Under the pieces are notes generated by a model. That model did no database searches, was not told the DNA's origin, and saw only the letters and a list, made by a program, of their open reading frames with translations. The translations under genes and the position numbers were made by a program. A stretch of DNA of 64,000 nucleotides, taken from contig CANIEM010000002.1 of the NCBI GenBank assembly GCA_947466515.1, positions 1 through 64,000 on the forward strand, given 5' to 3'. Source of the DNA: Verrucomicrobia subdivision 6 bacterium (GTDB taxonomy: Bacteria > Verrucomicrobiota > Verrucomicrobiia > Methylacidiphilales > Verrucolacustridaceae). Shown here one piece after another: positions 1 to 64,000 of the stretch (its first letter is position 1; each line of letters begins with the position of its first letter).

Positions 1-935
1 ACCGCCTCCACCAAATCATCCACCTTCGCCGAAGTCGCTAAGACATCTCCCGCAGGAACAGGCTTCATCACCACCTTCGCCTTCTTCCCCGTCGCCGTTT
101 CAATTGCCTGCACAAAACGTTGCAACTCCACCGGTTGGTTATTTCCAATGTTGTAAATTCGATACGGAGCCAAACTCGTCGCAGGATCTGGCTTTCGCCC
201 ATCCCACTTCGGATTGCCCTTCGCCGGCTTGACCGTCAAACGAGCCACCGCCTCCACAATATCGTCCACATAAGTAAAATCTCGAAGCATTTTCCCCTCC
301 CCATAAAGCTCGATCGCTTCGCCCTTCAAAATCGATTGAGTGAACTTGTAGTAAGCCATATCTGGCCTACCCCAAGGACCATACACCGTGAAGAATCTCA
401 ATCCCGTGCACGGAATCCCATAGAGGTGCGCATAGGAGTGCGCCATTAACTCATTCGCCTTTTTTGTCGCTGCATACAACGAAACCGGATGATCCACATT
501 GTCCCTCTCCGAAAAAGGCAGACTCTGATTCAGCCCATAAACCGAACTGGAACTCGCAAAGATCAAATGACCCGTCTTCTCCGCCCGACAAGCCTCCAAA
601 ACATCCAACATCCCCTCTAAATTACTCCGCGCATAGGCGTGAGGATGGGTCAAACTATACCGCACCCCCGCTTGCGCCGCCAAATGCACCACCACTTCAG
701 GCTTCACCTCCTGCCAAATTTTTTCCACTCCCGTCCGATCTCCTAAATCCACCTTCAAAAATCGAAACTCAGCACTGCGTCCTAACCTCGCCAACCGCGC
801 CTCTTTTAATTTCGGATCATAGTAATCATTCAGATTGTCCAACCCCACCACCCGATCCCCCTGACCCAGTAGCCGCTCGCTCAGGTGATAGCCAATAAAT
901 CCCGCCGCTCCTGTCACCAGCACCGTCCGACTCAT
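1..935 (-). CDS. UDP-glucuronate 4-epimerase-like NAD-dependent sugar epimerase (3' end cut by window)
   Basis: Translation from the ATG at 935 gives an extended short-chain dehydrogenase/epimerase. Residues 8-14 are the NAD-binding TGAAGFIG-type loop, an SSSSVYG segment precedes the catalytic YAATKK (YxxxK), and RFFTVYGPWGRPDM is typical of the UDP-glucuronate 4-epimerase (CapI/GAE) branch, which makes UDP-galacturonate for surface polysaccharide in the cytoplasm. About 311 residues are visible against roughly 320-340 for the family, so only the extreme C-terminus is missing. The start overlaps the stop of the NUDIX gene in an ATGA, so the two are probably translationally coupled. The family is secure; the exact sugar is inferred from the motifs. 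Confidence 0.9.
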   Translation of the reverse strand, partial: MSRTVLVTGAAGFIGYHLSERLLGQGDRVVGLDNLNDYYDPKLKEARLARLGRSAEFRFLKVDLGDRTGVEKIWQEVKPEVVVHLAAQAGVRYSLTHPHAYARSNLEGMLDVLEACRAEKTGHLIFASSSSVYGLNQSLPFSERDNVDHPVSLYAATKKANELMAHSYAHLYGIPCTGLRFFTVYGPWGRPDMAYYKFTQSILKGEAIELYGEGKMLRDFTYVDDIVEAVARLTVKPAKGNPKWDGRKPDPATSLAPYRIYNIGNNQPVELQRFVQAIETATGKKAKVVMKPVPAGDVLATSAKVDDLVEA

Positions 936-1441
936 GCCACCTCCATTCGAAACCACTCCATCCGATCTCCATCAAACTCAAACCAACCCCGAAATTTTTC
1001 TCCCGCCAACAACCGCGGCATCCACTGCTCGTCGTCCGCCCACATCCGCCCATAGGGAATCTCACTCGTCGAACACCAGAAAGGCTTCGCCTCGTCTGTC
1101 TCGCACAACTCCCCCATCCAGCCCGACGCCCGATACAGTTCCACGTGCAAAGAGTACCCGTCTCGAAATTGAAAACTTAACTCCCCCGCCCACTCCATTC
1201 CCGTCGGTGTAAGCCCCACCTCCTCCTGCGTCTCCCGTATCGCCCCCTGCTCCGCCGTCTCCCCCGCCTCGATTCTTCCCCCTGGCCCATTCACTTTACC
1301 CGCCCCTAACCCACGCTTCTTCTCAATTAACAAAATTTTGCCATTCTCAATTATAAAACAAAGCGTTCCCCTCTCCCGCGGCTTCCAATTCGCCCCATCC
1401 ACCCTTTCGCGGGTCTCGCCGACTGGGGAAGCTGACATCAC
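932..1441 (-). CDS. NUDIX hydrolase resembling MTH1 (8-oxo-dGTP diphosphatase type)
   Basis: The Nudix box is intact: GRIEAGE, seven residues, then RETQEEVG. Outside the box the protein follows animal MTH1/NUDT1: KKRGLGAGKVNGPGG corresponds to KKRGFGAGRWNGFGG, the C-terminal WADDEQW to WPDDSYW, and KFRGWFEF to KFHGYFKF. In MTH1 the Asn after the GAG segment and the DD pair contact oxidised purines, and both are present. The likely role is sanitising oxidised purine nucleoside triphosphates. The gene starts with GTG at 1441 (an ATG follows at 1438), 6 bases after the rhomboid-like gene, and overlaps the epimerase start by 4 bases. Substrate specificity is inferred from the conserved pocket. 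Confidence 0.88.
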   Translation of the reverse strand: MMSASPVGETRERVDGANWKPRERGTLCFIIENGKILLIEKKRGLGAGKVNGPGGRIEAGETAEQGAIRETQEEVGLTPTGMEWAGELSFQFRDGYSLHVELYRASGWMGELCETDEAKPFWCSTSEIPYGRMWADDEQWMPRLLAGEKFRGWFEFDGDRMEWFRMEVA

Positions 1442-1447
1442 TTCGCC

Positions 1448-2305
1448 TTAACGCAACGAATCACTCGATCGGTCTTTCGACATCAGTTTTTTCCGCGCAT
1501 CTTCCAAAAGCTTCCTCTCCGCCGCAGTTAAAGACCCCATTCCCTCACGCGAAATCTTTTCCAGAATCGGATCCACCTTTTCTAGGGGCAACACTCCCAC
1601 CACCTTTTTCCCTAGACCACCCTTCGCTTTCCCTGCTTTTTTGCGCCGAGACGGGAAGGAAATGCTCGGCCAGTCTACCCCACCACGCCGTACCCAACCC
1701 ACCGCCAAAACCGCCGTAGCCCACAACTGCAGCCCGCCCGACCAGTCCCGCCCCGCGAAATAGGTCAAACTGTAGACCGCTAATAAAATCCAACCCACCC
1801 AACGTGCAGACAACCCAATGAAAAATTGCGCCCCAGGATGCAAAGCGCAAAAAGCCAAAAACACCGCGAAACTAATCGTACTCGAACCCGCCAAAACCCC
1901 CGAACCCAACCACGGCGCCAAACCCGCCAAAAATAACGCCGGCATCACCGCCAACGCCACGTAAAGCCACCCCAGCGGCTTCCGCCCAATCGCCGACTCC
2001 ACCTCCCGCCCAAACCAGAAAAACATCAGCATCTCCATCGCAAACCAGATCCCCTCTTGCCGAATATCATGAACAAAAGGATAAGTCAGCAAGGTCCAGA
2101 CATGGCCTTGCTGTAAGGCCGCAGGAGTAAATACCGCCGCCGTCACCCACCCCCCAAGCCCCGAGGCCGTCAAGATCGCCCCCACCGCCATCGCCGCCGT
2201 GTGCACCCCCACCAGAAGAATCGTTAGATCTACTCGCACCGTGCCGATCGTAAAAATCGGACCCTCCGCCCCTTCCCACCTCTGCCATGGATTAGACCAA
2301 GCCAT
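1448..2305 (-). CDS. Rhomboid-family membrane protein, probably without protease activity
   Basis: This 285-residue protein has about six hydrophobic segments followed by a basic cytosolic tail. GHVWTLLTYPFVH and FWFGREVE match the rhomboid loop and second helix. The usual GxSG serine motif reads GSST, and the late helix (GGLQLWATAVLAVGW) has no histidine, so the Ser-His dyad looks broken. The tail, with KVDPILEKISREGMGSLTAAE, resembles the DUF6576 extension of rhomboid homologues in Verrucomicrobiota and Bacteroidota. It is the first gene of the run into the NUDIX hydrolase and epimerase. A TAGTAT hexamer lies 7 bases before the ATG, but no convincing -35 was found. Confidence 0.8.
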   Translation of the reverse strand: MAWSNPWQRWEGAEGPIFTIGTVRVDLTILLVGVHTAAMAVGAILTASGLGGWVTAAVFTPAALQQGHVWTLLTYPFVHDIRQEGIWFAMEMLMFFWFGREVESAIGRKPLGWLYVALAVMPALFLAGLAPWLGSGVLAGSSTISFAVFLAFCALHPGAQFFIGLSARWVGWILLAVYSLTYFAGRDWSGGLQLWATAVLAVGWVRRGGVDWPSISFPSRRKKAGKAKGGLGKKVVGVLPLEKVDPILEKISREGMGSLTAAERKLLEDARKKLMSKDRSSDSLR

Positions 2306-2353
2306 TCTTAAAATACTATTGGGCTAAATCTTCTGCGGAGCAAGCCGAGCAGA

Positions 2354-2791
2354 TCAGATCTGATACTCGTTCAGCTTCCCCTTGGCCGCCAGTTTGGCTT
2401 GTACTCTCTCCGCCAACCGCGCCAACGACTCTGCCTGCAAAACTTTCCAGGCCGCCTGCTCCGCATCCTTTTGTAGATTTCCCCACACTTCACCCACCGC
2501 ATCTCCTCGCTTCTCCGAGGGACTCCCCCCTTGACCATCCACCCAGCCCACAATCTCCCCCATGCGAATCTTCTCTGCCGCCCGCGCCAACTCGTAACCA
2601 CCCCCCGCACCCCGCCGGCTGACAATAAATCCCCCCTTTCTCAAAAGCCGTAGCACCTGTTCCATAAACTTAGCCGGTGTCCCCGACATCTGCGCCAATG
2701 CCGCCGCGTGCTTCACCTGCCCATTCCCCCCCTCCAAGGCCAAAATCACCAAAGCCCTTACCGCATACTCCGTCGTTCGTGTCGCTGCCAT
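2354..2791 (-). CDS. Rrf2-family transcriptional regulator without Fe-S cysteines
   Basis: This is a 145-residue Rrf2-type winged-helix regulator. It opens with TRTTEYAVRALVILAL, has the recognition segment GTPAKFMEQVLRLLRKGG, and the wing SRRGAGGGYELAR. The start was set at the ATG at 2791; the frame stays open far upstream into mcsB, but only this start gives a family-sized protein. It has no cysteine at all, so it cannot bind an IscR-like Fe-S cluster through cysteines and is closer to CymR-type members. It is divergent from mcsB with 93 bases between the starts, so it may regulate the mcsB-clpC side; that is inference. The gene ends 49 bases before the rhomboid-like gene. Confidence 0.85.
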   Translation of the reverse strand: MAATRTTEYAVRALVILALEGGNGQVKHAAALAQMSGTPAKFMEQVLRLLRKGGFIVSRRGAGGGYELARAAEKIRMGEIVGWVDGQGGSPSEKRGDAVGEVWGNLQKDAEQAAWKVLQAESLARLAERVQAKLAAKGKLNEYQI

Positions 2792-2848
2792 CCCCCCATC
2801 GTCCCGAGGGTTATTCCCCACGTCAACCCCGCCGATCCGCGCATCCCG

Positions 2849-2877
2849 TTGCCAAGCCCAACACGCGCATGTAATCT
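2849..2877 (+). promoter_or_regulatory. Candidate promoter of mcsB
   Basis: TTGCCA at 2849-2854, a 17-base spacer, then TAATCT at 2872-2877, ending 7 bases before the mcsB ATG. The -35 is 5/6 and the -10 about 3/6 to consensus. A start site 6-8 bases after the -10 would give an almost leaderless mRNA. Confidence 0.35.
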
Positions 2878-2884
2878 GAAAGCA

Positions 2885-3955
2885 ATGAAAGCGGAAAACG
2901 GAAATGCCACCCCGGCTCCGGAAACCGATTCGGGCATTGTGATCACCAGCCGGGTTCGCCTCGCTCGCAACGTTAAGGATTTTCCATTCCCTGGCTGGCT
3001 CAAAAAAGCCGATCGCCTCAAACTCCTCGAACAGATCCAGCCCGCCGTCTCCGACCTCGCTCCCATGCGCCCCGCGAAAGTTTCCGTCGCCATGGAAACC
3101 CTTACCCCCCTTGATAAACAACTCCTCGTCGAGAAACACCTCATCAGTCGCGAACACGCCGCCAAAAACGCTGGGAGCGGCCTCGTGGTCAACGGCGACG
3201 AAAGTCTCTCGGTTATGATTAATGAGGAAGACCACATTCGCCTCCAAGCCCTCCAGCCAGGCTTTCATCTCCTCGAGGCCTGGGATGCCGCCGATAAACT
3301 CGACACCGCCCTAGAAGAAAAACTCGAGTACTCCTTCTCCCCCTCCCTTGGCTACCTCACCGCCTGCCCCACCAACGTCGGCACCGGTATGCGCGCCTCC
3401 GCCATGCTTCATCTCCCCGGTCTCGTTCTCGGCGAGCAAATCAACCAAGTGATTAAGTCAGTCAACCAACTCGGCCTCGCCGTCCGCGGTCTCTACGGAG
3501 AAGGAACCGAGGCCCTCGGCAACCTCTTCCAAATCTCTAACCAAACCACCCTCGGCGAATCAGAACGCCAAATTCTCGATCGACTCCTCAAAGTCGTCCG
3601 CCAACTCATTGAACTGGAAACCAACGCCCGCCAAAAACTTGTCCAAGAAAAATCCCGCATGCTCGCCGATCAGGCAGGTCGCTCCTACGGGATCGTCCTC
3701 CACGCCTACTCCATCTCCTCAAAAGAGGCCCTCAATCTCCTTAGCCTCCTGCGCCTCGCCGCCGATCTCGCTCTCCTCCCTGCCAGCCTCAAGCCCAAAC
3801 TCGATGCCTTACTCATTTCCACCCAACCCGCCCACCTCCAACAAGCTTCCCAAAAGAAACTCGGCGCCGAAGAGCGCGATGCATGCCGCGCCGATCTCCT
3901 CCGCGAGAAACTCAAAGGCGTCACCGAACCCGCCATGCGTAAATTGCACCTCTAG
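2885..3955 (+). CDS. mcsB: Protein-arginine kinase McsB
   Basis: This 356-residue protein matches the bacterial phosphagen-kinase-like arginine kinase family, which uses ATP to phosphorylate arginines and mark proteins for ClpC. Visible signatures are ITSRVRLARN near the N-terminus, EDHIRLQ, and the catalytic-cysteine loop TACPTNVGTGMRAS. Length is normal for McsB. The frame is open further upstream, but the ATG at 2885 gives the family N-terminus. clpC follows 24 bases later. In Firmicutes the operon is ctsR-mcsA-mcsB-clpC; no ctsR or mcsA is seen here, and a divergent Rrf2 gene takes their place. Confidence 0.95.
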   Translation: MKAENGNATPAPETDSGIVITSRVRLARNVKDFPFPGWLKKADRLKLLEQIQPAVSDLAPMRPAKVSVAMETLTPLDKQLLVEKHLISREHAAKNAGSGLVVNGDESLSVMINEEDHIRLQALQPGFHLLEAWDAADKLDTALEEKLEYSFSPSLGYLTACPTNVGTGMRASAMLHLPGLVLGEQINQVIKSVNQLGLAVRGLYGEGTEALGNLFQISNQTTLGESERQILDRLLKVVRQLIELETNARQKLVQEKSRMLADQAGRSYGIVLHAYSISSKEALNLLSLLRLAADLALLPASLKPKLDALLISTQPAHLQQASQKKLGAEERDACRADLLREKLKGVTEPAMRKLHL

Positions 3956-3969
3956 CCATCTTGAGTTAG

Positions 3970-3975
3970 TATAAT
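3970..3975 (+). promoter_or_regulatory. Candidate -10 element of clpC, very close to the start codon
   Basis: A perfect TATAAT ends 4 bases before the clpC GTG start, in the 24-base mcsB-clpC gap. The best -35-like sequence, TTGCAC at 3944-3949, has an over-long 20-base spacer. If active, transcription would begin about at the GTG, giving a leaderless clpC mRNA besides readthrough from mcsB. Confidence 0.35.
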
Positions 3976-3979
3976 TCTT

Positions 3980-6499
3980 GTGAACAATTTCACCCCACGC
4001 GCCCAGCAGGTACTCGCCCTCGCCCGTAAAGAGGCCGATCGTTTTAACCACAACTACGTCGGCACCGAACATATCCTTCTCGGTCTGATCAAACTCGGCC
4101 AAGGCGTCGCTGTCAATGTCCTGCAGAAAATGGGCCTCGACCTTGAAACCGTTCGCATGGAAGTCGAAAAACAGGTCGGCACCGGCCCCGATACCAAAAT
4201 CACTGGCAATATCCCCTACACCCCCAGAGTCAAAAAAGTCCTCGCCCTCGCCAGCAAGGAAGCCAAAGCCCTCCACCACTCCTACGTCGGCACGGAACAC
4301 ATCCTCCTCGGCCTCCTCCGCGAAGGGGATGGCGTTGCCGCCCGCGTCCTCAAATCCCTCGAGGTCGATATCGAACGCGCTCGCCAGGAAGTCCTCAAAG
4401 AACTCGATCCCAATTTCGAGGAAGGCGCCGAACCCGCAGGCGGACTCGAGGAATCTACCCCCGCGGAATCCTCCACCGGCGGAGCCGCTGGCCCTTCTCG
4501 CAAGGACGTCAAAACTCCCGCCCTCAAAGCCTTCGGCCGCGACCTCACCGAACTCGCCCGCAAAAATGAACTCGATCCCGTCATCGGCCGTAAAAACGAA
4601 ATCGAACGAGTTGTCCAGATCCTCTGTCGCCGCACCAAAAATAATCCCGTCCTCATCGGTGAAGCTGGCGTCGGTAAAACCGCCATCGTTGAAGGCCTCG
4701 CTCAAGAGATCGCCTCGGGCAACGTTCCGGAAATTCTTCGCGATAAAAAAGTCATCACCCTCGATCTCGCTCTCATGGTCGCAGGTACCAAGTACCGCGG
4801 GCAGTTCGAGGAACGCATCAAAGCCGTGATGGAAGAAATTCGTAAACTCAAAAGCGTCCTCCTCTTTATCGACGAACTTCATACCCTCGTCGGCGCTGGC
4901 TCGGCCGAAGGTGCCATGGATGCCTCCAATATCATTAAACCTGCCCTCTCTCGCGGCGAACTGCAGTGCATCGGCGCCACCACCATGAACGAATACCGCA
5001 AATACATCGAAAAGGACTCCGCTCTCGAACGCCGCTTCCAAACCGTTCGCGTCGACGCCCCATCCATCGACGAGGCCATTGCCATCCTCCATGGCCTCCG
5101 CCCCAAGTACGAAACCCACCACCATGCCAAAATCTCCGATGATGCCCTCGCCGCCGCCGTCCGCCTCAGCGAACGCTATATCACCGGCCGCTACCTCCCC
5201 GATAAAGCCATCGATGTCATGGACGAAGCCGGCTCACGCTCCCGTATCGCCGCCAGCCTACGCCCTGCCGAATTTAAAACCTCCGCCGCAGAAATTGAAA
5301 CCATTCGCGCCGAAAAAGAAGCCGCCATTAAAGCCCAAGATTTCGAACGCGCCGCCGCCCTTCGCGATCGCGAAAAAGAGTCCACCACAAAACTCGAGGC
5401 CGACCTCGATGCTTGGCACAAAAAACGGGACGAAATCATCGTCGATGTAGGAGAAGAAGATGTGAAACACATCATCTCCAAATGGACGGGCATTCCCCTC
5501 ACCCGCATGGAAGAGGCCGACCTCTCCAAACTCCTCACCCTCGGCGATGACCTCCAAACCCGCGTCATTGGCCAAGTCGAAGCCGTTCAGGCCCTCGCCA
5601 AAGCCCTCCGCCGCTCCCGTGCCGATCTCAAAGACCCCAAACGTCCCATCGGCTCTTTCCTATTCCTAGGCCCAACGGGCGTCGGCAAAACCCACTTAGC
5701 CAAAGCCCTCGCCGAAGAAGTCTTCGGCGAGAAAGATGCCCTTGTTCAACTCGACATGTCCGAATACATGGAAAAGTTTAATGTCTCCCGCCTTATCGGT
5801 TCCCCCCCAGGATACGTCGGCTACGAAGAGGGCGGCCAACTCACCGAAAAAGTCCGCCGTCGCCCCTACTGCGTCGTCCTTTTTGATGAAATCGAAAAAG
5901 CCCACCCCGATGTCTGGAACGTTCTCCTGCAAATTCTCGAGGATGGCCAAATCACCGATAGCCTTGCTCGCAAAATCGATTTCCGAAACACCATTATCAT
6001 TATGACCTCCAACGTCGGAGCCGAACTCATTCGTAAAGGCAGCACCATGGGCTTCGGTACCCCCATCCAAGAACAGGACTATGCCGTCATTAAAGAGAAA
6101 ATCCTCGGTGAAACAAAGAAAACCTTCAAACCCGAGTTTCTCAATCGGCTCGATGACCAGATCGTCTTCCACTCTCTCACCCGCGAAGACCTAAGCAAAA
6201 TCGTCTCCCTCGAAGTCACGAAAGTCGCCGCCCGCCTCAAAGAAAAGGGAGTGTTCATCGAACTCAATTCCGAAGCCTCCACCTTCCTCATCGAAAAAGG
6301 CTACGAACCCGTCTACGGCGCCCGCCCCCTTCGTCGCGCTATCGAAAGATTCCTCGAGGACCCCATTGCCGAAGAAATTATTCGCGGAAAAATTAAAGCA
6401 GGTGACAGCGTTGTCGTCGGTGCCAACAAAGAGGCTCTCACCTTCACCACTACCACACCCCCTGCCCCCGCCACTCCCGCTACCACCGCCGCCACCTGA
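3980..6499 (+). CDS. clpC: ATP-dependent Clp protease ATP-binding subunit ClpC
   Basis: This 839-residue AAA+ unfoldase feeds substrates to ClpP. It has two Clp-N repeats (about residues 1-145, each with [11 protein letters not shown] or [11 protein letters not shown]), a D1 domain with Walker A GEAGVGKT at about 227 and Walker B LLFIDELH, a middle region with a UVR-like motif ([12 protein letters not shown]), and a D2 domain with GPTGVGKT at about 564 and [14 protein letters not shown] in the late D2 domain fits the ClpP-docking loop. The start is GTG at 3980. McsB-phosphorylated proteins are known ClpC substrates in Firmicutes, which matches the gene order. The low-complexity C-terminus (Pro/Ala/Thr) overlaps the next gene's proposed start. 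Confidence 0.97.
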
Positions 6500-7182
6500 A
6501 CACCTATCCGGATCACGCTCAGCGCGTCCGCCACCTCTTCGGCGAACTTGCTCCCTCCTACGACTTCCTTAACCGCCTTTTTAGCCTCGGACTCGATATC
6601 GGTTGGCGCAGGAAACTAGTCTCCTCCGTAGCCTCCCACCACCCACAGAAAATCCTCGATCTCGCTTGCGGATCAGGCGATGTCTCCCTCCTTCTTCAAA
6701 AAGCTCTTCCCACCGCAGAAATCATCGGCCTCGACTTCTCCCCCCCCTTACTCGCCCAAGCCAAGGCCCGCGGAGTCAAACAAACCATCGAAGGTGACGC
6801 CCTCCACCTGCCCTTCCCCAAAAACCATTTTTCCGCCGTCACCCTTGCCTTTGGCCTGCGCAACTTTGCTGACCGCGCTCGCGGGCTAAACGAGATTCAT
6901 CGAGTGCTGTCCCCAAACGGAATTTTCGCTCTTCTGGAATTTAGCCCACCACCCCTTCCCTGGAAACTTTTCTGGAATTTTTATCTATTCCACCTCATGC
7001 CTTGGGTCGCACAGCAGGTGGCGCAACAAGGTAACGCTTTCCGCTATCTCGCTAAAAGCATTTCTGAGTTCCCCACCCCACCAGCCCTCAACCAAGAACT
7101 ACAAACCTGTGGTCTCAAACTCCTCTCAACCCGCTCCATGTCCTTCGGCCTTGTCCGTCTCACCATCGCTCAAAAGTGTTAG
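6496..7182 (+). CDS. UbiE/MenG-type quinone methyltransferase, probable CTG start
   Basis: The reading frame encodes a class I SAM methyltransferase of the UbiE/MenG (demethylmenaquinone/ubiquinone) family. RVRHLFGELAPSYDFLNRLFS matches the family N-terminus, LDLACGSGDVSLLL is the SAM loop, GLRNFADRARGLNEIHRVL is the UbiE signature, and the end FRYLAKSISEFP is also typical. In this frame a stop at 6403-6405 is followed by no ATG, GTG or TTG before the conserved N-terminus. The only plausible start is CTG at 6496, whose CTGA contains the clpC stop. This gives 228 residues, normal for MenG. Only the menaquinone versus ubiquinone assignment is open. Confidence 0.85.
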   Translation: MNTYPDHAQRVRHLFGELAPSYDFLNRLFSLGLDIGWRRKLVSSVASHHPQKILDLACGSGDVSLLLQKALPTAEIIGLDFSPPLLAQAKARGVKQTIEGDALHLPFPKNHFSAVTLAFGLRNFADRARGLNEIHRVLSPNGIFALLEFSPPPLPWKLFWNFYLFHLMPWVAQQVAQQGNAFRYLAKSISEFPTPPALNQELQTCGLKLLSTRSMSFGLVRLTIAQKC

Positions 7183-7200
7183 CCTCCAGCTCTGGGATTT

Positions 7201-7550
7201 ATACCTTGGAGGTAATATATTTATAAATTGGAGATATGGGGATTGGTCCCCTTTGAAACTCGCCCCCAACCGATCCTTCTTTCGCCTCCGGCTAAAATAA
7301 TTTTATACCTTGGAGGTATGGGGATTGGTCCCCTTTGAAAACCGCCCCTGACCGATCCTTCTTTCGCCTCCGGCTAGAATGAATTTATACCTTGGAGGTA
7401 TGGGGATTGGTCCCCTTTGAAACCCACCCCTGACCGATCCTGCCTTCGCCTCCGGCTAAAATAATTTTATACCTTGGAGGTATGGGGATTGGTCCCCTTT
7501 GAAACCCGCCCCTGACCTATCCTTCTTTCGCCTCCGGCTAGAATGAATTT
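7201..7550 (-). repeat. 82-bp tandem array repeating the 3' end of the adjacent tRNA-Ala gene
   Basis: The sequence ATACCTTGGAGGTATGGGG begins at 7305, 7387 and 7469, and again at 7551 inside the tRNA gene, exactly 82 bases apart each time. A degenerate copy at 7201 carries about 22 extra bases. Read on the minus strand, every unit begins with the tRNA 3' acceptor strand, discriminator A and 3' half of the T stem, followed by a non-tRNA filler containing CCGGAGGCGAAAG. The units are nearly identical, differing at a few positions. The array lies directly downstream of the tRNA in its transcription direction. No credible protein is encoded. Confidence 0.9.
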
Positions 7551-7556
7551 ATACCT

Positions 7557-7629
7557 TGGAGGTATGGGGATTCGAACCCCAGACCTTCTCATTGCGAACG
7601 AGACGCTCTACCAACTGAGCTATACCCCC
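7557..7629 (-). tRNA. tRNA-Ala, anticodon CGC
   Basis: The 73-base minus-strand sequence folds as a complete tRNA. The acceptor stem is GGGGGTA with TACCTCC, the D arm contains GCTCAGTTGGTAGAGC, the anticodon loop is TTCGCAA (CGC, reading GCG), and the T arm is TGGGGTTCGAATCCCCA, followed by discriminator A. Position 3:70 is a G:U pair, the main alanine identity element. CCA is not encoded. It is 5' of the 82-bp array built from its own tail. Confidence 0.95.
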
Positions 7630-7640
7630 AATGATTCTCC

Positions 7641-7668
7641 ACTTTAAACTACAACCCCCCCATTTCAA
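7641..7668 (-). promoter_or_regulatory. Candidate promoter of the tRNA-Ala gene
   Basis: On the minus strand TTGAAA (7663-7668), a 16-base spacer and TAAAGT (7641-7646) lie 11 bases before the tRNA 5' end. The rest of 7669-7839 shows no gene; a GC-rich imperfect inverted repeat around 7730-7755 could help end rpoD transcription but lacks a clear T tract. Confidence 0.35.
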
Positions 7669-7839
7669 GCACCCAACACATCCAGCCACGAATTTGGGGT
7701 TACAGGTCGTTTCCTAAGAAAATCTAAGTCTCTAGCGCGTCGCGCGTGGACTTTAGCCCCTTACCCCCCTGTATTACCTTTCCGACCTTAGCGACCTTTG
7801 CGTGAGCAGTGTCTTTCCCGATCCAAAAAAACGTAACCC

Positions 7840-9684
7840 TTACAACTGATGTTCGTTTTCTAAAAACCCACGCAAATGCCGGATCCGCGTCGGATGACGC
7901 ATCTTTCTCAACGCCTTCGCCTCAATCTGCCGAATCCGCTCCCGCGTCACCTTAAATTGTCGCCCCACCTCCTCCAACGTCCGCGAATACCCGTCCACTA
8001 ACCCAAACCTTTGCTCCAACACCGCCCGCTCCCGATCCGTAAGACTATCCAACACATCCTTAATCTTCTCCTTCAACATCGAATACGCCGTCATGTCCGA
8101 AGGGTTCTCCGCACTCTTATCCTCAATGAAATCTCCAAAGGTCGTGTCGTCACTGTCTCCCACTTGGGCCTGCAGCGAAATCGGCTGTTGGGCCATTTTT
8201 AAAACCGCCCGCACCCGCTCCACTGGCATCCCCGTCTCATCCGCTACCTCCTCAGGCGTCGGCTCCCTCCCAAACTCCTGCACCAACTGCTTCTGCACCC
8301 GCATCAACTTATTAATCGTTTCAATCATGTGCACCGGAATACGAATCGTCCGCGCCTGATCCGCAATGCTCCGCGTGATCGCCTGCCGAATCCACCATGT
8401 CGCATAGGTCGAGAACTTATACCCTCTGCGGTATTCAAACTTCTCCACCGCCTTCATCAACCCCATATTCCCCTCTTGGATCAAATCTAAAAACGATAAG
8501 CCACGGTTGGTATATTTCTTCGCAATCGAAATCACCAACCGTAAATTCGCCTCGACCATTTCCGTCTTCGCTCGCATTGCCTTGCGCACCCACTCCCGCA
8601 AATCGCGGTGATGCGCAAAGAATTCTACCTGCGAGAGTCTCGACCCGTGCTCAATCTCCTCAATCTCCTCCTTGAGCGTTTTCCGCCTTCCCTCGTGCAC
8701 CCGACTGCGTGATTTCCCCTTAATCAACGCCTCCAATTCCGACGTCTTTTCCTGCAACTGCCGATGAACATTGTCCGAAACCAAAATAAATTCTTCCAAA
8801 ACCTTCTGCTTGAAAAAGAACTTTACGAAGAGTTTTTCCGCCGCCTCCTGCAGTTTGCCCAACTCGTTCGCCACCCGATGCCGCGCCACCGCCGATTTTG
8901 CATCCGCCACTCGGGCGTACACCTTGTGCGCCTTCTCGTGCGTCGCATGCAACTGCTTCACCAAGCTCTTCAACATCGTCATGTACTTTTCCCGACCCTC
9001 AATCTTTTTATCCTGAATCACCCGATCAAAACGTTCCCGCGAGTTTAGCAATTTCTCTCCAAGCGAGATATACTCCTTGGCGATAAACCCAAACTTGTGC
9101 AAATGCACCACCGCCCCGATATCCGACTCCTCAATCCGCTTCGAAATCTCCACCTCCTGCTCTCTGGTTAAAAGCGGGACTTGCCCCATTTGCCGCAAAT
9201 ACATCCGTACGGGGTCATCCAGAATATCCAGCTTCTCTGGTTTTTCTTCTGCCACCACGATCTCACTGCCATCTTCTTCGCGAGCCGGTTTCTTATACCG
9301 ATCAACTTCACTCGCCTCGATTACATCGATTTCGAAATTCCGTAAGAAAATCAGTACCGCTTCCACCTGCTCAGGCTTCGTCACCGTCTCGGGCAAAGCT
9401 TCATGCAAATCATCGTGCGTCAGATAACCCTGTTCCCGCGCCAACTTGATCAACTCCCGCAACCGCTCCTGCTTTTCTGGACTCTGCGCCCAAATCCCTA
9501 ATCCATTGTTTTCTGTCGTCGGAGAACCATTCAGCGCTTCTTTTGCTTCAATCTCCGCTGCCGCCAACTCAGCTGCCGACGGCTCATCCGGAGAGACCGC
9601 CGCCTCCACCTTTCCTTTTATCTTGGCGCGGGTTGCGGGCAACTTAGGCGACTTACTCGCCTTGCTTTTCGTGATCTTTTTCAT
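7840..9684 (-). CDS. rpoD: RNA polymerase primary sigma factor RpoD
   Basis: This is a 614-residue sigma-70. A Lys-rich N-terminus is followed by a region-1.1-like segment (about residues 68-130), region 1.2 [11 protein letters not shown] at about 157, a charged non-conserved insert, region 2 ([20 protein letters not shown] and [10 protein letters not shown], about 375-450), region 3, and region 4.2 with [20 protein letters not shown] at about 569. This is the full domain set of a housekeeping sigma rather than an alternative sigma. dnaG is 46 bases upstream on the same strand, a remnant of the rpsU-dnaG-rpoD macromolecular synthesis arrangement without rpsU. Confidence 0.97.
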
Positions 9685-9730
9685 GCGTGAAGGCGACGAT
9701 ATTTTGTAGATTTATGCATGAGGGTAAACA

Positions 9731-11593
9731 TTAAGCATTAGCTTTCGGAGCCCCCTGTGTCAAACGCGCCCTTCTCTTAAGCAGTTCTCCCTGCTGGCGA
9801 AGCACTTCCGCGGCGTCGGGATCCCCTTGACCCATCGATCTCAACCGCGCCGACAACCTCTCCGCCTCCCTCCTCAAAAAATCGCCCTCTAACCGTCCCG
9901 CCAACTTCTCCAGCGCTCCATCCCACCCCTCCTCCTGCAACTTCTCCCACATGCTCGCTTCTAATCCCGTCACAAAATCCTGCTCCTCCGCCGCCAAATG
10001 AGGCAATAGATCCGCCAACCCCGTCCAACCATCATCCCGATACAACCCCCGCATTTTCAAATAAAGCTCCTCTCCTCCCAGATTCTTCAACCACACCTCC
10101 TCCACCTTTCTTTCCATCTCAGGGAATTTTCCAGGCTGGCCCAACACCAGCAAAAAGAGCTCTCGCATCACTGGGTGCACCTCCAGCGGTTTCGCCGCCT
10201 GAATCCCTGGCGTCTCCCTTTGTTCGCTCCTCTCAAGAATTTTAGCCGCCTGCCCCCTCGCCTTCTCCACCTCATCCATCACCAAATTTTCCCCCAAACC
10301 CAACCGCGACGCCGCCCGCACCACCAAACCCGCCCGACTCACTGCGCTCCCCACCAAACCCAGCAACTTGGCCACCGCCTCCACCACCCGCCTTCGCCCA
10401 CCAGGACTCTCCCCCTCCTGCTTCGTCTGCCAATCCACAAAGAAATCTAGAAAATCTACCGCCTCGTCCAACTTGCCCCGAAACGCCTCCGCTCCACCTT
10501 TGCGAATCAATGAATCCGGATCATCCCCCGCTGGCAAACGCACCACCTTCACCCCCAACTCCGCCTTCGCCAACCCACCCCACCCCTGCCCACCCTCCAC
10601 CAAAACCCCACCCAACCTCCCCGCCGCCCGATCTCCCGCCGCGTCCGCATCCAAACAAATCACAATCTCCTTCGCAAACCGCCCAATCAATTTCGCATGC
10701 TCCTCCGTAAAACCCGTGCCCAACGGCGCCACCGTCTCCGTAAAACCCGCCGCCTGCGAACGCAATACATCCAACTGCCCCTCCACTACAATCGCCCGAC
10801 CCGCTTCCGCCATCGCCCTCCGCGCTCGATCAAACCCAAAGAGCACCCTGCCTTTTTTGAAAATTACCGTCTCAGGCGAATTCACATACTTCGGTTCCTC
10901 TGGCCCTGCCCCCGCCAACACCCGCCCACTAAAGGCAATCACCCGACCCCCCTCATCCAAAATCGGAAACATCAGCCGATTACGAAAACGATCATAAACC
11001 CGACCCGACTGCGCTCGCAAAGCCACCCCCGCGGCAATCATCTCCTCTTCCGTATATCCTCTCTTCTTTCCCCAATCCAATGTCGCTGTCCACGCCGCAG
11101 GCGCGAAACCTAATCCAAACCGCGTAATCCACTCCAACGGAATCTCCCGCTCTTTCAGATACGTCCGCGCCTCCTCCGCCGCAGGATCACTCGCTAATAG
11201 ATCCCGCCAGTGCAGTGCCAGCGCCGCGTGAATCTGTCGCAACCTCTCCCTCTCCGCACCGCTCCCGCCATCGCCCCCCCCTTTCCCTCCTCCGCCCGCC
11301 TCATCCTCCACCGCCACCCCCGCCCGCTCCGCCAAACGTCTCACCGCCGCCGGAAAATCCAGACCCTCTGTCATCATGATAAAACGAAAAACATCCCCGC
11401 CAGAACCCGAACTAAAACATTTGAAAAACTGCTTGTCAGGATGGACATAAAAAGAAGGGGTCTTTTCCTTCTTAAATGGACTCAATCCTCTGAAGTTTGT
11501 CCCCACCCGCCGTAACTGCACAATCGCTCCCGCCACCTCCACCAGGTCGCTCGCCCGCCTCACCTTCTCAATCGTTTCTGCAGAAAAACCCAT
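9731..11593 (-). CDS. dnaG: DNA primase DnaG with degenerate zinc-binding motif
   Basis: This 620-residue protein makes RNA primers at the replication fork. The N-terminal CHC2-like region, the TOPRIM core (VVEGQLDV with EGxxD; ICLDADAAGDRAA with DxD) and a DnaB-binding-like C-terminal region are all present. The zinc motif is altered: GLSPFK replaces the usual GLCPFH and KCFSSG replaces KCFGCG, so only Cys59 of four ligands remains (Ser38, Lys41, Ser62 at the others). The start was set at ATG 11593, which gives the family N-terminus; a longer frame reaches 11653 but adds a Gly-rich tail unlike DnaG. It is cotranscribed with rpoD, which follows after 46 bases. Confidence 0.93.
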   Translation of the reverse strand: MGFSAETIEKVRRASDLVEVAGAIVQLRRVGTNFRGLSPFKKEKTPSFYVHPDKQFFKCFSSGSGGDVFRFIMMTEGLDFPAAVRRLAERAGVAVEDEAGGGGKGGGDGGSGAERERLRQIHAALALHWRDLLASDPAAEEARTYLKEREIPLEWITRFGLGFAPAAWTATLDWGKKRGYTEEEMIAAGVALRAQSGRVYDRFRNRLMFPILDEGGRVIAFSGRVLAGAGPEEPKYVNSPETVIFKKGRVLFGFDRARRAMAEAGRAIVVEGQLDVLRSQAAGFTETVAPLGTGFTEEHAKLIGRFAKEIVICLDADAAGDRAAGRLGGVLVEGGQGWGGLAKAELGVKVVRLPAGDDPDSLIRKGGAEAFRGKLDEAVDFLDFFVDWQTKQEGESPGGRRRVVEAVAKLLGLVGSAVSRAGLVVRAASRLGLGENLVMDEVEKARGQAAKILERSEQRETPGIQAAKPLEVHPVMRELFLLVLGQPGKFPEMERKVEEVWLKNLGGEELYLKMRGLYRDDGWTGLADLLPHLAAEEQDFVTGLEASMWEKLQEEGWDGALEKLAGRLEGDFLRREAERLSARLRSMGQGDPDAAEVLRQQGELLKRRARLTQGAPKANA

Positions 11594-11683
11594 ACTCTTC
11601 CGTTCTCCCCCCCTCCCGCCAACCCACAAGCCTTTCCCCACGAGTTGCTCCAACCCACCTTTTCCTGCATCTTAATAACTTCT

Positions 11684-12868
11684 ATGCGCCTCATCCCCAT
11701 CCCTGCAACTCCCACCAGACGAGCTCTGTACCCTCGCCTCCTCAGCAAAATGACATCCTTTAGCCTCTTCGCCCTGCTTCCCTGGATTCCTCTTCTCCAC
11801 CCCCACCACTCTCCCGCCGCCGATGCCGCCCCCACCCCCAAATCACGCATCGCCATGGTCGAAGACCCCTCTCTTCTCACCAATTTCGATCCCGACCCAG
11901 CAGCCGTTAAAAATGCCGTCGCCTCCCTTCTCTTCACCCTCACCGGAAAATCCAACGCCGCCGACGCCTGGAAAGAACTCGGCATCGACCCCGACGACAC
12001 CGTGGCCGTTAAAGTCACCGCCCGAGGGAACCCCCGCACCGGCACACGCCGCCAAGTGACCGACGCCGTTACCGCCAGCCTCGTCGCCGCAGGGGTTAAG
12101 CCCGACCACATCACCATCTACGACAAACGTGAGGTAGACATGACCAAATCAGGTTACCCCACTAAACAAGAATCAAATCAAGTCCAGGTCCGCGCCATCA
12201 TTGCCTCCGCCGCCTCCGATGTCCCAGGCCTCGGCTTCGATTCCACCACTACCCCCTACTTCAGCCCCAGCATGGGCGAACTCATCTACGGCGACCTCAA
12301 ATTCCAATCCTCCCTCATCGACGGAATCCCCGCCCCCAGCTCAAGTGGCACCGCTAGCGGCGACAAAATCCCCTACTGGTCCTACTTCACTAAACTCATC
12401 ACCCCCAAAGAGACCAAAATCGTTAATATCGGGAGTATGACGAGTGATCCCGATCTCGGCATCTACGGTTGCTGCGCCTCTCTCGCCATCGGCAGCGTCG
12501 ACAACTCTCGCCGCCTCCTCAAACCCAACGCCGACCAAGACACCACCATCGGCGAAATCCTCACCAGTGATCCCCTCCTCAAACCCAAAACCGTCCTCCA
12601 TATTTCCGACGGACTGATCCTTCAATTCGCTGGTGGGAAAGATTTCGACGCCAACTACGCCTCCACCCCAGGGCTCCTCCTCGCCTCCACTGATCCCGTC
12701 GCCCTTGACAGCATTGCCCTCGCCCGCTTCGAGAAAATGCGTGCCAATCCAGGAGTCAGCGTTCCCCCCATCCCCAAGATTGGTAACGTACCCCACATCG
12801 CAGGCGCCGCCCTAGTCGGCGCAGGCACCACCGACCCCAAACAAATGGAAATTCTTAAGGTAAAATAA
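11684..12868 (+). CDS. DUF362-domain secreted protein
   Basis: A DUF362-like core is recognised by DDTVAVKVTARGNPRTGTRRQV, here split as DDTVAVKVTARGNP then RTGTRRQV, followed by an AAGVKPDHITIYDK segment and a DGLILQFAGG region near the C-terminus. The N-terminus carries an export signal: from the ATG at 11684, TRRALYPRLL and then the hydrophobic FSLFALLPWIPLL, perhaps Tat-type because of the paired arginines. A shorter start at 11750 keeps only the hydrophobic part. DUF362 proteins often sit beside Fe-S clusters, but no ferredoxin motif is seen here. It is divergent from dnaG. The biochemical role is unknown. Confidence 0.75.
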   Translation: MRLIPIPATPTRRALYPRLLSKMTSFSLFALLPWIPLLHPHHSPAADAAPTPKSRIAMVEDPSLLTNFDPDPAAVKNAVASLLFTLTGKSNAADAWKELGIDPDDTVAVKVTARGNPRTGTRRQVTDAVTASLVAAGVKPDHITIYDKREVDMTKSGYPTKQESNQVQVRAIIASAASDVPGLGFDSTTTPYFSPSMGELIYGDLKFQSSLIDGIPAPSSSGTASGDKIPYWSYFTKLITPKETKIVNIGSMTSDPDLGIYGCCASLAIGSVDNSRRLLKPNADQDTTIGEILTSDPLLKPKTVLHISDGLILQFAGGKDFDANYASTPGLLLASTDPVALDSIALARFEKMRANPGVSVPPIPKIGNVPHIAGAALVGAGTTDPKQMEILKVK

Positions 12869-12893
12869 AAAACCAAAAAAGGGATTAAGTTTT

Positions 12894-13265
12894 TTAGGGG
12901 GGAAGGGGTTCAGGGTGGCGGACCGCTCGAATTAAGGCAGACAGAACTTTTTCTGCTTCCTCGATCTTTTCTGGGTACACCTCCACCTCAGGAATCCCTA
13001 AATAATTGAGCCGCGTGGCAAGGCTTGCTTGGTAATTTAATTCCCGCAGCGATCCAAAGGCAATTTCCAGGAAGCGCAAATATTCCGTTCGGCTTTCCCT
13101 TGAGCATCCTTCAACAATATTAGAAGGAACGGACACCGCCGCTCTTCTCATTTGAGAAACCAGACCGTAAATCTCCTCTCGTGGAAATTGTTTCGTTATC
13201 TTATAGGTCATCAGCGCAATCTCATCGGCTAAAGCAAAAGCCCTTAATGTTCGATGGTCTCGCAT
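12894..13265 (-). CDS. Four-helix-bundle protein (S23/IVP-like family)
   Basis: This 123-residue protein matches the four-helix-bundle family (TIGR02436), first described from 23S rRNA intervening sequences. It has an N-terminal RTLRAFALADEIALMTYKIT helix, FPREEIYGLVSQMRRAAVSVPSNIVEG, then YLRFLEIAFGSLREL and a final helical region. Such genes are common as isolated chromosomal copies of unknown function. No 23S rRNA is near this one. It is convergent with the DUF362 gene, 25 bases apart. Confidence 0.85.
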   Translation of the reverse strand: MRDHRTLRAFALADEIALMTYKITKQFPREEIYGLVSQMRRAAVSVPSNIVEGCSRESRTEYLRFLEIAFGSLRELNYQASLATRLNYLGIPEVEVYPEKIEEAEKVLSALIRAVRHPEPLPP

Positions 13266-13290
13266 AAATAAGATTTTTCTTTTTTCTCAA

Positions 13291-13323
13291 CTCCTTAACC
13301 CCTTAATCCCTTAATCCCTTAGT
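13291..13323. repeat. Short CCCTTAAT direct repeats
   Basis: Two to three head-to-tail copies of CCCTTAAT (AAGGGATT on the other strand) plus diverged copies fill the gap upstream of the four-helix-bundle gene. A GGGATTAAG also lies just beyond its 3' end at about 12880. Confidence 0.6.
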
Positions 13324-13335
13324 TCCCTTCCTCCC

Positions 13336-14712
13336 TCATCCCCCAATCGCCTGCACCTCGATCCCAAACCGAAAACTCCCCACCCCCACCCCTCTCCACT
13401 CCAACTTCGCTTTTACCCCTCCTTTCCACACCGCAAGCCGCTCATCCCACTCCAGCAACATCTTTGGGCCCTCTGTCTCAGCACGAGCCGCCACCCCTTT
13501 TGGTAAAAGCACTAGCACTCCCTCCATCGAAAAAAGCGAAAACCTCGCCTCCGAAATCTCCGCCAGCAACGCACTCACCGACGGTACCGCCTTCCGTAAA
13601 TACGGAGCCACATCCGCCATCAACTTCCTCCCCTCCTTATCATCTCCCCCCTCCAACAACCCTTCCACCAACTCCACTCCCGCCGAGGCCACCCCCGTCA
13701 ACCCACCCAGCTCAGGCCGATCCGAGTGCAAAGAGAACGAAAGTGTCAGCGGCAAAGCGTGCCGATCCGACCTCAACTTCGGCGCCACCGCCTGAAAAAG
13801 CTCCGCCTTGTCCCACGTCAAAATATCCCCTGCCATCGGCACGTTCGTCTCATAACGAAATCTTCCCACCCCACTCGCCGCCTCACATCCCAACCACTTC
13901 ATCCTTCGTAAATAATCACCCGAACGCACTTGACTCAGCCCCGCATCAGGCCGACTCATCCAACCCTCCTTCTTTTTTCGTACCGAATCTTTCCTCACTC
14001 CAATCTCCACATCTTCCAGCACCAGCTCGGGTTGGGATATCCGCACGCTAAATCCCCCCGCCTGATTCGTCGGCTCTCCCAAATCTTCCACCACTAACTC
14101 CACCGCGAAAACCTCTTTTCCTTTTCTCTTAAACTCCACCACTACCCGGTCCCCATGCGAAAGCCCTTTCTCCAGCACCCCAAAGAAACGGGCCTCCTCA
14201 TCATCATCGACCCCGCCGCGCAGAAACTTTAACAACGCCGCTACCAAACCAAAGGCAGGGGCGATCGGACCCAGAAAAAGCCCCCAAACCGTTCCAGGCC
14301 CAGGAATCGCACCCGACAGCGCCTCCGCCACCCCAGCGGCCTTATCCAGAGCGCGACGCGACTCCTCATCCGACTCGGTTACCCCAACAGTAATTCCCAC
14401 CCCTCCTGGATTCCTTCCCAGATAAGCTACGCGCCTCAGATACTTCTGACTCACTGGACCCACCCCACTGAATGGCAACACTGTGGACTGCCCAGCTAGC
14501 GTGAGTTCAATCACCCCCTCACGATTCGGCCCAAGGTCACGGGAAACGAATGTTCGAGGATCCACCCGCACCTCTTTGAGGAATATCGCCAGCAGATTCT
14601 TAGCTGGGATCGGCCCAACCGCACCTACGCCGGGAACCACCCTCACCTTTGCGCCCGCACTAAAAAGGATACGATCCAATCCCATCTCCCCATCCTTGGC
14701 TCCTCCCGCCAT
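13336..14712 (-). CDS. Hypothetical protein, 458 residues, family not recognised
   Basis: This long ORF has normal-looking codon use but no family was recognised. The first 170 residues are rich in beta-type hydrophobic patterns, followed by a Gly/Pro/Ala-rich segment (VWGLFLGPIAPAFGLVAALLKFL, about residues 150-170) that could be a membrane or hairpin element. An acidic-basic region with DRVVVEFKRKGKEVFAVELVVEDLG comes next, then a C-terminal beta-rich half. There is no signal peptide and only one cysteine. It stands alone between the four-helix-bundle gene and the toxin-antitoxin pair. A function cannot be given. Confidence 0.7.
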   Translation of the reverse strand: MAGGAKDGEMGLDRILFSAGAKVRVVPGVGAVGPIPAKNLLAIFLKEVRVDPRTFVSRDLGPNREGVIELTLAGQSTVLPFSGVGPVSQKYLRRVAYLGRNPGGVGITVGVTESDEESRRALDKAAGVAEALSGAIPGPGTVWGLFLGPIAPAFGLVAALLKFLRGGVDDDEEARFFGVLEKGLSHGDRVVVEFKRKGKEVFAVELVVEDLGEPTNQAGGFSVRISQPELVLEDVEIGVRKDSVRKKKEGWMSRPDAGLSQVRSGDYLRRMKWLGCEAASGVGRFRYETNVPMAGDILTWDKAELFQAVAPKLRSDRHALPLTLSFSLHSDRPELGGLTGVASAGVELVEGLLEGGDDKEGRKLMADVAPYLRKAVPSVSALLAEISEARFSLFSMEGVLVLLPKGVAARAETEGPKMLLEWDERLAVWKGGVKAKLEWRGVGVGSFRFGIEVQAIGG

Positions 14713-14826
14713 AAATCAATCGAGTAGTTTTTTCAAAAAGAGGACGCGAGACGAAAAACACCCACCGGTACCCCCCCAGCTGTAATCGAGGTCGGACCTA
14801 GGCTCGGCGTGCACCACCTAATCCGT

Positions 14827-15246
14827 TTATAAACAAGAAAAGCCCTCTTTGGTTGCCGCCCTTTTTAGGTTCTGATCCCCAGTCAGAAAGTTCTGGTTTT
14901 TCGGGTGATTTCCGCATGCGCCCAAAGCAGCCGCAAGCTGAAGCGAGTCGGCCGAGCGCAACCCGTGAACCCGAATCAATCTCTTGGCCATTTCACGTAT
15001 TGAATCGGTGGGTTGAATTTCAATCCATGAGTTAGACAAAAAGGTGAGGCGGGTTCTTGCTCTCTCAGCATTGCTGGCATCAATTTCACTATTGGAGGAG
15101 CGCCGAAATAAGGCGGATTCAACTTCCACAGATGTACCCCACCACACAACCATCAAGGGATCTTGCTCCAACTGTTTCAGTCGTTCGCTGGACGTTTCCT
15201 CCATCCACAAGAGGGGGGCGATCGCGGACGTGTCCCAGAATCTCAC
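14827..15246 (-). CDS. VapC-like PIN-domain toxin
   Basis: This 139-residue PIN-domain ribonuclease opens with RFWDTSAIAPLL, where the first Asp is the usual metal ligand. SVEVESALFRR supplies the conserved Glu, RSADSLQLAAAL the third acidic residue, and FLTGDQNLKRAA the C-terminal Asp. It therefore has a full set of acidic ligands for RNA cleavage. The start overlaps the antitoxin stop by 4 bases (ATGA at 15243-15246), the standard type II toxin-antitoxin layout. Confidence 0.9.
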   Translation of the reverse strand: MRFWDTSAIAPLLWMEETSSERLKQLEQDPLMVVWWGTSVEVESALFRRSSNSEIDASNAERARTRLTFLSNSWIEIQPTDSIREMAKRLIRVHGLRSADSLQLAAALGACGNHPKNQNFLTGDQNLKRAATKEGFSCL

Positions 15247-15527
15247 CGGCTTTGCTGCCGCTCATCGAGCACGGCGGCCGTCAGACTAGAACCTTGTGCT
15301 GTGGGCAAGCGATTGAAGGCGGCGAGATCGAGTTTGCGACGCGCTGCTTTTCCCTCCCCTTGTTCGAGGGCATTTCGTATTTCCTGTGGCCATGACGCAG
15401 AATCCACAGGCTCCAGGACAGCGACAACTTTACGGTGGTCGGTAATCAAGACACTCTGACCGGCTTTCACTTTCTCCAAATAACCGCTTAATGAGTTCTT
15501 AACTTTAGACACACTAGCTTGAATCAT
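15243..15527 (-). CDS. Phd/YefM-family antitoxin
   Basis: This 94-residue protein begins with SVSKVKNSLSGYLEKVKAGQSVLITDH, the prevent-host-death fold that binds DNA, followed by VVAVLEP and a variable charged C-terminus that would wrap the toxin. It precedes the PIN toxin with a 4-base overlap. Phd-type antitoxins usually repress their own operon; a partly palindromic CATACTAGACATATG overlaps the start region and could be the operator (inference). No Shine-Dalgarno sequence is seen. Confidence 0.88.
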   Translation of the reverse strand: MIQASVSKVKNSLSGYLEKVKAGQSVLITDHRKVVAVLEPVDSASWPQEIRNALEQGEGKAARRKLDLAAFNRLPTAQGSSLTAAVLDERQQSR

Positions 15528-15533
15528 ATGTCT

Positions 15534-15561
15534 AGTATGGCCTTTTTCAGCAGAAAGTCAA
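15534..15561 (-). promoter_or_regulatory. Candidate promoter/operator of the antitoxin-toxin operon
   Basis: On the minus strand TTGACT (15556-15561), a 16-base spacer and CATACT (15534-15539) end 6 bases before the antitoxin ATG. The -10 overlaps a partial palindrome, fitting autorepression, and the spacing suggests a leaderless transcript. Confidence 0.4.
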
Positions 15562-15592
15562 CCCTCCACTTCAGGGCGCGTCTGCGTCTATA

Positions 15593-15707
15593 CCCCGACC
15601 GGCGTCGGGGCCGCAAGTGCGGGAGCGGGCTGTCCCTAGCCCGCCTGCACTCAATTCTGTGTGCCCAATCGCTCAGCTAGGCGACCTCGGAGATGTCGCC
15701 GCTACCT
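15593..15707. repeat. Cluster of three palindromic (REP-like) elements
   Basis: There are three hairpins in 115 bases: CCCCGAC-CGGC-GTCGGGG at 15593-15610; GCGGGCT-GTCCCT-AGCCCGC at 15625-15644 with an outer GTGC/GCAC pair; and GGCGAC/GTCGCC at 15680-15700. The second resembles the elements at 18923 and 19397. The surrounding 15540-15801 interval has no gene that can be supported. Confidence 0.65.
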
Positions 15708-15801
15708 AAGCTTCTAACTCTGAAACCACTTTCCCACATTCTCACCTTCACACATTGGAACTGCCCCAATTCCCCTTCGCGAACCGCTTCCGCACAAAAA
15801 A

Positions 15802-15833
15802 CAAAGGGCGGATCCCGAAGGATCCGCCCTTTG
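15802..15833 (-). terminator. Rho-independent terminator of the PEP-CTERM gene
   Basis: A perfect 14-bp stem around a 4-base loop (CGAA on the plus strand) lies 27 bases after the PEP-CTERM stop, followed in the minus direction by a run of six T. The stem itself is symmetric, but the T tract fits minus-strand transcription. Confidence 0.88.
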
Positions 15834-15859
15834 CCAACAAGAAAGATTACCGAACCGAC

Positions 15860-16543
15860 TTAACTTTTCCGACGAGCGCGAAGCGCAACCAATCCGGCCA
15901 TTCCAAGAGCCAAGAGAGAGGCCGAGGAAGGCTCGGGGATGGCTACACCTAGATTAAAAGCGGAGCTTGTCGCAAGATTAGCAGTAATGTCAGTTCCAAC
16001 ATAATCCCCAGTTTGAGAGTAAGCCATTAAAGTCGCCGTTGCACCTGTGTTTGCAGGCAGAATCCACGCTATGGCATCTCCAACCGAACCAGCAGCTGAG
16101 TCAATGGAACTAGTCCTATACGTTCCAAATGCGATCGAAGCGCCACCACTCGCAAGGATCGATTTTCCACCAGTAAATGCACCTGTGGTGAAGCTAACAT
16201 CGCTTGATGTAAGCCCATTAACAAAAAGGGCGGTAATAGTCTGCCCTGCAGCGACTGGCGCATTGTATAGCTCCGTCCATGTGCCAGAAGCAACGCCTGC
16301 CCCAATGGCTGTAGCAAACAGGAGGGTATCTGACGATTTGACTATGCTGGTCGCTCCAACGGTAAACACACCAGAATCAAACGCATTATCAGTACCACTC
16401 GATATAAAGAATACCGTTCCTGAGCTAATAATAGCTCCTCCTGATCTTAATTCTCCCATGTCATACGACATTAATGTCGATGCTTTTACAGTTGGGACAA
16501 ATGCGATTAGCAGTGCCGCCAGAATGTGAATTTTATTTTTCAT
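15860..16543 (-). CDS. PEP-CTERM-anchored secreted protein
   Basis: This 227-residue protein has a Sec signal (KNKIHILAALLIAFVPTVKA) and a classical C-terminal sorting tail: IPEPSSASLL, a hydrophobic helix and the basic end RARRKS. Such proteins are processed by exosortase and retained at, or released from, the cell surface. The middle is Gly/Ser/Thr-rich and low in cysteine, typical of the group, and gives no enzymatic clue. Base composition is clearly more AT-rich than the housekeeping neighbours. An 8-bp repeat tract lies immediately upstream, and a strong terminator follows. No exosortase gene is in this window. Confidence 0.9.
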   Translation of the reverse strand: MKNKIHILAALLIAFVPTVKASTLMSYDMGELRSGGAIISSGTVFFISSGTDNAFDSGVFTVGATSIVKSSDTLLFATAIGAGVASGTWTELYNAPVAAGQTITALFVNGLTSSDVSFTTGAFTGGKSILASGGASIAFGTYRTSSIDSAAGSVGDAIAWILPANTGATATLMAYSQTGDYVGTDITANLATSSAFNLGVAIPEPSSASLLALGMAGLVALRARRKS

Positions 16544-16553
16544 TTGTTTTATC

Positions 16554-16593
16554 TTTCTTTGTTTCTTTGTTTCTTTGTTTCTTTGTTTGTTTA
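16554..16593. repeat. TTTCTTTG microsatellite between two secreted-protein genes
   Basis: Four perfect 8-bp TTTCTTTG units (16554-16585) followed by TTTGTTTA fill nearly all of the 50 bases between the TIGR02597 stop and the PEP-CTERM start, covering the translation-initiation region of the latter. Confidence 0.9.
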
Positions 16594-17679
16594 TTACAAG
16601 GCTACATTTGATGCGTTGACTAAGACCTTATCCAAGCCATCACTTGTGTACTTTCGGACAACTATTGCAGAACCAGAAGGAATTATTGGATCAACGGCAG
16701 TCGTTGTGCTTGAGGTATCGTACCAAGCACCCGCGTACCTAAAGTAAATTTTCGATGGTGCACGGTTAATACCAGTACCGGTTGTAGAATATACTAAAAC
16801 CTGATCCCTTCGTGCTACGGTGGTCTTTCCCGTGCTTTGCAGAAAATTCGCATCGGTGAAACCTATCGCCGAAAGCAGATAATCGGACGCTCTTGGCAGG
16901 GCCATCGGATTGTCGTTCGCTGCAGAACTCGATGTAGCTAAGTAGATTGAATCGCTTTTAGTTAACAATCCTCCCACGACTGTCGCATTTAATTCCACAG
17001 GGGTTCCACCCGTATTCCTGTGAACAATATACTGCCCAGGTTCAACAATCGTATCCCCAGCTTTTACTCCTGTTGCCCCAGTGCTTACCCAATCAGCTAA
17101 GGTGGGGTTATAAAAATACAAAGTCGATGGAGCACGATTAATTCCCATCGCGACAAAATTTGGCAGGACCAATTGTGTACGCCGGGCTACAGTAGTAGTT
17201 CCCGTCGATGGTGTGAAGGAAACGCCAGAGTCTGCAGATGGAAACATGGTGTTAAGGGTCCAATACGGACGTAACTCAATCGCTGTAATATCTGCAGAAA
17301 CAAGCGTCAAACCATCGCGAGCGACTACAAGGTCTCCTGTCCCGTTCGATACAACTCTGAATGTCGTTCCTGTTAGGTTTCCAGCTGTAACTAGAGCAAA
17401 ATATGTCTTCGGTTGGGTGTTAGCAACATATTGAAAGCCATTGGCGATGAAGGTCGCACCAGTACAAGACAAAGTTGCATTATCACCACTGGTGGCCACG
17501 CTGCTGACGGTTCCTGTGAACTCTACGGGTCTTTGAACTTGAGGAGCGATGATTGTGTCGGACCCAGCGGCTAATGTCTGCTTAACATACCCCACGATAT
17601 CACTGTTGACAGTGGTTTGTGCATTCACCGACATGGCGGCGAGAGCGAGAATTGCGAGCGAGAGGTTTAGTTTTTTCAT
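16594..17679 (-). CDS. TIGR02597-type secreted protein
   Basis: This 361-residue exported protein starts with KKLNLSLAILALAAMSVNAQ, a clear Sec signal, then DIVGYVKQTL, which is typical of TIGR02597 proteins found almost only in Verrucomicrobiota next to PEP-CTERM proteins. Two related halves are visible: TTVARRTQLVL with INRAPSTLYFY, and later TTVARRDQVLV with INRAPSKIYFR, so an internal duplication is present. The ATG at 17679 is preceded by a good AAGGAG, one of few strong ribosome sites here, so the longer frame to 17712 is rejected. Function is unknown; a structural or surface role is likely. Confidence 0.85.
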   Translation of the reverse strand: MKKLNLSLAILALAAMSVNAQTTVNSDIVGYVKQTLAAGSDTIIAPQVQRPVEFTGTVSSVATSGDNATLSCTGATFIANGFQYVANTQPKTYFALVTAGNLTGTTFRVVSNGTGDLVVARDGLTLVSADITAIELRPYWTLNTMFPSADSGVSFTPSTGTTTVARRTQLVLPNFVAMGINRAPSTLYFYNPTLADWVSTGATGVKAGDTIVEPGQYIVHRNTGGTPVELNATVVGGLLTKSDSIYLATSSSAANDNPMALPRASDYLLSAIGFTDANFLQSTGKTTVARRDQVLVYSTTGTGINRAPSKIYFRYAGAWYDTSSTTTAVDPIIPSGSAIVVRKYTSDGLDKVLVNASNVAL

Positions 17680-18037
17680 ATTTGGTGTCTCCTTCATAAA
17701 GACAACTTGCATCAGGTTATGTTCAAAATCAAGGGGAAATTTTTGCTTGCCATAAGATTGTCACATTTCCTTAACTAAAACTGCCTGTAAGTGTAAGTCA
17801 TTGCTAATTAGCAGTTATCAGCTTTAGGACCGTTCAATTTGCTAGTCGTGCTTATAAAGTAAGTAAAATATTTTTCGGGCCCAAAAATTTTAACCATCAA
17901 AAAGGGCTGTTCTTAACTCGGCGAGTTTTATGGCAGACCGATCCTACGCCCGGTCTCTACCACCGCGGAATCACCATTTTGCCCTGACAAAAAATTAATC
18001 TTCCGCTCCCCACCCGTTCGGAGCCACAATAGCCCTC
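17680..18037. other. AT-rich intergenic region between divergent genes
   Basis: No gene is supported in these 358 bases. They must carry the promoters of the TIGR02597 gene (minus) and pyrH (plus), but no promoter can be picked with confidence. A perfect 12-bp palindrome TGCTAATTAGCA at 17802-17813 could be an operator. Another symmetric spot is GGGCCC at 17877-17882, flanked by T and A runs. Confidence 0.4.
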
Positions 18038-18895
18038 GTGCCCTCCCCTCGCCCCTCCAAAAAAACCAAGAAAAACAAATCAAAAGTTTCCCTACCCTCC
18101 TCCTCTACTTCTTCCGTCCCCCTACGTAGCCCCAGCGACGGCGCTCGGCCTCTCGACGACGACTACTCTCCCGCTCACCAGCACAATACGCGTCGCCTCC
18201 TCCTTAAACTTTCAGGCGAGACGCTAGCCGAATCTGGTAATCATCTCTCCACGGTCGTCACTCGGCGCCTCGCTCATCAGATCCGCGATATCCTCTCTCC
18301 CTCCCTCCAACTGGCCATCGTCATTGGAGGCGGCAACATCTGGCGGGGTGCCCCTGCCAGTGGCGAAGGTCGCATGGATCGCAATACCGCCGACTACATG
18401 GGCATGCTCGCCACCGTAATTAACTCCCTCGCCCTACAAGACGCCCTCGAACATGCTGGGGTCGAAACCCGCGTCATGACCGCGATCGAAATGAATAATG
18501 TGGCCGAACCTTTTATCCGACGACGAGCCCTACGCCATCTCGAAAAAGGTCGTGTGGTCATCTTCGCCGCTGGCACAGGCCACCCCTTCTTTTCCACCGA
18601 TACCACCGCCGCCCTTCGCGCCAGCGAGATCGGGGCGGATGCCCTCCTCAAGGCCACCAAGGTAGACGGAATCTACGATTCAGATCCCAAGACCAACCCC
18701 CGCGCTCAACGCTTTCAAACCATCACCTACGGGGACGCCCTACGCCGCCGCCTGCAAATCATGGATTCCACCGCTTTCTCCCTCTGTATGGATAATAAAA
18801 TCCCCATCGTGGTGTTCGATGTTTTCCGAGAGGGGAATCTGCGGGCCGCCGCCCAAGGTCGCCCCGTCGGAACCCGTGTCATCGTAGGCGATTAA
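18038..18895 (+). CDS. pyrH: UMP kinase (uridylate kinase) with N-terminal extension
   Basis: This is a bacterial UMP kinase of the amino-acid-kinase fold, converting UMP to UDP. The core begins at RRLLLKLSGE (about residue 52), followed by IVIGGGNIWRG, DRNTADYMGMLATVINSLAL and AAGTGHPFFSTDTTAALRA, all family signatures. The preceding 50 residues are Ser/Pro/Lys-rich and absent from typical PyrH. The start is GTG at 18038, and no later ATG, GTG or TTG lies before the conserved core, so the extension, or a non-canonical start, must be real. It stands alone, not in the usual tsf-pyrH-frr order. Confidence 0.93.
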   Translation: MPSPRPSKKTKKNKSKVSLPSSSTSSVPLRSPSDGARPLDDDYSPAHQHNTRRLLLKLSGETLAESGNHLSTVVTRRLAHQIRDILSPSLQLAIVIGGGNIWRGAPASGEGRMDRNTADYMGMLATVINSLALQDALEHAGVETRVMTAIEMNNVAEPFIRRRALRHLEKGRVVIFAAGTGHPFFSTDTTAALRASEIGADALLKATKVDGIYDSDPKTNPRAQRFQTITYGDALRRRLQIMDSTAFSLCMDNKIPIVVFDVFREGNLRAAAQGRPVGTRVIVGD

Positions 18896-18922
18896 AACAC
18901 TCGAGCTGTTCGCCCAAGCTAA

Positions 18923-18950
18923 GGTAGGGCGGGCTTTCCCTAGCCCGCCG
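18923..18950 (+). repeat. Palindromic repeat, GGTAGGGCGG family, copy 1
   Basis: GGTAG leads into the stem GGCGGGCT (18928-18935), loop TTCCCT and AGCCCGCC (18942-18949). It lies 27 bases after pyrH and could also stop its transcription. The interval 18951-19120 holds nothing else recognisable. Confidence 0.7.
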
Positions 18951-19120
18951 ATCCAAAGCTTATATCTTCCAAACTCCAGTCAGCCCTACCGCTAATCCAC
19001 ACGTCTCGCCAGGCGACCCCTCAAGGCGGGCCATTACAGATACAGAGAGAAATTTAATTGAAGATTAGGAATGCAAGGGGTGGATGTTGACGGAAGTGGA
19101 GGGGAAGATAGTTTGTATCC

Positions 19121-19315
19121 ATGAGCGTGACGGAGATGGAAAAAGCTCTTGCGACGATGCCCGTCCAAGAAAAAAGAGAAGTGGCGGAATGGCTTCTAGG
19201 ACAAATCGAAGATCAGATTCCAAAAGACTTTTTTTTAGGTCTGCAACAGGCGCGTGAGGGCCGGACGCTCCTGATGGAGGAAGCCCTGCCTCGTTCCGCA
19301 TGTGCGGGACTTTGA
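19121..19315 (+). CDS. Small antitoxin-like protein, possibly an orphan
   Basis: These 64 residues begin SVTEMEKALATMPVQEKREVAEWLLGQ, an amphipathic segment resembling the start of small antitoxins and AbrB/addiction-module-type proteins, and include FFLGLQQAREGRTLLMEEAL, similar to antitoxin tails. The final residues look like readthrough of a decayed end. No toxin gene follows. There is no convincing ribosome site. It may be a decaying remnant of a toxin-antitoxin pair. The frame and the motif are the only evidence. Confidence 0.4.
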   Translation: MSVTEMEKALATMPVQEKREVAEWLLGQIEDQIPKDFFLGLQQAREGRTLLMEEALPRSACAGL

Positions 19316-19396
19316 AGGATAAATTTCAGTTCGGCCCTAGGTAGGCCACTTTCGGTGAAAGTAGTAAAGCTGGACTTTGCATTTTTGAATTATCCA

Positions 19397-19425
19397 TCGG
19401 CGGACCAAGGATGGTCCGCCCTACC
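19397..19425 (-). repeat. Palindromic repeat, GGTAGGGCGG family, copy 2 (inverted)
   Basis: Read on the minus strand this is GGTAGGGCGGACCATCCTTG followed by GTCCGCCG. It matches the copy at 18923 outside the stem tip, where GCT/AGC is replaced by ACC/GGT so pairing is kept. The rest of 19316-19588 shows no gene. Confidence 0.7.
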
Positions 19426-19588
19426 AAGATTGTGCGCACGTCTTTGAATTTTACATTTTTGATCCCACCTCGAGTCGGCGCCCCGCAACCGCGGGATTCG
19501 CACATTCTAACATTCTGACCTTCTGACCTATCTACCCCCCTCTTTCTTTCTTCCGAATTGCTTTCTTTCTTCCTACTCTTTCGAGCAT

Positions 19589-19870
19589 ATGTCGGCGCCC
19601 CAAATCAATATTTCTGATGTCGCCTCTCTGGCCCGCCTCACCCTCACCCCCGACGAAACGGCAAAGTTCTCCGCTCAACTCACCCAAATCCTCGGCCATA
19701 TGGAAACCCTCAGCCAAATCGCCACGGGCGCTGTTCCCGAGGTCACCCCCCCCGCCCAACCCGCCCTCCGCCAGGACATCCCCACCCCCAGCCTCTCCAT
19801 CGAAGCCGCCCTCTCCAACGCTCCCGCCCAAGCCAACGACCTCATCCTCGTTCCCAGAATTCTCGAATGA
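19589..19870 (+). CDS. gatC: Asp-tRNA(Asn)/Glu-tRNA(Gln) amidotransferase subunit C
   Basis: This 93-residue GatC begins with ISDVASLARLTLTPDETAKFSAQL and has the conserved ILGHMETLSQI helix and VTPPAQPALRQD segment that wraps around GatA. It stabilises the GatCAB amidotransferase, which converts misacylated Glu-tRNA(Gln) or Asp-tRNA(Asn) to the correct amide. It overlaps gatA by 4 bases (ATGA). No promoter was identified in the C/T-rich leader. Confidence 0.95.
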   Translation: MSAPQINISDVASLARLTLTPDETAKFSAQLTQILGHMETLSQIATGAVPEVTPPAQPALRQDIPTPSLSIEAALSNAPAQANDLILVPRILE

Positions 19871-21306
19871 GCCTAGCCTACGAAACCATCGCCACGCTCC
19901 GGCGTCGCCTGCTCTCCAAGGAGATTCATCCGCGCGATATTCTCAAAGATCTCTTCACCCAGATCGATGCCCGCGAAAAAACTCTCCACGCCTACACCTA
20001 TCTCCATCGCGAGAGCGCCCTCGCCGCTGCTGAAAAAGCCGATCTCTCTCTTCCCCTCGGTGGCATCCCCATCGCCCTCAAAGATAATCTCAATACCCTC
20101 GGCGATCCCTGCACCTGCGCTTCCAAAATTCTCGAGGGATACAAAGCCCCCTATGATGCCACCGCCGTTTCCCTCCTCCGCCAAGCGGGTTCCATCCTCC
20201 TCGGTCGCACCAATATGGACGAATTTGCCATGGGCTCCTCGACTGAAAACTCCGCCCTCGGCCTCACCCGCAATCCCTGGGATCCCACTCGCATCCCTGG
20301 TGGCTCTTCAGGAGGTTCTGCCGCCGCCGTCGCCGGTCGTATCGCCCTCGCTGCCCTCGGTTCAGACACAGGCGGCTCCATCCGCCAACCCGCCGCCCTC
20401 TGCGGTTGTGTCGGACTCAAACCCACCTACGGTCGCGTCTCCCGCTACGGCCTCGTCGCCTTCGCCTCTTCCCTCGATCAGATCGGCCCGCTCACCCGCA
20501 CGGTAGAGGATTCCGCTCTCCTCCTTTCCGTCCTCGCCGGCCACGACCCTCGAGATAACACCACCGATCTCCGACCCCCCGAAAAGTTTCTCACCCAAAA
20601 AAATGGCTCAGTCCAAGGCCTGCGCGTCGGACTGCCCAAAGAATATTTTCTCCCAGGGATGGATTCAGAAACCGAATCCGCTATTCGCTCCGCCGCCGAT
20701 TGGTTCAAGAAAAACGGTGCTACTCTCGTCGACGTTTCCCTTCCCCACACTCCCACTGCCATCGCCGTCTACTACATCCTCGCCACTGCCGAGGCTTCCG
20801 CCAATCTCGCCCGCTTCGACGGAGTCCGCTACGGCCGACGCGCCACCGATGCCCGCGATGTTCTCGACCTCTACCATCGCACCCGCTCGGAAGGATTTGG
20901 AGCAGAAGTCAAACGCCGCATCATCCTCGGCACCTTTGTCCTCAGCCAAGGCTACGCCGACGCCTACTATCGCCAGGCCCAAAAAGTTCGCGCCCTCCTC
21001 CGCCAAGATTTTGAAAAAGCCTTCACCCAGTGCGATCTCCTTCTCACCCCCACCAGCCCCGAGCCCGCCTTCCCCCTTGGCGAACGCACCCAAGACCCTC
21101 TCAAAATGTACCTCGCCGACGTTTTCACTATCTCGACCAATCTAGCAGGAAACGGAGCCATCTCCCTCCCCTGCGGTTTCACAAAATCAAATCTGCCCAT
21201 CGGACTGCAGTTGATCGGTCCCCGCTTCGGAGAAGAAACTATTCTCCGCGCCGCCCACGCCTTCGAACAATCCCACGACTTCCTTCAAAGGCTACCCCCT
21301 TCATGA
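19867..21306 (+). CDS. gatA: Asp-tRNA(Asn)/Glu-tRNA(Gln) amidotransferase subunit A
   Basis: This 479-residue amidase-signature protein is the glutaminase subunit of GatCAB. The Ser-cisSer-Lys triad is visible: Lys72 in IALKDN, Ser147 in the Gly/Ser-rich GGSSGGS loop, and Ser171 in DTGGSIRQPA. Length is normal. It starts in an ATGA overlap with gatC and ends in an ATGA overlap with gatB, so the three subunits are coupled in equal amounts. Confidence 0.97.
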   Translation: MSLAYETIATLRRRLLSKEIHPRDILKDLFTQIDAREKTLHAYTYLHRESALAAAEKADLSLPLGGIPIALKDNLNTLGDPCTCASKILEGYKAPYDATAVSLLRQAGSILLGRTNMDEFAMGSSTENSALGLTRNPWDPTRIPGGSSGGSAAAVAGRIALAALGSDTGGSIRQPAALCGCVGLKPTYGRVSRYGLVAFASSLDQIGPLTRTVEDSALLLSVLAGHDPRDNTTDLRPPEKFLTQKNGSVQGLRVGLPKEYFLPGMDSETESAIRSAADWFKKNGATLVDVSLPHTPTAIAVYYILATAEASANLARFDGVRYGRRATDARDVLDLYHRTRSEGFGAEVKRRIILGTFVLSQGYADAYYRQAQKVRALLRQDFEKAFTQCDLLLTPTSPEPAFPLGERTQDPLKMYLADVFTISTNLAGNGAISLPCGFTKSNLPIGLQLIGPRFGEETILRAAHAFEQSHDFLQRLPPS

Positions 21307-22763
21307 ATACCCCCGCCAAATGGGAAGCGGTCATCGGACTGGAAGTGCATGTGCAACTTCTTACCCAAACCAAAATGTTTTGCGGTTGCACCAACCACTA
21401 CGGGGATGCCCCGACCAGCCACGTCTGCCCCGTCTGTCTCGGCTTGCCAGGCAGTCTTCCCGTCCCCAACGAAGAAGCGATTCGTCTCACTCTTCTCACG
21501 GGGCTAATGCTCGGCTGCACCCTCGCCCCCGTGGCGCGGTTTGATCGCAAAAATTATTTTTACCCCGATATGCCCAAGAATTATCAGATCAGTCAGTACG
21601 ACGATCCTCTTTGCGCCGGCGGTCAGGTCCCCCTCGACCCCTTCCTTTTTCCCAAAGAAATCCAAGACACCGCCGAAGCCAAAGCAGGCCGAGCGATTCG
21701 CCTCACCCGCATCCACCTCGAGGAGGATGTCGCCAAATCTTTCCACTTTGAAGATCGCAGCGGAATCGATTTTAACCGAGCTGGCACCCCCTTAATGGAG
21801 ATCGTCTCCGAAGCGGACTTACGCACCCCAGGCGAAGCCTTCTCCTTTCTCGGTTCCCTCCGCCAAGTTCTCCTCGCAGGCCACGTCAGCCATGCGGATA
21901 TGGAAAAAGGCCAAATGCGCTGCGACGTGAACGTTTCCGTACGGCCCATCGGCCAAAAAGAGTTTGGCACTAAAGTGGAGCTAAAGAATCTCAACTCCAC
22001 CAGTGGTGTCCGCCGAGCTTTAACCTACGAGATCGCTCGACAGATCGCCGCTTGCGAAAAAGGCGAGGCCATCGCCCACGAAACCCGCCGCTGGGATGAT
22101 GAAGCTGGCGCCACCTTCACCATGCGGACCAAGGAAAAAGCCCACGACTACCGTTACTTCCCCGATCCCGATCTTCTTCCCGTGCGCACCGATCAAGGGC
22201 TGCTGGAGGCAGCTCGGACTCGCCTCCCTGAGCTTCCCACCGTTCTGCAATCGCGCCTTATCCAATCCTTCGGAGTCACCGCCTACCAAGCCAGCGTCCT
22301 GGGGGCGGACCGCATCCTTTGTGCCTACTTTGAAAAAGCGGCCGCTCAGGCCAAAAGCAAAGCCACCGTCGCCAACTGGATCCTCAACGACTTCCTCTCC
22401 ACCCAGCCTGACCCTACCACCACCCCTATCCTCCCCGAGTTTTTTGGCGAGCTGGCCGATCTCGTGGCCGACGGCACGATTAACAGTGCCCAAGCAAAAA
22501 AAGTCTTCGCCGAACTCATGGCCAATCCCGCCTCGCCCCGCGAAATCGTTAAACGCCTCGGCCTAGCCCAGATTTCCGATGCTTCCGCCCTCGGCACGTA
22601 CTGCGACGAAGCCATCGTGGCTAATCCGCGTAGCGTCGAAGATTACCGAGCGGGCAAGACCAACGCCATCAACGCGCTCAAGGGTTTTGTCATGAAAAAA
22701 AGTCAGGGCAAAGCCAATCCCCTTCAAGTAGACGAAATTTTAAAGGCGAAACTTTCCGCTTAG
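21303..22763 (+). CDS. gatB: Asp-tRNA(Asn)/Glu-tRNA(Gln) amidotransferase subunit B
   Basis: This is a 486-residue GatB. WEAVIGLEVHVQLLTQTKMFCGC, here noted as GLEVHVQL then KMFCGC, opens the protein, CPVCLGLPG follows, and the kinase-like core contains KNYFYPDMPKNYQISQ. The C-terminal tRNA-binding YqeY-like domain closes with FVMKKSQGKANP. GatB activates the misacylated tRNA with ATP and receives ammonia from GatA. The ATG at 21303, overlapping the gatA stop, was chosen over a much longer frame because it gives the family N-terminus. Confidence 0.97.
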   Translation: MNTPAKWEAVIGLEVHVQLLTQTKMFCGCTNHYGDAPTSHVCPVCLGLPGSLPVPNEEAIRLTLLTGLMLGCTLAPVARFDRKNYFYPDMPKNYQISQYDDPLCAGGQVPLDPFLFPKEIQDTAEAKAGRAIRLTRIHLEEDVAKSFHFEDRSGIDFNRAGTPLMEIVSEADLRTPGEAFSFLGSLRQVLLAGHVSHADMEKGQMRCDVNVSVRPIGQKEFGTKVELKNLNSTSGVRRALTYEIARQIAACEKGEAIAHETRRWDDEAGATFTMRTKEKAHDYRYFPDPDLLPVRTDQGLLEAARTRLPELPTVLQSRLIQSFGVTAYQASVLGADRILCAYFEKAAAQAKSKATVANWILNDFLSTQPDPTTTPILPEFFGELADLVADGTINSAQAKKVFAELMANPASPREIVKRLGLAQISDASALGTYCDEAIVANPRSVEDYRAGKTNAINALKGFVMKKSQGKANPLQVDEILKAKLSA

Positions 22764-22807
22764 ACGGTTGCCCTTCTTCCCTCCTTGGGCGATCTTTCTT
22801 CACGGCC

Positions 22808-24508
22808 ATGATCTCCAACGAAGCCTACGTCCTCGAACTCCTCCAGAACTCAGGGTCGGTTACCCTAGAGGACATGGTCGCCTGTCAGCAGGAAGCGGCA
22901 GCCAACGGTCTTTCCACGCTCGAGAGCATCAGCAAGCGGGGCCTACTCACCCAAGATCAAATTTTGGAAATCGTGGCCAAAGATTGCGGAATGGAATTCG
23001 AAGCCACGATCGAGCATGTCGATGAAGATGTCCTCAGCACGATTCAACCCAGCGACAGTCGTCGCTACCATGCTCTTCCCGTCCGCCGCCTGCCCTCAGG
23101 CTTGCGCATCGCCATTTCCGATCCTCTCGATTTCGAGACACTCGACGCCCTGCGCTACCTCTTGAAGACCGATCTCGAACCAGTGGTGGTTCCACTGGCC
23201 AGAATCGACGAGGCGATTGTTAAGTTCTTCGGCAAGAACGATGAATCTTTGCAAACCTTGATGGCCAACATGGATGGCAGTGAGCTGGAACTAAAAACCG
23301 CAGGGGGCGAAGAAAACGAGGAAACAGCCGAAGGGGACGCCCCCATCATCCGCATGGTCTATGGACTCATTTTGGAAGCGCACCGTCTGCGGGCGAGTGA
23401 CATCCATATCGAACCTCTCGAGAAAAGACTGCGTCTGCGTTATCGCATCGACGGAAATATGCAGGAGATGCGGGATCCGCCCAAACGCCTTCAATCGAGC
23501 ATCATCAGTCGAATCAAAATCATGTCGAATATCAGCATCGCCGAAAAACGCCTTCCCTTGGACGGTCGTATTACTTTGGCCACCGTGGATGGTCCCACTC
23601 TCGATCTTCGCGTCTCTACCGTCCCCACTATTCACGGGGAATCGGTCGTCATGCGAATTCTGGACAAGAAAAATCTGATGCTGGGTCTGCCGGAACTGGG
23701 TTTCTTTGCCGACGATCAACTCATTCTCGAACGTGTGATTAACTATGCCGACGGAATCTTTTTGGTCACGGGTCCCACTGGATCGGGCAAATCGACCACC
23801 CTCTACGCCTGCTTGAACATGATCAATAAACCAGATCGAAAATTAATTACAGTGGAAGACCCCGTCGAGTATCAGTTGGCAGGCGTCAATCAGGTCGCCG
23901 TCAACACCGACATTGGCATGACCTTTGCCGCCGCTCTCCGTGCCATGCTCCGCCAAGCCCCCAACATCATCATGGTGGGAGAAATTCGAGACGTAGAAAC
24001 CGCCTCCATCGCCATCAATGCCTCCCTCACGGGACATTTGGTTTTTTCCAGCCTGCACACCAACGATGCCCCCAGCGCCATCACCCGCTTGGTCGATATG
24101 GGGGTAAAGCCTTTTCTCGTCTCCTCCTCGATTCGCGCGGTCCTCGCCCAACGCCTCATCCGCAAAATCTGTCCCGATTGCAAACAACCCTACACCCCCA
24201 CCGATCTCGAACTGCGCGCCCTCAACCTTAGCACCTCCAATCTCGCAGAAGCCCGTTTCTCCAAAGGCCACGGGTGCGATCGCTGTCGCGGCACTGGCTA
24301 CCGAGGACGGGCAGGCATTTTCGAGATTTTTGTGGTGGATGACGAAATGCGCCACTTGATCAATGAAGGTGTTCCCGTTTCCAAGATTCGCCAGCGAGCC
24401 CGCGACTTGGGCATGCGCACCTTGCGTGAGGACGGAATTCGTAAGGTGGTCTCCGGTATGACTACCCCAGAAGAGGTGATTTCCGCCACGATGTCGGATA
24501 AGGATTAA
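22808..24508 (+). CDS. GspE/PilB-type secretion or pilus assembly ATPase (first of two)
   Basis: This 566-residue protein has an MshEN-like N-terminal domain, an ATPase core with Walker A GPTGSGKS at about 322, the Asp box DIHIEP, a Walker B region (NIIMVGEIRDVETA), the His box HTNDAPSA, and a zinc-binding tetracysteine element (CPDC at about 455, CDRC later). Such hexameric ATPases drive pseudopilus or type IV pilus extension from the cytoplasmic side. A second ATPase gene starts 3 bases after its stop. No PilT-like retraction ATPase is present in the window. Confidence 0.93.
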   Translation: MISNEAYVLELLQNSGSVTLEDMVACQQEAAANGLSTLESISKRGLLTQDQILEIVAKDCGMEFEATIEHVDEDVLSTIQPSDSRRYHALPVRRLPSGLRIAISDPLDFETLDALRYLLKTDLEPVVVPLARIDEAIVKFFGKNDESLQTLMANMDGSELELKTAGGEENEETAEGDAPIIRMVYGLILEAHRLRASDIHIEPLEKRLRLRYRIDGNMQEMRDPPKRLQSSIISRIKIMSNISIAEKRLPLDGRITLATVDGPTLDLRVSTVPTIHGESVVMRILDKKNLMLGLPELGFFADDQLILERVINYADGIFLVTGPTGSGKSTTLYACLNMINKPDRKLITVEDPVEYQLAGVNQVAVNTDIGMTFAAALRAMLRQAPNIIMVGEIRDVETASIAINASLTGHLVFSSLHTNDAPSAITRLVDMGVKPFLVSSSIRAVLAQRLIRKICPDCKQPYTPTDLELRALNLSTSNLAEARFSKGHGCDRCRGTGYRGRAGIFEIFVVDDEMRHLINEGVPVSKIRQRARDLGMRTLREDGIRKVVSGMTTPEEVISATMSDKD

Positions 24509-24511
24509 TCC

Positions 24512-26188
24512 ATGGACGCCCGCTTCCTCCTCCCCTTCCTTGAAGAGCAGACCATTCTCTCCACGGAACAGGCACGAGAAATTTCCGAGGAGCAAAATCG
24601 AACGGGTAAGCCGGTCGAAGCAATTCTGGCCAATTTCGGCATCATTCAACTTCCTCAGATTCTCGAAAAGATTTCCGATAGCCTAGGCCTTCCCCTAATT
24701 GCGGATCTCACTGGACTCGACCTCAGTCCCGAACTACTCGCCCGAATTCCGCCTCACACCGCCCGTAATTTAGGGGCTCTGCCTGTAGCGGGCGACGCTA
24801 CCACTTTGACCGTAGCGTTGGCCGATCCGCTCGCCACCCAAGCCTTGGAAGACCTGCGTTTCGCCACAGGCATGGAAATCGCCCAAGTCGTCGCCCCGCC
24901 AGATCAAATTCAACCTCTCCTCGACAAACACTACGGCTCAGCCGAGGTCAATATCGATGAACTGCTCACCGAATTGGAGAATGCTCCCGATAGCGCCCTG
25001 ACCGCCGAGGGAGTTGACCTCAGCGAAGCAGGTAGCGCTCCGATCATCAAATATGTCAACACGATCATCGCTCGAGCGATTCACGCCAAGGCGAGTGACA
25101 TCCATTTCGAACCTTTCGAAAAGGAATTTAAAATTCGATATCGGGTTGACGGGGCTCTCTACGAGATGGCTCCGCCCCCACGGCGCCTAGCGATTCCCCT
25201 CACCTCCAGAATTAAAGTCATGGCTAACTTAAATATCGCCGAACGCCGCGTTCCTCAGGACGGCCGAATCCAAACAATTCTCGCAGGTCGCCAAGTCGAT
25301 TTGCGAGTCTCCACTCTCCCCACCCAGTATGGAGAAAGCGTCGTGCTCCGTATTCTCGATCGTACGGTGGTCAATCTAGATCTGGAGAAGCTAGGCATTC
25401 CAAAACACATTTTCGACTATATCTGCGAAACCGTGGAAAAACCCAACGGCATCTTTATTGTCACGGGTCCCACAGGTTCGGGCAAAACCACCACCCTCTA
25501 CTCCTGCCTCGGACGGATCAATACCATCGACACGAAAATTCTCACAGTCGAGGATCCGGTCGAATACGAATTGGAGGGCATAATTCAAGTTCCCGCCAAC
25601 GAAGCCATCGGTCTGACCTTTGCCCGCGCCTTGCGTGCCTTCTTGCGGCAAGATCCCGATAAGATTCTTGTCGGAGAAACCCGCGACTTGGAAACCGCCC
25701 AGATCGCCATTCAAGCCAGTCTGACGGGCCACTTGGTCATGACTAGTCTACACACCAACGATGCCGCCGGGGCGGTCACCCGCCTTCTGGATATGGGAGT
25801 GGAACCCTTCCTAATGTCCGCCACCATGGAGGGCATTCTGGCCCAGCGTCTTCTCCGCCGAGTGTGCAAGGAGTGCCGCACTCCCTTTCCCCCTAAAGAG
25901 GATGTCCTCGCCCAGCTAGGAATGACCGCCTCAGAGGTCGGAGACCGTCCCTTCTACTTCGGTAAAGGTTGCGAGGTCTGCAACGGTACAGGCTACAAAG
26001 GGCGTGTGGGTATTTATGAGCTTCTCGACATCCGAGAACCGATTCGACAGTTGATCAATGAGCGTGCACCTTCAGTTGTTATTCGCCAAAAAGGAATTGA
26101 ACTCGGCATGACCACTCTACGCCAAGACGGTATCCGCAATCTTCTCGAAGGCCACACCAGCATCGAGGAAGTGCTCAAGTACACCTAA
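24512..26188 (+). CDS. GspE/PilB-type ATPase (second of two)
   Basis: This 558-residue paralogue of the preceding gene has the same domain order: MshEN-like N-terminus, Walker A GPTGSGKT at about 319, DIHFEP Asp box, KILVGETRDLETA, the HTNDAAGA His box and the zinc cysteines CKEC and CEVC. The Walker B position reads GETRD where the first copy has GEIRD. The two proteins diverge mainly in the N-terminal half, suggesting different partners. The GspF/PilC-like gene follows after 5 bases, so all three are one operon. Confidence 0.93.
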   Translation: MDARFLLPFLEEQTILSTEQAREISEEQNRTGKPVEAILANFGIIQLPQILEKISDSLGLPLIADLTGLDLSPELLARIPPHTARNLGALPVAGDATTLTVALADPLATQALEDLRFATGMEIAQVVAPPDQIQPLLDKHYGSAEVNIDELLTELENAPDSALTAEGVDLSEAGSAPIIKYVNTIIARAIHAKASDIHFEPFEKEFKIRYRVDGALYEMAPPPRRLAIPLTSRIKVMANLNIAERRVPQDGRIQTILAGRQVDLRVSTLPTQYGESVVLRILDRTVVNLDLEKLGIPKHIFDYICETVEKPNGIFIVTGPTGSGKTTTLYSCLGRINTIDTKILTVEDPVEYELEGIIQVPANEAIGLTFARALRAFLRQDPDKILVGETRDLETAQIAIQASLTGHLVMTSLHTNDAAGAVTRLLDMGVEPFLMSATMEGILAQRLLRRVCKECRTPFPPKEDVLAQLGMTASEVGDRPFYFGKGCEVCNGTGYKGRVGIYELLDIREPIRQLINERAPSVVIRQKGIELGMTTLRQDGIRNLLEGHTSIEEVLKYT

Positions 26189-26193
26189 TCGCT

Positions 26194-27456
26194 ATGCCCC
26201 TTTTTGCCTACTCCGCGGTCGATGCCCAAGGAAAAACCCACCAGGGAACTCTTGAGGCCAACAGTGCCGCAGATGCCGCAGCCTCCATCAAGAAAAAGGG
26301 GCAGTTCCCCACCAATATTTCCGAAACCACCGCCGCCGCTGCAGGCAAAGCAACCAGCAAGGGCTTTTCCTTTAAGTTTTCTTTGGGGGGCGGTGGAGGC
26401 ACTGGCAAAGTTCCCGGCAAAACCCTAACCGTTTTTACCCGCCAGCTTTCTACCTTAATTAGCGCGGGTCTGCCTCTCCTTCGCAGCCTGCGCACTTTGG
26501 GAAAACAGGAAAAAGATGCCAACCTTAAAAAGATCATGCTGGGCTTGTCCGAGTCGGTCGAGGGAGGCACAACTTTTTCCGAAGCTCTCTCCCAGCACCC
26601 CAAGGCCTTCAACAAACTATACGTCAACATGGTCAAGGCCGGTGAGCTGGGTGGTGTTCTCGAAATCGTTCTCACCCGTTTGGCAGAGTTCGCCGAAAAA
26701 AGTCAACGGATCAAAGGCAAAGTCACCTCCGCCATGGTCTATCCCCTCGTGGTCTTAACCATTGCCGTCGGCATCGTCACCTTCCTTATGCTTTTTATCG
26801 TGCCCAAATTTGAAGCCATCTTCAAAGACATGCTCGGAGGCAGACCCCTGCCTTTCATTACTCAGATGATCATGGATCTCAGCCGATTCATTCAGGGAAA
26901 TTTTCTCCTGATCGCGGGGGTTATTATTGTCGCGGTCTTTGCCACACGCTTTGCCATGAAGATGCCTGGGGTAGCCGCGGCTGTGGATAATTATAAACTC
27001 AAGATTCCCCTCTTCGGCGATATGTTAACCAAAACCTCCGTGGCACGCTTCAGCCGCACCCTAGGCACCTTGGTTTCTTCCGGGGTTCCCATTCTTCAGG
27101 CCCTCAACATTACCCGCGATACCGCAGGCAATCTGCGCGTGAGTAAAGCGGTCGAGAGTATTCACGACAACGTCAAGGAGGGGGAATCGATGGTCACCCC
27201 CATGGAAGCGAGCGGTATTTTTCCTCCGATGGTCGTCTCCATGGTCCAAGTCGGCGAAGAAACAGGACAACTGCCCGACATGTTAACCAAAGTTGCCGAC
27301 GTTTTCGAAGAGGAGGTGGATAACGCAGTCTCCGGCCTCACTTCCCTCCTTGAACCCGTCATGATCGTTCTCCTCGCCCTCGTTGTCGGCACGATCGTCG
27401 TCGCCCTCTTTCTTCCACTCATCACTATCATCCAAGATTTGACCGGCGGCGCGTAG
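26194..27456 (+). CDS. GspF/PilC-type inner-membrane platform protein
   Basis: This 420-residue protein has two repeated GspF domains, each followed by hydrophobic helices. LTVFTRQLSTLISAGLPLL starts the first, VARFSRTLGTLVSSGVPIL the second, and VGEETGQLPDMLTKVADVFE is the usual signature. Three membrane helices are visible, including VYPLVVLTIAVGIVTFLMLF and the C-terminal VMIVLLALVVGTIVVALFL. A Gly-rich linker sits near residue 65. It is the inner-membrane platform on which the two ATPases would act. Pilins and secretin are not encoded in the window. Confidence 0.95.
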   Translation: MPLFAYSAVDAQGKTHQGTLEANSAADAAASIKKKGQFPTNISETTAAAAGKATSKGFSFKFSLGGGGGTGKVPGKTLTVFTRQLSTLISAGLPLLRSLRTLGKQEKDANLKKIMLGLSESVEGGTTFSEALSQHPKAFNKLYVNMVKAGELGGVLEIVLTRLAEFAEKSQRIKGKVTSAMVYPLVVLTIAVGIVTFLMLFIVPKFEAIFKDMLGGRPLPFITQMIMDLSRFIQGNFLLIAGVIIVAVFATRFAMKMPGVAAAVDNYKLKIPLFGDMLTKTSVARFSRTLGTLVSSGVPILQALNITRDTAGNLRVSKAVESIHDNVKEGESMVTPMEASGIFPPMVVSMVQVGEETGQLPDMLTKVADVFEEEVDNAVSGLTSLLEPVMIVLLALVVGTIVVALFLPLITIIQDLTGGA

Positions 27457-27459
27457 TCG

Positions 27460-28155
27460 GTGCTGGGCGACTCCATCCTGGAGGTCGTGGTCTGCCGATT
27501 CCGGGAAGATCTCGCTTGGACCCGTAATTTGCCCCACGGCGTTCCCGTAACCATCTATGACAAAACAGTCCCTCCCGATCCTCTTTGGCCTGGAGCCTTG
27601 CCCTTACCCAACATCAGTCGAGACGACTACGTCTGGTTACACCATCTGTTTGAACGCTATCATGATCTGGCCGACCTAACCATCTTCGCCCAAGGACGGC
27701 CTTTTGATCATGCCCCTGATCTTCATCGAGTCATCCGTCAACTCGCTCGTGCCGACGAACCCACCCCCGATTTCTGGTGGCTAGGATTTCTTTGGGAAAC
27801 GGATAACGCTCGGGGCTATCCCTCGTTCGTTAACTGGACCAAAAATCCCACCCGACGAGAGCTGGATCTAGAAAGTTTTTTTCAAGCCCTTTGGCAAGAA
27901 CCTGCCCCCGAAGTAGTCCGCTACGTGGGGGGAAGTCAGTTCGCCCTTTCCCGCTCGGCCGCTCACCGGCGTCCGCGGGAGTTTTATGCACGCGCTCGAG
28001 ATATCTGCCTTAATTTTCCTGATGCCGCCCACTTCTTTGAACGAACCTGGGATCGAGTCTTTCTCGCCCCCCCTCTCGATCCTGCCCTTTTCGGTCCCTC
28101 GGGCCTTCGCCTACTGAAACCCGTGCGCCCGAAGACCCCAGCCAAACTTTTTTAG
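27460..28155 (+). CDS. DUF3431-family protein
   Basis: This 231-residue protein opens with VVVCRFREDLAWTRNLP and has VPVTIYDK, LPNISRDDYVWLHHLFERY, and LADLTIFAQGRPFDH, all typical of DUF3431 proteins, which resemble glycosyltransferase-like sugar-associated proteins. The start is GTG at 27460, three bases after the pilus platform gene, so it belongs to the same transcript. Its link with the secretion ATPases could mean modification of secreted proteins or pilins, but that is inference. Its end overlaps the convergent secreted-protein gene by 4 bases. Confidence 0.8.
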   Translation: MLGDSILEVVVCRFREDLAWTRNLPHGVPVTIYDKTVPPDPLWPGALPLPNISRDDYVWLHHLFERYHDLADLTIFAQGRPFDHAPDLHRVIRQLARADEPTPDFWWLGFLWETDNARGYPSFVNWTKNPTRRELDLESFFQALWQEPAPEVVRYVGGSQFALSRSAAHRRPREFYARARDICLNFPDAAHFFERTWDRVFLAPPLDPALFGPSGLRLLKPVRPKTPAKLF

Positions 28156-29021
28156 GGAGTATCCCCCTCCGCTTTGGGGGGCGCCTTGGCCCCAATTCTC
28201 GACTGCAAAGTGGAGAGCCTTTCGCGCAGGCTGGAGGGAAGCATGACTGTTCCTCCCTGAATATGGACTTCTCCCGCTTCGTTTCTTTTTAAGTCAGGTG
28301 TGTCCACTCCCTGCTGTCTCGACTCCTCTCTCAATAAATTCCCGTCGGCATTAACCACCGTAATTCGATGAACTCCCGCCGCCGTGGCGTAAAGAAGATG
28401 CAAATGATTTTCTGAATCAAATTCTGCTTTAGGTTTGCCCAAGGGCAGGTACGGCCCCAAGCGGCGCACGGGATAAACCAGATTCTGCTCGGGCACCTCC
28501 ACCTTAAGATAGAGCCCCACGTTCGGATCTTCATAAAATTTAAGCAGAGAATAAATTCTCCGTTCCTTGCCATCTCCTCGTGGCACCGACCAGATCACCT
28601 CTCCTTTACCAACAAGAAAATCGAGAGACTCGGTCAACAACTTCTCGCCCGAGGGAAGGTTCACCGAGGCTCTCGCTCGATATCCCCCAGTATCGCGAAC
28701 CAAATAATAAGGGGCCAAATCAACCGAAATAGCGGTGGACTCTCCCGCCTTCAAAATCTTGTCGGGAGGACTCAGCGGGCGCTCAGGCGGAATCAGCATT
28801 CCATCACGGGACTGCACAATCATCTCCAGCCAAGGTTGCCCCTTTACCTCGGTCAAACGAAGTTCCGTTGCTCCCTGATTTTTCAAACGGACCGTGAATG
28901 GAATGGGAGAAAATTGCAAATAGGCCGTCTTCGCCGTCTCCAGCCTAACGTCGACTTGCGCCCAACCCGCCGAGCAAGCCAGCCCAAGCAGGCAGAGGAG
29001 AGCTCGCGTAAAGCAATTCAT
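28152..29021 (-). CDS. Secreted hypothetical protein
   Basis: This 289-residue protein has a clear Sec signal (ALLCLLGLACSAGWA). The first half looks like an immunoglobulin-type or cohesin-like beta domain (PIPFTVRLKNQGATELRLTE, SVDLAPYYLVRDTGGYRARA), with a second beta-rich domain after it (HLHLLYATAAGVHRITVVNADG). No family was recognised. It is convergent with the secretion operon and followed upstream by nothing on its own strand within 90 bases. Confidence 0.7.
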   Translation of the reverse strand: MNCFTRALLCLLGLACSAGWAQVDVRLETAKTAYLQFSPIPFTVRLKNQGATELRLTEVKGQPWLEMIVQSRDGMLIPPERPLSPPDKILKAGESTAISVDLAPYYLVRDTGGYRARASVNLPSGEKLLTESLDFLVGKGEVIWSVPRGDGKERRIYSLLKFYEDPNVGLYLKVEVPEQNLVYPVRRLGPYLPLGKPKAEFDSENHLHLLYATAAGVHRITVVNADGNLLREESRQQGVDTPDLKRNEAGEVHIQGGTVMLPSSLRERLSTLQSRIGAKAPPKAEGDTP

Positions 29022-29114
29022 ACGTTAGGCAATATGCGGGCGGGCCTAACCCCACGGCAAGAGGTAAGGCAAGTTGGCCTTACGACCAACCGCAACACTT
29101 AGGAGAAAATTTTC

Positions 29115-29966
29115 CTAGCTCGAAGCGAGAACCGTCTCTGCCACCACAGCAGTTTCGAGCGGTGCTTCAGCAGTAAGGTTGTCAGAACCTTTCCGACTCG
29201 TGTCCAACCGGAGAGCGGCTCGCAGAGCCTTCTTCCAAGTGCCGTAGAAATGCTTTTTGCAGGCCGCGGCAAAGAGAGAAGGATTAGCTTTCTTAACCTC
29301 GGGAGTGATGAGCTTCACCCCTTGAGCCTTCAACTCCAAGATGCCTTCGGCCACCGATGCCTTCGTCCAACGCTTGCGACGGCGGATCTCATCATAATTG
29401 ATTCCTGCACTTTCCAACGCCCGACCCCAGTTGCCGAAACGGCGCCGAGCCGTCGCGATAAGCTTGTTGGACGATTCATCCATCGACTTGGAGCTAAGAT
29501 CTGCCCCTTCGGTTTGCAATCTGCGGATCTCTTCGAGGATCCCTTCCATATCCCAGCTGCGATACCGGTAGATTTCTTCCGAAGCCAAACCCGCTGCTTC
29601 CAAGGCCGCCCGCCAATCGCCAAAATATTTAGGCCGGATCGCCGCATAAACCATGGAGTTGTGTTGGCTCAGGGCCATCGAACGGAAGGAAAGATCGAAG
29701 CCGAGTGCGGCCAAGTTCCGAATCTCTTCCACGATCACCTCTTTCGACCACTTCCGATACTTGCGAACCGCCTCATAGGAAATGCCCGCCGCCTCCACTG
29801 CCTTCTGCCAGCTTCCGTAGTAACGGATCGATGCGGCCAAAAGCTCTTGATAGTTCAAACGAACGTGATTGGCATAGAGCGCTTCACCCTTTTCTTTCCA
29901 CTGGCGAATTTCGGTAAGCACCCGCTCTGCACTCCAACGAAGATTTTTGCGTGATTTAATATTCAT
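29115..29966 (-). CDS. Four-repeat putative DNA-binding protein (homing-endonuclease-associated repeat type)
   Basis: The 283 residues consist almost wholly of four 60-65-residue repeats starting at Trp11, Trp73, Trp138 and Trp200. The consensus is W-x5-EIRxLxxxGxxL near the start, then a basic stretch, FGxWxxALEAAGI, and a basic RRxRxW end. This resembles the homing-endonuclease-associated (HNH) repeat, a helix-turn-helix-like DNA-binding unit. No HNH or other nuclease motif is present, and there is a short hydrophilic tail. A strong promoter sits directly before the ATG, giving a nearly leaderless mRNA. The DNA-binding role is inferred. Confidence 0.7.
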   Translation of the reverse strand: MNIKSRKNLRWSAERVLTEIRQWKEKGEALYANHVRLNYQELLAASIRYYGSWQKAVEAAGISYEAVRKYRKWSKEVIVEEIRNLAALGFDLSFRSMALSQHNSMVYAAIRPKYFGDWRAALEAAGLASEEIYRYRSWDMEGILEEIRRLQTEGADLSSKSMDESSNKLIATARRRFGNWGRALESAGINYDEIRRRKRWTKASVAEGILELKAQGVKLITPEVKKANPSLFAAACKKHFYGTWKKALRAALRLDTSRKGSDNLTAEAPLETAVVAETVLASS

Positions 29967-29973
29967 AGATTTC

Positions 29974-30001
29974 TTTATAGACGGAAAAATCTATTTGTCA
30001 A
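29974..30001 (-). promoter_or_regulatory. Strong promoter of the four-repeat protein
   Basis: On the minus strand a perfect TTGACA (29996-30001), a 16-base spacer and TATAAA (29974-29979, 5/6) end 7 bases before the ATG. This is the best promoter seen in the window, and its position implies a leaderless transcript. Confidence 0.7.
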
Positions 30002-30055
30002 GTCACAGAGAATTTGCGTATCTACATATTATTGATGGTTATAGCTTTATAGTAT

Positions 30056-30793
30056 TTAATCACCTCTAGATAGCCTCTTGGCCAATGAGACTGGCAATCC
30101 GGCCTTGAGAATTTTTGAGGCTGCTTTTTCCACATCGTAATCCACCCTCCGCAGGTCGACAATCTGCTCCTGGGAGTCGTATGTCACGTAAGCCGCCCGC
30201 CAATCCCCATCCCGCGGTTGCCCCACCGACCCCACATTAAAAAGAAATTTACGAGCCACCTTCAACCGCTCGGGGTGGACATCGACTCTGCGAAATTCAA
30301 CTGGGCGCACCTCTTTTTCTTTCAAGAAAACCGCGGGCCGATGGGTATGTCCGATAAAACAAAGATTGGTTTTTTGATAAAAGAAACTCGTTTGTGCCTC
30401 AAGCCGAGTCGAAACATAGGCCCAATTTTCTGGACCGTCCAAAGTAGCATGCGCAAGAGTCAACGTTGTTTCTCCATGCAACAACGGCAGTCGTCGCAAA
30501 TAATTCAACTGGGCTGGACTGAGCTTGCTCCGAGAAAAACTCAACGCCTCCTGCGCCTCCTTCGAGAAGGTTTCTGGACTTTGGGAGTGAGTCACCAACT
30601 CGTCATGATTTCCTTTCACCACTGGACAACCCAAAGCGCGCACCACCTCCACACATTCCGCAGGGTTCGCATTATAGCCAACTAAATCCCCAATGCAGAG
30701 AGGGTGGGTTACCTGCTGATCTTCCATATCCGCTAGCACCGCCTCCAAAGCTTCCAAATTCCCATGAACGTCGCCAAATATTCCGTATTTCAT
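30056..30793 (-). CDS. Metallophosphoesterase (YfcE/MJ0936-like)
   Basis: This 245-residue calcineurin-like phosphoesterase has the motifs GDVHGNLEAL, IGDLVGYN, VKGNHDE, and GHTHRPA, in the right order for a two-metal site. Members of this group hydrolyse cyclic nucleotides or phosphodiesters; the substrate here is unknown. It overlaps the upstream TPR-like gene by 4 bases and is the last gene of the ABC transporter operon. Confidence 0.9.
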   Translation of the reverse strand: MKYGIFGDVHGNLEALEAVLADMEDQQVTHPLCIGDLVGYNANPAECVEVVRALGCPVVKGNHDELVTHSQSPETFSKEAQEALSFSRSKLSPAQLNYLRRLPLLHGETTLTLAHATLDGPENWAYVSTRLEAQTSFFYQKTNLCFIGHTHRPAVFLKEKEVRPVEFRRVDVHPERLKVARKFLFNVGSVGQPRDGDWRAAYVTYDSQEQIVDLRRVDYDVEKAASKILKAGLPVSLAKRLSRGD

Positions 30794-31560
30794 TTTATCT
30801 TCCCCACCTTTTTCTCCGCCACCTCTTTCTCCAGTCGCGTAATCTCGCGTTCCACCACTTCAGGCCTACGGGATTGGCTCGGCACATCACCCATCTCACG
30901 CCGTAAGTTTTTGAAATACTCTAGCGCCCCCTGCTTGTCCCCCGCTTTTTCCAAGGCGTAGCCAACGAACCGCTCTAAATAAGGAGGCGCATCCCCTTTG
31001 CTTAACGCTTCGCGGTAGCACCTAGCAGCCTCCTGATAATCTCCCAACCGTTGCCAATAAAGATCCCCCAATCGCTGGAAAAGAAGCGCTTTCTCTGGAA
31101 CCGCCCTCGTTCCCCTCTCTAAAAGATCTCGCCCCGCCTCCACCCACCGCCGGGCCTCTATTTTCCGTTTCGTCTCACTACTCTCCCCGCTGTACCTTTC
31201 CGCCGCCACCGCCGCATTCCATGCCAAATGCCAGGAGGCCGTATCCCAGAAAACCGCAACTCGCGGTTGCAACATCGTTGCCAACTCCAATGCACTTCTA
31301 ACTCGAACCCACTGCTGCTCTTCCCACGCCCCGTGAGCCTGCAACATCAGTGCATTTGCCGCCAGACCACGAAATCCCCCCAAGGCCGCCAAAGCCAGTC
31401 CTTGCCCTACTTTTTCGCGAATCGCTACCGTCGTCGGTCCGCTAAATCCGTAGGTCGCCTTCCTCTGATCTCGAGCCATCGCTTTTTCCCAGGGAATTTT
31501 GACTCCCCCCCAAACCAGCAAAAGGACCAACGCCCCAGCTACGGCCGCTATTGGCTTCAA
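30790..31560 (-). CDS. Membrane-anchored TPR-like protein
   Basis: This 256-residue protein begins with the membrane helix AVAGALVLLLVWGGVKI. The remainder contains tetratricopeptide-like helices: LLFQRLGDLYWQRLGDYQEAARCYREAL followed by YLERFVGYALEKAGDKQGALEYF, which form at least two repeats. It overlaps the ABC permease and the phosphoesterase genes by 4 bases each, so it is probably an accessory part of that transporter, working on the membrane. Its exact role is unknown. Confidence 0.78.
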   Translation of the reverse strand: MKPIAAVAGALVLLLVWGGVKIPWEKAMARDQRKATYGFSGPTTVAIREKVGQGLALAALGGFRGLAANALMLQAHGAWEEQQWVRVRSALELATMLQPRVAVFWDTASWHLAWNAAVAAERYSGESSETKRKIEARRWVEAGRDLLERGTRAVPEKALLFQRLGDLYWQRLGDYQEAARCYREALSKGDAPPYLERFVGYALEKAGDKQGALEYFKNLRREMGDVPSQSRRPEVVEREITRLEKEVAEKKVGKIK

Positions 31561-32402
31561 ATATCTCTCCCCTCAAACATGCAGGCCGCCGCCGCCAAAA
31601 GAACCCCGATATAAACTCCTGAGTACCCCACCACCTCCAGCGTCGTTCGCCAAACCACCACATTCCCCGCCACAATCTCATCGATCAGATTATAAAGATT
31701 AAAATCAGGCACAAGCAGGGCCACCCCCGCTAAAAAAATCCTCACCGTCCAGCGAGACACCTCCCCCGTCTCCAACCACTGCTCCCTCGCCACCGACTGC
31801 AAATGCCCAATCAGATAGACCAAGAGTGTCATCGCCATGACAAAAGTTGTCGAAGTCGCGATCGTGCTAAAAAATACCGCCAAAGCAGCTACCACCGCTA
31901 ATTTTGCCCCCACTAATAAAACCGCTTGAAGTAAACGCGGGTCCATCGCCTCCGCCCGAATCGCGGCCGCTGCCTCAGGGTCCAGCCCCTCAGCTCGCAA
32001 AAACTGCCCCTCCTTCCAACCCAGAACCCCCCAGACCGCCAGCGCCATAATCACCACCATCAGGGCCAAATAAGCGGTCAGCCCAAAATATTTTCCCACG
32101 ACAAATTCCCATCTGCGTAGAGGACGGCAAAGGGCCGTCAAAATCGTTCGTCTTTCAATCTCACCAGGAATTAACTGCGCCGCCCCCAGAAGCCCCACCA
32201 ATAAACCCGTCAGACTGATCGCTGCATACCCCAGATCCTTTAGAAACTTAAACTGTTCTTGAAAGGAAAACTCCGTGAAATAGTTCGCCCCGCCGATCAA
32301 AACCAAAGCAAACACCAAAAGCACCGCAAACACCTTCTGCCGCACCGCTTCCAGAAAGGTGTTTCCCGCCACCGCAGAAATCCTACGCAAGCAGCCGATC
32401 AT
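31557..32402 (-). CDS. ABC-2 type transporter permease
   Basis: This 281-residue protein has about six membrane segments. The first (KVFAVLLVFALVLIGGANYF) is typical of NosY-like permeases, and IPGEIERRTILTALCRPLRRWEFVVGKYFG is the usual cytosolic coupling region. It pairs with the ATPase upstream (4-base overlap). Substrate is unknown. The permease is fused to nothing and carries no signal peptide. Confidence 0.9.
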   Translation of the reverse strand: MIGCLRRISAVAGNTFLEAVRQKVFAVLLVFALVLIGGANYFTEFSFQEQFKFLKDLGYAAISLTGLLVGLLGAAQLIPGEIERRTILTALCRPLRRWEFVVGKYFGLTAYLALMVVIMALAVWGVLGWKEGQFLRAEGLDPEAAAAIRAEAMDPRLLQAVLLVGAKLAVVAALAVFFSTIATSTTFVMAMTLLVYLIGHLQSVAREQWLETGEVSRWTVRIFLAGVALLVPDFNLYNLIDEIVAGNVVVWRTTLEVVGYSGVYIGVLLAAAACMFEGRDI

Positions 32403-33253
32403 CGTCGCGTCTCCTCAGGCAAACTTCTCAGAAAATAATCTTCCAACCTCTCCCGCGGGGCCCCCTCCCTAACCACTTGCCCTCCCTTTTTCTTCAACCA
32501 AGCCAACAGCTCCTGCCGATCCCCCTCAGGCAACCCTTGCACTTTCACTTCCCACTCGTTTTTCTTCGTCAGCAGATCCTCTAATCGACCTTCCCGAAGC
32601 TTTTTCCCGCGGTGCAAAATAATCACCCGATCCGCCACATCCTCCACCTGCTCTAATAGATGACTCGAGAAAATCACCGTTTTTCCTCGCGCCTTCAGCT
32701 CGAGAATTAAATCTCGGATCTCTCGTGAGCCTGCGGGATCAACCCCCGCAGTGGGCTCATCCAACATCAGAATTTCTGGATCACCCACCAACGCTCCTGC
32801 CAGGCCAGCGCGTTGCAACATTCCCTTGGAGTAGGTGCGCAAGGGCCTTTTACCCGCTTCTCCACCTAACCGAACCAATTCAAGAAGTTCCTTCACTCTC
32901 TTCTCTAGCCCTGCCCCTCCCAAACCACTTAACCTCCCATAATATCGCACCAGCTCCGCTCCGCTCAAAAAAACTGGAAAGTAGGGATTTTCTGGAAGAA
33001 AGCCGATCTGCCGTCGGGCCGAAATCGTTCCCGCACGAAATCCGCACACCTCAGCCGATCCTGAAGTCGGCCGTAACAGGCCCAAAATCATTTTCATCGC
33101 CGTACTTTTTCCACTGCCATTGGGTCCAAGTAACCCAAAGACCTCCCCCTTCTGTACCTCCATTTCTAATCCTTCCAGTGCCAGAACTCGCCCCCGAAAC
33201 CAGCCCATGGAGAACTCCTTTCGCAAAAGGTGGGTGTGGACGGCGGGGCTCAC
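32399..33253 (-). CDS. ABC transporter ATP-binding protein
   Basis: This 284-residue ATPase has Walker A GLLGPNGSGKSTAMKMIL, a Q-loop near GFLPENP, the signature YSKGMLQRAGLAGAL, Walker B LMLDEPTAGVD and the switch His in FSSHLLE. The YSKGM-type signature is typical of ABC-2 exporters (CcmA/NatA-like). It begins with GTG at 33253 in a GTGA overlap with the acylphosphatase stop and overlaps the permease by 4 bases. The downstream TPR-like and phosphoesterase genes belong to the same transcript. Confidence 0.95.
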   Translation of the reverse strand: MSPAVHTHLLRKEFSMGWFRGRVLALEGLEMEVQKGEVFGLLGPNGSGKSTAMKMILGLLRPTSGSAEVCGFRAGTISARRQIGFLPENPYFPVFLSGAELVRYYGRLSGLGGAGLEKRVKELLELVRLGGEAGKRPLRTYSKGMLQRAGLAGALVGDPEILMLDEPTAGVDPAGSREIRDLILELKARGKTVIFSSHLLEQVEDVADRVIILHRGKKLREGRLEDLLTKKNEWEVKVQGLPEGDRQELLAWLKKKGGQVVREGAPRERLEDYFLRSLPEETRR

Positions 33254-33519
33254 TGGATTTGAAAACCCTTGGTACCTGCAATGGCGTTAACTTCTTCCCC
33301 TACCACCTCACGAATAAAACTCGCGAGATGACTTTCCCCAATCTCCTTCTCCATTGCCTCCACTTCGTCTCGGTCTCCCTGTAAAAAAACCTCCACCCGT
33401 CCATCCGGCAGGTTCGCCGCATGGCCTGAGACCGTAAATCCTTCGGCTATCTGTCGAACACTGTATCGAAACCCGACTCCTTGGACCTTGCCTCGATATG
33501 CAATTTTCTTCGCCATCAT
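33250..33519 (-). CDS. acyP: Acylphosphatase
   Basis: This 89-residue acylphosphatase hydrolyses carboxyl-phosphate bonds. KVQGVGFRYSVRQIA contains the phosphate loop with the catalytic Arg (residue 18), and HAANLPDGRVEVFLQGD carries the catalytic Asn37. The ATG pair at 33519/33516 is preceded by AGGTG; a longer frame is rejected because it adds an unrelated 65-residue lead. It overlaps the ABC ATPase start by 4 bases, so it probably heads this operon. Confidence 0.92.
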   Translation of the reverse strand: MMAKKIAYRGKVQGVGFRYSVRQIAEGFTVSGHAANLPDGRVEVFLQGDRDEVEAMEKEIGESHLASFIREVVGEEVNAIAGTKGFQIQ

Positions 33520-33722
33520 CACGCACCTAATTTGCCTCCTCCGCCCAAAATCTTCAACCCCCACCCGCCCAAGAATCAACCCGACCACCCACCCGCTTCC
33601 CAGAAAAACCCCGCCTCCACCTCCCCAACATTTCCACATTCTTGGGAATGTCATAACGTCCCCCAATCCCGAAACTCGCATATCCGACTCGACCAAAAAT
33701 CGCCGCACCGCCACTCTTCTTT

Positions 33723-34496
33723 ATGCATCTCACCTTCCTCGGCACAGGCACTTCCCAAGGCGTCCCCATGCTCGCCTGTCACTGCCGCGTCTGCTCCTCC
33801 ACCGACCCACGCGACCGTCGGTTCCGCTCATCCGTCTGGCTCGAAGACAAAAATCTCAGCGTCGTCATCGATACCTCTCCCGATTTTCGTTCCCAAGCTC
33901 TCCGCGCCGCTATTCCCCGCCTCGATGCCGTCGTCTACACCCACAGCCACGCCGATCATATCGCCGGCTTCGACGATCTCCGTACCTACTCAGTCAAAAA
34001 TGGAAACCGCATTCCCCTCTACGCCGATCCCTTCACTCTCTCCCGCCTCGAAAAAGCCTTCGACTACGCTTTCGATCTCAAAATACGAAGCCCCGCCTAC
34101 GTCTGCCCCGAACCACACCCCATCACCGGCCCTTTCACCATCGGCTCCACCACTTTCGTTCCCCTGCCCGTCCCCCACGGAAGTATTACCACCACTGGAT
34201 TCCGAATCGACTCCGCAGGCCGCCCTCGCGCTGCCTACCTTCCCGACTGCGCCGCCGTCCCCCCACCCATCCGCGATCTTATTCGTAATATCCCTGTCCT
34301 CATCATCGACGGCCTCCGCGAAGAACCTCACCCCACCCACCTGACAATCGCCCAAGCCATCGAAATCGCCCAAGACCTCAAAGCCCAACGCACCTGGCTC
34401 ACCCACCTCACCCACAACACACTCCATGCAGAACGCGACGCCACCCTCCCCCAAAATATCCGCCTCGCCTACGATGGCCTTCAGATCGATCTCTGA
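33723..34496 (+). CDS. PhnP-like metallo-beta-lactamase-fold hydrolase
   Basis: This 257-residue protein opens with LTFLGTGTSQGVPMLAC, then CHCRVC (a zinc-structural cysteine cluster), the catalytic THSHADHIAG (HxHxDH), and further ligands in VPHGS and LPDCAA. The GTGTSQGVP opening and cysteine cluster are characteristic of the PhnP/lipoate-synthesis-related MBL phosphodiesterases. The likely role is hydrolysis of a cyclic phosphodiester or related ester; the substrate is not evident. It is monocistronic and just upstream of the TIGR03790 gene (40 bases apart). Confidence 0.9.
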   Translation: MHLTFLGTGTSQGVPMLACHCRVCSSTDPRDRRFRSSVWLEDKNLSVVIDTSPDFRSQALRAAIPRLDAVVYTHSHADHIAGFDDLRTYSVKNGNRIPLYADPFTLSRLEKAFDYAFDLKIRSPAYVCPEPHPITGPFTIGSTTFVPLPVPHGSITTTGFRIDSAGRPRAAYLPDCAAVPPPIRDLIRNIPVLIIDGLREEPHPTHLTIAQAIEIAQDLKAQRTWLTHLTHNTLHAERDATLPQNIRLAYDGLQIDL

Positions 34497-34536
34497 ACTT
34501 TCTCCCCCACCGCCTCTCCCGCTAGGTTCATCCCCT

Positions 34537-36465
34537 ATGCTCCGCGAACTCCTCGCCTTCCTCCTGTTCGCCTGCCTCGCCCTCAACCTCGTCGCCGCCC
34601 CCGAACCTGATCCCACCGCCACTTCCCCCACTTCAAATACCCCCGACCTCGCTGCCCATACCGTTGTCGTATTCAATCGCGCCGATCCCGATTCGCAATC
34701 CCTCGCCGAATTTTATGCCAAAGCCAGATCCATCCCCGCAGACCGAATCCTTAGCCTCGACGCCCCCCTCACCGAGGAAATTACCCGCGCCGAGTACGAT
34801 TCAAAAATCCGTTTGCCACTAGAAGAAATCTTCACCTCCCGCGGTTGGCTTAAACGTGCCGAGAATTTCCTCCCCAATCCCATTCTCGGCCTACAAGGCT
34901 CCCTCCCCGTCCAACAAGCCCAAGACAATCCCATCTGGATCATGGTTCTCATCCGCGGAATCCCCCTAAAAATCTCCGAAGATCCTACCCTCGTCGCTCC
35001 CGAAACTCTCATGGTCCAGCTCCGCCCCAATGCCGCCGCCGTCGATTCAGAACTCGCCCTCCTCCCCATCCAAGGACTCCCACTCTACGGCCTCGTCGCC
35101 AACCCATATTTCGCGGACAAACGTATCCGACCCTTTGGCCAATTCTTCGCCAACTACATGATCCTCGTCACCCGCCTCGACGGCCCTACCCCCGCCATCG
35201 TTCGCCGCATGATCCAAGATGCGGTCGATACCGAAAAAACAGAACTCACCGGCCGCGCCTTTTTCGACCTCCGTTCCATCGAGAAAAAAGACGATCCCTA
35301 CCGCATGGGCGATGACTGGATCGAACGCGCCTCTCTTCTTTTCCAAGCCCGCGGATTCGAAGTCGAAATTGACCGACGGCCCGACGTCGTTTCCAAATAC
35401 GCCCCTTGGGATCAAATCGCTTTCTACGCAGGTTGGTACACCCAAGATTGTCACGGCCCCTTCGAAATGCCCTCCGCCCGCTTCCGCCGAGGAGCCATCG
35501 CCTACCACATCCACTCCTTCAGCGCCGAAACCGTCCGCTCTGAAACTAAAAACTGGGTCGGCCCTCTCCTCGCCCACGGGGCCACCGCCACCATGGGCGC
35601 AGTCTACGAGCCCTACCTCCGCTTCACCCCTGACATCAATCTCTTCGTCAGCTCTCTCCTCGCTGGCCTCTCTTTCGCAGAAGCCGCCTACCAATCCCAA
35701 CTTACTCTCTCTTGGATGGTCACCTTCGTCGGCGATCCTCTCTACCGCCCCTTCCCTAGGAACTTTTACGAAAATCTCGACGCCGCCCAAACTTCCAACT
35801 CCCCTGATCTTCCCTGGTTCCGCCTCCGTAAAGCTCGCCTCCTCGCCAACGCTGGCTCCCTCTCCGAAACCCGTAGCGCCGTTACCCAACTCCTCGAAGA
35901 CTTTCCCAAAAACGAAATCATCCTCGAGGGAAGCGCCGATATCTATCGCGATCTCAACGAGAAAAAAGATGCCGTCCGCCTCTACGATGAGACCCTCGAT
36001 CTCCTTGGAAAAAAAGAACCCCGCGACCGCCTTCGCATCCTCATGAAACTCGCCGATCTTTATCGCCGCGACGATAAAACCAATCAAGCCATGGCTACCT
36101 ACGAACAACTCATGACCGAATTCCCCGACGCCGCCAAAGGCACCGGCCTCGGAGATCGCGCCCTCGCCCTCGCCTCAGGAGAGGGAATCTCCGAACTGCC
36201 TAGCGCCCTCGCCGCCTATAAAGATGAAGTCGAAGCCGCCCAACTCGCCGCCGCCGTCGCCAAAGCCGCCGCCCAACCTCCCGCCAATGTCCGCCCCGAA
36301 GCCACCGCCGCAGATCAAGCCGCAGTGGCTCAAGCCGCAGGGTCCCGCCCCGCCCTCCCCGATACCACCACCCCACCCCACGCCCCCACCGCTCCTACTC
36401 CCACCCAACTGCCCACTCCAACCCCCGCCACCAACAACCTCACCGATCCCAACACCCCCAAGTAA
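34537..36465 (+). CDS. TIGR03790-family secreted protein with TPR tail
   Basis: This 642-residue protein begins with a Sec signal (ELLAFLLFACLALNLVAA). HTVVVFNRADPDSQSLAEFYAKARSIP opens a TIGR03790 domain, found mainly in Verrucomicrobiota, Planctomycetota and other soil/freshwater bacteria and of unknown function. GATATMGAVYEPYLRFTPD is also typical. Residues 450-560 hold several TPR-like helical repeats, and the final 70 residues are Ala/Pro/Thr-rich and probably disordered. The ATG at 34537 was chosen because it gives a signal peptide; a longer frame runs into the MBL gene. No catalytic role can be claimed. Confidence 0.85.
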   Translation: MLRELLAFLLFACLALNLVAAPEPDPTATSPTSNTPDLAAHTVVVFNRADPDSQSLAEFYAKARSIPADRILSLDAPLTEEITRAEYDSKIRLPLEEIFTSRGWLKRAENFLPNPILGLQGSLPVQQAQDNPIWIMVLIRGIPLKISEDPTLVAPETLMVQLRPNAAAVDSELALLPIQGLPLYGLVANPYFADKRIRPFGQFFANYMILVTRLDGPTPAIVRRMIQDAVDTEKTELTGRAFFDLRSIEKKDDPYRMGDDWIERASLLFQARGFEVEIDRRPDVVSKYAPWDQIAFYAGWYTQDCHGPFEMPSARFRRGAIAYHIHSFSAETVRSETKNWVGPLLAHGATATMGAVYEPYLRFTPDINLFVSSLLAGLSFAEAAYQSQLTLSWMVTFVGDPLYRPFPRNFYENLDAAQTSNSPDLPWFRLRKARLLANAGSLSETRSAVTQLLEDFPKNEIILEGSADIYRDLNEKKDAVRLYDETLDLLGKKEPRDRLRILMKLADLYRRDDKTNQAMATYEQLMTEFPDAAKGTGLGDRALALASGEGISELPSALAAYKDEVEAAQLAAAVAKAAAQPPANVRPEATAADQAAVAQAAGSRPALPDTTTPPHAPTAPTPTQLPTPTPATNNLTDPNTPK

Positions 36466-36484
36466 CTTCACTCCCCACCCAACC

Positions 36485-37084
36485 TCAAATCCTCCCCTTC
36501 GTACTTGGAACACCCCTCACCCGCGAATCTCTTCGCACCGCTTCCTCCAACGCCCGAGCCAAACCCTTGAAAATCGCCTCGATCTGGTGGTGTACATCCC
36601 TGCCATAAAGAATCTCCACATGTAGATTCATCCCAGATTGCACCGCCAACGATCGCAGGAACTCCTCCACTAACTGCGCCGGAAAATTCCCTGCCCGCCC
36701 GCGCCGATTCAACCCCCGTAACTCCAAATAAGGTCGCCCACTCAGATCCACCGCCACTCGCGCCAACGTCTCATCCATCGGCACATGCGCACAACCATAC
36801 CGCCGGATCCCCTCCTTCTTCCCTAAGGCTGCCGCCAAAACCTGTCCCAAAACCAAACCCACATCCTCTACTGTGTGATGCAGGTCCACATCTAAATCCC
36901 CCTTCGCTTTCACCTCCAAATCCAACAACCCATGCCTCGCAAAAAGATTCAGCATGTGATCAAAGAAAGGAATCCCCGTCTTCACCTTCGCCGTCCCTCT
37001 CCCATCCAAATTTAACCGAACAGAAATCTCTGTCTCACTCGTCTTCCGAGTCTTCTGCGCTTGGCGTTTCCCTAATTTCTTCAT
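36485..37084 (-). CDS. hisB: Imidazoleglycerol-phosphate dehydratase HisB
   Basis: This 199-residue monofunctional HisB catalyses the sixth step of histidine synthesis. Motifs include TGIPFFDHMLNLFARHG, DLHHTVEDVGLVLGQ, and later NLHVEILYGRDVHHQIEAIFK, each with the manganese-binding histidines. A basic 15-residue lead precedes the core. It overlaps hisD by 4 bases (ATGA) and ends the guaA-hisD-hisB operon. Confidence 0.96.
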   Translation of the reverse strand: MKKLGKRQAQKTRKTSETEISVRLNLDGRGTAKVKTGIPFFDHMLNLFARHGLLDLEVKAKGDLDVDLHHTVEDVGLVLGQVLAAALGKKEGIRRYGCAHVPMDETLARVAVDLSGRPYLELRGLNRRGRAGNFPAQLVEEFLRSLAVQSGMNLHVEILYGRDVHHQIEAIFKGLARALEEAVRRDSRVRGVPSTKGRI

Positions 37085-38343
37085 CGCAACCTAGTTTCCA
37101 CGGAATGAGCATGGGCGTCGAGTCGCTCTAACCGCGCTAAGACCCCCACCGCCTTGGCCGATTTTCTCACCGCCGCCTCCCCGTACTCCACCACGCTTAC
37201 CCGTTTCACAAAATCCTCCACCCGCAACCCCGCAAAAGCCCTGCCCGCGCCTCCCGTCGGCAAAGTGTGGCTAGGTCCTGCTACGTAATCCCCTAAGGCC
37301 ACCGCCGAATAGTTCCCGACAAAAACGGCCCCCGCACAACGGATTCCCACCGCAATTTTTTTTGCACCGCGACAGCACAAAGCAAGATGCTCCGGCGCAA
37401 TCGCCTCCGCCCACTCCACCGCCTGCCTTAAAGTCTGCGTTCGCACCAGTGTCGTTCCCTGCCGCAATACATCCCGCAGATACTTCGCTCGAGGTTGCCG
37501 CGCACTCTGACTTAAAACCTGCGCGAGCACCTCCCCCAGAATCCTCCTCGAAGGGGTCAACAGATAGATCTGACTCCCTGGCCCATGTTCCGCCTGTGCC
37601 ACCAAATCGGCCGCCACCCACTCAGGCCTGGCCGACTCATCCGCCACCACCGCAATCTCACTCGGCCCAGGAAGAAGATCAATTCCTACCCTCCCAAAAA
37701 CCTGCCTCTTCGCTTCCACCACCCACCCGCTCCCTGGACCACAGATCTTCTCCACCGGACGAATCGTCTCCGTCCCATAGGCCATCGCCGCAATCGCCTG
37801 CGCACCTCCCACCTGATAAATCTCCGTCGCCCCCGCCTTCTGCAACGCCCACCCCAACACCGGATGAACCGGCCCAGGTGTGCAGGCCACAATCTGCTTC
37901 ACCCCCGCAACTCGGGCCAGTACCACCGTCATCAAAGCCGTCGAAACCAGTGGAGCCGTTCCACCTGGCACATAAACTCCCACTCGGCCTAAAGCAGGAA
38001 AATTTTCCCCAGTCCGCGCACCCTGCCGATTGCGTCCCACCCACCCCTTCGGTCGAGTCCGCCTAGCAAACTCTGCAATATTCTTTTCCGCCAGCGCCAA
38101 CGCTTTCCTCTCTTGGGCCGAAGGCGCTCGAAACCTTCCTCGAATTTTGAGCTCCCCTACGCGGAGTGACTTCTTAGCAAAACGATTGTGGATCCGCACC
38201 AAAGCCCGATCTCCGCCCCTTCGCACCTCCGTAATTATTTTTTCCACTGCCGCCCGTACTCGCCCGTCCGGTTCAGGAGTGCGCGTCAGCTCCGCCAAAA
38301 CCTTGACCGCATCTTTTCTCTTACTCGTCTCGACGATTCTCAT
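37081..38343 (-). CDS. hisD: Histidinol dehydrogenase HisD
   Basis: This 420-residue enzyme performs the last two oxidations of histidine synthesis. Visible motifs are GRVGVYVPGGTAPLVSTALM, KICGPGSGWVVEAKRQVFG, DLLPGPSEIAVVAD, AQAEHGPGSQ and the PSHTLPTGG zinc-ligand region. The start at ATG 38343 is preferred over a TTG at 38364, because it lies 7 bases after the guaA stop and is preceded by GGGAG. It overlaps hisB in an ATGA. Confidence 0.95.
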   Translation of the reverse strand: MRIVETSKRKDAVKVLAELTRTPEPDGRVRAAVEKIITEVRRGGDRALVRIHNRFAKKSLRVGELKIRGRFRAPSAQERKALALAEKNIAEFARRTRPKGWVGRNRQGARTGENFPALGRVGVYVPGGTAPLVSTALMTVVLARVAGVKQIVACTPGPVHPVLGWALQKAGATEIYQVGGAQAIAAMAYGTETIRPVEKICGPGSGWVVEAKRQVFGRVGIDLLPGPSEIAVVADESARPEWVAADLVAQAEHGPGSQIYLLTPSRRILGEVLAQVLSQSARQPRAKYLRDVLRQGTTLVRTQTLRQAVEWAEAIAPEHLALCCRGAKKIAVGIRCAGAVFVGNYSAVALGDYVAGPSHTLPTGGAGRAFAGLRVEDFVKRVSVVEYGEAAVRKSAKAVGVLARLERLDAHAHSVETRLR

Positions 38344-38350
38344 AAATGGA

Positions 38351-39913
38351 CTACTCCCACTCAATCGTGGCCGGTGGCTTGGAACTAATATCCAGCACCA
38401 CCCGATTAATCCCCTTCACTTCGTTGCAAATCCGATTCGAAATCCGTCCCAACAGATCTCCAGGTAACCGCACCCAATCCGCCGTCATCCCATCCTTACT
38501 TTCCACCACCCGAATCGCCACCGCATTGTCGTACGTCCGCTCATCTCCCATCACCCCCACACTGCGACAAGGCAAGAGCACCGCAAAACTTTGCCAAACC
38601 CGATAGTACCATCCTGAAGCTTTCATTTCCTCCACCACGATCGCATCCGCTTCTCGCAAAATCGATAGTTTTTGCTCCTCGATCGCTCCCAAACAGCGTA
38701 CCGCTAGCCCCGGCCCTGGGAACGGTTGCCGCCAGACCATCTCTTTCGGTAAACCCAATACCGCCCCCACCTTGCGCACCTCATCTTTAAAAAGCTGCCG
38801 CAACGGTTCCACCAAGCCCAACTTCATTCGCTTGGGCAAGCCTCCCACATTGTGATGACTCTTAATCAAAGACGCAGGATTGCCCGCAATCGGCACGCTC
38901 TCAATCACGTCCGGATACAGCGTCCCTTGAGCCAAAAACTGGGCTCCGCGACCAACCTTCTTCGAAGCCTCGTTAAAAACGTGAATAAATTCCCGTCCGA
39001 TGATCTTTCTCTTCCTCTCAGGATCCGACACCCCCCGTAATCTCCGCAAGAACCTCGCCCGCGCATCAATCACCGTCAGATTAAAATGCCGGTGCTTACC
39101 GAAGATTCTCTTCACGCTGGCCACCTCATCCTTTCGCAATAACCCATTATCCACAAAAATGCACCGCAACCGACTGCCAATCGCACGGTAAAGCAACGCC
39201 GCCGCCACACTCGAATCCACCCCTCCGCTCAATCCAAGAATCACTCGACCCGTTCCCACCTGCTCCCGTACCTCCGCCACCGCCTTTTTCAAAAACGAGC
39301 CCATCGTCCAAATTCCTCGGCAACCACAGATTTCTGTCAAAAAATTACCGATAATCTTCTGCCCCTTGGGGGTGTGAGAAACCTCAGGATGAAACTGCAA
39401 CCCGTAGATATCCCCCTTTCGCACCACCGCATAAGGACTATTCTCCGTTGTCGCCACCGAAACAAAGCCACGCGGCAACCGGGTCACCCGATCCCCGTGA
39501 CTATTCCAGATCTCCAACCGATTCGGCAACCGATCCAGCAAAGGACACGCCCGCTTCCGCCGCAAGATTCCCCTACCATATTCCCGCCTCGTTCCCCGTG
39601 CCACCTGCCCGCCAAACTCCTTCACCAAAAGCTGCATTCCATAGCAGATCCCCAAAATCGGAATTCCTAAATGAAATATCTTTCGATCCATCTTGGGTGC
39701 GTTTTTTCCGTAGACGCTGGCGGGTCCTCCGCTCAAAACAATTCCCCTCGGTCGTAGCGCTAACACTTTCTTCGCCGAAATCGTGTGAGGAACAATCTCC
39801 GAGAAAACCTTCGCCTCACGAATCCGCCGAGCAATCACTTGGGTGTACTGCGATCCAAAATCAAGGATCAGCACGCGCTCGGGGATCGAGGAAACAATCT
39901 TTACTGGCTTCAA
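38351..39913 (-). CDS. guaA: GMP synthase (glutamine-hydrolysing) GuaA
   Basis: This two-domain enzyme converts XMP to GMP. The amidotransferase half has [17 protein letters not shown], the nucleophile Cys in [10 protein letters not shown], and [10 protein letters not shown]. The synthetase half has the P-loop [14 protein letters not shown] and the dimerisation end [11 protein letters not shown]. The frame is open to a GTG at 39982, but a TTG at 39913 gives 520 residues and a normal lead before VLILDFGSQ, with AGAGGTG-like sequence upstream; the start is therefore uncertain. It heads the operon with hisD and hisB. Confidence 0.9.
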
Positions 39914-40044
39914 GCGTACTACTTCACCTCTTCCTTCAGAATCGTCAAGCCCCACTGCGTACTTCTTCACAAGAACTACCACCGTTCAACTTTCTCCCTG
40001 CCCTACGTATTGCCCATCCCTCAGCAATCCGCTTTAACTTCCTT

Positions 40045-40986
40045 GTGCCCTGCCCGCCCATCCGCGCCGCCGTCCTCGACCTCGGTTCCAACACTTTTAA
40101 GCTTCTCCTCGCCGAACAGTTCGGTTCCACCCTCCACATCCATCACGAAAAAGCCTATCCCGTACGCCTTGGCCAAGGTGTCGCCCTTACGGGAAAAATC
40201 CAACCCACTACCTCTCGACGTGCTCTCCGACTCCTCACCCGCCTTCAACGTAAAATCCTCCTTTTCCATCCCAACAAAGTTCTCGCCGTCGCCACCGGAA
40301 CTCTTCGCCTTGCCCGCAATCGCCAATCCTTTCTCCTTCCAGCCTCTCGCATCCTTGGGCGCAAGATTTCCCTCCTCACCGGCCACACCGAAGGTCGCCT
40401 TATCGCCCTCGCTGCACGCCAACTCTCCTCCACCCCCTCTCCCCGTTTTCACATCGACCTCGGTGGCGGGAGCCTCGAAGTCATCGACTCCCGTCATCCC
40501 TCCCGCCCAGCCATCTTTAGCCTCAATCTCGGTTGTGTCGCCATTCGCGACTCTCTACTCCCCCACCATCCTTCTTCCGCAAAAACTTGGCTCCACGCCA
40601 CCACCCGAATTCAGCAATCCTTAAAAAAACTCCCTCGCCCACTTCGTACCTCCCACGCCAGCTTTTCCGGTGGCACCGGTCACGCCTACGCCTGTCTTCT
40701 CCAAGGCAAAAATATCAAGGCTCGCCGTCTCGAGGGGTTTCGCCTTCAGCTCACCAAGCTTGATTCTCTCATCGATCAAATTCGTCCCCTGACCCTTTCC
40801 CGCCTCCGCCGCCTGGCTGGCATGCCTGCCGATCGCGCGTCCGTCGCTCTCTCCGCATTTCTCGTCCTGCGCGAAACCATGGTCCGCCTTCAACTCACTT
40901 CCGTCCAACTCACCACCCACGGATTGCGCTATGGAGTCTGGCTCGACCAGATCGCTCCCGTACCCCTGAAAAAGATTATCCGATGA
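40045..40986 (+). CDS. Ppx/GppA-type exopolyphosphatase/pppGpp phosphatase catalytic domain
   Basis: This 313-residue ASKHA-fold phosphatase has AVLDLGSNTFKLLLAE (phosphate 1), ATGTLRLARNRQ and FHIDLGGGSLEVID (phosphate 2), and FSGGTGHA. It corresponds to the N-terminal half of Ppx/GppA proteins, which degrade polyphosphate or pppGpp. The GTG at 40045 is the most sensible start; the frame is open further upstream but overlaps guaA. The HD-domain half, fused in many other bacteria, is encoded separately by the next gene, joined by an ATGA overlap. Whether the substrate is polyphosphate or pppGpp is open. Confidence 0.88.
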   Translation: MPCPPIRAAVLDLGSNTFKLLLAEQFGSTLHIHHEKAYPVRLGQGVALTGKIQPTTSRRALRLLTRLQRKILLFHPNKVLAVATGTLRLARNRQSFLLPASRILGRKISLLTGHTEGRLIALAARQLSSTPSPRFHIDLGGGSLEVIDSRHPSRPAIFSLNLGCVAIRDSLLPHHPSSAKTWLHATTRIQQSLKKLPRPLRTSHASFSGGTGHAYACLLQGKNIKARRLEGFRLQLTKLDSLIDQIRPLTLSRLRRLAGMPADRASVALSAFLVLRETMVRLQLTSVQLTTHGLRYGVWLDQIAPVPLKKIIR

Positions 40987-41576
40987 TTCCATCTTCCCCC
41001 GCCATTCAGGAGGCCCACACCTTCATGAAAAAACATGAACGCGATCCCGCTCACGTTCGGCACGTCACTCTCTGGGCGGCTTTTCTTTTCCGTGAACTCC
41101 AGGCCCTCCACCAACTCTCCTCTACCGACGGGGAACTCCTCATTATCGCCTCCCTCCTCCATGACACCGGTTGGTCCTGCGCCACAGACGAAAAACCTCA
41201 CCACAAGGAATCGGCCCGCCTCATCCGAGAACACTCATGGAATAATCTTACCAAAAAGCAATCTGCCCTCGTCGCTCTCCTCGCCCGCTATCACCGCAAA
41301 GCTCCTCCCTCCCCTCTCCACCAACGCTATCAAAATCTACCCAAAGAGCGGAAGCAGGCCCTGCAACACCTCGCAGGCATCCTCCGCGTAGCCGACGCTC
41401 TCGATCGCTCCCACCGCCAAAACCTCCACCCCTCCGAGCTCGAACTCCGACCCGGAGTCTGCCTCATTCGATCCAAAGGTACCGACCCCGAGGACGCCAT
41501 CTTCGGCCTAGAACGCAAAGGAGATCTCTTTCAGCAAGCTTTCTCTCTGCAACCTTTCCTTAAATTAGTTTCCTAG
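40983..41576 (+). CDS. HD-domain protein, likely the C-terminal half of a split Ppx/GppA
   Basis: This 197-residue HD phosphohydrolase-like protein has HVRHVTLWA, the HD pair in ASLLHDTGW, LLARYHRKAP and the closing RVADALDRSHRQ, matching the HD-like C-terminal domain of Ppx/GppA. It overlaps the Ppx/GppA gene by 4 bases and probably works with it. The lead histidines and HD doublet appear intact, so catalytic or regulatory activity is possible. Confidence 0.82.
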   Translation: MIPSSPAIQEAHTFMKKHERDPAHVRHVTLWAAFLFRELQALHQLSSTDGELLIIASLLHDTGWSCATDEKPHHKESARLIREHSWNNLTKKQSALVALLARYHRKAPPSPLHQRYQNLPKERKQALQHLAGILRVADALDRSHRQNLHPSELELRPGVCLIRSKGTDPEDAIFGLERKGDLFQQAFSLQPFLKLVS

Positions 41577-41618
41577 CAGGAATGGCACGCCGTTGCCGTT
41601 CTGCTCTAATCCCTCTCT

Positions 41619-42800
41619 ATGACCATGAAACGGTGGCGTCCTCAACTCATCGCCCTTGCCATCCTCCTCGCCTTCGTCGGCTTCTCCGCTAGTTACGTCC
41701 GCTACTTCGTCCGCGTCCGCACCCACAGCGTCATCGTCTTTTTTGTCCCCGGAGCTAGCCCCGAACTCCTCGCCCTCGCCCAAGCCCGCGACCCCAACCG
41801 CCGCCTCGCAGGGCTCGACCACGCCGATGGCATGGCCTTCGTCGAATCCCAATCCACCGATCACCTCACCGGCGACGCCGCCGCCCTCGCCTCTTTTCTC
41901 GCCACCGGCGAACCCGGCCCCTCCGGTCGCCTCAGCCTTCGCTACGACGGAAAACCTGCTGATACCCTACTCTACGAAGCCCAACGTAATGGTCGCGCCA
42001 TCGGTATCATCTCCTCCGGCCCCATCACCTCCCCTGGCGTAGCCGCTTTTTACTCACACCAAGCCGACGCCTCAGTCTCCTCTACCATCGCCAATCAACT
42101 CCTCGACACCACTCGCATCGACCTCATCTTCGGTGGCGGTCGCGAAATTTTCACCGCCGAGAGACAGGCAGGCCACCGCAACCTCGAGCAGGAAGCCCAA
42201 AAGCTCGACTACACCCTTCTCTTCGATCGTGCCGGCCTCGAAAGCTTTCCCGCTTGGAATACCCGCAAAGCCTTCGGCCTTTTTGCCCCTGGCCCCCTTC
42301 CTCTCACCGCTGCCGCCGGAGAACCGGGCACCATCCGCCTCTCCGATCTAGTCCGCCGTGCCATCGAAACTCTCGCCTACAATTTCCTAGGCTATTTTCT
42401 CGTTATCGACCATCCCCTCGTCGCCCTAGCCGCTGGCCAAAACCAAGCAGATATCGCCGCCCGGCAGATTCAAGAGCTCGATCGTGCCGTCGATACCGCT
42501 CGTCAATATGCAGGCAAAAACACTCTGATCTTGATCTACTGCCCATACTCCGTCGGCGGCTTCCAATTTCTCGATGCCCCCACCCTGGGAAACAAAAAAA
42601 CCTCCGCCCGCCTCCCCTCCCTCTCCTGGCATAATGGCCCAGGCAAAAAAGGCTCCGATCCCGCCGCCATCTCCACCGGAAAACTCGGCGCACCCTCCGC
42701 TGGCTTCGGTTGGGTCGTCGCCTACGGCAAAGGCTCCGAAAGAATTCATGGCATCCTTAACCCAGGCGAACTCCACGCCATCCTCAGTCGCCAGCTCTGA
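41619..42800 (+). CDS. Alkaline-phosphatase-like protein, probably inactive
   Basis: This 393-residue protein has an N-terminal membrane anchor (LIALAILLAFVGFSASY) and follows the alkaline phosphatase fold: AIGIISSGPITSPGVAAFYSHQ, IDLIFGGGREIF, and a final VDTARQYAGKNTLILI. Compared with PhoA, the nucleophile site DSAA reads GDAA (Asp86), the metal-binding GDGMG is VPGAS, and TADHETGG is YCPYSVGG. The Ser nucleophile and most zinc ligands are thus lost. It probably is a binding or structural relative. The next gene, rsmA, appears to start in its stop codon. Confidence 0.72.
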   Translation: MTMKRWRPQLIALAILLAFVGFSASYVRYFVRVRTHSVIVFFVPGASPELLALAQARDPNRRLAGLDHADGMAFVESQSTDHLTGDAAALASFLATGEPGPSGRLSLRYDGKPADTLLYEAQRNGRAIGIISSGPITSPGVAAFYSHQADASVSSTIANQLLDTTRIDLIFGGGREIFTAERQAGHRNLEQEAQKLDYTLLFDRAGLESFPAWNTRKAFGLFAPGPLPLTAAAGEPGTIRLSDLVRRAIETLAYNFLGYFLVIDHPLVALAAGQNQADIAARQIQELDRAVDTARQYAGKNTLILIYCPYSVGGFQFLDAPTLGNKKTSARLPSLSWHNGPGKKGSDPAAISTGKLGAPSAGFGWVVAYGKGSERIHGILNPGELHAILSRQL

Positions 42801-43561
42801 ACCCCACCCAAATCCGCGAAATCTTGGCCACCCACGGCCTGCGCCCCCTGCGTCAGCTCGGCCAGAACTTTCTCGTCGAGCCCACTCTCGCCACCGTCAT
42901 CGCCGCCGCCCTCCCCCCACCCAATCCCGAACCCGTTCAAGAAATTGGCCCTGGTCTCGGCGCACTCACACGCGCCCTCCTCACCGCAGGCCATACCATC
43001 GAAGCCTTCGAAATCGACCAAGGTCTAATCGCTTGGCTTCGCCAATCCTTCCAAAACGAACTTCGCTTCCAACTCATCGAAGGAGATGCCCTCCAAACCT
43101 TAGCCCAACATCCACCCCGCTCCTTCGTCTGCGGAAATCTCCCCTACTCCATCTCCACCCCACTCCTCGTCCAACTCGCCCTCCGCACTCCACCCCCAAA
43201 AACGATCGTCGTCACTCTCCAGAAAGAAGTCGCCGATCGCTTTGTTGCGCTCCCCCGCACCCCCGAGTACGGCGCCGTCACCATTCTCCTCCAAACCGTT
43301 TTCCTTCTCGAAAAGATTCGCACTCTGCCCCCTGAGGTTTTCTATCCTCGGCCCCAAATCGAATCTGCCGTACTGCGTCTCACCTCTCGTCCCTCCATCC
43401 CTCATGATCTCACTAACTTTTATGCTTTTGTGAAGAAGGGATTCTCCCAACGACGCAAACAACTTCAACGACTTCTCCCCGTCCCTCTTACCCAACGAGC
43501 CGAAGAACTCGATCCAGCAACATGGCACCAACTCTATGAGCAGTACGGACGAAAAGTTTGA
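42797..43561 (+). CDS. rsmA: 16S rRNA dimethyladenosine transferase RsmA/KsgA, probable CTG start
   Basis: This methyltransferase dimethylates two adenines near the 3' end of 16S rRNA. LRQLGQNFLVEP, the SAM loop EIGPGLGALTRALL, the catalytic FVCGNLPYSISTPLL, and VFYPRPQIESAVLRL are clear. TTG at 42824 is the first conventional start, but the family usually has about nine residues more (PTxIRxxLxxHGLRP). CTG at 42797 gives MNPTQIREILATHGLRP, matching the family, and lies in a CTGA with the preceding stop. Length 254 is normal. The neighbouring NUDIX gene starts inside its end. Confidence 0.9.
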   Translation: MNPTQIREILATHGLRPLRQLGQNFLVEPTLATVIAAALPPPNPEPVQEIGPGLGALTRALLTAGHTIEAFEIDQGLIAWLRQSFQNELRFQLIEGDALQTLAQHPPRSFVCGNLPYSISTPLLVQLALRTPPPKTIVVTLQKEVADRFVALPRTPEYGAVTILLQTVFLLEKIRTLPPEVFYPRPQIESAVLRLTSRPSIPHDLTNFYAFVKKGFSQRRKQLQRLLPVPLTQRAEELDPATWHQLYEQYGRKV

Positions 43562-44045
43562 CCTCGTCGATCAGGAGGACCGAGTCATCGGTTCCGCCCT
43601 TCGCTCCCAGATCCACGCCCAAGGCCTACTCCATCGCGCCGTCCACCTCTGGCTCTACCACCCCGATGGCCGCCTCCTCCTTCAACGCCGCTCCGTCCAC
43701 AAAGATCGCGAACCCGGTCGCTGGACCTCTAGCGTCAGTGGTCATGTCAATGCAGGAGAAACCTACGACACCGCTATGTACCGCGAAATCCCCGAAGAGA
43801 TCGGCATCCCCACCTCCTCCTGCCTTGCCCTCACCCGCCTTCACTACATCCCCGCCTGCTCCGAAACCGATCACGAATTCGTCTGGCTTTACCGCGCCAT
43901 CCACTCAGGCCCCTTTACCCCCGACCCCCAAGAAGTGGCTGGCCTCACCTTTTTCTCCCCACAAGAAATCGATCAGCTCATTATCCGCCAACCCCAAGAC
44001 TTCTCCACCTGCCTCCTTTTCCTTTGGCAAAAACACCACCCATGA
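43536..44045 (+). CDS. NUDIX hydrolase, YfcD/isopentenyl-diphosphate-isomerase-like
   Basis: This 169-residue protein has FDLVDQEDRVIGSALRSQIH, then LLHRAVHLWLYHPDGRLLLQRRS, typical of YfcD and the IPP-isomerase superfamily, and a complete Nudix box (GHVNAGE, TYDTAMY, REIPEEIG). It overlaps rsmA by 26 bases and the desaturase-like gene by 4 (ATGA). Next to a phytoene-desaturase-like gene an isoprenoid link is attractive, but YfcD-type hydrolases act on nucleotide derivatives; the substrate is unknown. Confidence 0.85.
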   Translation: MSSTDEKFDLVDQEDRVIGSALRSQIHAQGLLHRAVHLWLYHPDGRLLLQRRSVHKDREPGRWTSSVSGHVNAGETYDTAMYREIPEEIGIPTSSCLALTRLHYIPACSETDHEFVWLYRAIHSGPFTPDPQEVAGLTFFSPQEIDQLIIRQPQDFSTCLLFLWQKHHP

Positions 44046-45499
44046 AAACTCCTTTAACCGGTAAGTCCGCCGTCGTCATCGGTGCAGGTCTCGGCGGGCT
44101 TGCTACCGCCCTCCGCCTGCAACAAGCCGGCGCCCGCGTCACTCTTCTTGAAAAGAACCCCACCGTCGGAGGCAAGATCGCCGAACGACGCTCCCACGGA
44201 TTCCGCTGGGACCTCGGCCCTTCCCTTTTCACCATGCCCCACATTCTTGATCGCCTCTTCACCGATCTCGGCGAAGACCGCGCCAATTTCCTAACCCTCC
44301 AACCCTTGTCCCCCACCTGCCGCTACCGTTGGGCCGACGGCTATCAGTTTGACGAAAACGAATTTTTTTGGTCCCGACCCGACTCCGCCCATCTCCTCCG
44401 CCACGCCCAAGGCCTCTATCAACTCTCTGCCACCGCCTTTCTCGAAAGCGATCCCTCCGAAATCTTCCGAAAGATCTTTAACCCCGCCCTCCTGCCCCTT
44501 CTTCGCTTTCTGCCTGGCATGAGCCCTTTTCAATCTCTCGCTGCCGCCTCGCGCCGCTTCTATCGCGATCCCCACCTTCAACAGTTTCTTCAACGCTTCG
44601 CCACCTACAACGGAAGCGACCCCGAACTCACTCCCGCCACTTTCGCCGTCATCCCCTACGTCCAAGCCAAATACGGCGGATGGTTCATCCAAGGAGGAAT
44701 CCGTACCCTTGCCGATTCTCTCCTCGCCTTAGCCACCAAGCGCGGCATCGAAATCCAAACATCTGCCGAAGCTCAATCCATCGACTCCGCCGGCGTCACC
44801 CTCACCTCAGGCAAACGAATCCTCGCTGATCTCATCTTTCACAACGGGGACGTCCTCGCAGCTTACCAAAAACTCATCCGCCATCCCCGTGCCCCCCAGA
44901 CCGCCGCCCAGATGAGTCGCCCCACCCGCTCTATCTCCGGATTCGTCGTTCTCCTCGGCGTCAAAGGCAAGGATCCCTCTCTCGCTCACCACAACATCTT
45001 CTTTTCTGATAACTACCCTCTCGAATTCAAACAACTCTTCCGCGAAAAACGTCCTGCCGAAAATCCTACGATCTACCTTTGCCTTAGCGCCCGCTCCCAA
45101 CCCTCCGATGCCCCCGCCGATCACGACAACTATTTCCTCCTCGTCAATGCGCCTTCCAACACCACCTCCATCGATTGGACCCAAGAGGGCCCCGGCTACG
45201 CCGACCGCATTGTCCAGATTCTTGAGAACAAATTCCTCCCCAACCTTAAGTCCAAGATCGTCCACCAAGAGTTTCTCTCCCCTGCCGACTTCCAATCTCG
45301 CGATGGTGCCGTGGGTGGCGCGCTCTACGGTTGGGCCTCGCACAGCCCGCTCCAATCCTTTCTTCGTCCGCCTATCCGCTCTCCCCTTCTGCCCAATCTC
45401 TATTTCGTCGGCGGCACCACCCACCCAGGAGGCGGTCTCCCCCTCGTTCTTCTCTCCGCGGAAATCGCCGTCCGTCTAGCGCTTAAAAAATATTCGTAG
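44042..45499 (+). CDS. Phytoene-desaturase/CrtI-type FAD oxidoreductase
   Basis: This 485-residue protein has the FAD-binding VVIGAGLGGLATALRLQQAG, TVGGKIAERRSHGFRWDLGP, GGWFIQGGIRTLADSLL, and the C-terminal YFVGGTTHPGGGLPLVLLSAE, characteristic of CrtI/CrtN/CrtP enzymes that desaturate or oxidise carotenoid or related isoprenoid chains. The ATG at 44042 in an ATGA overlap was chosen over a TTG at 44024. A prenyl synthase partner is not in the window, so whether the pigment is C30 or C40 is unknown. Confidence 0.9.
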   Translation: MKTPLTGKSAVVIGAGLGGLATALRLQQAGARVTLLEKNPTVGGKIAERRSHGFRWDLGPSLFTMPHILDRLFTDLGEDRANFLTLQPLSPTCRYRWADGYQFDENEFFWSRPDSAHLLRHAQGLYQLSATAFLESDPSEIFRKIFNPALLPLLRFLPGMSPFQSLAAASRRFYRDPHLQQFLQRFATYNGSDPELTPATFAVIPYVQAKYGGWFIQGGIRTLADSLLALATKRGIEIQTSAEAQSIDSAGVTLTSGKRILADLIFHNGDVLAAYQKLIRHPRAPQTAAQMSRPTRSISGFVVLLGVKGKDPSLAHHNIFFSDNYPLEFKQLFREKRPAENPTIYLCLSARSQPSDAPADHDNYFLLVNAPSNTTSIDWTQEGPGYADRIVQILENKFLPNLKSKIVHQEFLSPADFQSRDGAVGGALYGWASHSPLQSFLRPPIRSPLLPNLYFVGGTTHPGGGLPLVLLSAEIAVRLALKKYS

Positions 45500-45508
45500 A
45501 TGAATCCC

Positions 45509-46048
45509 TTATTTTTCCTGAACCGGCAAATGAACCTCCGACCTCTTTAAAAACCAGATCGTAAACGGACTATTCCAGTACACCGCATAGGACTCCCCCA
45601 CCGCCTGATACTTTGGCTGACTTTTCAGCCATTCCCGTAACTGTTGCGCATGCTTCTCAAAACTCTCCTTCGAATATCCGCCTCGAATCCCAATCGACGC
45701 CACCATCCTCTCGCCCACCCGCTTCCTCGTCACTCCATCCACCATTTGCAAATCACTGCGCTTGGCTGACTCTGGATCGAGATAAAAAATCATCGTGCCA
45801 GGCCTCATTCCCGCCTCCACGGGAGTCGTCATCGGAACCTTGTTTTGCTGAATTGTCTGAAACAGCCGACGGAAAAGCCCGTTGTTTTCCGAAAAGTAGT
45901 CCCCCGTGCTACGAGCTTGCAAAATCACTCCAGCGGGCAACGTCTTGATCTCGCATACTCCCGCCCCCGTCATTGGATAAGCAGATTCACTCGCCATCAA
46001 CGAAGAACCTAACGCGGAAGCCACAAAAACAAGGACAAGTTTTTTCAT
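45509..46048 (-). CDS. SOUL heme-binding-family protein
   Basis: This 179-residue exported protein (signal LVLVFVASALGSSLMA) has the SOUL/HBP fold: VILQARSTGDYF, then FRRLFQTIQQNKVPMTTPVE, and a C-terminal YAVYWNSPFTIWFLKRSEV. SOUL proteins bind heme or other hydrophobic ligands; the conserved heme-binding His is not obvious. The start touches the stop of the upstream HD nuclease (TAATG), so the two are coupled. Confidence 0.88.
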   Translation of the reverse strand: MKKLVLVFVASALGSSLMASESAYPMTGAGVCEIKTLPAGVILQARSTGDYFSENNGLFRRLFQTIQQNKVPMTTPVEAGMRPGTMIFYLDPESAKRSDLQMVDGVTRKRVGERMVASIGIRGGYSKESFEKHAQQLREWLKSQPKYQAVGESYAVYWNSPFTIWFLKRSEVHLPVQEK

Positions 46049-47091
46049 TACACCCCATCCTCCGTATCCATGAAATCTCCTGGTGCAATCACCCTCCCGC
46101 TTATCGGCCAGGGCAACGGACCCTCCAAAGGTCGGTGCGCCTCCAATAATCCCGTCCCCTCTTCTTTCGCCCGCGCATAACTCAACCGCAACATCTCCAT
46201 CTTTGCGTCGATATTATCAATGTGGTGCAAGAGAAAGGCCTCCGGCGTCTTCGGCGCCACCGGCGATCCAAACTCTTTCGTCCCATGGTGCGAAGCAATT
46301 AGATGCAACAGATGATCTCTCATCTCTTCCGAGGGGGGTTGCAAATCCCCCCAACTTGCACCCTCCGCAGATTCCCCCTCCCGCCACAGCGCGTTTGCCA
46401 CTTCAATTCCCAAAGAAATATGACCCAGCAACTCCCCGCGACGACTCGGCACACTAGCAAATCCTTTCTCTCCTGTGTCGTTCTCCCAAAGCTTTCCTAT
46501 GTCGTGAAAAATCACTCCCGCACAGAGTAAATCATTATCCACCTCCGCATAGAGCGGAGCCAAGGCCTTTGCCACTCGCAACATCTGCGCCGTGTGATCC
46601 AATAATCCACCTCGCCTCGCGTGATGATTCTTTCGTGCGGCCGCCGCTCTTCGCCACTTCTCCGGATACTTCTCCAACGCCCGATTGCAGATCCATCGTA
46701 AACGCGGATCTTCCATCCCTTCGACTACCGTCAAGATCTCCTGGCCGTACTTCTCCAGCTGAGCCCGCCTCTCTTCTCCCCCAAGAAAAAATTCCTCCTC
46801 CTCCGTAGCCTTCAGCTTTCTTGCAGAGGGACTATCGACATTCGGCCCATAATCGCTTGGCCCAAATACTCCGGTCAGCTCCAAGCACGTCCGGACATCC
46901 GCAGAACTAAAAAAAGTAAATGCGGGCGTCCCCGAAAAAAGATTCAGCCCCACCCGATCCGTCTCATCCGCGATCTCCACCCGCAAAAAGGGCTTCCCAT
47001 TCCGAGCCGCCTGCTCGCGCCGAGAAATAAGTTGCGCCCGCACCGCTCCTTTCACCGGAGCCGTCAGTTTAAGAAATTCCCGCAGGGTCAT
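46048..47091 (-). CDS. YhaM-like 3'-5' exonuclease/HD-domain protein
   Basis: This 347-residue protein has an OB-fold-like N-terminus (VKGAVRAQLISRREQAARNGKPFLRVEIAD), a linker, and an HD domain with HHARRGGLLDHTAQMLRVA, VIFHDIGKLWE, and ASHHGTKEFGSPVAPKTPEA. This order matches YhaM/CBF1-like 3'-5' exoribonucleases. It is one base overlapped with the SOUL gene, and the small CxxC membrane protein lies 21 bases upstream on the same strand. Confidence 0.9.
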   Translation of the reverse strand: MTLREFLKLTAPVKGAVRAQLISRREQAARNGKPFLRVEIADETDRVGLNLFSGTPAFTFFSSADVRTCLELTGVFGPSDYGPNVDSPSARKLKATEEEEFFLGGEERRAQLEKYGQEILTVVEGMEDPRLRWICNRALEKYPEKWRRAAAARKNHHARRGGLLDHTAQMLRVAKALAPLYAEVDNDLLCAGVIFHDIGKLWENDTGEKGFASVPSRRGELLGHISLGIEVANALWREGESAEGASWGDLQPPSEEMRDHLLHLIASHHGTKEFGSPVAPKTPEAFLLHHIDNIDAKMEMLRLSYARAKEEGTGLLEAHRPLEGPLPWPISGRVIAPGDFMDTEDGV

Positions 47092-47112
47092 AGCCAGGAC
47101 CCGCCACCAACC

Positions 47113-47382
47113 TTAGGAAGCGCTGTCCCCGCTCGCATCTCGACCATTCTTCACCACCAACCACACCAGCCCACTAGCAACCGAAGCCGGTGCCGCCAAC
47201 ATAAAGAGCACGCTCCAACCGAAACCCAGTCCGGTAGAGTTTAACCCCTTCGAAACAATCTTCGTCCCATTCGCACTATCTTCTTTCGTGAAGCTGTCTT
47301 TACACGTCGGACAACCCAAGGCGCTAGTTGCGCTCAGCAACCAGCCCACCAAAAAGAGCGGAGCCAATAGAAAAACTTTCAT
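47113..47382 (-). CDS. Small membrane protein with CPTC motif
   Basis: These 89 residues have a signal or membrane segment (FLLAPLFLVGWLLSATSALG) directly before CPTCKDSF, a possible metal or redox site, and a second helix near SVLFMLAAPASVASGLVWLVV. Topology would place the CxxC outside the membrane. No family was recognised. It precedes the YhaM-like gene on the same strand and probably shares its transcript. Confidence 0.65.
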   Translation of the reverse strand: MKVFLLAPLFLVGWLLSATSALGCPTCKDSFTKEDSANGTKIVSKGLNSTGLGFGWSVLFMLAAPASVASGLVWLVVKNGRDASGDSAS

Positions 47383-47435
47383 CCATTAAGAATACAAGCG
47401 GACTCCTCCTCTCGCAAGTTCGTCTTCGACATGCC

Positions 47436-47464
47436 TCGACTTCCCTTCCTCCACTTTTTATCAT
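47436..47464 (+). promoter_or_regulatory. Candidate promoter of nrnA
   Basis: TCGACT (47436-47441), a 17-base spacer and TATCAT (47459-47464, 5/6) end 6 bases before the GTG of nrnA. Spacing again suggests a leaderless start. Confidence 0.45.
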
Positions 47465-47470
47465 TCGAGA

Positions 47471-48451
47471 GTGGACCTTTCCCTAGCCCAAAAAATCATC
47501 GCCCAAATCGGTGCAGCCAAACACCCCGCAATTCTCGCACACCTTCGGCCAGACGGAGATGCCTTCGGCAGTATTCTTGGCCTAGCCCACACCCTCCGAG
47601 AACGGGGAGCCCAACCCCAAGTTTTTGTCGAAGGAGGCATCATTTCCATGTACCAGTTCCTCCCAGGGAGCGAACTTGTCCAGGATCTTCCCGCCTCCCT
47701 CCCCAGTAACACCGACTGCTTCATCGCTCTCGACACCTCCACTAGAGAACGATTAGGCCAAAAGACCATCTCGTGGAGCCGCCCCGTAGATATCGTCATC
47801 GACCACCACATCAGCAACCCAGGATACGGAAAACATAACCTCATCATCGCCGATATCCCTTCCACCACAGGAGTCCTCTTTGAACTTTTCCAGATCGCAA
47901 AGTGGAAAATCACCCCCGCAGCCGCCACCTGCCTCTTCACCGGCCTCACCACCGATACCGGCTCATTCCGGTACCGGGGAACCAGCGCTCAAACCCTTCA
48001 TACCGCCGCAAAATTAGTCGAACTCGGAGCCGACCCATCCGAGATCGCAAAACAGTGCTATTTATCCATTACCCACGAACGCCACGCCCTAAAGCGCCTA
48101 GTTTCGAATACTTTAACATTAAAGGATAACAATAAGTCAGCATTTCTTACTATTTCACCAGATTTTTACGCAAAAAGCGGCGCAAAAAGTGAGGATACCG
48201 AGGGAATTATTGAGGAAGTAGCTTCTATTCAAGGAGTTGAGGTTGGATCGCTTTTTGAATTCACCGGTGATGGCGGTTTACGGGTCTCCCTGCGGAGTAA
48301 GGGCAAGATAGATGTGAACGCTATCGCCTCCTCCTTTGGTGGAGGTGGCCATAAAGCCGCTGCTGGAATCCGCCTCTCCAAGGACGCGGAAAAAAATCGC
48401 CAGCTCGTCCTCGATGCCATCAGTAAAGCCATCTCCAACCTGCAATCTTAA
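47471..48451 (+). CDS. nrnA: Bifunctional oligoribonuclease/PAP phosphatase NrnA
   Basis: This 326-residue DHH-family phosphoesterase degrades short RNAs and 3'-phosphoadenosine 5'-phosphate. Motifs are LRPDGDAFGSILG, FIALDTSTRER, VIDHHISN (DHH), TDTGSFRYRGTS, and the DHHA1 end SFGGGGHKAAAG. The start is GTG at 47471. It is followed by truB and ribF, a known cluster in which nrnA usually follows infB-rbfA, which are absent here. Bases about 48105-48250 are visibly AT-richer than the rest. Confidence 0.95.
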   Translation: MDLSLAQKIIAQIGAAKHPAILAHLRPDGDAFGSILGLAHTLRERGAQPQVFVEGGIISMYQFLPGSELVQDLPASLPSNTDCFIALDTSTRERLGQKTISWSRPVDIVIDHHISNPGYGKHNLIIADIPSTTGVLFELFQIAKWKITPAAATCLFTGLTTDTGSFRYRGTSAQTLHTAAKLVELGADPSEIAKQCYLSITHERHALKRLVSNTLTLKDNNKSAFLTISPDFYAKSGAKSEDTEGIIEEVASIQGVEVGSLFEFTGDGGLRVSLRSKGKIDVNAIASSFGGGGHKAAAGIRLSKDAEKNRQLVLDAISKAISNLQS

Positions 48452-48538
48452 CCAACCGCCCGCGACCATCCCTATCCTTGCTATTCTGCCTAATTCTTCC
48501 CACTCTCAACCTCAATCTTTGGTTCCAATCCAATTTCT

Positions 48539-49258
48539 ATGACCCCCCAACTCGACGGCCTCCTACTCGCAGATAAACCCCCCGGGAAAACATCCCACGA
48601 TATCGTCGACTTCGTTCGGCGTCGCTTCAATCAACGCAAAGTAGGCCACTGCGGCACTCTCGATCCCATCGCCACTGGACTCCTCATGCTCGTCGTCGGT
48701 CGGGCCACCCGCGTGCAAGACCTCCTCATGAGCGAAGACAAAGAGTACGAAGGCACCCTCAAATTAGGAGAGTCCACTGATACCCAGGATGCCCAAGGCA
48801 AAATTCTCGAATCCAAACCTGTCCCCAACCTAGATCGCGCCACTATCGAAGCTGCCTTCCAAAAGTTTACCGGCGAGTTCGAACAAATTCCCCCCATGGT
48901 TTCCGCTATCAAAAAAGACGGAGTCCCACTTTATAAACTCGCTCGCGAAGGCAAAACAGTCGAACGCCCCCCACGCCGGGTCCGCATCGACAAATGCGAA
49001 ATCCTCGAAATCGCCATGCCCTGCGTCCGCTTCCGCATTCACTGCACCAAAGGATTCTATGTCCGCACCTATTGCCACGACCTTGGCGCTCTCTTCGGTT
49101 GCGGGGGCCACATGTCCGCCCTCATCCGCACCCGCTCAGGCAACTTCGAACTCTCTAAAGCCGTTCGCTGGGCCGACCTCGAAGTTGCCGAGGGAGCCGA
49201 TTACCTCGCACGCCACCTCATCTCCCTCCCCGAAATTTCTCGCATCCGCCGTACGTGA
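48539..49258 (+). CDS. truB: tRNA pseudouridine(55) synthase TruB
   Basis: This 239-residue synthase makes pseudouridine 55 in the T loop. DGLLLADKPPGKTSHDIVDFVRR, KVGHCGTLDPIATGLLMLVVG (with the catalytic Asp), and FYVRTYCHDLGALFGCGGHM are characteristic. It overlaps ribF by 4 bases (GTGA), coupling the two. Confidence 0.96.
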   Translation: MTPQLDGLLLADKPPGKTSHDIVDFVRRRFNQRKVGHCGTLDPIATGLLMLVVGRATRVQDLLMSEDKEYEGTLKLGESTDTQDAQGKILESKPVPNLDRATIEAAFQKFTGEFEQIPPMVSAIKKDGVPLYKLAREGKTVERPPRRVRIDKCEILEIAMPCVRFRIHCTKGFYVRTYCHDLGALFGCGGHMSALIRTRSGNFELSKAVRWADLEVAEGADYLARHLISLPEISRIRRT

Positions 49259-50169
49259 AGCAGGTCGATTCGCTGGCCCCCTCCCCACAGGGAGATCTCC
49301 TTCGGCACATCGCCCTCGGCTTTTTCGACGGCCTCCATCTTGGCCACCGCCGAGTTATCCTCGGAGAAAACTTTCCCCATCCACCTGCCGCCACCGCTGT
49401 GCTGACTTTTCGCGATCACCCTCTCTCCGTTCTTCACCCTGAGAAACACCCCGCCTTAATCACCGGACTTCCACACAAACTCCGCGTCCTCACCCGATGG
49501 GGGATCGGACTGACCATCGCTCTCCCCTTCGATCGCCCACGATCTCTTCAGGAACCCTCCGCTTTTCTCGATGAGATCTCCGCATCTTTCCCTGCCTTAC
49601 AAACGATTTCTGTTGGCCCCAACTGGCGCTTTGGCCACAACCGATCTGGGGATGTCGCCATGCTCTCCGCTTGGTGCAAAAAGCAGGGCGCCGTTCTCGA
49701 TAACCCACCACCCGTCCTCTACCAAAACGAAAGAATCAGCAGCAGCCGAATCCGTACCGCCATCCGCGAAGGCAAACTGATCGATGCCTCCGCCATGCTG
49801 GGTCGCCCCTTTGCTATTCTTGGCCAAATCGTTCCAGGAGACGGTCGAGGACATGGACTTGGCTTTCCTACTGCCAATCTCGCCACCGAGGACGAGTGCC
49901 TCCCTCCCGATGGTGTCTATGCAGGACGGGCTTGCCTAGCCGACGGCACTTTCCACCCCGCAGCCATCAACCTCGGTACTGGCCCAACCTTTGAACGGCA
50001 CCAGCGCAAAATCGAAGCCCACCTCCCATCCTTCACTGGAAACCTTGGCGGTCAGGAAATGGACCTAGAGTTCCACCGCTTCATCCGTGAAGAAAAGAAA
50101 TTCGCCAACCCCTCCGCCCTCGCCGATCAGATCCGCCAAGATGTCACCAGCATCCTTCAGAAACTCTGA
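49255..50169 (+). CDS. ribF: Bifunctional riboflavin kinase/FAD synthetase RibF
   Basis: This 304-residue protein converts riboflavin to FMN and FAD. HIALGFFDGLHLGHRRVIL is the adenylyltransferase nucleotide-binding motif, ISSSRIRTAIREG follows, and the kinase half has IVPGDGRGHGLGFPTANLA and DGVYAGRACL. It starts at GTG in a GTGA overlap with truB. The truB-ribF pairing is common in bacteria. Confidence 0.95.
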   Translation: MKQVDSLAPSPQGDLLRHIALGFFDGLHLGHRRVILGENFPHPPAATAVLTFRDHPLSVLHPEKHPALITGLPHKLRVLTRWGIGLTIALPFDRPRSLQEPSAFLDEISASFPALQTISVGPNWRFGHNRSGDVAMLSAWCKKQGAVLDNPPPVLYQNERISSSRIRTAIREGKLIDASAMLGRPFAILGQIVPGDGRGHGLGFPTANLATEDECLPPDGVYAGRACLADGTFHPAAINLGTGPTFERHQRKIEAHLPSFTGNLGGQEMDLEFHRFIREEKKFANPSALADQIRQDVTSILQKL

Positions 50170-50191
50170 AGGAAAAGCGCCACGGACAACT

Positions 50192-50905
50192 TTAGCCCTT
50201 TCTTAACTCAGCCTCGTGCCGAATGTCTTTGCCCGTGTACAAATAGAAAACCTGCTCCGCAATATTCTTAGCGTGATCCGCCGCCCTCTCAAAGAATCGT
50301 GCCACCAACATCAGATTCAGCGCCCGAGTAATCGTTTTCGGATCCTCCACCATGAAACTCGTCAACTCCCTCTCTAATTGACGGTTAATCTCGTCCACTC
50401 TCACATCCATTAGAATAATCTCCGCACACTTCTCTGGAGTAATTTCCACAAACGCATCCGTCGCCATCCGAATCATCCCCAGCACTTGCACCCCCATTCT
50501 CGGAATATCCAAAAGCGGCTTGAGGGGTGGCTCATCCATCAAAATCACACTGCGCCGCGCAATCGAGACCGCCTGATCCCCAATCCGCTCTAAATCATTA
50601 CAAAGCTTTGAGGCCGCCAACATTAACCGACAAGCCAAGGCCATCGGCGCTTGCGTCGCCATGAAACCCGCCACCATCTCGTCTACCTCCACCTCCAGAC
50701 GATCAATCTCCTGATCGTCCGCAATCGCCTTCGCCGCCTTGGCTGGGTCTCTCTCCACCAAGGATTCTAAAGCAATACTCAGATTGGTGTGCGCTAAACT
50801 TGCCATTCGCAATAACGCTTCTCGCAAGATCAGCAAATCTCCTCGGAAATAACTCCTGACTCTCTCCAGTCGATCCTCGTTCGCCTCCATCGTCGGCTCA
50901 TTCAT
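50192..50905 (-). CDS. phoU: Phosphate transport system regulator PhoU
   Basis: This 237-residue helical protein has two PhoU repeats, each with conserved acidic residues: VDEMVAGFM and LCNDLERIGDQAVSIARR, and later VRVDEINRQLER and LVARFFERAADHAKNIAEQV. PhoU restrains PhoR signalling when phosphate is sufficient. It is the last gene of the phosphate cluster, 50 bases after pstB. Confidence 0.95.
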   Translation of the reverse strand: MNEPTMEANEDRLERVRSYFRGDLLILREALLRMASLAHTNLSIALESLVERDPAKAAKAIADDQEIDRLEVEVDEMVAGFMATQAPMALACRLMLAASKLCNDLERIGDQAVSIARRSVILMDEPPLKPLLDIPRMGVQVLGMIRMATDAFVEITPEKCAEIILMDVRVDEINRQLERELTSFMVEDPKTITRALNLMLVARFFERAADHAKNIAEQVFYLYTGKDIRHEAELRKG

Positions 50906-50955
50906 TCTTTAATTCTTTATCCGCAGAAGACGGATGTCAACCGAACCCCCATTTT

Positions 50956-51780
50956 TTATCCAAATCTTCCGGAAATATAATCCTCCGTCTGAGGCTTCGC
51001 CGGATTGGTAAAGAGCCGGTTTGTCTCCCCGAATTCAATCAACTCTCCCAAATACATAAACGCCGTCCGATCAGAAATTCGACCTGCCTGCTGTAAATTG
51101 TGAGTCACGATAATCACCGTCACACGCTTCTTCATTTCCACAATTAACTCCTCAATTTTCGAAGTGGCGATCGGATCGAGTGCGCTCGTGGGTTCGTCAA
51201 ACAAAACCACGTCAGGATCAGTCGCAATCGCCCGAGCAATGCACAACCGCTGCTGTTGCCCGCCCGAGAGATTGTGCGCTAATTGGTGCAACCGGCTCTT
51301 CACCTCGTCCCAGAGCGCCGATTCCCGTAGCGCTTTCTCCACTCGCTCGTCCAGATCCCGCCGCTTGTTCATCCCCTGTAACCTAAGTCCATAGGCCACG
51401 TTCTCATAAATACTCTTGGGAAAAGGGTTCGGCTTTTGAAATACCATCCCAAAACGCATCCGAACTCGAATCGGATCCATCCCCGGACCTAGAATGTCGG
51501 TTCCTCCCGGGTGCAGACGGACTGAACCTTCATACCGATTCCCTGGATAGAGGTCATGCATCCGATTTAAACAACGCAGCAAGGTCGTCTTGCCACACCC
51601 CGAAGGCCCAATCATCGCCGTCACCTGATACGCCGGGACATCCAGGCTCACATTGCGTAAGACCTGATTCCTTCCATAAAAGAAACTCAGGCTCTGAATT
51701 TCAACCTTCACTTCAGGCTTCACCTCCACCTCAGTGATATCTTTCACGCGTGAGACTTGAGCTGCGGGGATAGGATTCAC
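50956..51780 (-). CDS. pstB: Phosphate ABC transporter ATPase PstB
   Basis: This 274-residue ATPase has [22 protein letters not shown], the signature [14 protein letters not shown], Walker [14 protein letters not shown] and the switch His in IVTHNLQQA. Residues about 1-30 form a divergent lead. The GTG at 51780, in a GTGA overlap with pstA, was chosen; the longer frame runs into pstA and adds unrelated residues. Confidence 0.96.
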
Positions 51781-52703
51781 CACTTGATGTTCCTCTGGGC
51801 ATGGCGCCGGAGCAAGATCGCTGCACCATTCATACTCAGGGTGATCAGCATCAAAAATAGTCCCGCGGCGGCTGCGTTCGACTGGAACTCCTCTCCAGGG
51901 CGAGATACCCAGTTGAACATCTGAATGGGTAGCGCCGTAAATGGGGAGAAAAGCCAATCAAAAGAAATAAAAGGTGCATGTGCCAAAATCGGCGCAGGAG
52001 GTAAAAACGCAATAAAAGTAAGCGCCCCAATCGTAATCAAGGGTGCACTCTCCCCGATCGCCCGCGACATGGCCAGAATCACCCCCGTGGCAATTCCCCC
52101 TGTGGAGTAGGGCAAAAGATGATGCCAGACCGCCTGCCATCGCGTCGCCCCTAAGGCAAAAGCTCCCTCCCGAATCGAAGCCGGAATCGTCCGCAATGCT
52201 TCGCGGGTCGCCACAATCACGATCGGCAACACCAGACAGGCCAAAGCCAATCCCCCCGCCAGAATGCTCTGCCCAAAACGAAACTGGTAGACAAAGAGCC
52301 CCAAAGCCATCAACCCGTATAAAATCGATGGCACTCCTGCTAAGTTAGAAATGTTGATCTCCACAAAATCGGTCCACTTATTTTTCGGAGCGTACTCCTC
52401 AAGATAAATGCCTGCCGCCACCCCCAAAGGCACCGCCACCGAAGCAGTCACCATCATCAGCAGAATCGTTCCCACCCAGGCAGAGAGAATTCCCGCCTCC
52501 GCCGCCCGCCGCGAAGGAAAAGAAAGTAGAAACTGCCAGTCAATCCTCGTTAAGCCGTTCGCCGCTAAGTTTAAAAGTAAAATCGCCAAAACCCCAAGCG
52601 TTCCCAGCGTCACTAGAAAACCGATCCGTCCAAACCATCGATCAATCGACCTTCGCCGTGAAGCCCTTGCCTCCTGTTTCCGTAAATTTTGACTAGCAAG
52701 CAC
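51777..52703 (-). CDS. pstA: Phosphate ABC transporter permease PstA
   Basis: This 308-residue permease has six membrane helices and the ABC coupling loop [37 protein letters not shown] and [20 protein letters not shown] are conserved in PstA. It overlaps pstC slightly (11 bases) and pstB by 4. Confidence 0.95.
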
Positions 52704-53598
52704 GGTGGAATCTCCGGCGCAAGATATGGCCCGCTAAATTAAATCCTAAGGTCATTAAAAAAAGCACCGCTCCTGCCGCAAATATCGACTGGTAGCCGAT
52801 GCTCCCGTGAGGCAAGTCCCCCAAGCTGACCTGCACAATAAAAGCTGTTACCGTCGCCGCAGATTCCAGGGGATTTAAGGTGAAACGAGGTTGCAACCCT
52901 GCCGCAATCGCCACAATCATCGTTTCCCCTACCGCTCTCGAAATCGCCAGGACATAAGCCGAGGCCAATCCAGAAAATGCCCCTGGAAAAACCACTCGCA
53001 ACGCCACTCCCAGCTTTCCATCTCCGAGCGCAAAGGCCCCCTCCCGCAACAACATCGGCACACTCCGCATCGAATCCTCGCCCAAAGAGGTTACGTAGGG
53101 AATGATCATGATTCCCATAATCAACCCCGCGCTAAGCATGGAGAATTGGGGCAGATCGGGGTAAATCTTCTGCAAAATCGGGGTCAAGGTCAGCAACGCA
53201 AAATAACCATAAACCACCGTGGGAACCGCACTGAGCAACTCCAACATCGGCTTAACCACCTCACGGAATCGCGGCTCCGCAAATTCACTCAGATAAATCG
53301 CCAGCAGCGTTCCCAAAGGAATTGCTACGCACAGCGCCACCCCAGTCGTCACCAACGTCCCCGCCAGCAACGCCCCAATCCCATATTGCGGCTCAAGAAA
53401 AAGCGGCGTCCACATACGGTCGGTAAACAGGCGCCCAAATGGAACTGCCTTAAAAAAAGGCCAGGATTCCGTGACCAGCGTAATCACAATTCCAAAGGTC
53501 ACCAGAACCGAGGCCCAACCCCCCACCCGCAAAATCCCCACCATCACCCTCTCAATCGCCTTATCCAGACGGCGCGAGGATTCATAAGGGAAGGACAT
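52693..53598 (-). CDS. pstC: Phosphate ABC transporter permease PstC
   Basis: This 301-residue permease has six helices, with SAVPTVVYGYFALLTLTPIL, the coupling region [20 protein letters not shown], and SRAVGETMIVAIAAGL. It follows pstS by 11 bases and overlaps pstA. No unusual features. Confidence 0.95.
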   Translation of the reverse strand: MSFPYESSRRLDKAIERVMVGILRVGGWASVLVTFGIVITLVTESWPFFKAVPFGRLFTDRMWTPLFLEPQYGIGALLAGTLVTTGVALCVAIPLGTLLAIYLSEFAEPRFREVVKPMLELLSAVPTVVYGYFALLTLTPILQKIYPDLPQFSMLSAGLIMGIMIIPYVTSLGEDSMRSVPMLLREGAFALGDGKLGVALRVVFPGAFSGLASAYVLAISRAVGETMIVAIAAGLQPRFTLNPLESAATVTAFIVQVSLGDLPHGSIGYQSIFAAGAVLFLMTLGFNLAGHILRRRFHRAC

Positions 53599-53609
53599 AA
53601 GAGAAGCTT

Positions 53610-54608
53610 TTACGGAACCGGCGCGCGATTAAGAATTTCTCCAATCGGCACAGCCAAATCAGATTGATGGGAAAAGGCCGTTCCCTTTTCCCGTTTCTCA
53701 AACCGGGCCTTTACTTTCCCGTAGGCATCTCCTGGCAAGGGAATGTACTTCACCTCTTTGGCAAGGGTTTCAACGTGGGCCAGATAGAATTCCACAAATT
53801 TCTTCACCTCTGGCTTTTCCAGCGATTTCACATTCACATAAATAAACAAGGGTCGCGATAGGGGGTTGTAGGTACCCGCCAGCACCGTTTCCTCAGAAGG
53901 CTTCGCCGTGGGCTTACCCTTGGCGTCCCACTCAATCCCCAAGGCCTTCAACCGCTTTTGGTGGGCAGCATAATAGGAGAAACCCATGTATCCTAAGGCA
54001 TACCGGTCTCCCTCAACTCCTTGTACCAGCACATTGTCATCTTCGCTCGCCGTGTAATCGCCTCGGCTCGCTTTGCTCTTCCCGTTAATTGCCTCCGTAA
54101 AATAATCAAAAGTTCCTGAATCCGATCCCGCTCCGTACAGCTTGATCTCTTTGTCAGGCCACTCAGGACGAATCTGACTCCACTTAGTGATTTTTCCTTG
54201 GGCCTCGGGCTCCCAGATTTTCTTTAACTCAGAGACCTTAATCGTTTCCATCCAATCATTTTTGGCGTTCACCACCACCGTCAACGCATCATAGGCAATC
54301 GGCAGTTCGAGGTACTCGATGCCACCCTCCTTGGCCGCCTTAATTTCCTCTTCCTTAATCGGGCGACTCGCATCCTGAACATCTGTCTCTCCTCGAGCAA
54401 ACTTCTTAAACCCACCTCCAGTTCCCGACATGCCAACGGTTACCTTAGTTCCAGTCGCTTTTTGAAACTCCTCCGCCACCGCCTCCGTAATCGGGTAGAC
54501 TGTGCTCGAACCATCAATTTTCACCACTTGCTCAGCCCGAAGGTGACTGGGTATGGAGGCAAACAGCCCTAAAATTGTTCCCATCAAGAATAAATAGTTA
54601 ATCTTCAT
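53610..54608 (-). CDS. pstS: Phosphate-binding protein PstS
   Basis: This 332-residue periplasmic binding protein has a signal (YLFLMGTILGLFASIPSHLRA), then KIDGSSTVYPITEAVAEEF, GTGGGFKKFARGETDVQDASR, and GAGSDSGTFDYFTEAING, all phosphate-contacting motifs in PstS. A Pho box lies 46 bases upstream of the ATG, which supports a second, phosphate-controlled transcript inside the cluster. Confidence 0.95.
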   Translation of the reverse strand: MKINYLFLMGTILGLFASIPSHLRAEQVVKIDGSSTVYPITEAVAEEFQKATGTKVTVGMSGTGGGFKKFARGETDVQDASRPIKEEEIKAAKEGGIEYLELPIAYDALTVVVNAKNDWMETIKVSELKKIWEPEAQGKITKWSQIRPEWPDKEIKLYGAGSDSGTFDYFTEAINGKSKASRGDYTASEDDNVLVQGVEGDRYALGYMGFSYYAAHQKRLKALGIEWDAKGKPTAKPSEETVLAGTYNPLSRPLFIYVNVKSLEKPEVKKFVEFYLAHVETLAKEVKYIPLPGDAYGKVKARFEKREKGTAFSHQSDLAVPIGEILNRAPVP

Positions 54609-54653
54609 TCTCTTGACCTAAGGGCAGTCCCACAACAAGCCAAGATGCGATTT

Positions 54654-54671
54654 GTGACAATATGATGTCAT
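54654..54671 (-). promoter_or_regulatory. Pho box upstream of pstS
   Basis: On the minus strand ATGACATCATATTGTCAC forms two 7-base half-sites (ATGACAT, TTGTCAC) 11 bases apart, matching the CTGTCAT direct-repeat consensus at 11 of 14 positions. It agrees at 14 of 18 positions with the box upstream of phoB. Confidence 0.65.
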
Positions 54672-54705
54672 TTTATTAAAGTTTAAATACCTTGTATACA
54701 ACATT

Positions 54706-55989
54706 TTATACAGATGATTTCCTTAAAGCAAAGATAATCTTAGTCCCCTTCCCACTTTCACTTTCCGCCCGTACTCCACCCCCATGGAGCTGGACCAAAT
54801 GCTTCACAATTGATAACCCCAACCCAGTCCCCCCACCCTTCTCTCTTGCCCGAGCTGAATCCACCCTAAAAAATCTCTCAAATATCCTCCCGATCTTATC
54901 CGCAGAGATCCCCTCCCCCTCATCCTCGACCCAAAATTCCACCTGGCCCGCTTCTCTGCCCACTTGCGCCGATAATATAACCCCTCCTCCAGTAGGACTA
55001 AAACGTAAAGCATTCTCCAGTAAATTAGAAAAAATCTGCCCCGTCCGTAGCGGATCCGAATCCACCCGCGCCAAATCCCGCCCACACCGAATATCTAATT
55101 TGACCCCCTTCCCCGCAAACGCCCGACTCCAATCCTCCTTCACCTCTTCCAGAATTTCATAAGGAAACCGAGGTTGAGTCTTCAACTCCATTCTCCCCGA
55201 CTCGATCCTCGACAACTCCAGCAGATCACTGACCAGAAGAGTCATCCGCTCGCAGTTCCGCTGCAACACCGCCAGAATCTTCTTTCCCTCCACCCCCTTA
55301 AGCATCGTGGGATCCTCCATCGTCTCTAAATAACCCGCTAAAATAGAAAGCGGTGTTCGCAACTCGTGCGAAAGATTAGTCACAAACTCTTGCCGAACCG
55401 TCTCCAGATGACGGATTTTTGACCGGTCATAAAAAATAGTCACTACCCCCGCCCGATCCCCCCCACGCTCCAGAATCGGGGCCATGTTCACCGCAAAAAC
55501 CCTCGGGCTCCCCGCATCCTCAGAAGGAAGCATCACCTCCAAACTCTGGGTTGCTCCTTGTCGAATGATTTCCTCCACCGCTCGGTCCACCTCCACCAAA
55601 CGAACCACCTCCATCACCGTTCGTCCTTTCGGAATTTCTTCCAATTCAAAAATCCGCAAGAAGGCTTGATTCGCCAATGTAATCTTCCCCTCCCCATCAC
55701 TCACCATCACCCCTTCCGCCAAACTTCCCAGAATCGCCTGCAAACTAAACCGCTCACTCTCCTCCCTCGAAGATATTCCCTCCAACCGCTTGGCCACCTG
55801 CTCCAGATTGCTTATCGACTCCTCTAACCCCCACGCCCCTCGCGCCACAAAACCCGTCGGTCTCTGGTTCTCCGCTAAATCTTGGATCAAACGTCGGAGC
55901 TGCCTCATTGGCCGATACACCATCGCCCAAACCCACCCCGCAATAGAGGCCCCCAAGACTAAAAGCAGAAGTGTCCACCCCATATCCAT
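54706..55989 (-). CDS. phoR: Phosphate regulon sensor histidine kinase PhoR
   Basis: This 427-residue kinase has one N-terminal helix (LLLLVLGASIAGWVWAMVY), a HAMP-like linker, a PAS-like region (LGSLAEGVMVSDGEGKITLAN), the H box FVTNLSHELRTPLSILAGYLE (His is the phosphorylation site), and ATP-binding boxes including FRVDSARAREKGGGTGLGL (split here as FRVDSARAR and GGGTGLGL). No periplasmic sensor domain exists, so signals presumably come through PhoU and the Pst transporter. It follows phoB by 41 bases. Confidence 0.94.
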   Translation of the reverse strand: MDMGWTLLLLVLGASIAGWVWAMVYRPMRQLRRLIQDLAENQRPTGFVARGAWGLEESISNLEQVAKRLEGISSREESERFSLQAILGSLAEGVMVSDGEGKITLANQAFLRIFELEEIPKGRTVMEVVRLVEVDRAVEEIIRQGATQSLEVMLPSEDAGSPRVFAVNMAPILERGGDRAGVVTIFYDRSKIRHLETVRQEFVTNLSHELRTPLSILAGYLETMEDPTMLKGVEGKKILAVLQRNCERMTLLVSDLLELSRIESGRMELKTQPRFPYEILEEVKEDWSRAFAGKGVKLDIRCGRDLARVDSDPLRTGQIFSNLLENALRFSPTGGGVILSAQVGREAGQVEFWVEDEGEGISADKIGRIFERFFRVDSARAREKGGGTGLGLSIVKHLVQLHGGGVRAESESGKGTKIIFALRKSSV

Positions 55990-56030
55990 CCTCTTACCCT
56001 GCCCTCAACCACCCTCGGGGGCAAAATTGT

Positions 56031-56732
56031 TTACACCGACCCTGCGTTTAACCGATAACCACTTCCCCGCACCGTTTCGATACACTTTCCCGTCTTGCCC
56101 AACTTATCCCGCAATCTCCGTACATGCGTGTCCACCGTCCGCGTATCCAAACTCGCCTCATAGCCCCACACCTCACTCAAAAGAACCTCACGCGACTGAA
56201 TATTCCCCACCCTCCGAACCAGTAACTCCAATAATCGAAACTCGGTCGAGGTTAGCACCAACTTCTTTCCCCCCATCGAGGCCGTCATCGTTCCGCGATC
56301 CAACTGCATCAAGCCCGATCGCACTGGAATCGGTTTCGCCACCCCCTGATCCGGTTGCCTTCGCGCCACCGCCCGTACCCTCAAAACCAACTCCCGCGGA
56401 CTGAACGGCTTCGTCACATAATCATCCGCCCCACACTCGAACCCCACCACCTTATCATCCTCCGTCGATTTCGCCGTCAGCATTAGAATTGGAATCCGCG
56501 ACGTCGTCGGATTTTTCCGTAATGCTCGGCAGACCTCAACCCCACTCATCTCCGGCATCATTAAATCGAGAATAATCACCGCCGGCAGATCCTGCTTAGC
56601 AATCGCTAACCCCTCCGCCCCATTGTGCGCCTCCAAAACATCAAAACCCGCCGCCTTTAAATGAATTCGAATCATATCTCTCACATCCTTGTCGTCCTCA
56701 ACTACTAAAATTCTGTCGCGCATCGCCTCCAT
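56031..56732 (-). CDS. phoB: Phosphate regulon response regulator PhoB
   Basis: This 233-residue OmpR/PhoB-type regulator has ILVVEDDKDVRDMI, the phosphoacceptor Asp in ILDLMMPEMSG, the LMLTAKS segment, and a winged-helix end with TVDTHVRRLRDKLGKTGKCI and IETVRGSGYRL. ATG at 56732 has an AGGGAGGT site; another ATG at 56723 is possible. A Pho box at 56772 indicates autoregulation. Confidence 0.95.
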   Translation of the reverse strand: MEAMRDRILVVEDDKDVRDMIRIHLKAAGFDVLEAHNGAEGLAIAKQDLPAVIILDLMMPEMSGVEVCRALRKNPTTSRIPILMLTAKSTEDDKVVGFECGADDYVTKPFSPRELVLRVRAVARRQPDQGVAKPIPVRSGLMQLDRGTMTASMGGKKLVLTSTEFRLLELLVRRVGNIQSREVLLSEVWGYEASLDTRTVDTHVRRLRDKLGKTGKCIETVRGSGYRLNAGSV

Positions 56733-56771
56733 CCTACCTCCCTCCCCTTCCCACCCCGCAAGATTCCCAAG

Positions 56772-56789
56772 GTGACATTATCATGACAG
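56772..56789 (-). promoter_or_regulatory. Pho box upstream of phoB
   Basis: On the minus strand CTGTCATGATAATGTCAC contains two 7-base repeats (CTGTCAT, ATGTCAC) separated by 4 bases, a near-perfect Pho box. It ends about 40 bases before the phoB ATG. Confidence 0.85.
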
Positions 56790-56791
56790 AA

Positions 56792-57295
56792 TCAAGCACC
56801 CCAGGTCGCCGCCAGTGCTTCGACCTCCAGTCGCAACTGATCCACCTCGCTTAACTTCACCTCAGGCTCCGGCACTAAAATCACCTCCCCCGTCAGCTTG
56901 TGCTCATACACCGTCACCCTCCCCTCTGGACCCGTTGTCCTCTCTCTCACCAACAAGATTTTCCTTCTCTCCAAGAGCAGGGCAAAAAGAAAAATCACCC
57001 GCGCCTCCGCACTCTCCGTCTGCACCGGCTGCGCTAGCCTCCTCCGCAATTCCGCCTCCGCTCGCGCCGCCGGCGGCTCCTTCTCAGGCACCAACGGTTC
57101 CGCCCGAAACTTACCCTTCCAAAAACAAAAATAAGTCGGCCTCTCCTCCTCCTTTTCCCACACCTCCTGCGAAAAATCCTTCCGCTCCATCCCCCCATCC
57201 ATCGCCACCAAGACCGTATAAACCACCTGCCCATCCGAAAATTCCTTTCCGGAACCCGCACAACTCTGCGCCCTCGGCCTTATGCTCCAATCCAT
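56792..57295 (-). CDS. Conserved hypothetical protein
   Basis: This 167-residue protein begins WSIRPRAQSCAGSGKEFSDG, where a cysteine follows a basic stretch; related proteins in Verrucomicrobiota and Planctomycetota often carry a full CxxC there, lost here (CAGSG). The middle has RKDFSQEVWEK and a conserved RVIFLFALLLERRKILLVRE helix region, ending YEHKLTGEVILVPEPEVKL. There is no signal peptide. Function is unknown. The gene is divergent from the next membrane protein and upstream of phoB on the same strand. Confidence 0.7.
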   Translation of the reverse strand: MDWSIRPRAQSCAGSGKEFSDGQVVYTVLVAMDGGMERKDFSQEVWEKEEERPTYFCFWKGKFRAEPLVPEKEPPAARAEAELRRRLAQPVQTESAEARVIFLFALLLERRKILLVRERTTGPEGRVTVYEHKLTGEVILVPEPEVKLSEVDQLRLEVEALAATWGA

Positions 57296-57357
57296 CCTGT
57301 CTTTCTACCCCGATGGTTTCAGTTGGAAAGTGCCCGTTCTACCCCCATTGTGAATCA

Positions 57358-57846
57358 ATGAGCCCTAGCTTTTTCACCGCCGAACACCTTCATGTCATGC
57401 TTAACCACTTTCCTGTGATTCTCATTCTTCTTGTCCCTCCAATTCTGTTGGCAGGCCTTTTCTTTAATCAAAAACCAATCCTGGCTGTCGGGTTCTCCCT
57501 TGCTCTTCTTGCCGACCTCTCAACCCCTGTCGTCATGCAGACAGGAGAGTCGGCCCACACTCGTTTTGAAATGGGACAGATCCAACCACCGCTAGACGAG
57601 CAAGGCGACATAGCCGCAGAAATGCACGAGGATATGGCCGAAAAAGCCGCCCCCCTCCTTTATCTCGTTGGCTTCGGGGCCATTGCAGGACTTCTCATTC
57701 TTCGCTTTCGTCCCACATGGGCAAAAACTGCCGCCCTTGCCGTAATCCTCGGCTCATGTCTTGCCTCCATCTTCACCCTCCAATCCGCACAGTTGGGCGG
57801 ACGCATCCGCCATCCCGAATTCCGCCCCCCCTCAACCAAAAACTAA
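57358..57846 (+). CDS. Small DUF2231-like membrane protein
   Basis: From the ATG at 57358 this is a 162-residue protein with four membrane helices (HFPVILILLVPPILLAGLFF, GFSLALLADLSTPVVMQTG, LYLVGFGAIAGLLIL, and a fourth). LHVMLNHFPVI is typical of DUF2231-like proteins. A longer frame upstream is a shadow of the divergent gene. Acidic loop EMHEDMAEKA sits between helices. Function is unknown. Confidence 0.75.
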   Translation: MSPSFFTAEHLHVMLNHFPVILILLVPPILLAGLFFNQKPILAVGFSLALLADLSTPVVMQTGESAHTRFEMGQIQPPLDEQGDIAAEMHEDMAEKAAPLLYLVGFGAIAGLLILRFRPTWAKTAALAVILGSCLASIFTLQSAQLGGRIRHPEFRPPSTKN

Positions 57847-57908
57847 TCTCGCCCTACCACCCCTAAAGTCTAGGGGTGCGCTCGCATCCCACCCGCCTAC
57901 CTTCCGCT

Positions 57909-58640
57909 ATGGGCTTACCCTACGAAGAACTCGATTTCCAACCCACCCCACTCGGCGACCTCATCCTTCGCCGCCGACGCATCGCCACCCTCGACAATCT
58001 AGAAGTCCTCGAGGTCAAACTCGGAGAAGACTTCCTCATGTCCAGCCTCTTTCATGAGGTCGAAGAAGCCCTCGCCGATCTCGGCCTTGCCGCCACCGAA
58101 GGCGATGCCCTCGATGTCGTTGTCGGAGGTCTCGGCCTTGGTTACACCGCCGTCGCCGCTCTCATGCACCAACGCGTCGCCGAACTTCTCGTTGTCGACG
58201 CCCTTCCCGCCGTCATCGATTGGCATCGTCGCGGACTCGTCCCCCTCGGTCCCACCCTCACTGGCGATCCTCGCTGCCGCTTGATCGAAGCCGATTTCTT
58301 TGCCCTCGCCGCCTCGCCCCAACAAGGCTTCGACCCTCAACAACCCGGTCGCCAGTTCCACGCCGTCCTCCTCGATATCGATCACTCACCCTCTCATCTT
58401 CTCCACCAACGCCACGCCGATTTCTATAGCCCCGACGGACTCCGCCGCCTCGCCGCCCAACTCCTGCCTCGCGGTATCTTTGCCCTCTGGTCAGACGACC
58501 CGCCCGATGACGAGTTCCTCGCCAGCCTCGGCGCCGTCTTCGATTCTCCCCAAGCCCACTTCATCTCTTTTCCCAATCCCATCCTCGACCGCGACTCCGC
58601 CAGCACCGTCTATGTCGCCCGCAAAAGATCCTCCTCTTAA
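57909..58640 (+). CDS. Spermidine-synthase-like protein
   Basis: This 243-residue Rossmann-fold protein has DVVVGGLGLGYTAVAALMH (SAM-like loop), AELLVVDALPAVIDWH, and FHAVLLDIDHSPSHLL, resembling the polyamine synthase family, but the catalytic Asp surroundings are altered. Its N-terminal part ELDFQPTPLGDLILRRR also fits that group. The ATG at 57909 was chosen over a frame-extended start because it matches the family. Substrate is unknown. Confidence 0.75.
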   Translation: MGLPYEELDFQPTPLGDLILRRRRIATLDNLEVLEVKLGEDFLMSSLFHEVEEALADLGLAATEGDALDVVVGGLGLGYTAVAALMHQRVAELLVVDALPAVIDWHRRGLVPLGPTLTGDPRCRLIEADFFALAASPQQGFDPQQPGRQFHAVLLDIDHSPSHLLHQRHADFYSPDGLRRLAAQLLPRGIFALWSDDPPDDEFLASLGAVFDSPQAHFISFPNPILDRDSASTVYVARKRSSS

Positions 58641-58666
58641 CACCGACTCTTCCACCCTCACCTTTT

Positions 58667-59230
58667 TTACATCTTTAAAAAGTTGGCCAGAAGATCCTTG
58701 CCCTCTTTGCTTAAAATCGACTCAGGATGAAATTGAACCCCATGCACCGGATATTCGCGATGCCGTAACCCCATAATCTCTTCCTCCACCGTATCCGCAC
58801 ACACCAGTAAACTTTTCGGCACAGATACCTTCTCCACAATCAACGAGTGATATCGCGTCGCCTCAAACGGATTCGGTAGCCCCGCAAATACCCCAAGCCC
58901 ATCATGCCGAATCGGCGATGTCTTCCCGTGCATCAATCTCTCCGCCCTCACCACTTTGCCCCCATAGACCTCCCCCATGCACTGATGCCCCAGACATACC
59001 CCCAAGATCGGAATCTTCGGACCATATCTTCGAATTAACTCCATCGAGATTCCTGCGTCCGCCGGCGTGCCCGGCCCAGGAGAAATCACTATCTTTGACG
59101 GTCTCATCGCCTCCACTTCATCCGGCGTGATCGCATCATTCCTCCTCACCACAGGATCCGCCCCCAACTCGCCAAAATATTGGACCAAGTTGTAGGTAAA
59201 CGAATCGTAGTTATCGATGACCAGAAGCAT
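58667..59230 (-). CDS. trpG: Anthranilate synthase component II (glutamine amidotransferase) TrpG
   Basis: This 187-residue class I amidotransferase has [20 protein letters not shown], the nucleophile Cys in [12 protein letters not shown], and GVQFHPESI with the catalytic His and Glu. It supplies ammonia to TrpE. It lies 9 bases after trpE. A role as PabA in folate synthesis is also known for such proteins. Confidence 0.95.
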
Positions 59231-59239
59231 AAAGAAATC

Positions 59240-60745
59240 CTACCCCAAGGTCCTCGCAACCACCACCGCCGCTAACCCCGCCTTTGCTTTGTTTACACTC
59301 TCTTGATACTCCCCCTCCGGCGTCGAGTCCGCCACCAGCCCACCCCCCGCCTGCACATGCGCCTTGCCCCCCTTTAATAAAATCGTCCGAATCGAAATAC
59401 AGGAATCCAGATTTCCATCGAAAGAAAAATACCCCGCCGCACCCGCGTACGCCCCACGCCTCGTCGGCTCACTCTCCGCCAAAATCTGCAGCGCTCGCAC
59501 CTTCGGCGATCCACTCACCGTTCCCGCAGGAAATGTCGCCCGCATCACCTGAAACGAGTCCTGCCCAACACGCAGCTGCCCCGTCACCCGCGAAACTAGA
59601 TGCATCACATGCGAAAACCGCTCCACTTCCATTAGCTCAACCACCTTCACACTGTGATACTCACACACCCGACCTAAATCATTTCTCGCTAAGTCCACCA
59701 ACATAATGTGCTCCGCCCTCTCCTTGGGATCCGCCCTCATCTCTTTCTCGTTTTGTAAATCTTCCTCGGCCGTCGCCCCCCGCGGCTTTGTCCCTGCAAT
59801 CGGACGAATCTCGACCTTGCCATTTTCACAGCGCACATGCGTTTCTGGCGAGGAACCCACCAGCGCCAAACCCGCCATCTCCAAACAAAACATGTAGGGC
59901 GATGGATTGATCGAGCGTAAAGCACGGTACAAATCAATCGGCCGACCATGAAACGGCACCGTAAAACGTTGCGAAGGCACCACCTGAAATATATCACCCG
60001 CCCGAATATGCTCCTGCATGCTTCCCGCCATTTTCAAATACTCCGCCTTCGTCATGTTCGGCGTTGCCCCCGCCAAAAGATCCCCCTCAGGCCTCTGCGG
60101 GATCTCCCCCGCCGCTTTTCCCGCGGGTGCCTCTAGGCGCTTGACTAAAGCCTCCAAGCGTTTCACCCCACTCGCATAATCAGCTCTTGGATCATTCCCC
60201 GTCTTCACCTGCACCACGAACCGCCGCGTCTTCCGCTTATGATCAAAGATAATAAACTCTTCCACCAACGCGAAACATGCGTCCGGTACCCCCAGATCAT
60301 CCTTTTTCGCCATCCCCACCGTCGTCTCAAAGTAACGTACCGCCTCAAAAGCTAAAAAACCCACCGCCCCACCGGCAAACGGGGGCGCTTCTCCAGGCCA
60401 GGCCGCCACCGGACGGATTCCCGCCAACATCTCCTGCACCTCAATCAGCGGATCAGGATTCTCTGGGGCTTTCTCCTCCACCTCCCCGTTCAATTTCGTC
60501 AAACGCACCCGCCCACCCCGAAACTCCATCACCGCCGTCGGTCTCGATCCCACAAAAGAATAACGACCTAGCCGGCCCCCCGTTTCCGCACTCTCTAATA
60601 AAAAAGCCGCCCCGCCAGGTTGACCGGAGAGCTTGCTGTAAGCCGAAACTGGAGTCTCTCCATCCGCAGGAAACTCTCGCCCAATCGGAATCAGATTTCC
60701 CTCTTTCGCCAAATCTAAAAACTTTTTTTCGTCAGGATAAATCAT
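59240..60745 (-). CDS. trpE: Anthranilate synthase component I TrpE
   Basis: This 501-residue chorismate-using enzyme makes anthranilate. Conserved parts are [64 protein letters not shown] and [15 protein letters not shown]. The N-terminal LESA motif is the tryptophan feedback site. It starts in an ATGA overlap with hisF and is followed by trpG. Confidence 0.96.
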
Positions 60746-61515
60746 GCTTTTTTAGGAGGCCGTACCGCAATGCCTCTCTCCTGCAAATAGCGCTTCACTT
60801 CGGGTACGGTCAACTCACCAAAATGAAATAAGCTGGCCGCTAATGCCGCGTCCGCTCCTCCTTCCTCGCCTAAAACCTCCGCAAAGTGCTCCTTCCTGCC
60901 CGCTCCCCCACTCGCAATCACTGGCACCCCGACCGCTTGGCTCACTTTTCTCGTCAGCTCCAAATCATATCCCTCTTTCGTCCCATCCGCATCCATACTC
61001 GTCAGCAAAATTTCTCCCGCCCCCCGTTTTGTTCCCTCCTCAATCCATTCCAGCACATCTTTTCCCGTTGCTGTCCGCCCCCCATGCGTCGTCACCTCCC
61101 ACCCGCCCCCAGCTCTCCTTCGTGCGTCCACCGCCAGCACCACACACTGACAGCCAAAAGCCTCCGCCACCTCCGTAATCAAATCAGGCCGCTCCACCGC
61201 CGCCGTGTTTAAACTCACTTTGTCCGCTCCCGCCCTCAACAGCTCTCTCGCATTTTCTACCGATCGAATCCCTCCCCCCACCGTCAACGGAAGAAACACC
61301 TCCTCCGCCGTTTTTCTCACCACCTCCAACAGAATTGGGCGAGCCTCCACCGAAGCCGTAATATCCAGGAAAACAAGCTCATCCGCCCCCTGCTCGTGGT
61401 ACGCCCGCGCGCATGCTGCCGGATCCCCCGCATCCCGAATCCCGACAAACTTTACCCCTTTGACCACTCTCCCCCGATCCACATCCAAACAAGGAATAAT
61501 TCTTTTTGTATTCAT
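60742..61515 (-). CDS. hisF: Imidazole glycerol phosphate synthase cyclase subunit HisF
   Basis: This 257-residue barrel enzyme makes IGP and AICAR in histidine synthesis. Catalytic Asp11 ([14 protein letters not shown]) and Asp130-type (VLAVDARR) residues are present, with [12 protein letters not shown] and [13 protein letters not shown]. It starts this operon and overlaps trpE by 4 bases. Its partner hisH is not here. Confidence 0.96.
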
Positions 61516-61621
61516 AAGGACATCAAGATCATGATTTTGAATTGTTCCGTTTTTTCCCGTAAAATGGTCTTTGATTTTGCCGTAAACTAGGCAAAAATCC
61601 GAGACTTGTTTTGCTTCGGTT

Positions 61622-61627
61622 TATAAT
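61622..61627 (+). promoter_or_regulatory. Candidate -10 element of the DUF4912 gene
   Basis: A perfect TATAAT ends 5 bases before the ATG. No good -35 is found at 16-18 bases. If used, the mRNA would be leaderless. Confidence 0.35.
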
Positions 61628-61632
61628 TCTCC

Positions 61633-62904
61633 ATGAAGAAACCAAAGTCCTCGGGAAAGATGATCCCAGCTAAAAAAACGATTCTACCTCCCAAGACGAT
61701 CCATTCCTCTCCTTCCTCTGTTCCTTCTCCCACTGCCACCCCCTCACGCTCCTCCAAGAAGTCCCTTGTAAAACCTGTCCCCGCCCTTGCCAAAAAAATC
61801 ACCCCAAAACGGGTTGCTCAGAAAACTAGCACCGCCCCTCGCCTGCGTGCCCAACCCCTCCCCCTCGATCCCGCCGCCCACAAATTCGTTCTCCAACCTT
61901 TTAGCCCTTCAATAAAAGAATCCGAACCACCCGCCTTCGAACAACTCGGAGAACTCCCCGAGAGCTACGGTTCCCGTCGCCTTTTTCTTACCGCCCGTGA
62001 TCCCCGCTGGCTCTACGCCTACTGGGACTTTACCTCGCAACAACTGCGCGACGCTGAACAAGAATCCCCCAGCGGCCAAATCTTTTTGCAGGTCTTTATT
62101 CCAGGCCGGGAACGCATTCATCAAATTCATATCTTCCCCGGTTCGCGCGAGTGGTACCTCCCCGTCCACCGACCCGCCACCCCCTTTCAAGCCGAACTCG
62201 GCTACTACCGCCATGATGGTTCCTTCAATGCCCTATCCGTTTCTGACGAAGTTTCTACCCCACGTGATGATCCTTCCCCCAATTGCGATGTCCAGTTCGT
62301 AACCATCCCTTTTCACTACTCCTTCCGCCAACTCTTCAACCTAGTCGCAGGACAACTGCGCCCAGGAGAATCCCTCGCCCGCGCCCTCTCCCGCCTCCAA
62401 AACGAGGGCTACCCCCTACCTTTCGCTTACGCCTTGCGCCGAGTTGTCCCAACAGGCCTAGCCAACCGCATCCTCGATTACCTCGGTGGCGAACTTGTTC
62501 TCCGCACTCGCGTCGGTTCCCTCGAAATCACCGAAACCCTGCGACGCCGCCTCGAAGAACTCTCCTCCAGTCACACTCCCTCAAGCCTAACCTCTGGTGC
62601 TCTTGGCCACGACCGTACCTTCGCCATGCACGTCAACGCCGAACTCATCCTCTACGGCGGTACCACCCCAGGCTCCCAAATCACCGTCGACGGACGCTCC
62701 ATCAGCCTTCGCCCCGATGGAACCTTCTCCTACCACTTCGTCTTCCCCGATGGACAATTCCATATCCCCATCCAAGCCACCGCACCCGACGGCGCCGAAC
62801 AACGCTCTGCCCTCCTCTCCTTTCTTCGCCTCAGCTCTACCACCCCAGGTGTCGACCCCACCGGCCAACCCCCCTTGCCCAAACCAATCGGGCAAACCCG
62901 CTAA
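61633..62904 (+). CDS. DUF4912-domain protein
   Basis: This 423-residue protein has a Lys/Ser/Pro-rich N-terminal 90 residues, then a DUF4912 domain (LFLTARDPRWLYAYWDFTSQQL and GREWYLP-like strands), and a C-terminal beta-rich part (VDGRSISLRPDGTFSYHFVF). DUF4912 proteins commonly lie just before glycogen-metabolism genes in this phylum; here the GH57 enzyme follows after 6 bases, so a shared role in alpha-glucan metabolism is likely. Catalysis is not evident. Confidence 0.85.
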   Translation: MKKPKSSGKMIPAKKTILPPKTIHSSPSSVPSPTATPSRSSKKSLVKPVPALAKKITPKRVAQKTSTAPRLRAQPLPLDPAAHKFVLQPFSPSIKESEPPAFEQLGELPESYGSRRLFLTARDPRWLYAYWDFTSQQLRDAEQESPSGQIFLQVFIPGRERIHQIHIFPGSREWYLPVHRPATPFQAELGYYRHDGSFNALSVSDEVSTPRDDPSPNCDVQFVTIPFHYSFRQLFNLVAGQLRPGESLARALSRLQNEGYPLPFAYALRRVVPTGLANRILDYLGGELVLRTRVGSLEITETLRRRLEELSSSHTPSSLTSGALGHDRTFAMHVNAELILYGGTTPGSQITVDGRSISLRPDGTFSYHFVFPDGQFHIPIQATAPDGAEQRSALLSFLRLSSTTPGVDPTGQPPLPKPIGQTR

Positions 62905-62910
62905 ACATCC

Positions 62911-64000
62911 ATGGCTATCGGATTCGTCGCTCCTGTTCTCCACGCCCACTTGCCCTTCGTCAGGCATCCAGAATATCCAGAGTTCTTAGAAGAGGACTGG
63001 TTCTACGAAGCCATCACCGAAACCTACCTTCCACTCCTCGATACGATGGAAGGCCTCCTTCGGGACGGAATTTATTTTCGACTCACCATGTCGATGACTC
63101 CTCCCCTCTGCGCCATGCTCCGCGATCCCCTCCTCCAAGATCGCTACGTCCACGGACTCGAAAAACAGCTAGAACTCGCAGGCAAAGAATTAGAACGCAC
63201 CCGCCACGATCCCGCTTTCCACTCGCTCGCCCAATTCTACCACCAGCGCCTCCACCACTGCCGCACCCTCTTTTGCGACCGCTACCACCGCAACCTTGTC
63301 GGCGCCTTCCGCAAATTCCAAGACGCCGGCGTTCTCGAAATCATTACTTGCGGAGCGACCCACGGATTTCTTCCCCTCATGCGCGAGTTTCCTCAAGCCG
63401 TCCGCGCCCAAGTCCAAGTTGCACGCCACGACTATCACCAATGTTTCGGGCGCGATCCCCGCGGAATCTGGTTGCCCGAATGCGCCTACTACCCAGGACT
63501 AGAAAACTACCTCCAAGAAGCCGAAATCCGTTGGTTCATTCTCGATGCCCACGGTCTCCTCCATGCCGAACCCCGCCCCGCCTACGGCGTCTTCGCCCCC
63601 GTCTTCACCCCCGCAGGCCCCGCCGCTTTCGGGCGCGATATCGAATCCAGTAAACAGGTCTGGAGCGCCGAAGAAGGTTACCCCGGGGACGCCGAGTACC
63701 GTGATTTCTACCGCGATTGCGGCTTCGATCTCGAGTACGACTACATCCGCCCCTACATCCAACCCAACGGCCTTCGCAAGTTTACTGGACTCAAATATTA
63801 TCGAATCACCGGTCGCACCCCACACAAAGAACCCTACCGCCCCCATCTCGCCCGCGAACGCGCCGCCAGCCATGCCGCTAATTTTATGTTCAATCGGGAA
63901 AAACAGGTCGAGCACCTTCGCGGGATCATGGGCGTCGAACCCCTCGTCCTCTGTCCTTACGATGCGGAACTCTACGGCCACTGGTGGTACGAAGGCCCTA
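62911..64000 (+). CDS. GH57 1,4-alpha-glucan branching enzyme (3' end cut by window)
   Basis: The visible 363 residues contain the GH57 (DUF1957-type) motifs HAHLPFVRHPEY, MTPPLCAMLRD, GATHGFLPL, WLPECAYYPG with the nucleophile Glu190, and CPYDAELYGHWWYEGP near the edge with the acid/base Asp. Such enzymes introduce alpha-1,6 branches into glycogen. ATG at 62911 is the start, 6 bases after the DUF4912 gene. The C-terminal part is outside the window. Confidence 0.92.
   Translation, partial: MAIGFVAPVLHAHLPFVRHPEYPEFLEEDWFYEAITETYLPLLDTMEGLLRDGIYFRLTMSMTPPLCAMLRDPLLQDRYVHGLEKQLELAGKELERTRHDPAFHSLAQFYHQRLHHCRTLFCDRYHRNLVGAFRKFQDAGVLEIITCGATHGFLPLMREFPQAVRAQVQVARHDYHQCFGRDPRGIWLPECAYYPGLENYLQEAEIRWFILDAHGLLHAEPRPAYGVFAPVFTPAGPAAFGRDIESSKQVWSAEEGYPGDAEYRDFYRDCGFDLEYDYIRPYIQPNGLRKFTGLKYYRITGRTPHKEPYRPHLARERAASHAANFMFNREKQVEHLRGIMGVEPLVLCPYDAELYGHWWYEGP

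Follow-up and report, generated by a model that had tools for sequence, protein, structure and literature searches.

To our knowledge, the rtT repeats of Escherichia coli are an oddity, represented by essentially one well-known case, and their origin and role have not been agreed upon. Rechecking the K-12 genome (NC_000913.3), we found that TRF reports a 178 bp repeat in 3.1 copies downstream of tyrV, overlapping the annotated rttR and tpr. In the tail copies GAGT is joined to AATCCTTCCCCCACCA, as compared to TTCG joined to AATCCTTCCCCCACCA in the tRNA, which places the start of the copy at A58, and every full unit contains GGGGAAGGAT, which is part of the tail in reverse complement. In the same region (L264, 1286500-1287800) an extra tail copy, also from A58, lies in the tyrT-tyrV spacer. 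In a 2025 survey, rttR is listed with the small RNAs that contain REP sequences (PMC12306157). Some casposons, too, target the 3' end of tRNA genes, integrating there with a target-site duplication (PMC6614799).

The tRNA-Ala(CGC) gene described here lies on the minus strand of a 64,000-nucleotide stretch of DNA, the whole of which we refer to as the window. Downstream in transcription, toward lower coordinates, it is followed by a tandem array of copies of its own tail, with the following features:

7641-7668, minus strand: promoter-like site TTGAAA-16-TAAAGT ahead of tRNA-Ala(CGC), by consensus match only, such matches being about as frequent as chance expects.
7557-7629, minus strand: tRNA-Ala(CGC), called by ARAGORN and Rfam RF00005 (70.9 bits).
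7551-7565, minus strand: hairpin H2 (tail ATACCT, loop CCA, AGGTAT directly after A73), from the sequence.
7530-7538, minus strand: hairpin H1 of unit 1, GCC-GGA-GGC (also at 7448-7456, 7366-7374 and 7284-7292), from covariation.
7486-7522, minus strand: core stem of unit 1, GGATAGGTC (7514-7522) pairing with GACCAATCC (7486-7494) around a G-rich loop, from covariation.
7475-7556, minus strand: unit 1, a 66-nt filler plus an exact tail copy at 7475-7490, from repeat alignment.
7393-7474, minus strand: unit 2, filler plus an exact tail copy at 7393-7408, from repeat alignment.
7311-7392, minus strand: unit 3, filler plus an exact tail copy at 7311-7326, from repeat alignment.
7229-7310, minus strand: unit 4, filler plus a tail copy with one mismatch at 7229-7244, from repeat alignment.
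7182-7228, minus strand: a fifth unit, degenerate and truncated, ending at an H1 relic, from sequence, with similar units in G001, G003 and G014.

The original prediction had claimed that the tail of tRNA-Ala(CGC) recurs every 82 bases. This is confirmed: the repeat analysis gave a period of 82 with 4.4 copies, 90% matches, 0% indels and a score of 592, which no other tandem array in the whole window came near, and four 164-nt copies aligned at a spacing of exactly 82. The array of tail copies beside the tRNA is thus real, and its orientation alone had to be corrected, as it lies downstream of the gene on the minus strand. The tRNA gene lacks an encoded CCA, its tail A58-A73 corresponding to 7557-7572. 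The 25-mer AATCCCCATACCTCCAAGGTATAAA, comprising these 16 nt and 9 flanking nt, occurs exactly at 7548-7572 (the tRNA itself), 7466-7490, 7384-7408 and 7302-7326; the three exact tail copies share with the tRNA the same nine bases after the tail. A fragment, TACCTCCAAGGTATAAA, is found at 7198-7214, and GGGGACCAATCC(CC) is present at every unit end, as had been stated. The 82-bp tRNA-tail array is far beyond chance. Its far end is bordered by a convergent methyltransferase gene, ubiE/menG-like by sequence, whose stop codon abuts the H1 relic of the truncated fifth unit (window 7180-7190); in G001 and G003 the truncated unit likewise stops at a convergent methyltransferase gene. No intrinsic terminator was called inside the array, and with the Rfam covariance models, run over 6500-8500, the tRNA alone scored above the gathering threshold, the array matching no known RNA family. 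Searching for the 82-bp unit at tRNA-Ala in related genomes, as originally proposed, recovered arrays in seven further members of the genus, each with a genome assembled separately, and the array is therefore not an assembly quirk. These arrays hold 1-4 full units, with the proviso that this freshwater genus is known from metagenome assemblies, many of them incomplete, and per-locus copy numbers are possibly wrong in some.

The proposed analogy with E. coli tyrT and rtT was right and proved even closer than supposed: as in rttR at tyrT/tyrV, tandem units lie downstream of a tRNA, the tail copy runs from the same A58 start past the tRNA end, and the filler contains a reverse complement of part of the tail. 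The two systems differ in unit length (178 in E. coli rttR vs 82 at tRNA-Ala(CGC)), and their fillers look unrelated by eye. Whereas the E. coli repeats carry an annotated sRNA and a small ORF, the units of the genus are known from DNA sequence alone; unlike rttR, they occur at ten host tRNA species and have empty sites. Judged by these comparisons, the architecture is common to both, the sequence, as far as seen, is not, and common descent is not supported.

What did not hold was the idea of a single independent analogue, as the tRNA-Ala(CGC) array is one locus of a genus-wide family found at ten tRNA species. BLAST of the array against its own genome located the filler behind tRNA-Gly(GCC), tRNA-Pro(CGG) and tRNA-Pro(TGG), and BLAST over 40 genomes located it in 15, every one of the same genus. 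A covariance model of the core, built from copies found by similarity to the tRNA-Ala(CGC) array and hence liable to miss distant relatives, matched in all 21 genomes of the genus (Verrucomicrobia subdivision 6, BACL9-type), with more than 200 matches across them, and in none of 41 genomes from other genera of the order. Scanning 84,980 GTDB genomes with a strict pattern returned 19 stretches, all from metagenome-assembled Verrucomicrobia records and most labelled subdivision 6, BACL9 among them. The strict core pattern had no match in IMG/VR, and a 'distant' blastn search against phages gave tRNA-gene matches only among the best places listed (query about 2-84); a phage origin of the units was rejected on these grounds. 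No description of such repeats was found in the literature searched, largely outside subscription papers, and this genus-wide family of hairpin repeats with host tRNA tails is apparently undescribed.

The association of the family with tRNA genes is strongly directional. Among the 150 best matches, 93 follow a complete tRNA at a distance of 6-330 nt on its own strand and 4 are downstream on the opposite one, so that 93 of the 97 tRNA-linked matches are same-strand; the remainder sit at contig ends, beside displaced tRNA tails, or dispersed. Opposite-strand tRNA-linked copies were seen only at L008, L189, L191, L193 and L225, behind tRNA-Gly(TCC) or near tRNA-Arg, where the units run opposite to the tRNA and often form inverted groups. 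The hosts among the best 150 matches are only ten: Ala (CGC, GGC), Gly (GCC), Leu (CAG, GAG), Pro (CGG, GGG, TGG) and Ser (CGA, GGA). All ten carry AATCC at positions 58-62; nevertheless, many tRNAs with AATCC are non-hosts. A tail copy is present at 50 of 117 distinct tRNA loci examined, where it matches its own tRNA's tail at 10-12 of 12 positions, as compared to an average of about 7 for tails belonging to other amino acids; at Ser(CGA), and at some of the Pro loci, it is worn down to about ten bases. One of the 50 is a tRNA-Lys(CTT) (L023, G000:C28) with an 11/12 tail copy about 80 nt behind the tRNA and the typical filler missing, which represents either a decayed unit or a classical attachment remnant. 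In the window's genome, 7 of about 10 separate loci lie behind tRNAs, compared to 0.3% of strand positions (P about 7e-16).

In our estimate the chances are about even that these units are an old, roughly 60-bp REP/MITE-like hairpin family, restricted to the genus, whose entry into tRNA 3' ends and into a few terminators duplicated the tail and was followed by tandem expansion. One filler recurs behind several tRNAs, combined each time with the tail of the host, and the loci are concentrated behind tRNAs; both speak for such an element origin. The units also resemble REP, BIME and MITE sequences in being short, imperfect intergenic palindromes, dispersed in many copies, some of them inverted pairs. 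They differ from REP/BIME in their strong tie to tRNA 3' ends with tail duplication, and in not being found beside the RAYT-like genes of the genus, whose own palindromes are different.

Read in the direction of the tRNA, a unit consists of (a) a short reverse complement of the host tail, which forms hairpin H2 with the tail, (b) a segment rich in A and T, (c) hairpin H1, in most cases GCC-GGA-GGC, (d) a linker rich in purines, (e) the core, GGATnGGYC, a G-rich loop and GRCCAATCC, and (f) the tail copy, whose first bases double as the 3' arm of the core stem, an overlap also seen in unit 1. H2 recurs after every exact tail copy, and the other host tRNAs have corresponding palindromes. Because their loop length ranges from 3 to about 20 nt, H2 is not a fixed core, and the palindrome was rejected as a recombinase core. 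The inner core stem varies between GGTC/GACC and GGCC/GGCC, and by eye also GCGC/GCGC and GATC/GATC. The outer arm matches the tail of its host, with GGAT and ATCC in Ala and Gly, GATT and AATC in Ser and Leu, and GAAT and ATTC in the non-tRNA array L096. In an alignment of 145 distinct sequences, itself fitted to the covariance model (and refitted after a first version that was imperfect at the 3' stem), both sides change in 9 of 11 pairs of H1 and the core stem, giving a covariation score of 0.347 vs 0.113 for shuffled sequences and at most 0.062 with the partner slid.

These stems bear on the main rival, which takes up the small-RNA precursor originally suggested: the units would form a structured 3' trailer that has been kept, made in one transcript with the tRNA and excised as putative small RNAs like rtT/RttR, with tail copies and hairpins preserved for an RNA role. 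We consider this explanation unlikely but a serious contender, as H1 and the core stem covary, the tRNA-linked matches are almost all same-strand and downstream, and E. coli provides a precedent with the same A58 boundary. However, stems can also arise and be repaired through template switching during replication (PMC8794818), for which reason covariation alone is not decisive; the same process would also account for H2 and the core arm matching each host tRNA. Nor is a single unit unusually stable, either as RNA (z -1.3) or as DNA. The whole 431-nt RNA has a low folding energy (z -3.4), which may be owed to the complementary repeats. A different RNA-level role had been suggested in the form of a tRNA decoy for 3'-end processing enzymes. 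This proposal is not supported, because no copy has the acceptor 5' strand and an acceptor/T-arm minihelix cannot form from the tRNA sequence; moreover, when the tRNA was folded together with part of the trailer, the acceptor, anticodon and T stems remained paired.

Comparing orthologous sites, we found that filled and empty loci differ by whole units exactly. At tRNA-Ala(GGC), the empty site of G016 reads ...CCATGGCTCCA joined to AGTATGAATCGTTG, and the filled site of G013 contains two units, ending in ...CCATGGCTCCA joined to AGAATGAATCGTTG; the difference thus amounts to two whole units, with A58-A73 as the repeated segment. At tRNA-Ala(CGC), G010 is empty and the other genomes hold 1-4 full units, often with a truncated unit next to them. 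The exact pair G013/G016 and the empty G010 argue for an element origin; against it, insertion and precise deletion between direct repeats give the same pattern, and the pairs fit both equally well. For the trailer RNA, it is the absence or truncation of units at the same tRNA in several species that counts as adverse.

The relationships among units indicate long residence at each tRNA. When a unit is compared with those on other contigs, its nearest neighbour belongs to the same tRNA in 72% of cases (10% with shuffled labels) and to the same genome in 1%, and identity falls from 86% within a locus to 74% at the same tRNA in other genomes and 65% at other tRNAs of the same genome. Accordingly, the units settled at each tRNA before most species splits, were then inherited, and were homogenised within arrays. 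The within-array identity and the same-tRNA neighbours fit an element origin; yet the units hardly move between tRNAs within a genome now, so that any mobility would be ancient. A passive duplication confined to the locus, in which the tRNA 3' end was repeated in tandem and nothing more, would agree with the free variation of copy number among relatives and the homogenised units within a locus, but we regard it as very improbable, given that the same filler occurs at ten tRNA species whose tails differ, throughout 21 genomes and with covarying stems. It is refuted as the whole story and survives solely as the expansion step.

In most pairs the units are also more strongly conserved than the 65 nt lying beyond the array (random baseline 0.56), at loci that were selected for a detectable unit. 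The values are 0.77 vs 0.63 for Ala(CGC), with units ahead in 21 of 21 pairs, 0.81 vs 0.67 for Leu(CAG), and merely 0.58 vs 0.54 for Ser(GGA). This conservation and the vertical inheritance alongside the tRNA favour the trailer RNA; the conservation also weighs against an element origin, as it exceeds what a dead insertion predicts.

Copies away from tRNAs point in the other direction. At L096, L208, L209, L227 and L231, tandem unit arrays stand at protein-gene terminators, the left arm of the terminator being duplicated; L096 has up to about eight tandem copies, and at L227 a direct repeat of about 27 bp, equal to the terminator's left arm, brackets two units. The direct repeats that flank single dispersed copies measure about 4-15 bp and exceed those of mismatched pairs in length (permutation p 0.006, n=10), and in some cases copies are joined by their tails into inverted pairs, in BIME fashion. 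The direct repeats and inverted pairs point to insertion with target duplication, in few cases, and support an element origin, with the reservation that the repeats at dispersed copies vary in length; both the terminator copies and the inverted pairs are difficult for a tRNA trailer. A candidate for a longer, autonomous version, a repeated pair in G004:C137 flanking toxin-antitoxin-like genes, was dismissed, as it looks like a segmental duplication.

No genes lie within the units, and candidate mobilisers were sought elsewhere in the genus. Cas1 was found in none of the 21 genomes, with control genomes positive, and a Cas1/casposase origin was rejected; the geneless units of a genus without Cas1 are in this respect unlike casposons. 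Y1 transposases are present in 10 of the 21 genomes, and that of the window's genome resembles REP-associated tyrosine transposases, below the family cut-off. A RAYT-like Y1 gene at L250 (G000:C22, 229-828) is preceded by a palindrome of its own, GGTGTCAGACACGTGTCTGACACC, and related Y1 genes in the other genomes carry other palindromes. At the eight loci examined, units gave no significant match near Y1 genes (best E 0.94), and the palindromes flanking these genes differ from the tRNA-tail units, on which grounds RAYT mobilisation by adjacency was discarded. The lack of a linked mobilising enzyme, with no Cas1 and no unit near the Y1 genes examined, speaks against an element origin.

Tyrosine integrases are found in 19 of the 21 genomes. 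tRNA-Ser(CGA) is an integration site in the genus (L101 at G000:C44:18500-20558, L002 in G000:C46, L064, L086 and L202). In the window's genome it is followed by an integrase-like gene; G005, G012 and G017 contain a homologous integrative element whose end meets a displaced Ser tail at TTTCAAATCCC, with units beyond. The integrative elements of the genus thus use the same tail segment of tRNA-Ser as the units do. The tail copies might accordingly be att cores left by repeated integration and excision, or extra att sites, making the units integrase scars or minimal satellites. Like tRNA-targeting tyrosine recombinase elements, the units involve a direct repeat that begins in the T-loop, reaches the 3' end of the tRNA and keeps the tRNA intact, and the original idea of a landing-site remnant was supported in so far as the segment duplicated is about as extensive as an integrase core and an integrative element really does use tRNA-Ser(CGA). 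It did not extend to the filler, whose core has no IMG/VR match at the pattern used. Unlike such elements, the units have a structured filler of about 60 bp, are geneless, form many tandem copies and occur at terminators too. A single conserved, structured filler at ten tRNAs, a unit length of about 80 bp that is too short for an ordinary excised circle, and T-loop bases that differ between the tRNA (TTCGAAT) and the unit (GACCAAT) make this explanation quite improbable.

At the filled sites, the extra stretch begins directly after discriminator A73 and ends with a new tRNA copy from T-loop base 57/58 to A73, which leaves the tRNA gene intact and makes each unit bear its host's tail. For the preferred reading, a REP/MITE-like family that entered tRNA 3' ends, the following course may be proposed. 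Insertion at the tRNA 3' end would have duplicated the tail, similar to a target duplication, and the tail copies could then have provided the homology by which units were gained and lost in tandem (0-4 full units at tRNA-Ala(CGC) in the genus). The hairpin arms may have been matched to each host tRNA by replication template switching, by selection on the folded strand, or by both. A bolder version, which we hold to be doubtful, is that tiny mobile hairpins target tRNA 3' ends by A58-A73 duplication, rebuilding the tRNA and adopting its tail and hairpin arm, through an undescribed enzyme, and that E. coli rtT would be an independent product of a like process.

A family that spans 21 genomes and ten tRNA hosts, and that offers both empty sites and copies away from tRNAs, makes the rtT oddity a comparative problem, in which one can ask which boundary is fixed (A58/A73), what is inherited and what covaries. 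If the units are mobile now, or once were, they would illustrate how a tiny, geneless DNA can exploit the 3' ends of tRNAs; should they be retained as RNA, they would be a pointer to a class of tRNA trailer RNAs.

Follow-up and report, generated by a model that had tools for sequence, protein, structure and literature searches.

CTG start codons within CTGA overlaps appear to be kept across a genus in several housekeeping genes of a freshwater Verrucomicrobia group

The window analysed here is a stretch of 64,000 nucleotides (contig C2:1-64000) of a genome of 2.06 Mb in 84 contigs, and the genes around its two CTGA junctions are listed in Table 1. On inspection of the sequence, the alkaline-phosphatase-like gene ends in CAG CTC TGA followed by AC, with its stop at 42798-42800, whereas CTG 42797-42799 lies in the rsmA frame and shares its TG with that stop (CTGA, 42797-42800). 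The translation from this CTG is (M)NPTQIREILATHGLRPLRQLGQNFL, and the product so read begins MNPTQIREILATHGLRPLRQLGQNFL. The first ATG, GTG or TTG of the rsmA frame is the TTG at 42824, and the 12 open codons on the 5' side of the CTG hold none of ATG, GTG, TTG or CTG. The protein matches TIGR00755 with 212.1 bits, above the curated cut-off of 171, as well as PF00398, which places it in the RsmA/KsgA family with its start codon as the sole difference. At its other end, rsmA overlaps the next gene, which we take to be Nudix/idi-like, in two frames (43536-43561), and the T preceding the rsmA TGA is kept in 17/17 genus rows. The gene that follows is presumably crtI-like.

Table 1. Features at the two CTGA junctions of the window and in the adjoining genes.
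Feature	Position	Strand	Remarks
ClpC/ClpB-type AAA protein gene upstream of menG	3980..6499	+	Ends ACC TGA
Putative menG/ubiE CTG start codon, CTGA overlap	6496..6498	+	136 codons without canonical start; 12/15 genus loci
menG/ubiE-like methyltransferase, 228 aa from CTG	6496..7182	+	PF01209
Alkaline-phosphatase-like gene upstream of rsmA (PF00245)	41619..42800	+	Ends CAG CTC TGA
Putative rsmA CTG start codon, CTGA overlap	42797..42799	+	CTG in 17/17 genus loci; ATG/GTG aligned in 12/12 order loci
rsmA/ksgA, 254 aa from CTG	42797..43561	+	TIGR00755, PF00398
TTG, likely choice of a standard gene finder; rejected as genus-wide start	42824..42826	+	CTG in 11/17 genus loci
Next gene, presumably Nudix/idi-like, ordinary ATG start	43536..44045	+	26 nt overlap with rsmA end
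Presumably crtI-like gene, ATGA overlap, ordinary coupled pair for comparison	44042..45499	+	Identity presumed

We observed CTGA at the rsmA start in all 17 genus loci that cover the N-terminus, our own genome included, with both the overlap and the stop kept; an eighteenth locus (L018) is truncated and was left out. In other families of the order, the exactly aligned column holds ATG in nine loci and GTG in three (12 homologues compared; five further order matches were left out). Furthermore, the N-terminal segment ahead of the GQNFL motif is present from the CTG in every one of the 17 genus loci. An earlier note on this DNA had proposed that RsmA extends N-terminally past the TTG and starts at CTG 42797, in a CTGA shared with the upstream stop. 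The junction is as the note described it, the codons ahead of the TTG correspond in the alignment to the beginning of each of the 12 order homologues, and the comparison across genus and order supports CTG 42797, rather than TTG 42824, as the rsmA start codon. Two CTGA junctions were also claimed for the window, and the second was found at 6496, where it joins the Clp-type AAA gene to the MenG/UbiE methyltransferase gene. The menG frame holds no ATG, GTG or TTG in the 136 codons after the CTG, nor in the 30 open codons preceding it, and residues 8-226 of the protein match positions 6-232 of PF01209 (E 2.7e-45). Among the 15 genus loci analysed for menG, the three that do not have CTGA have a GTG a few codons away.

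Six junctions were traced through 40 genomes each, namely those of rsmA, menG, a folC-like gene, def (peptide deformylase), an RlmD/TrmA-like methyltransferase gene (TRAM plus PF05958) and a class-V aminotransferase gene. CTGA was found in 17/17 genus rows for rsmA, 12/15 for menG, 17/17 for folC, 18/18 for def, 19/19 for the RlmD/TrmA-like gene and 13/17 for the aminotransferase, or 96 of 103 in total, the other seven rows being without the junction and having GTG or TTG nearby. In all 96 rows the base on the 3' side is A (CTGAA). In the genome studied here, the next canonical start lies 9 codons after the CTG in rsmA, 136 in menG, 24 in folC, 18 in def, 25 in the RlmD/TrmA-like gene and 11 in the aminotransferase gene, and conserved domains begin within the first 8-12 residues, at profile position 6 for menG, 2 for def and 8 for TRAM. 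For the segments ahead of the first canonical codon, five genes give pN/pS values of 0.27-0.35, indicating that these segments evolve as protein. For the aminotransferase the corresponding value is 0.83, which makes its start the least secure of the six; in this set the four rows without the junction carry a TTG near the start and three rows have TAG or TAA upstream, while TGA is fixed in all CTGA rows. Overall, CTG appears to be kept across the genus at CTGA overlaps in several housekeeping genes.

The earlier note had further regarded CTG restarts as a habit of this genome and had suggested a count of CTGA overlaps against chance, which we ran on 847 kb including the window (41% of the genome; 727 genes called). 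Since third-position composition divides the genes into a C-rich and a G-rich group, a three-class codon model was used; a gene finder with a single codon model had assigned rsmA and its surroundings to the wrong strand and was replaced. A downstream gene was counted when its frame was the one set by a shared NTGA and ATG, GTG and TTG were absent from −20 to +8 codons, and xTAA/xTAG stops served as the control because they are unable to be NTG starts. Downstream genes were opened at 37 of 110 ATGA stops, 16 of 55 GTGA, 9 of 54 TTGA and 9 of 63 CTGA, against 7 of 445 xTAA/xTAG stops (CTGA versus control, Fisher p = 2.3e-5). After removal of one recognised false match the CTGA count is 8/63 (p = 1.2e-4, the controls not being curated likewise), which does not differ from that of TTGA (p = 0.6). 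Together with the further genus-conserved CTGA starts, this excess supports the view that CTG restarts are a real habit of the genome, 41% of which was scanned.

The false match (L123 10816) is antisense to a tRNA-Asp gene (L123 10748-10822) that runs across the upstream stop region of the gene pair and creates a false open N-terminal extension; it recurs with identical peptide in the congener G002. There, a 453 kb sample gave 1/32 CTGA, solely this tRNA match, although conserved cases do exist in the G002 genome, and in G026, from another family, CTGA (1/38) was not above xTAA/xTAG (5/184). Three further CTGA candidates were set aside, two with a canonical start a few codons further on (L189 946, L180 12468) and one with a canonical start 3 codons earlier as well as a plausible ATG 19 codons further along (L188 13420). 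Plausible additional candidates are L112 14853, a chagasin-type inhibitor (PF09394) with a lipoprotein-like N-terminus, L121 2912, L170 2567 and L117 18172. A pairwise screen of our own genome (G000) against G002 for conserved extensions 5' of canonical starts was too noisy and was dropped.

Upon combining position, conservation, alignment with canonical starts elsewhere and excess over controls, we conclude with considerable confidence that CTG 42797 starts rsmA, probably by termination-reinitiation, as one of a small genus-conserved CTGA set (rsmA, menG, folC, def, the RlmD/TrmA-like gene and the class-V aminotransferase gene). SD-like motifs are weak overall in this genome (117/433 clear starts versus 82/433 control positions) and precede 1 of 9 CTGA restarts versus 10 of 37 ATGA restarts. 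Looking more widely for CTG starts that are not part of a CTGA yielded no convincing case. Restart by the terminating ribosome is suggested by the overlap, by how rarely an SD-like motif is present and by the fact that convincing cases are limited to CTGA, and termination-reinitiation at CUG is the most likely mechanism. On terminating the phosphatase-like gene at UGA, the ribosome would already sit over the overlapping CUG and would restart there, at a spacing of −4 nt, with the CUG presumably decoded by initiator fMet-tRNA through a first-position mismatch and Met inserted. We infer that the protein begins at the CTG codon. In E. coli, according to PMC2268962, reinitiation without SD is inefficient and excess IF3 inhibits it.

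Whether the C of the CTG is itself under selection was addressed by the variation around it. ATG, GTG and TTG are regarded as stronger starts than CTG, and replacing the junction C by A, G or T would leave the upstream protein unchanged where the last codon before the stop is CTC, CCC or ACC. The final 100 codons of the six upstream genes contain 103 four-fold columns with reference C, of which a single one does not vary within the genus; of the two-fold columns with reference C, 3 of 19 are invariant (three genes). By contrast, no row of rsmA, folC, def or the RlmD/TrmA-like gene departs from C at the junction, two of these junctions lying in G-rich-wobble genes. No TTG, ATG or GTG replaces CTG within the junction among the 96 CTGA rows; a GTGA/ATGA stop junction close to folC, taken for comparison, shows a 9:8 split, and the ATGA ahead of crtI stands at 14 to 1. 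We entertain, tentatively and as somewhat less than an even prospect, that CTG is a selected restart codon, CTGAA being held against ATGA, GTGA and TTGA at particular operon junctions, probably so that output stays low and strictly coupled and could not be raised by de novo initiation. It is also possible, if rather doubtful, that CTG is a true start that is weak and tolerated, having drifted in through the wobble C of the previous gene with no selection on it. Of the long training genes, roughly one in three is C-rich at the wobble position (class 2: 48% C), and C before TGA is kept at other stops of the same loci in 20/23 rows (p = 0.006 against all CTGA rows, with rows non-independent) and in 6/6 G000-G002 orthologue pairs where both members end in TGA and the G000 member has the C, one of them rsmA. 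Because C is mostly kept at other TGA stops as well, stop context may explain part of its conservation; the drift account sits poorly, however, with the single invariant column among the 103, with the four genes in which the junction C does not vary and with 96 rows devoid of any switch next to a 9:8 split near folC.

Termination-reinitiation at CTG 42797 also has to be set against readings in which rsmA is opened in another way. TTG is an accepted start codon, and an ORF from TTG 42824 keeps the GQNFL motif in this genome, so that the similarity upstream of it would be untranslated or accidental. This is very unlikely, as 11 of the 17 genus loci have CTG in place of the TTG, and in these the next ATG, GTG or TTG comes 20-72 codons after the start CTG and, in 9 of the 11, inside or past GQNFL. 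The codons between CTG and TTG, those that match the homologues' starts, show pN/pS of 0.35, versus 0.25 for codons 31-110, and a downstream start is inapplicable to menG, whose next canonical codon is 136 codons away.

A genus-specific altered initiator tRNA that makes CUG a normal start is similarly improbable. The anticodon arm of the initiator-like tRNA here is CAGGCTCATAACCTG, with A29-U41 in place of G29-C41, in what we take to be the position numbering of this tRNA. In E. coli, a changed anticodon stem of fMet-tRNA lowers discrimination against CUG, as stated in PMC11497404. Against this stands the identity of the 25-base string in every matching genome, genus and order alike (26/40 genomes), among them G026, where CTGA shows no excess; the anticodon, moreover, is CAU. 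Since the arm is the same in genus and order, it does not explain a genus-specific habit. The string lies at G000:C29:12403-12427 in our genome, with matching places in 26 of the 40. The order's initiator-like arm reads CAGG CTCATAA CCTG, an A-U pair replacing the first of three conserved G-C pairs, and 3/40 genomes contain the canonical GGG/CCC arm string, as a putative tRNA (string match). Finally, programmed −1 frameshifting that joins both frames into a fusion protein would suit a downstream frame that is the −1 frame at an overlapping stop, but it is extremely improbable, as no slippery motif is common to the six junctions (last codons CTC, ACC/AGC, CCC/CTC/CAC, TAC and GAC), the fused products would be unrelated enzymes, and orthologues elsewhere begin with ATG or GTG at the aligned place.

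Coupling at NTGA overlaps by termination-reinitiation at −4 nt is well known (PMC12548453 and PMC6728339). As in such coupled pairs, the phosphatase-like gene and rsmA are co-directed, stop and start share two bases, and the NTG start is aligned with homologue N-termini (ATG or GTG in 12/12 order homologues); the junctions described here are mostly without an SD-like motif. They differ in that the start is CTG, while the accessible parts of the two papers treat ATGA or NTGA in general, and the string CTGA is absent from the main text of PMC6728339. In PMC5622118, 4 switches to CUG are given among approximately 69,000 reconstructed ancestral AUG, GUG or UUG starts, and CUG genes were omitted from part of the analysis as too few; the codon is the same, but here several core genes appear to carry it throughout a genus. 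PMC11497404 describes in vitro E. coli complexes with CUG in frame in the P site with the CAU anticodon of a mutant fMet-tRNA, initiation at CUG being inefficient and the complexes less stable. The pairing of CUG with CAU is that proposed here, whereas the mutant fMet-tRNA is particular to those complexes. PMC4648390 has a eukaryotic subject and was set aside. A search of open-licence papers that covered CTG or CUG starts, overlaps of the CTGA type and the start codons of Verrucomicrobia brought up no report of genus-wide CTGA restarts; NTGA coupling is known, and switches to CUG are rare.

If CTG starts are used in this way, gene finders limited to ATG, GTG and TTG will truncate or lose such genes. 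Standard calling would strip MenG of its first 136 residues and Def of its first 18, and truncated or lost calls would falsify pathway and core-gene assignments for such genomes. A start codon rated as exceptional appears to be fixed in several core enzymes and, at NTGA junctions here, about as frequent as TTG (8/63 versus 9/54). Through the invariance of the C, it can be tested directly by comparison whether selection favours a weak codon in order that only reinitiating ribosomes translate the gene.

Two further observations concern other stops and the composition of the genome. At the stop at L280 2622, which ends the RlmD/TrmA-like gene, the sequence is TTGA; T precedes TGA in 17/17 TGA rows, while the first two bases of the codon vary (GGT, GAT, AGT, CAT, CGT), and this TTGA may possibly be a conserved TTG restart. 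Additionally, two opposite third-position classes were observed in the window and 783 kb of other stretches, one with G 46% and C 13% and the other with C 48% and G 13%. In the window, genes on the + strand belong mostly to the C-rich class and those on the − strand mostly to the G-rich class, a strand-wise split that suggests strong strand-biased mutation.
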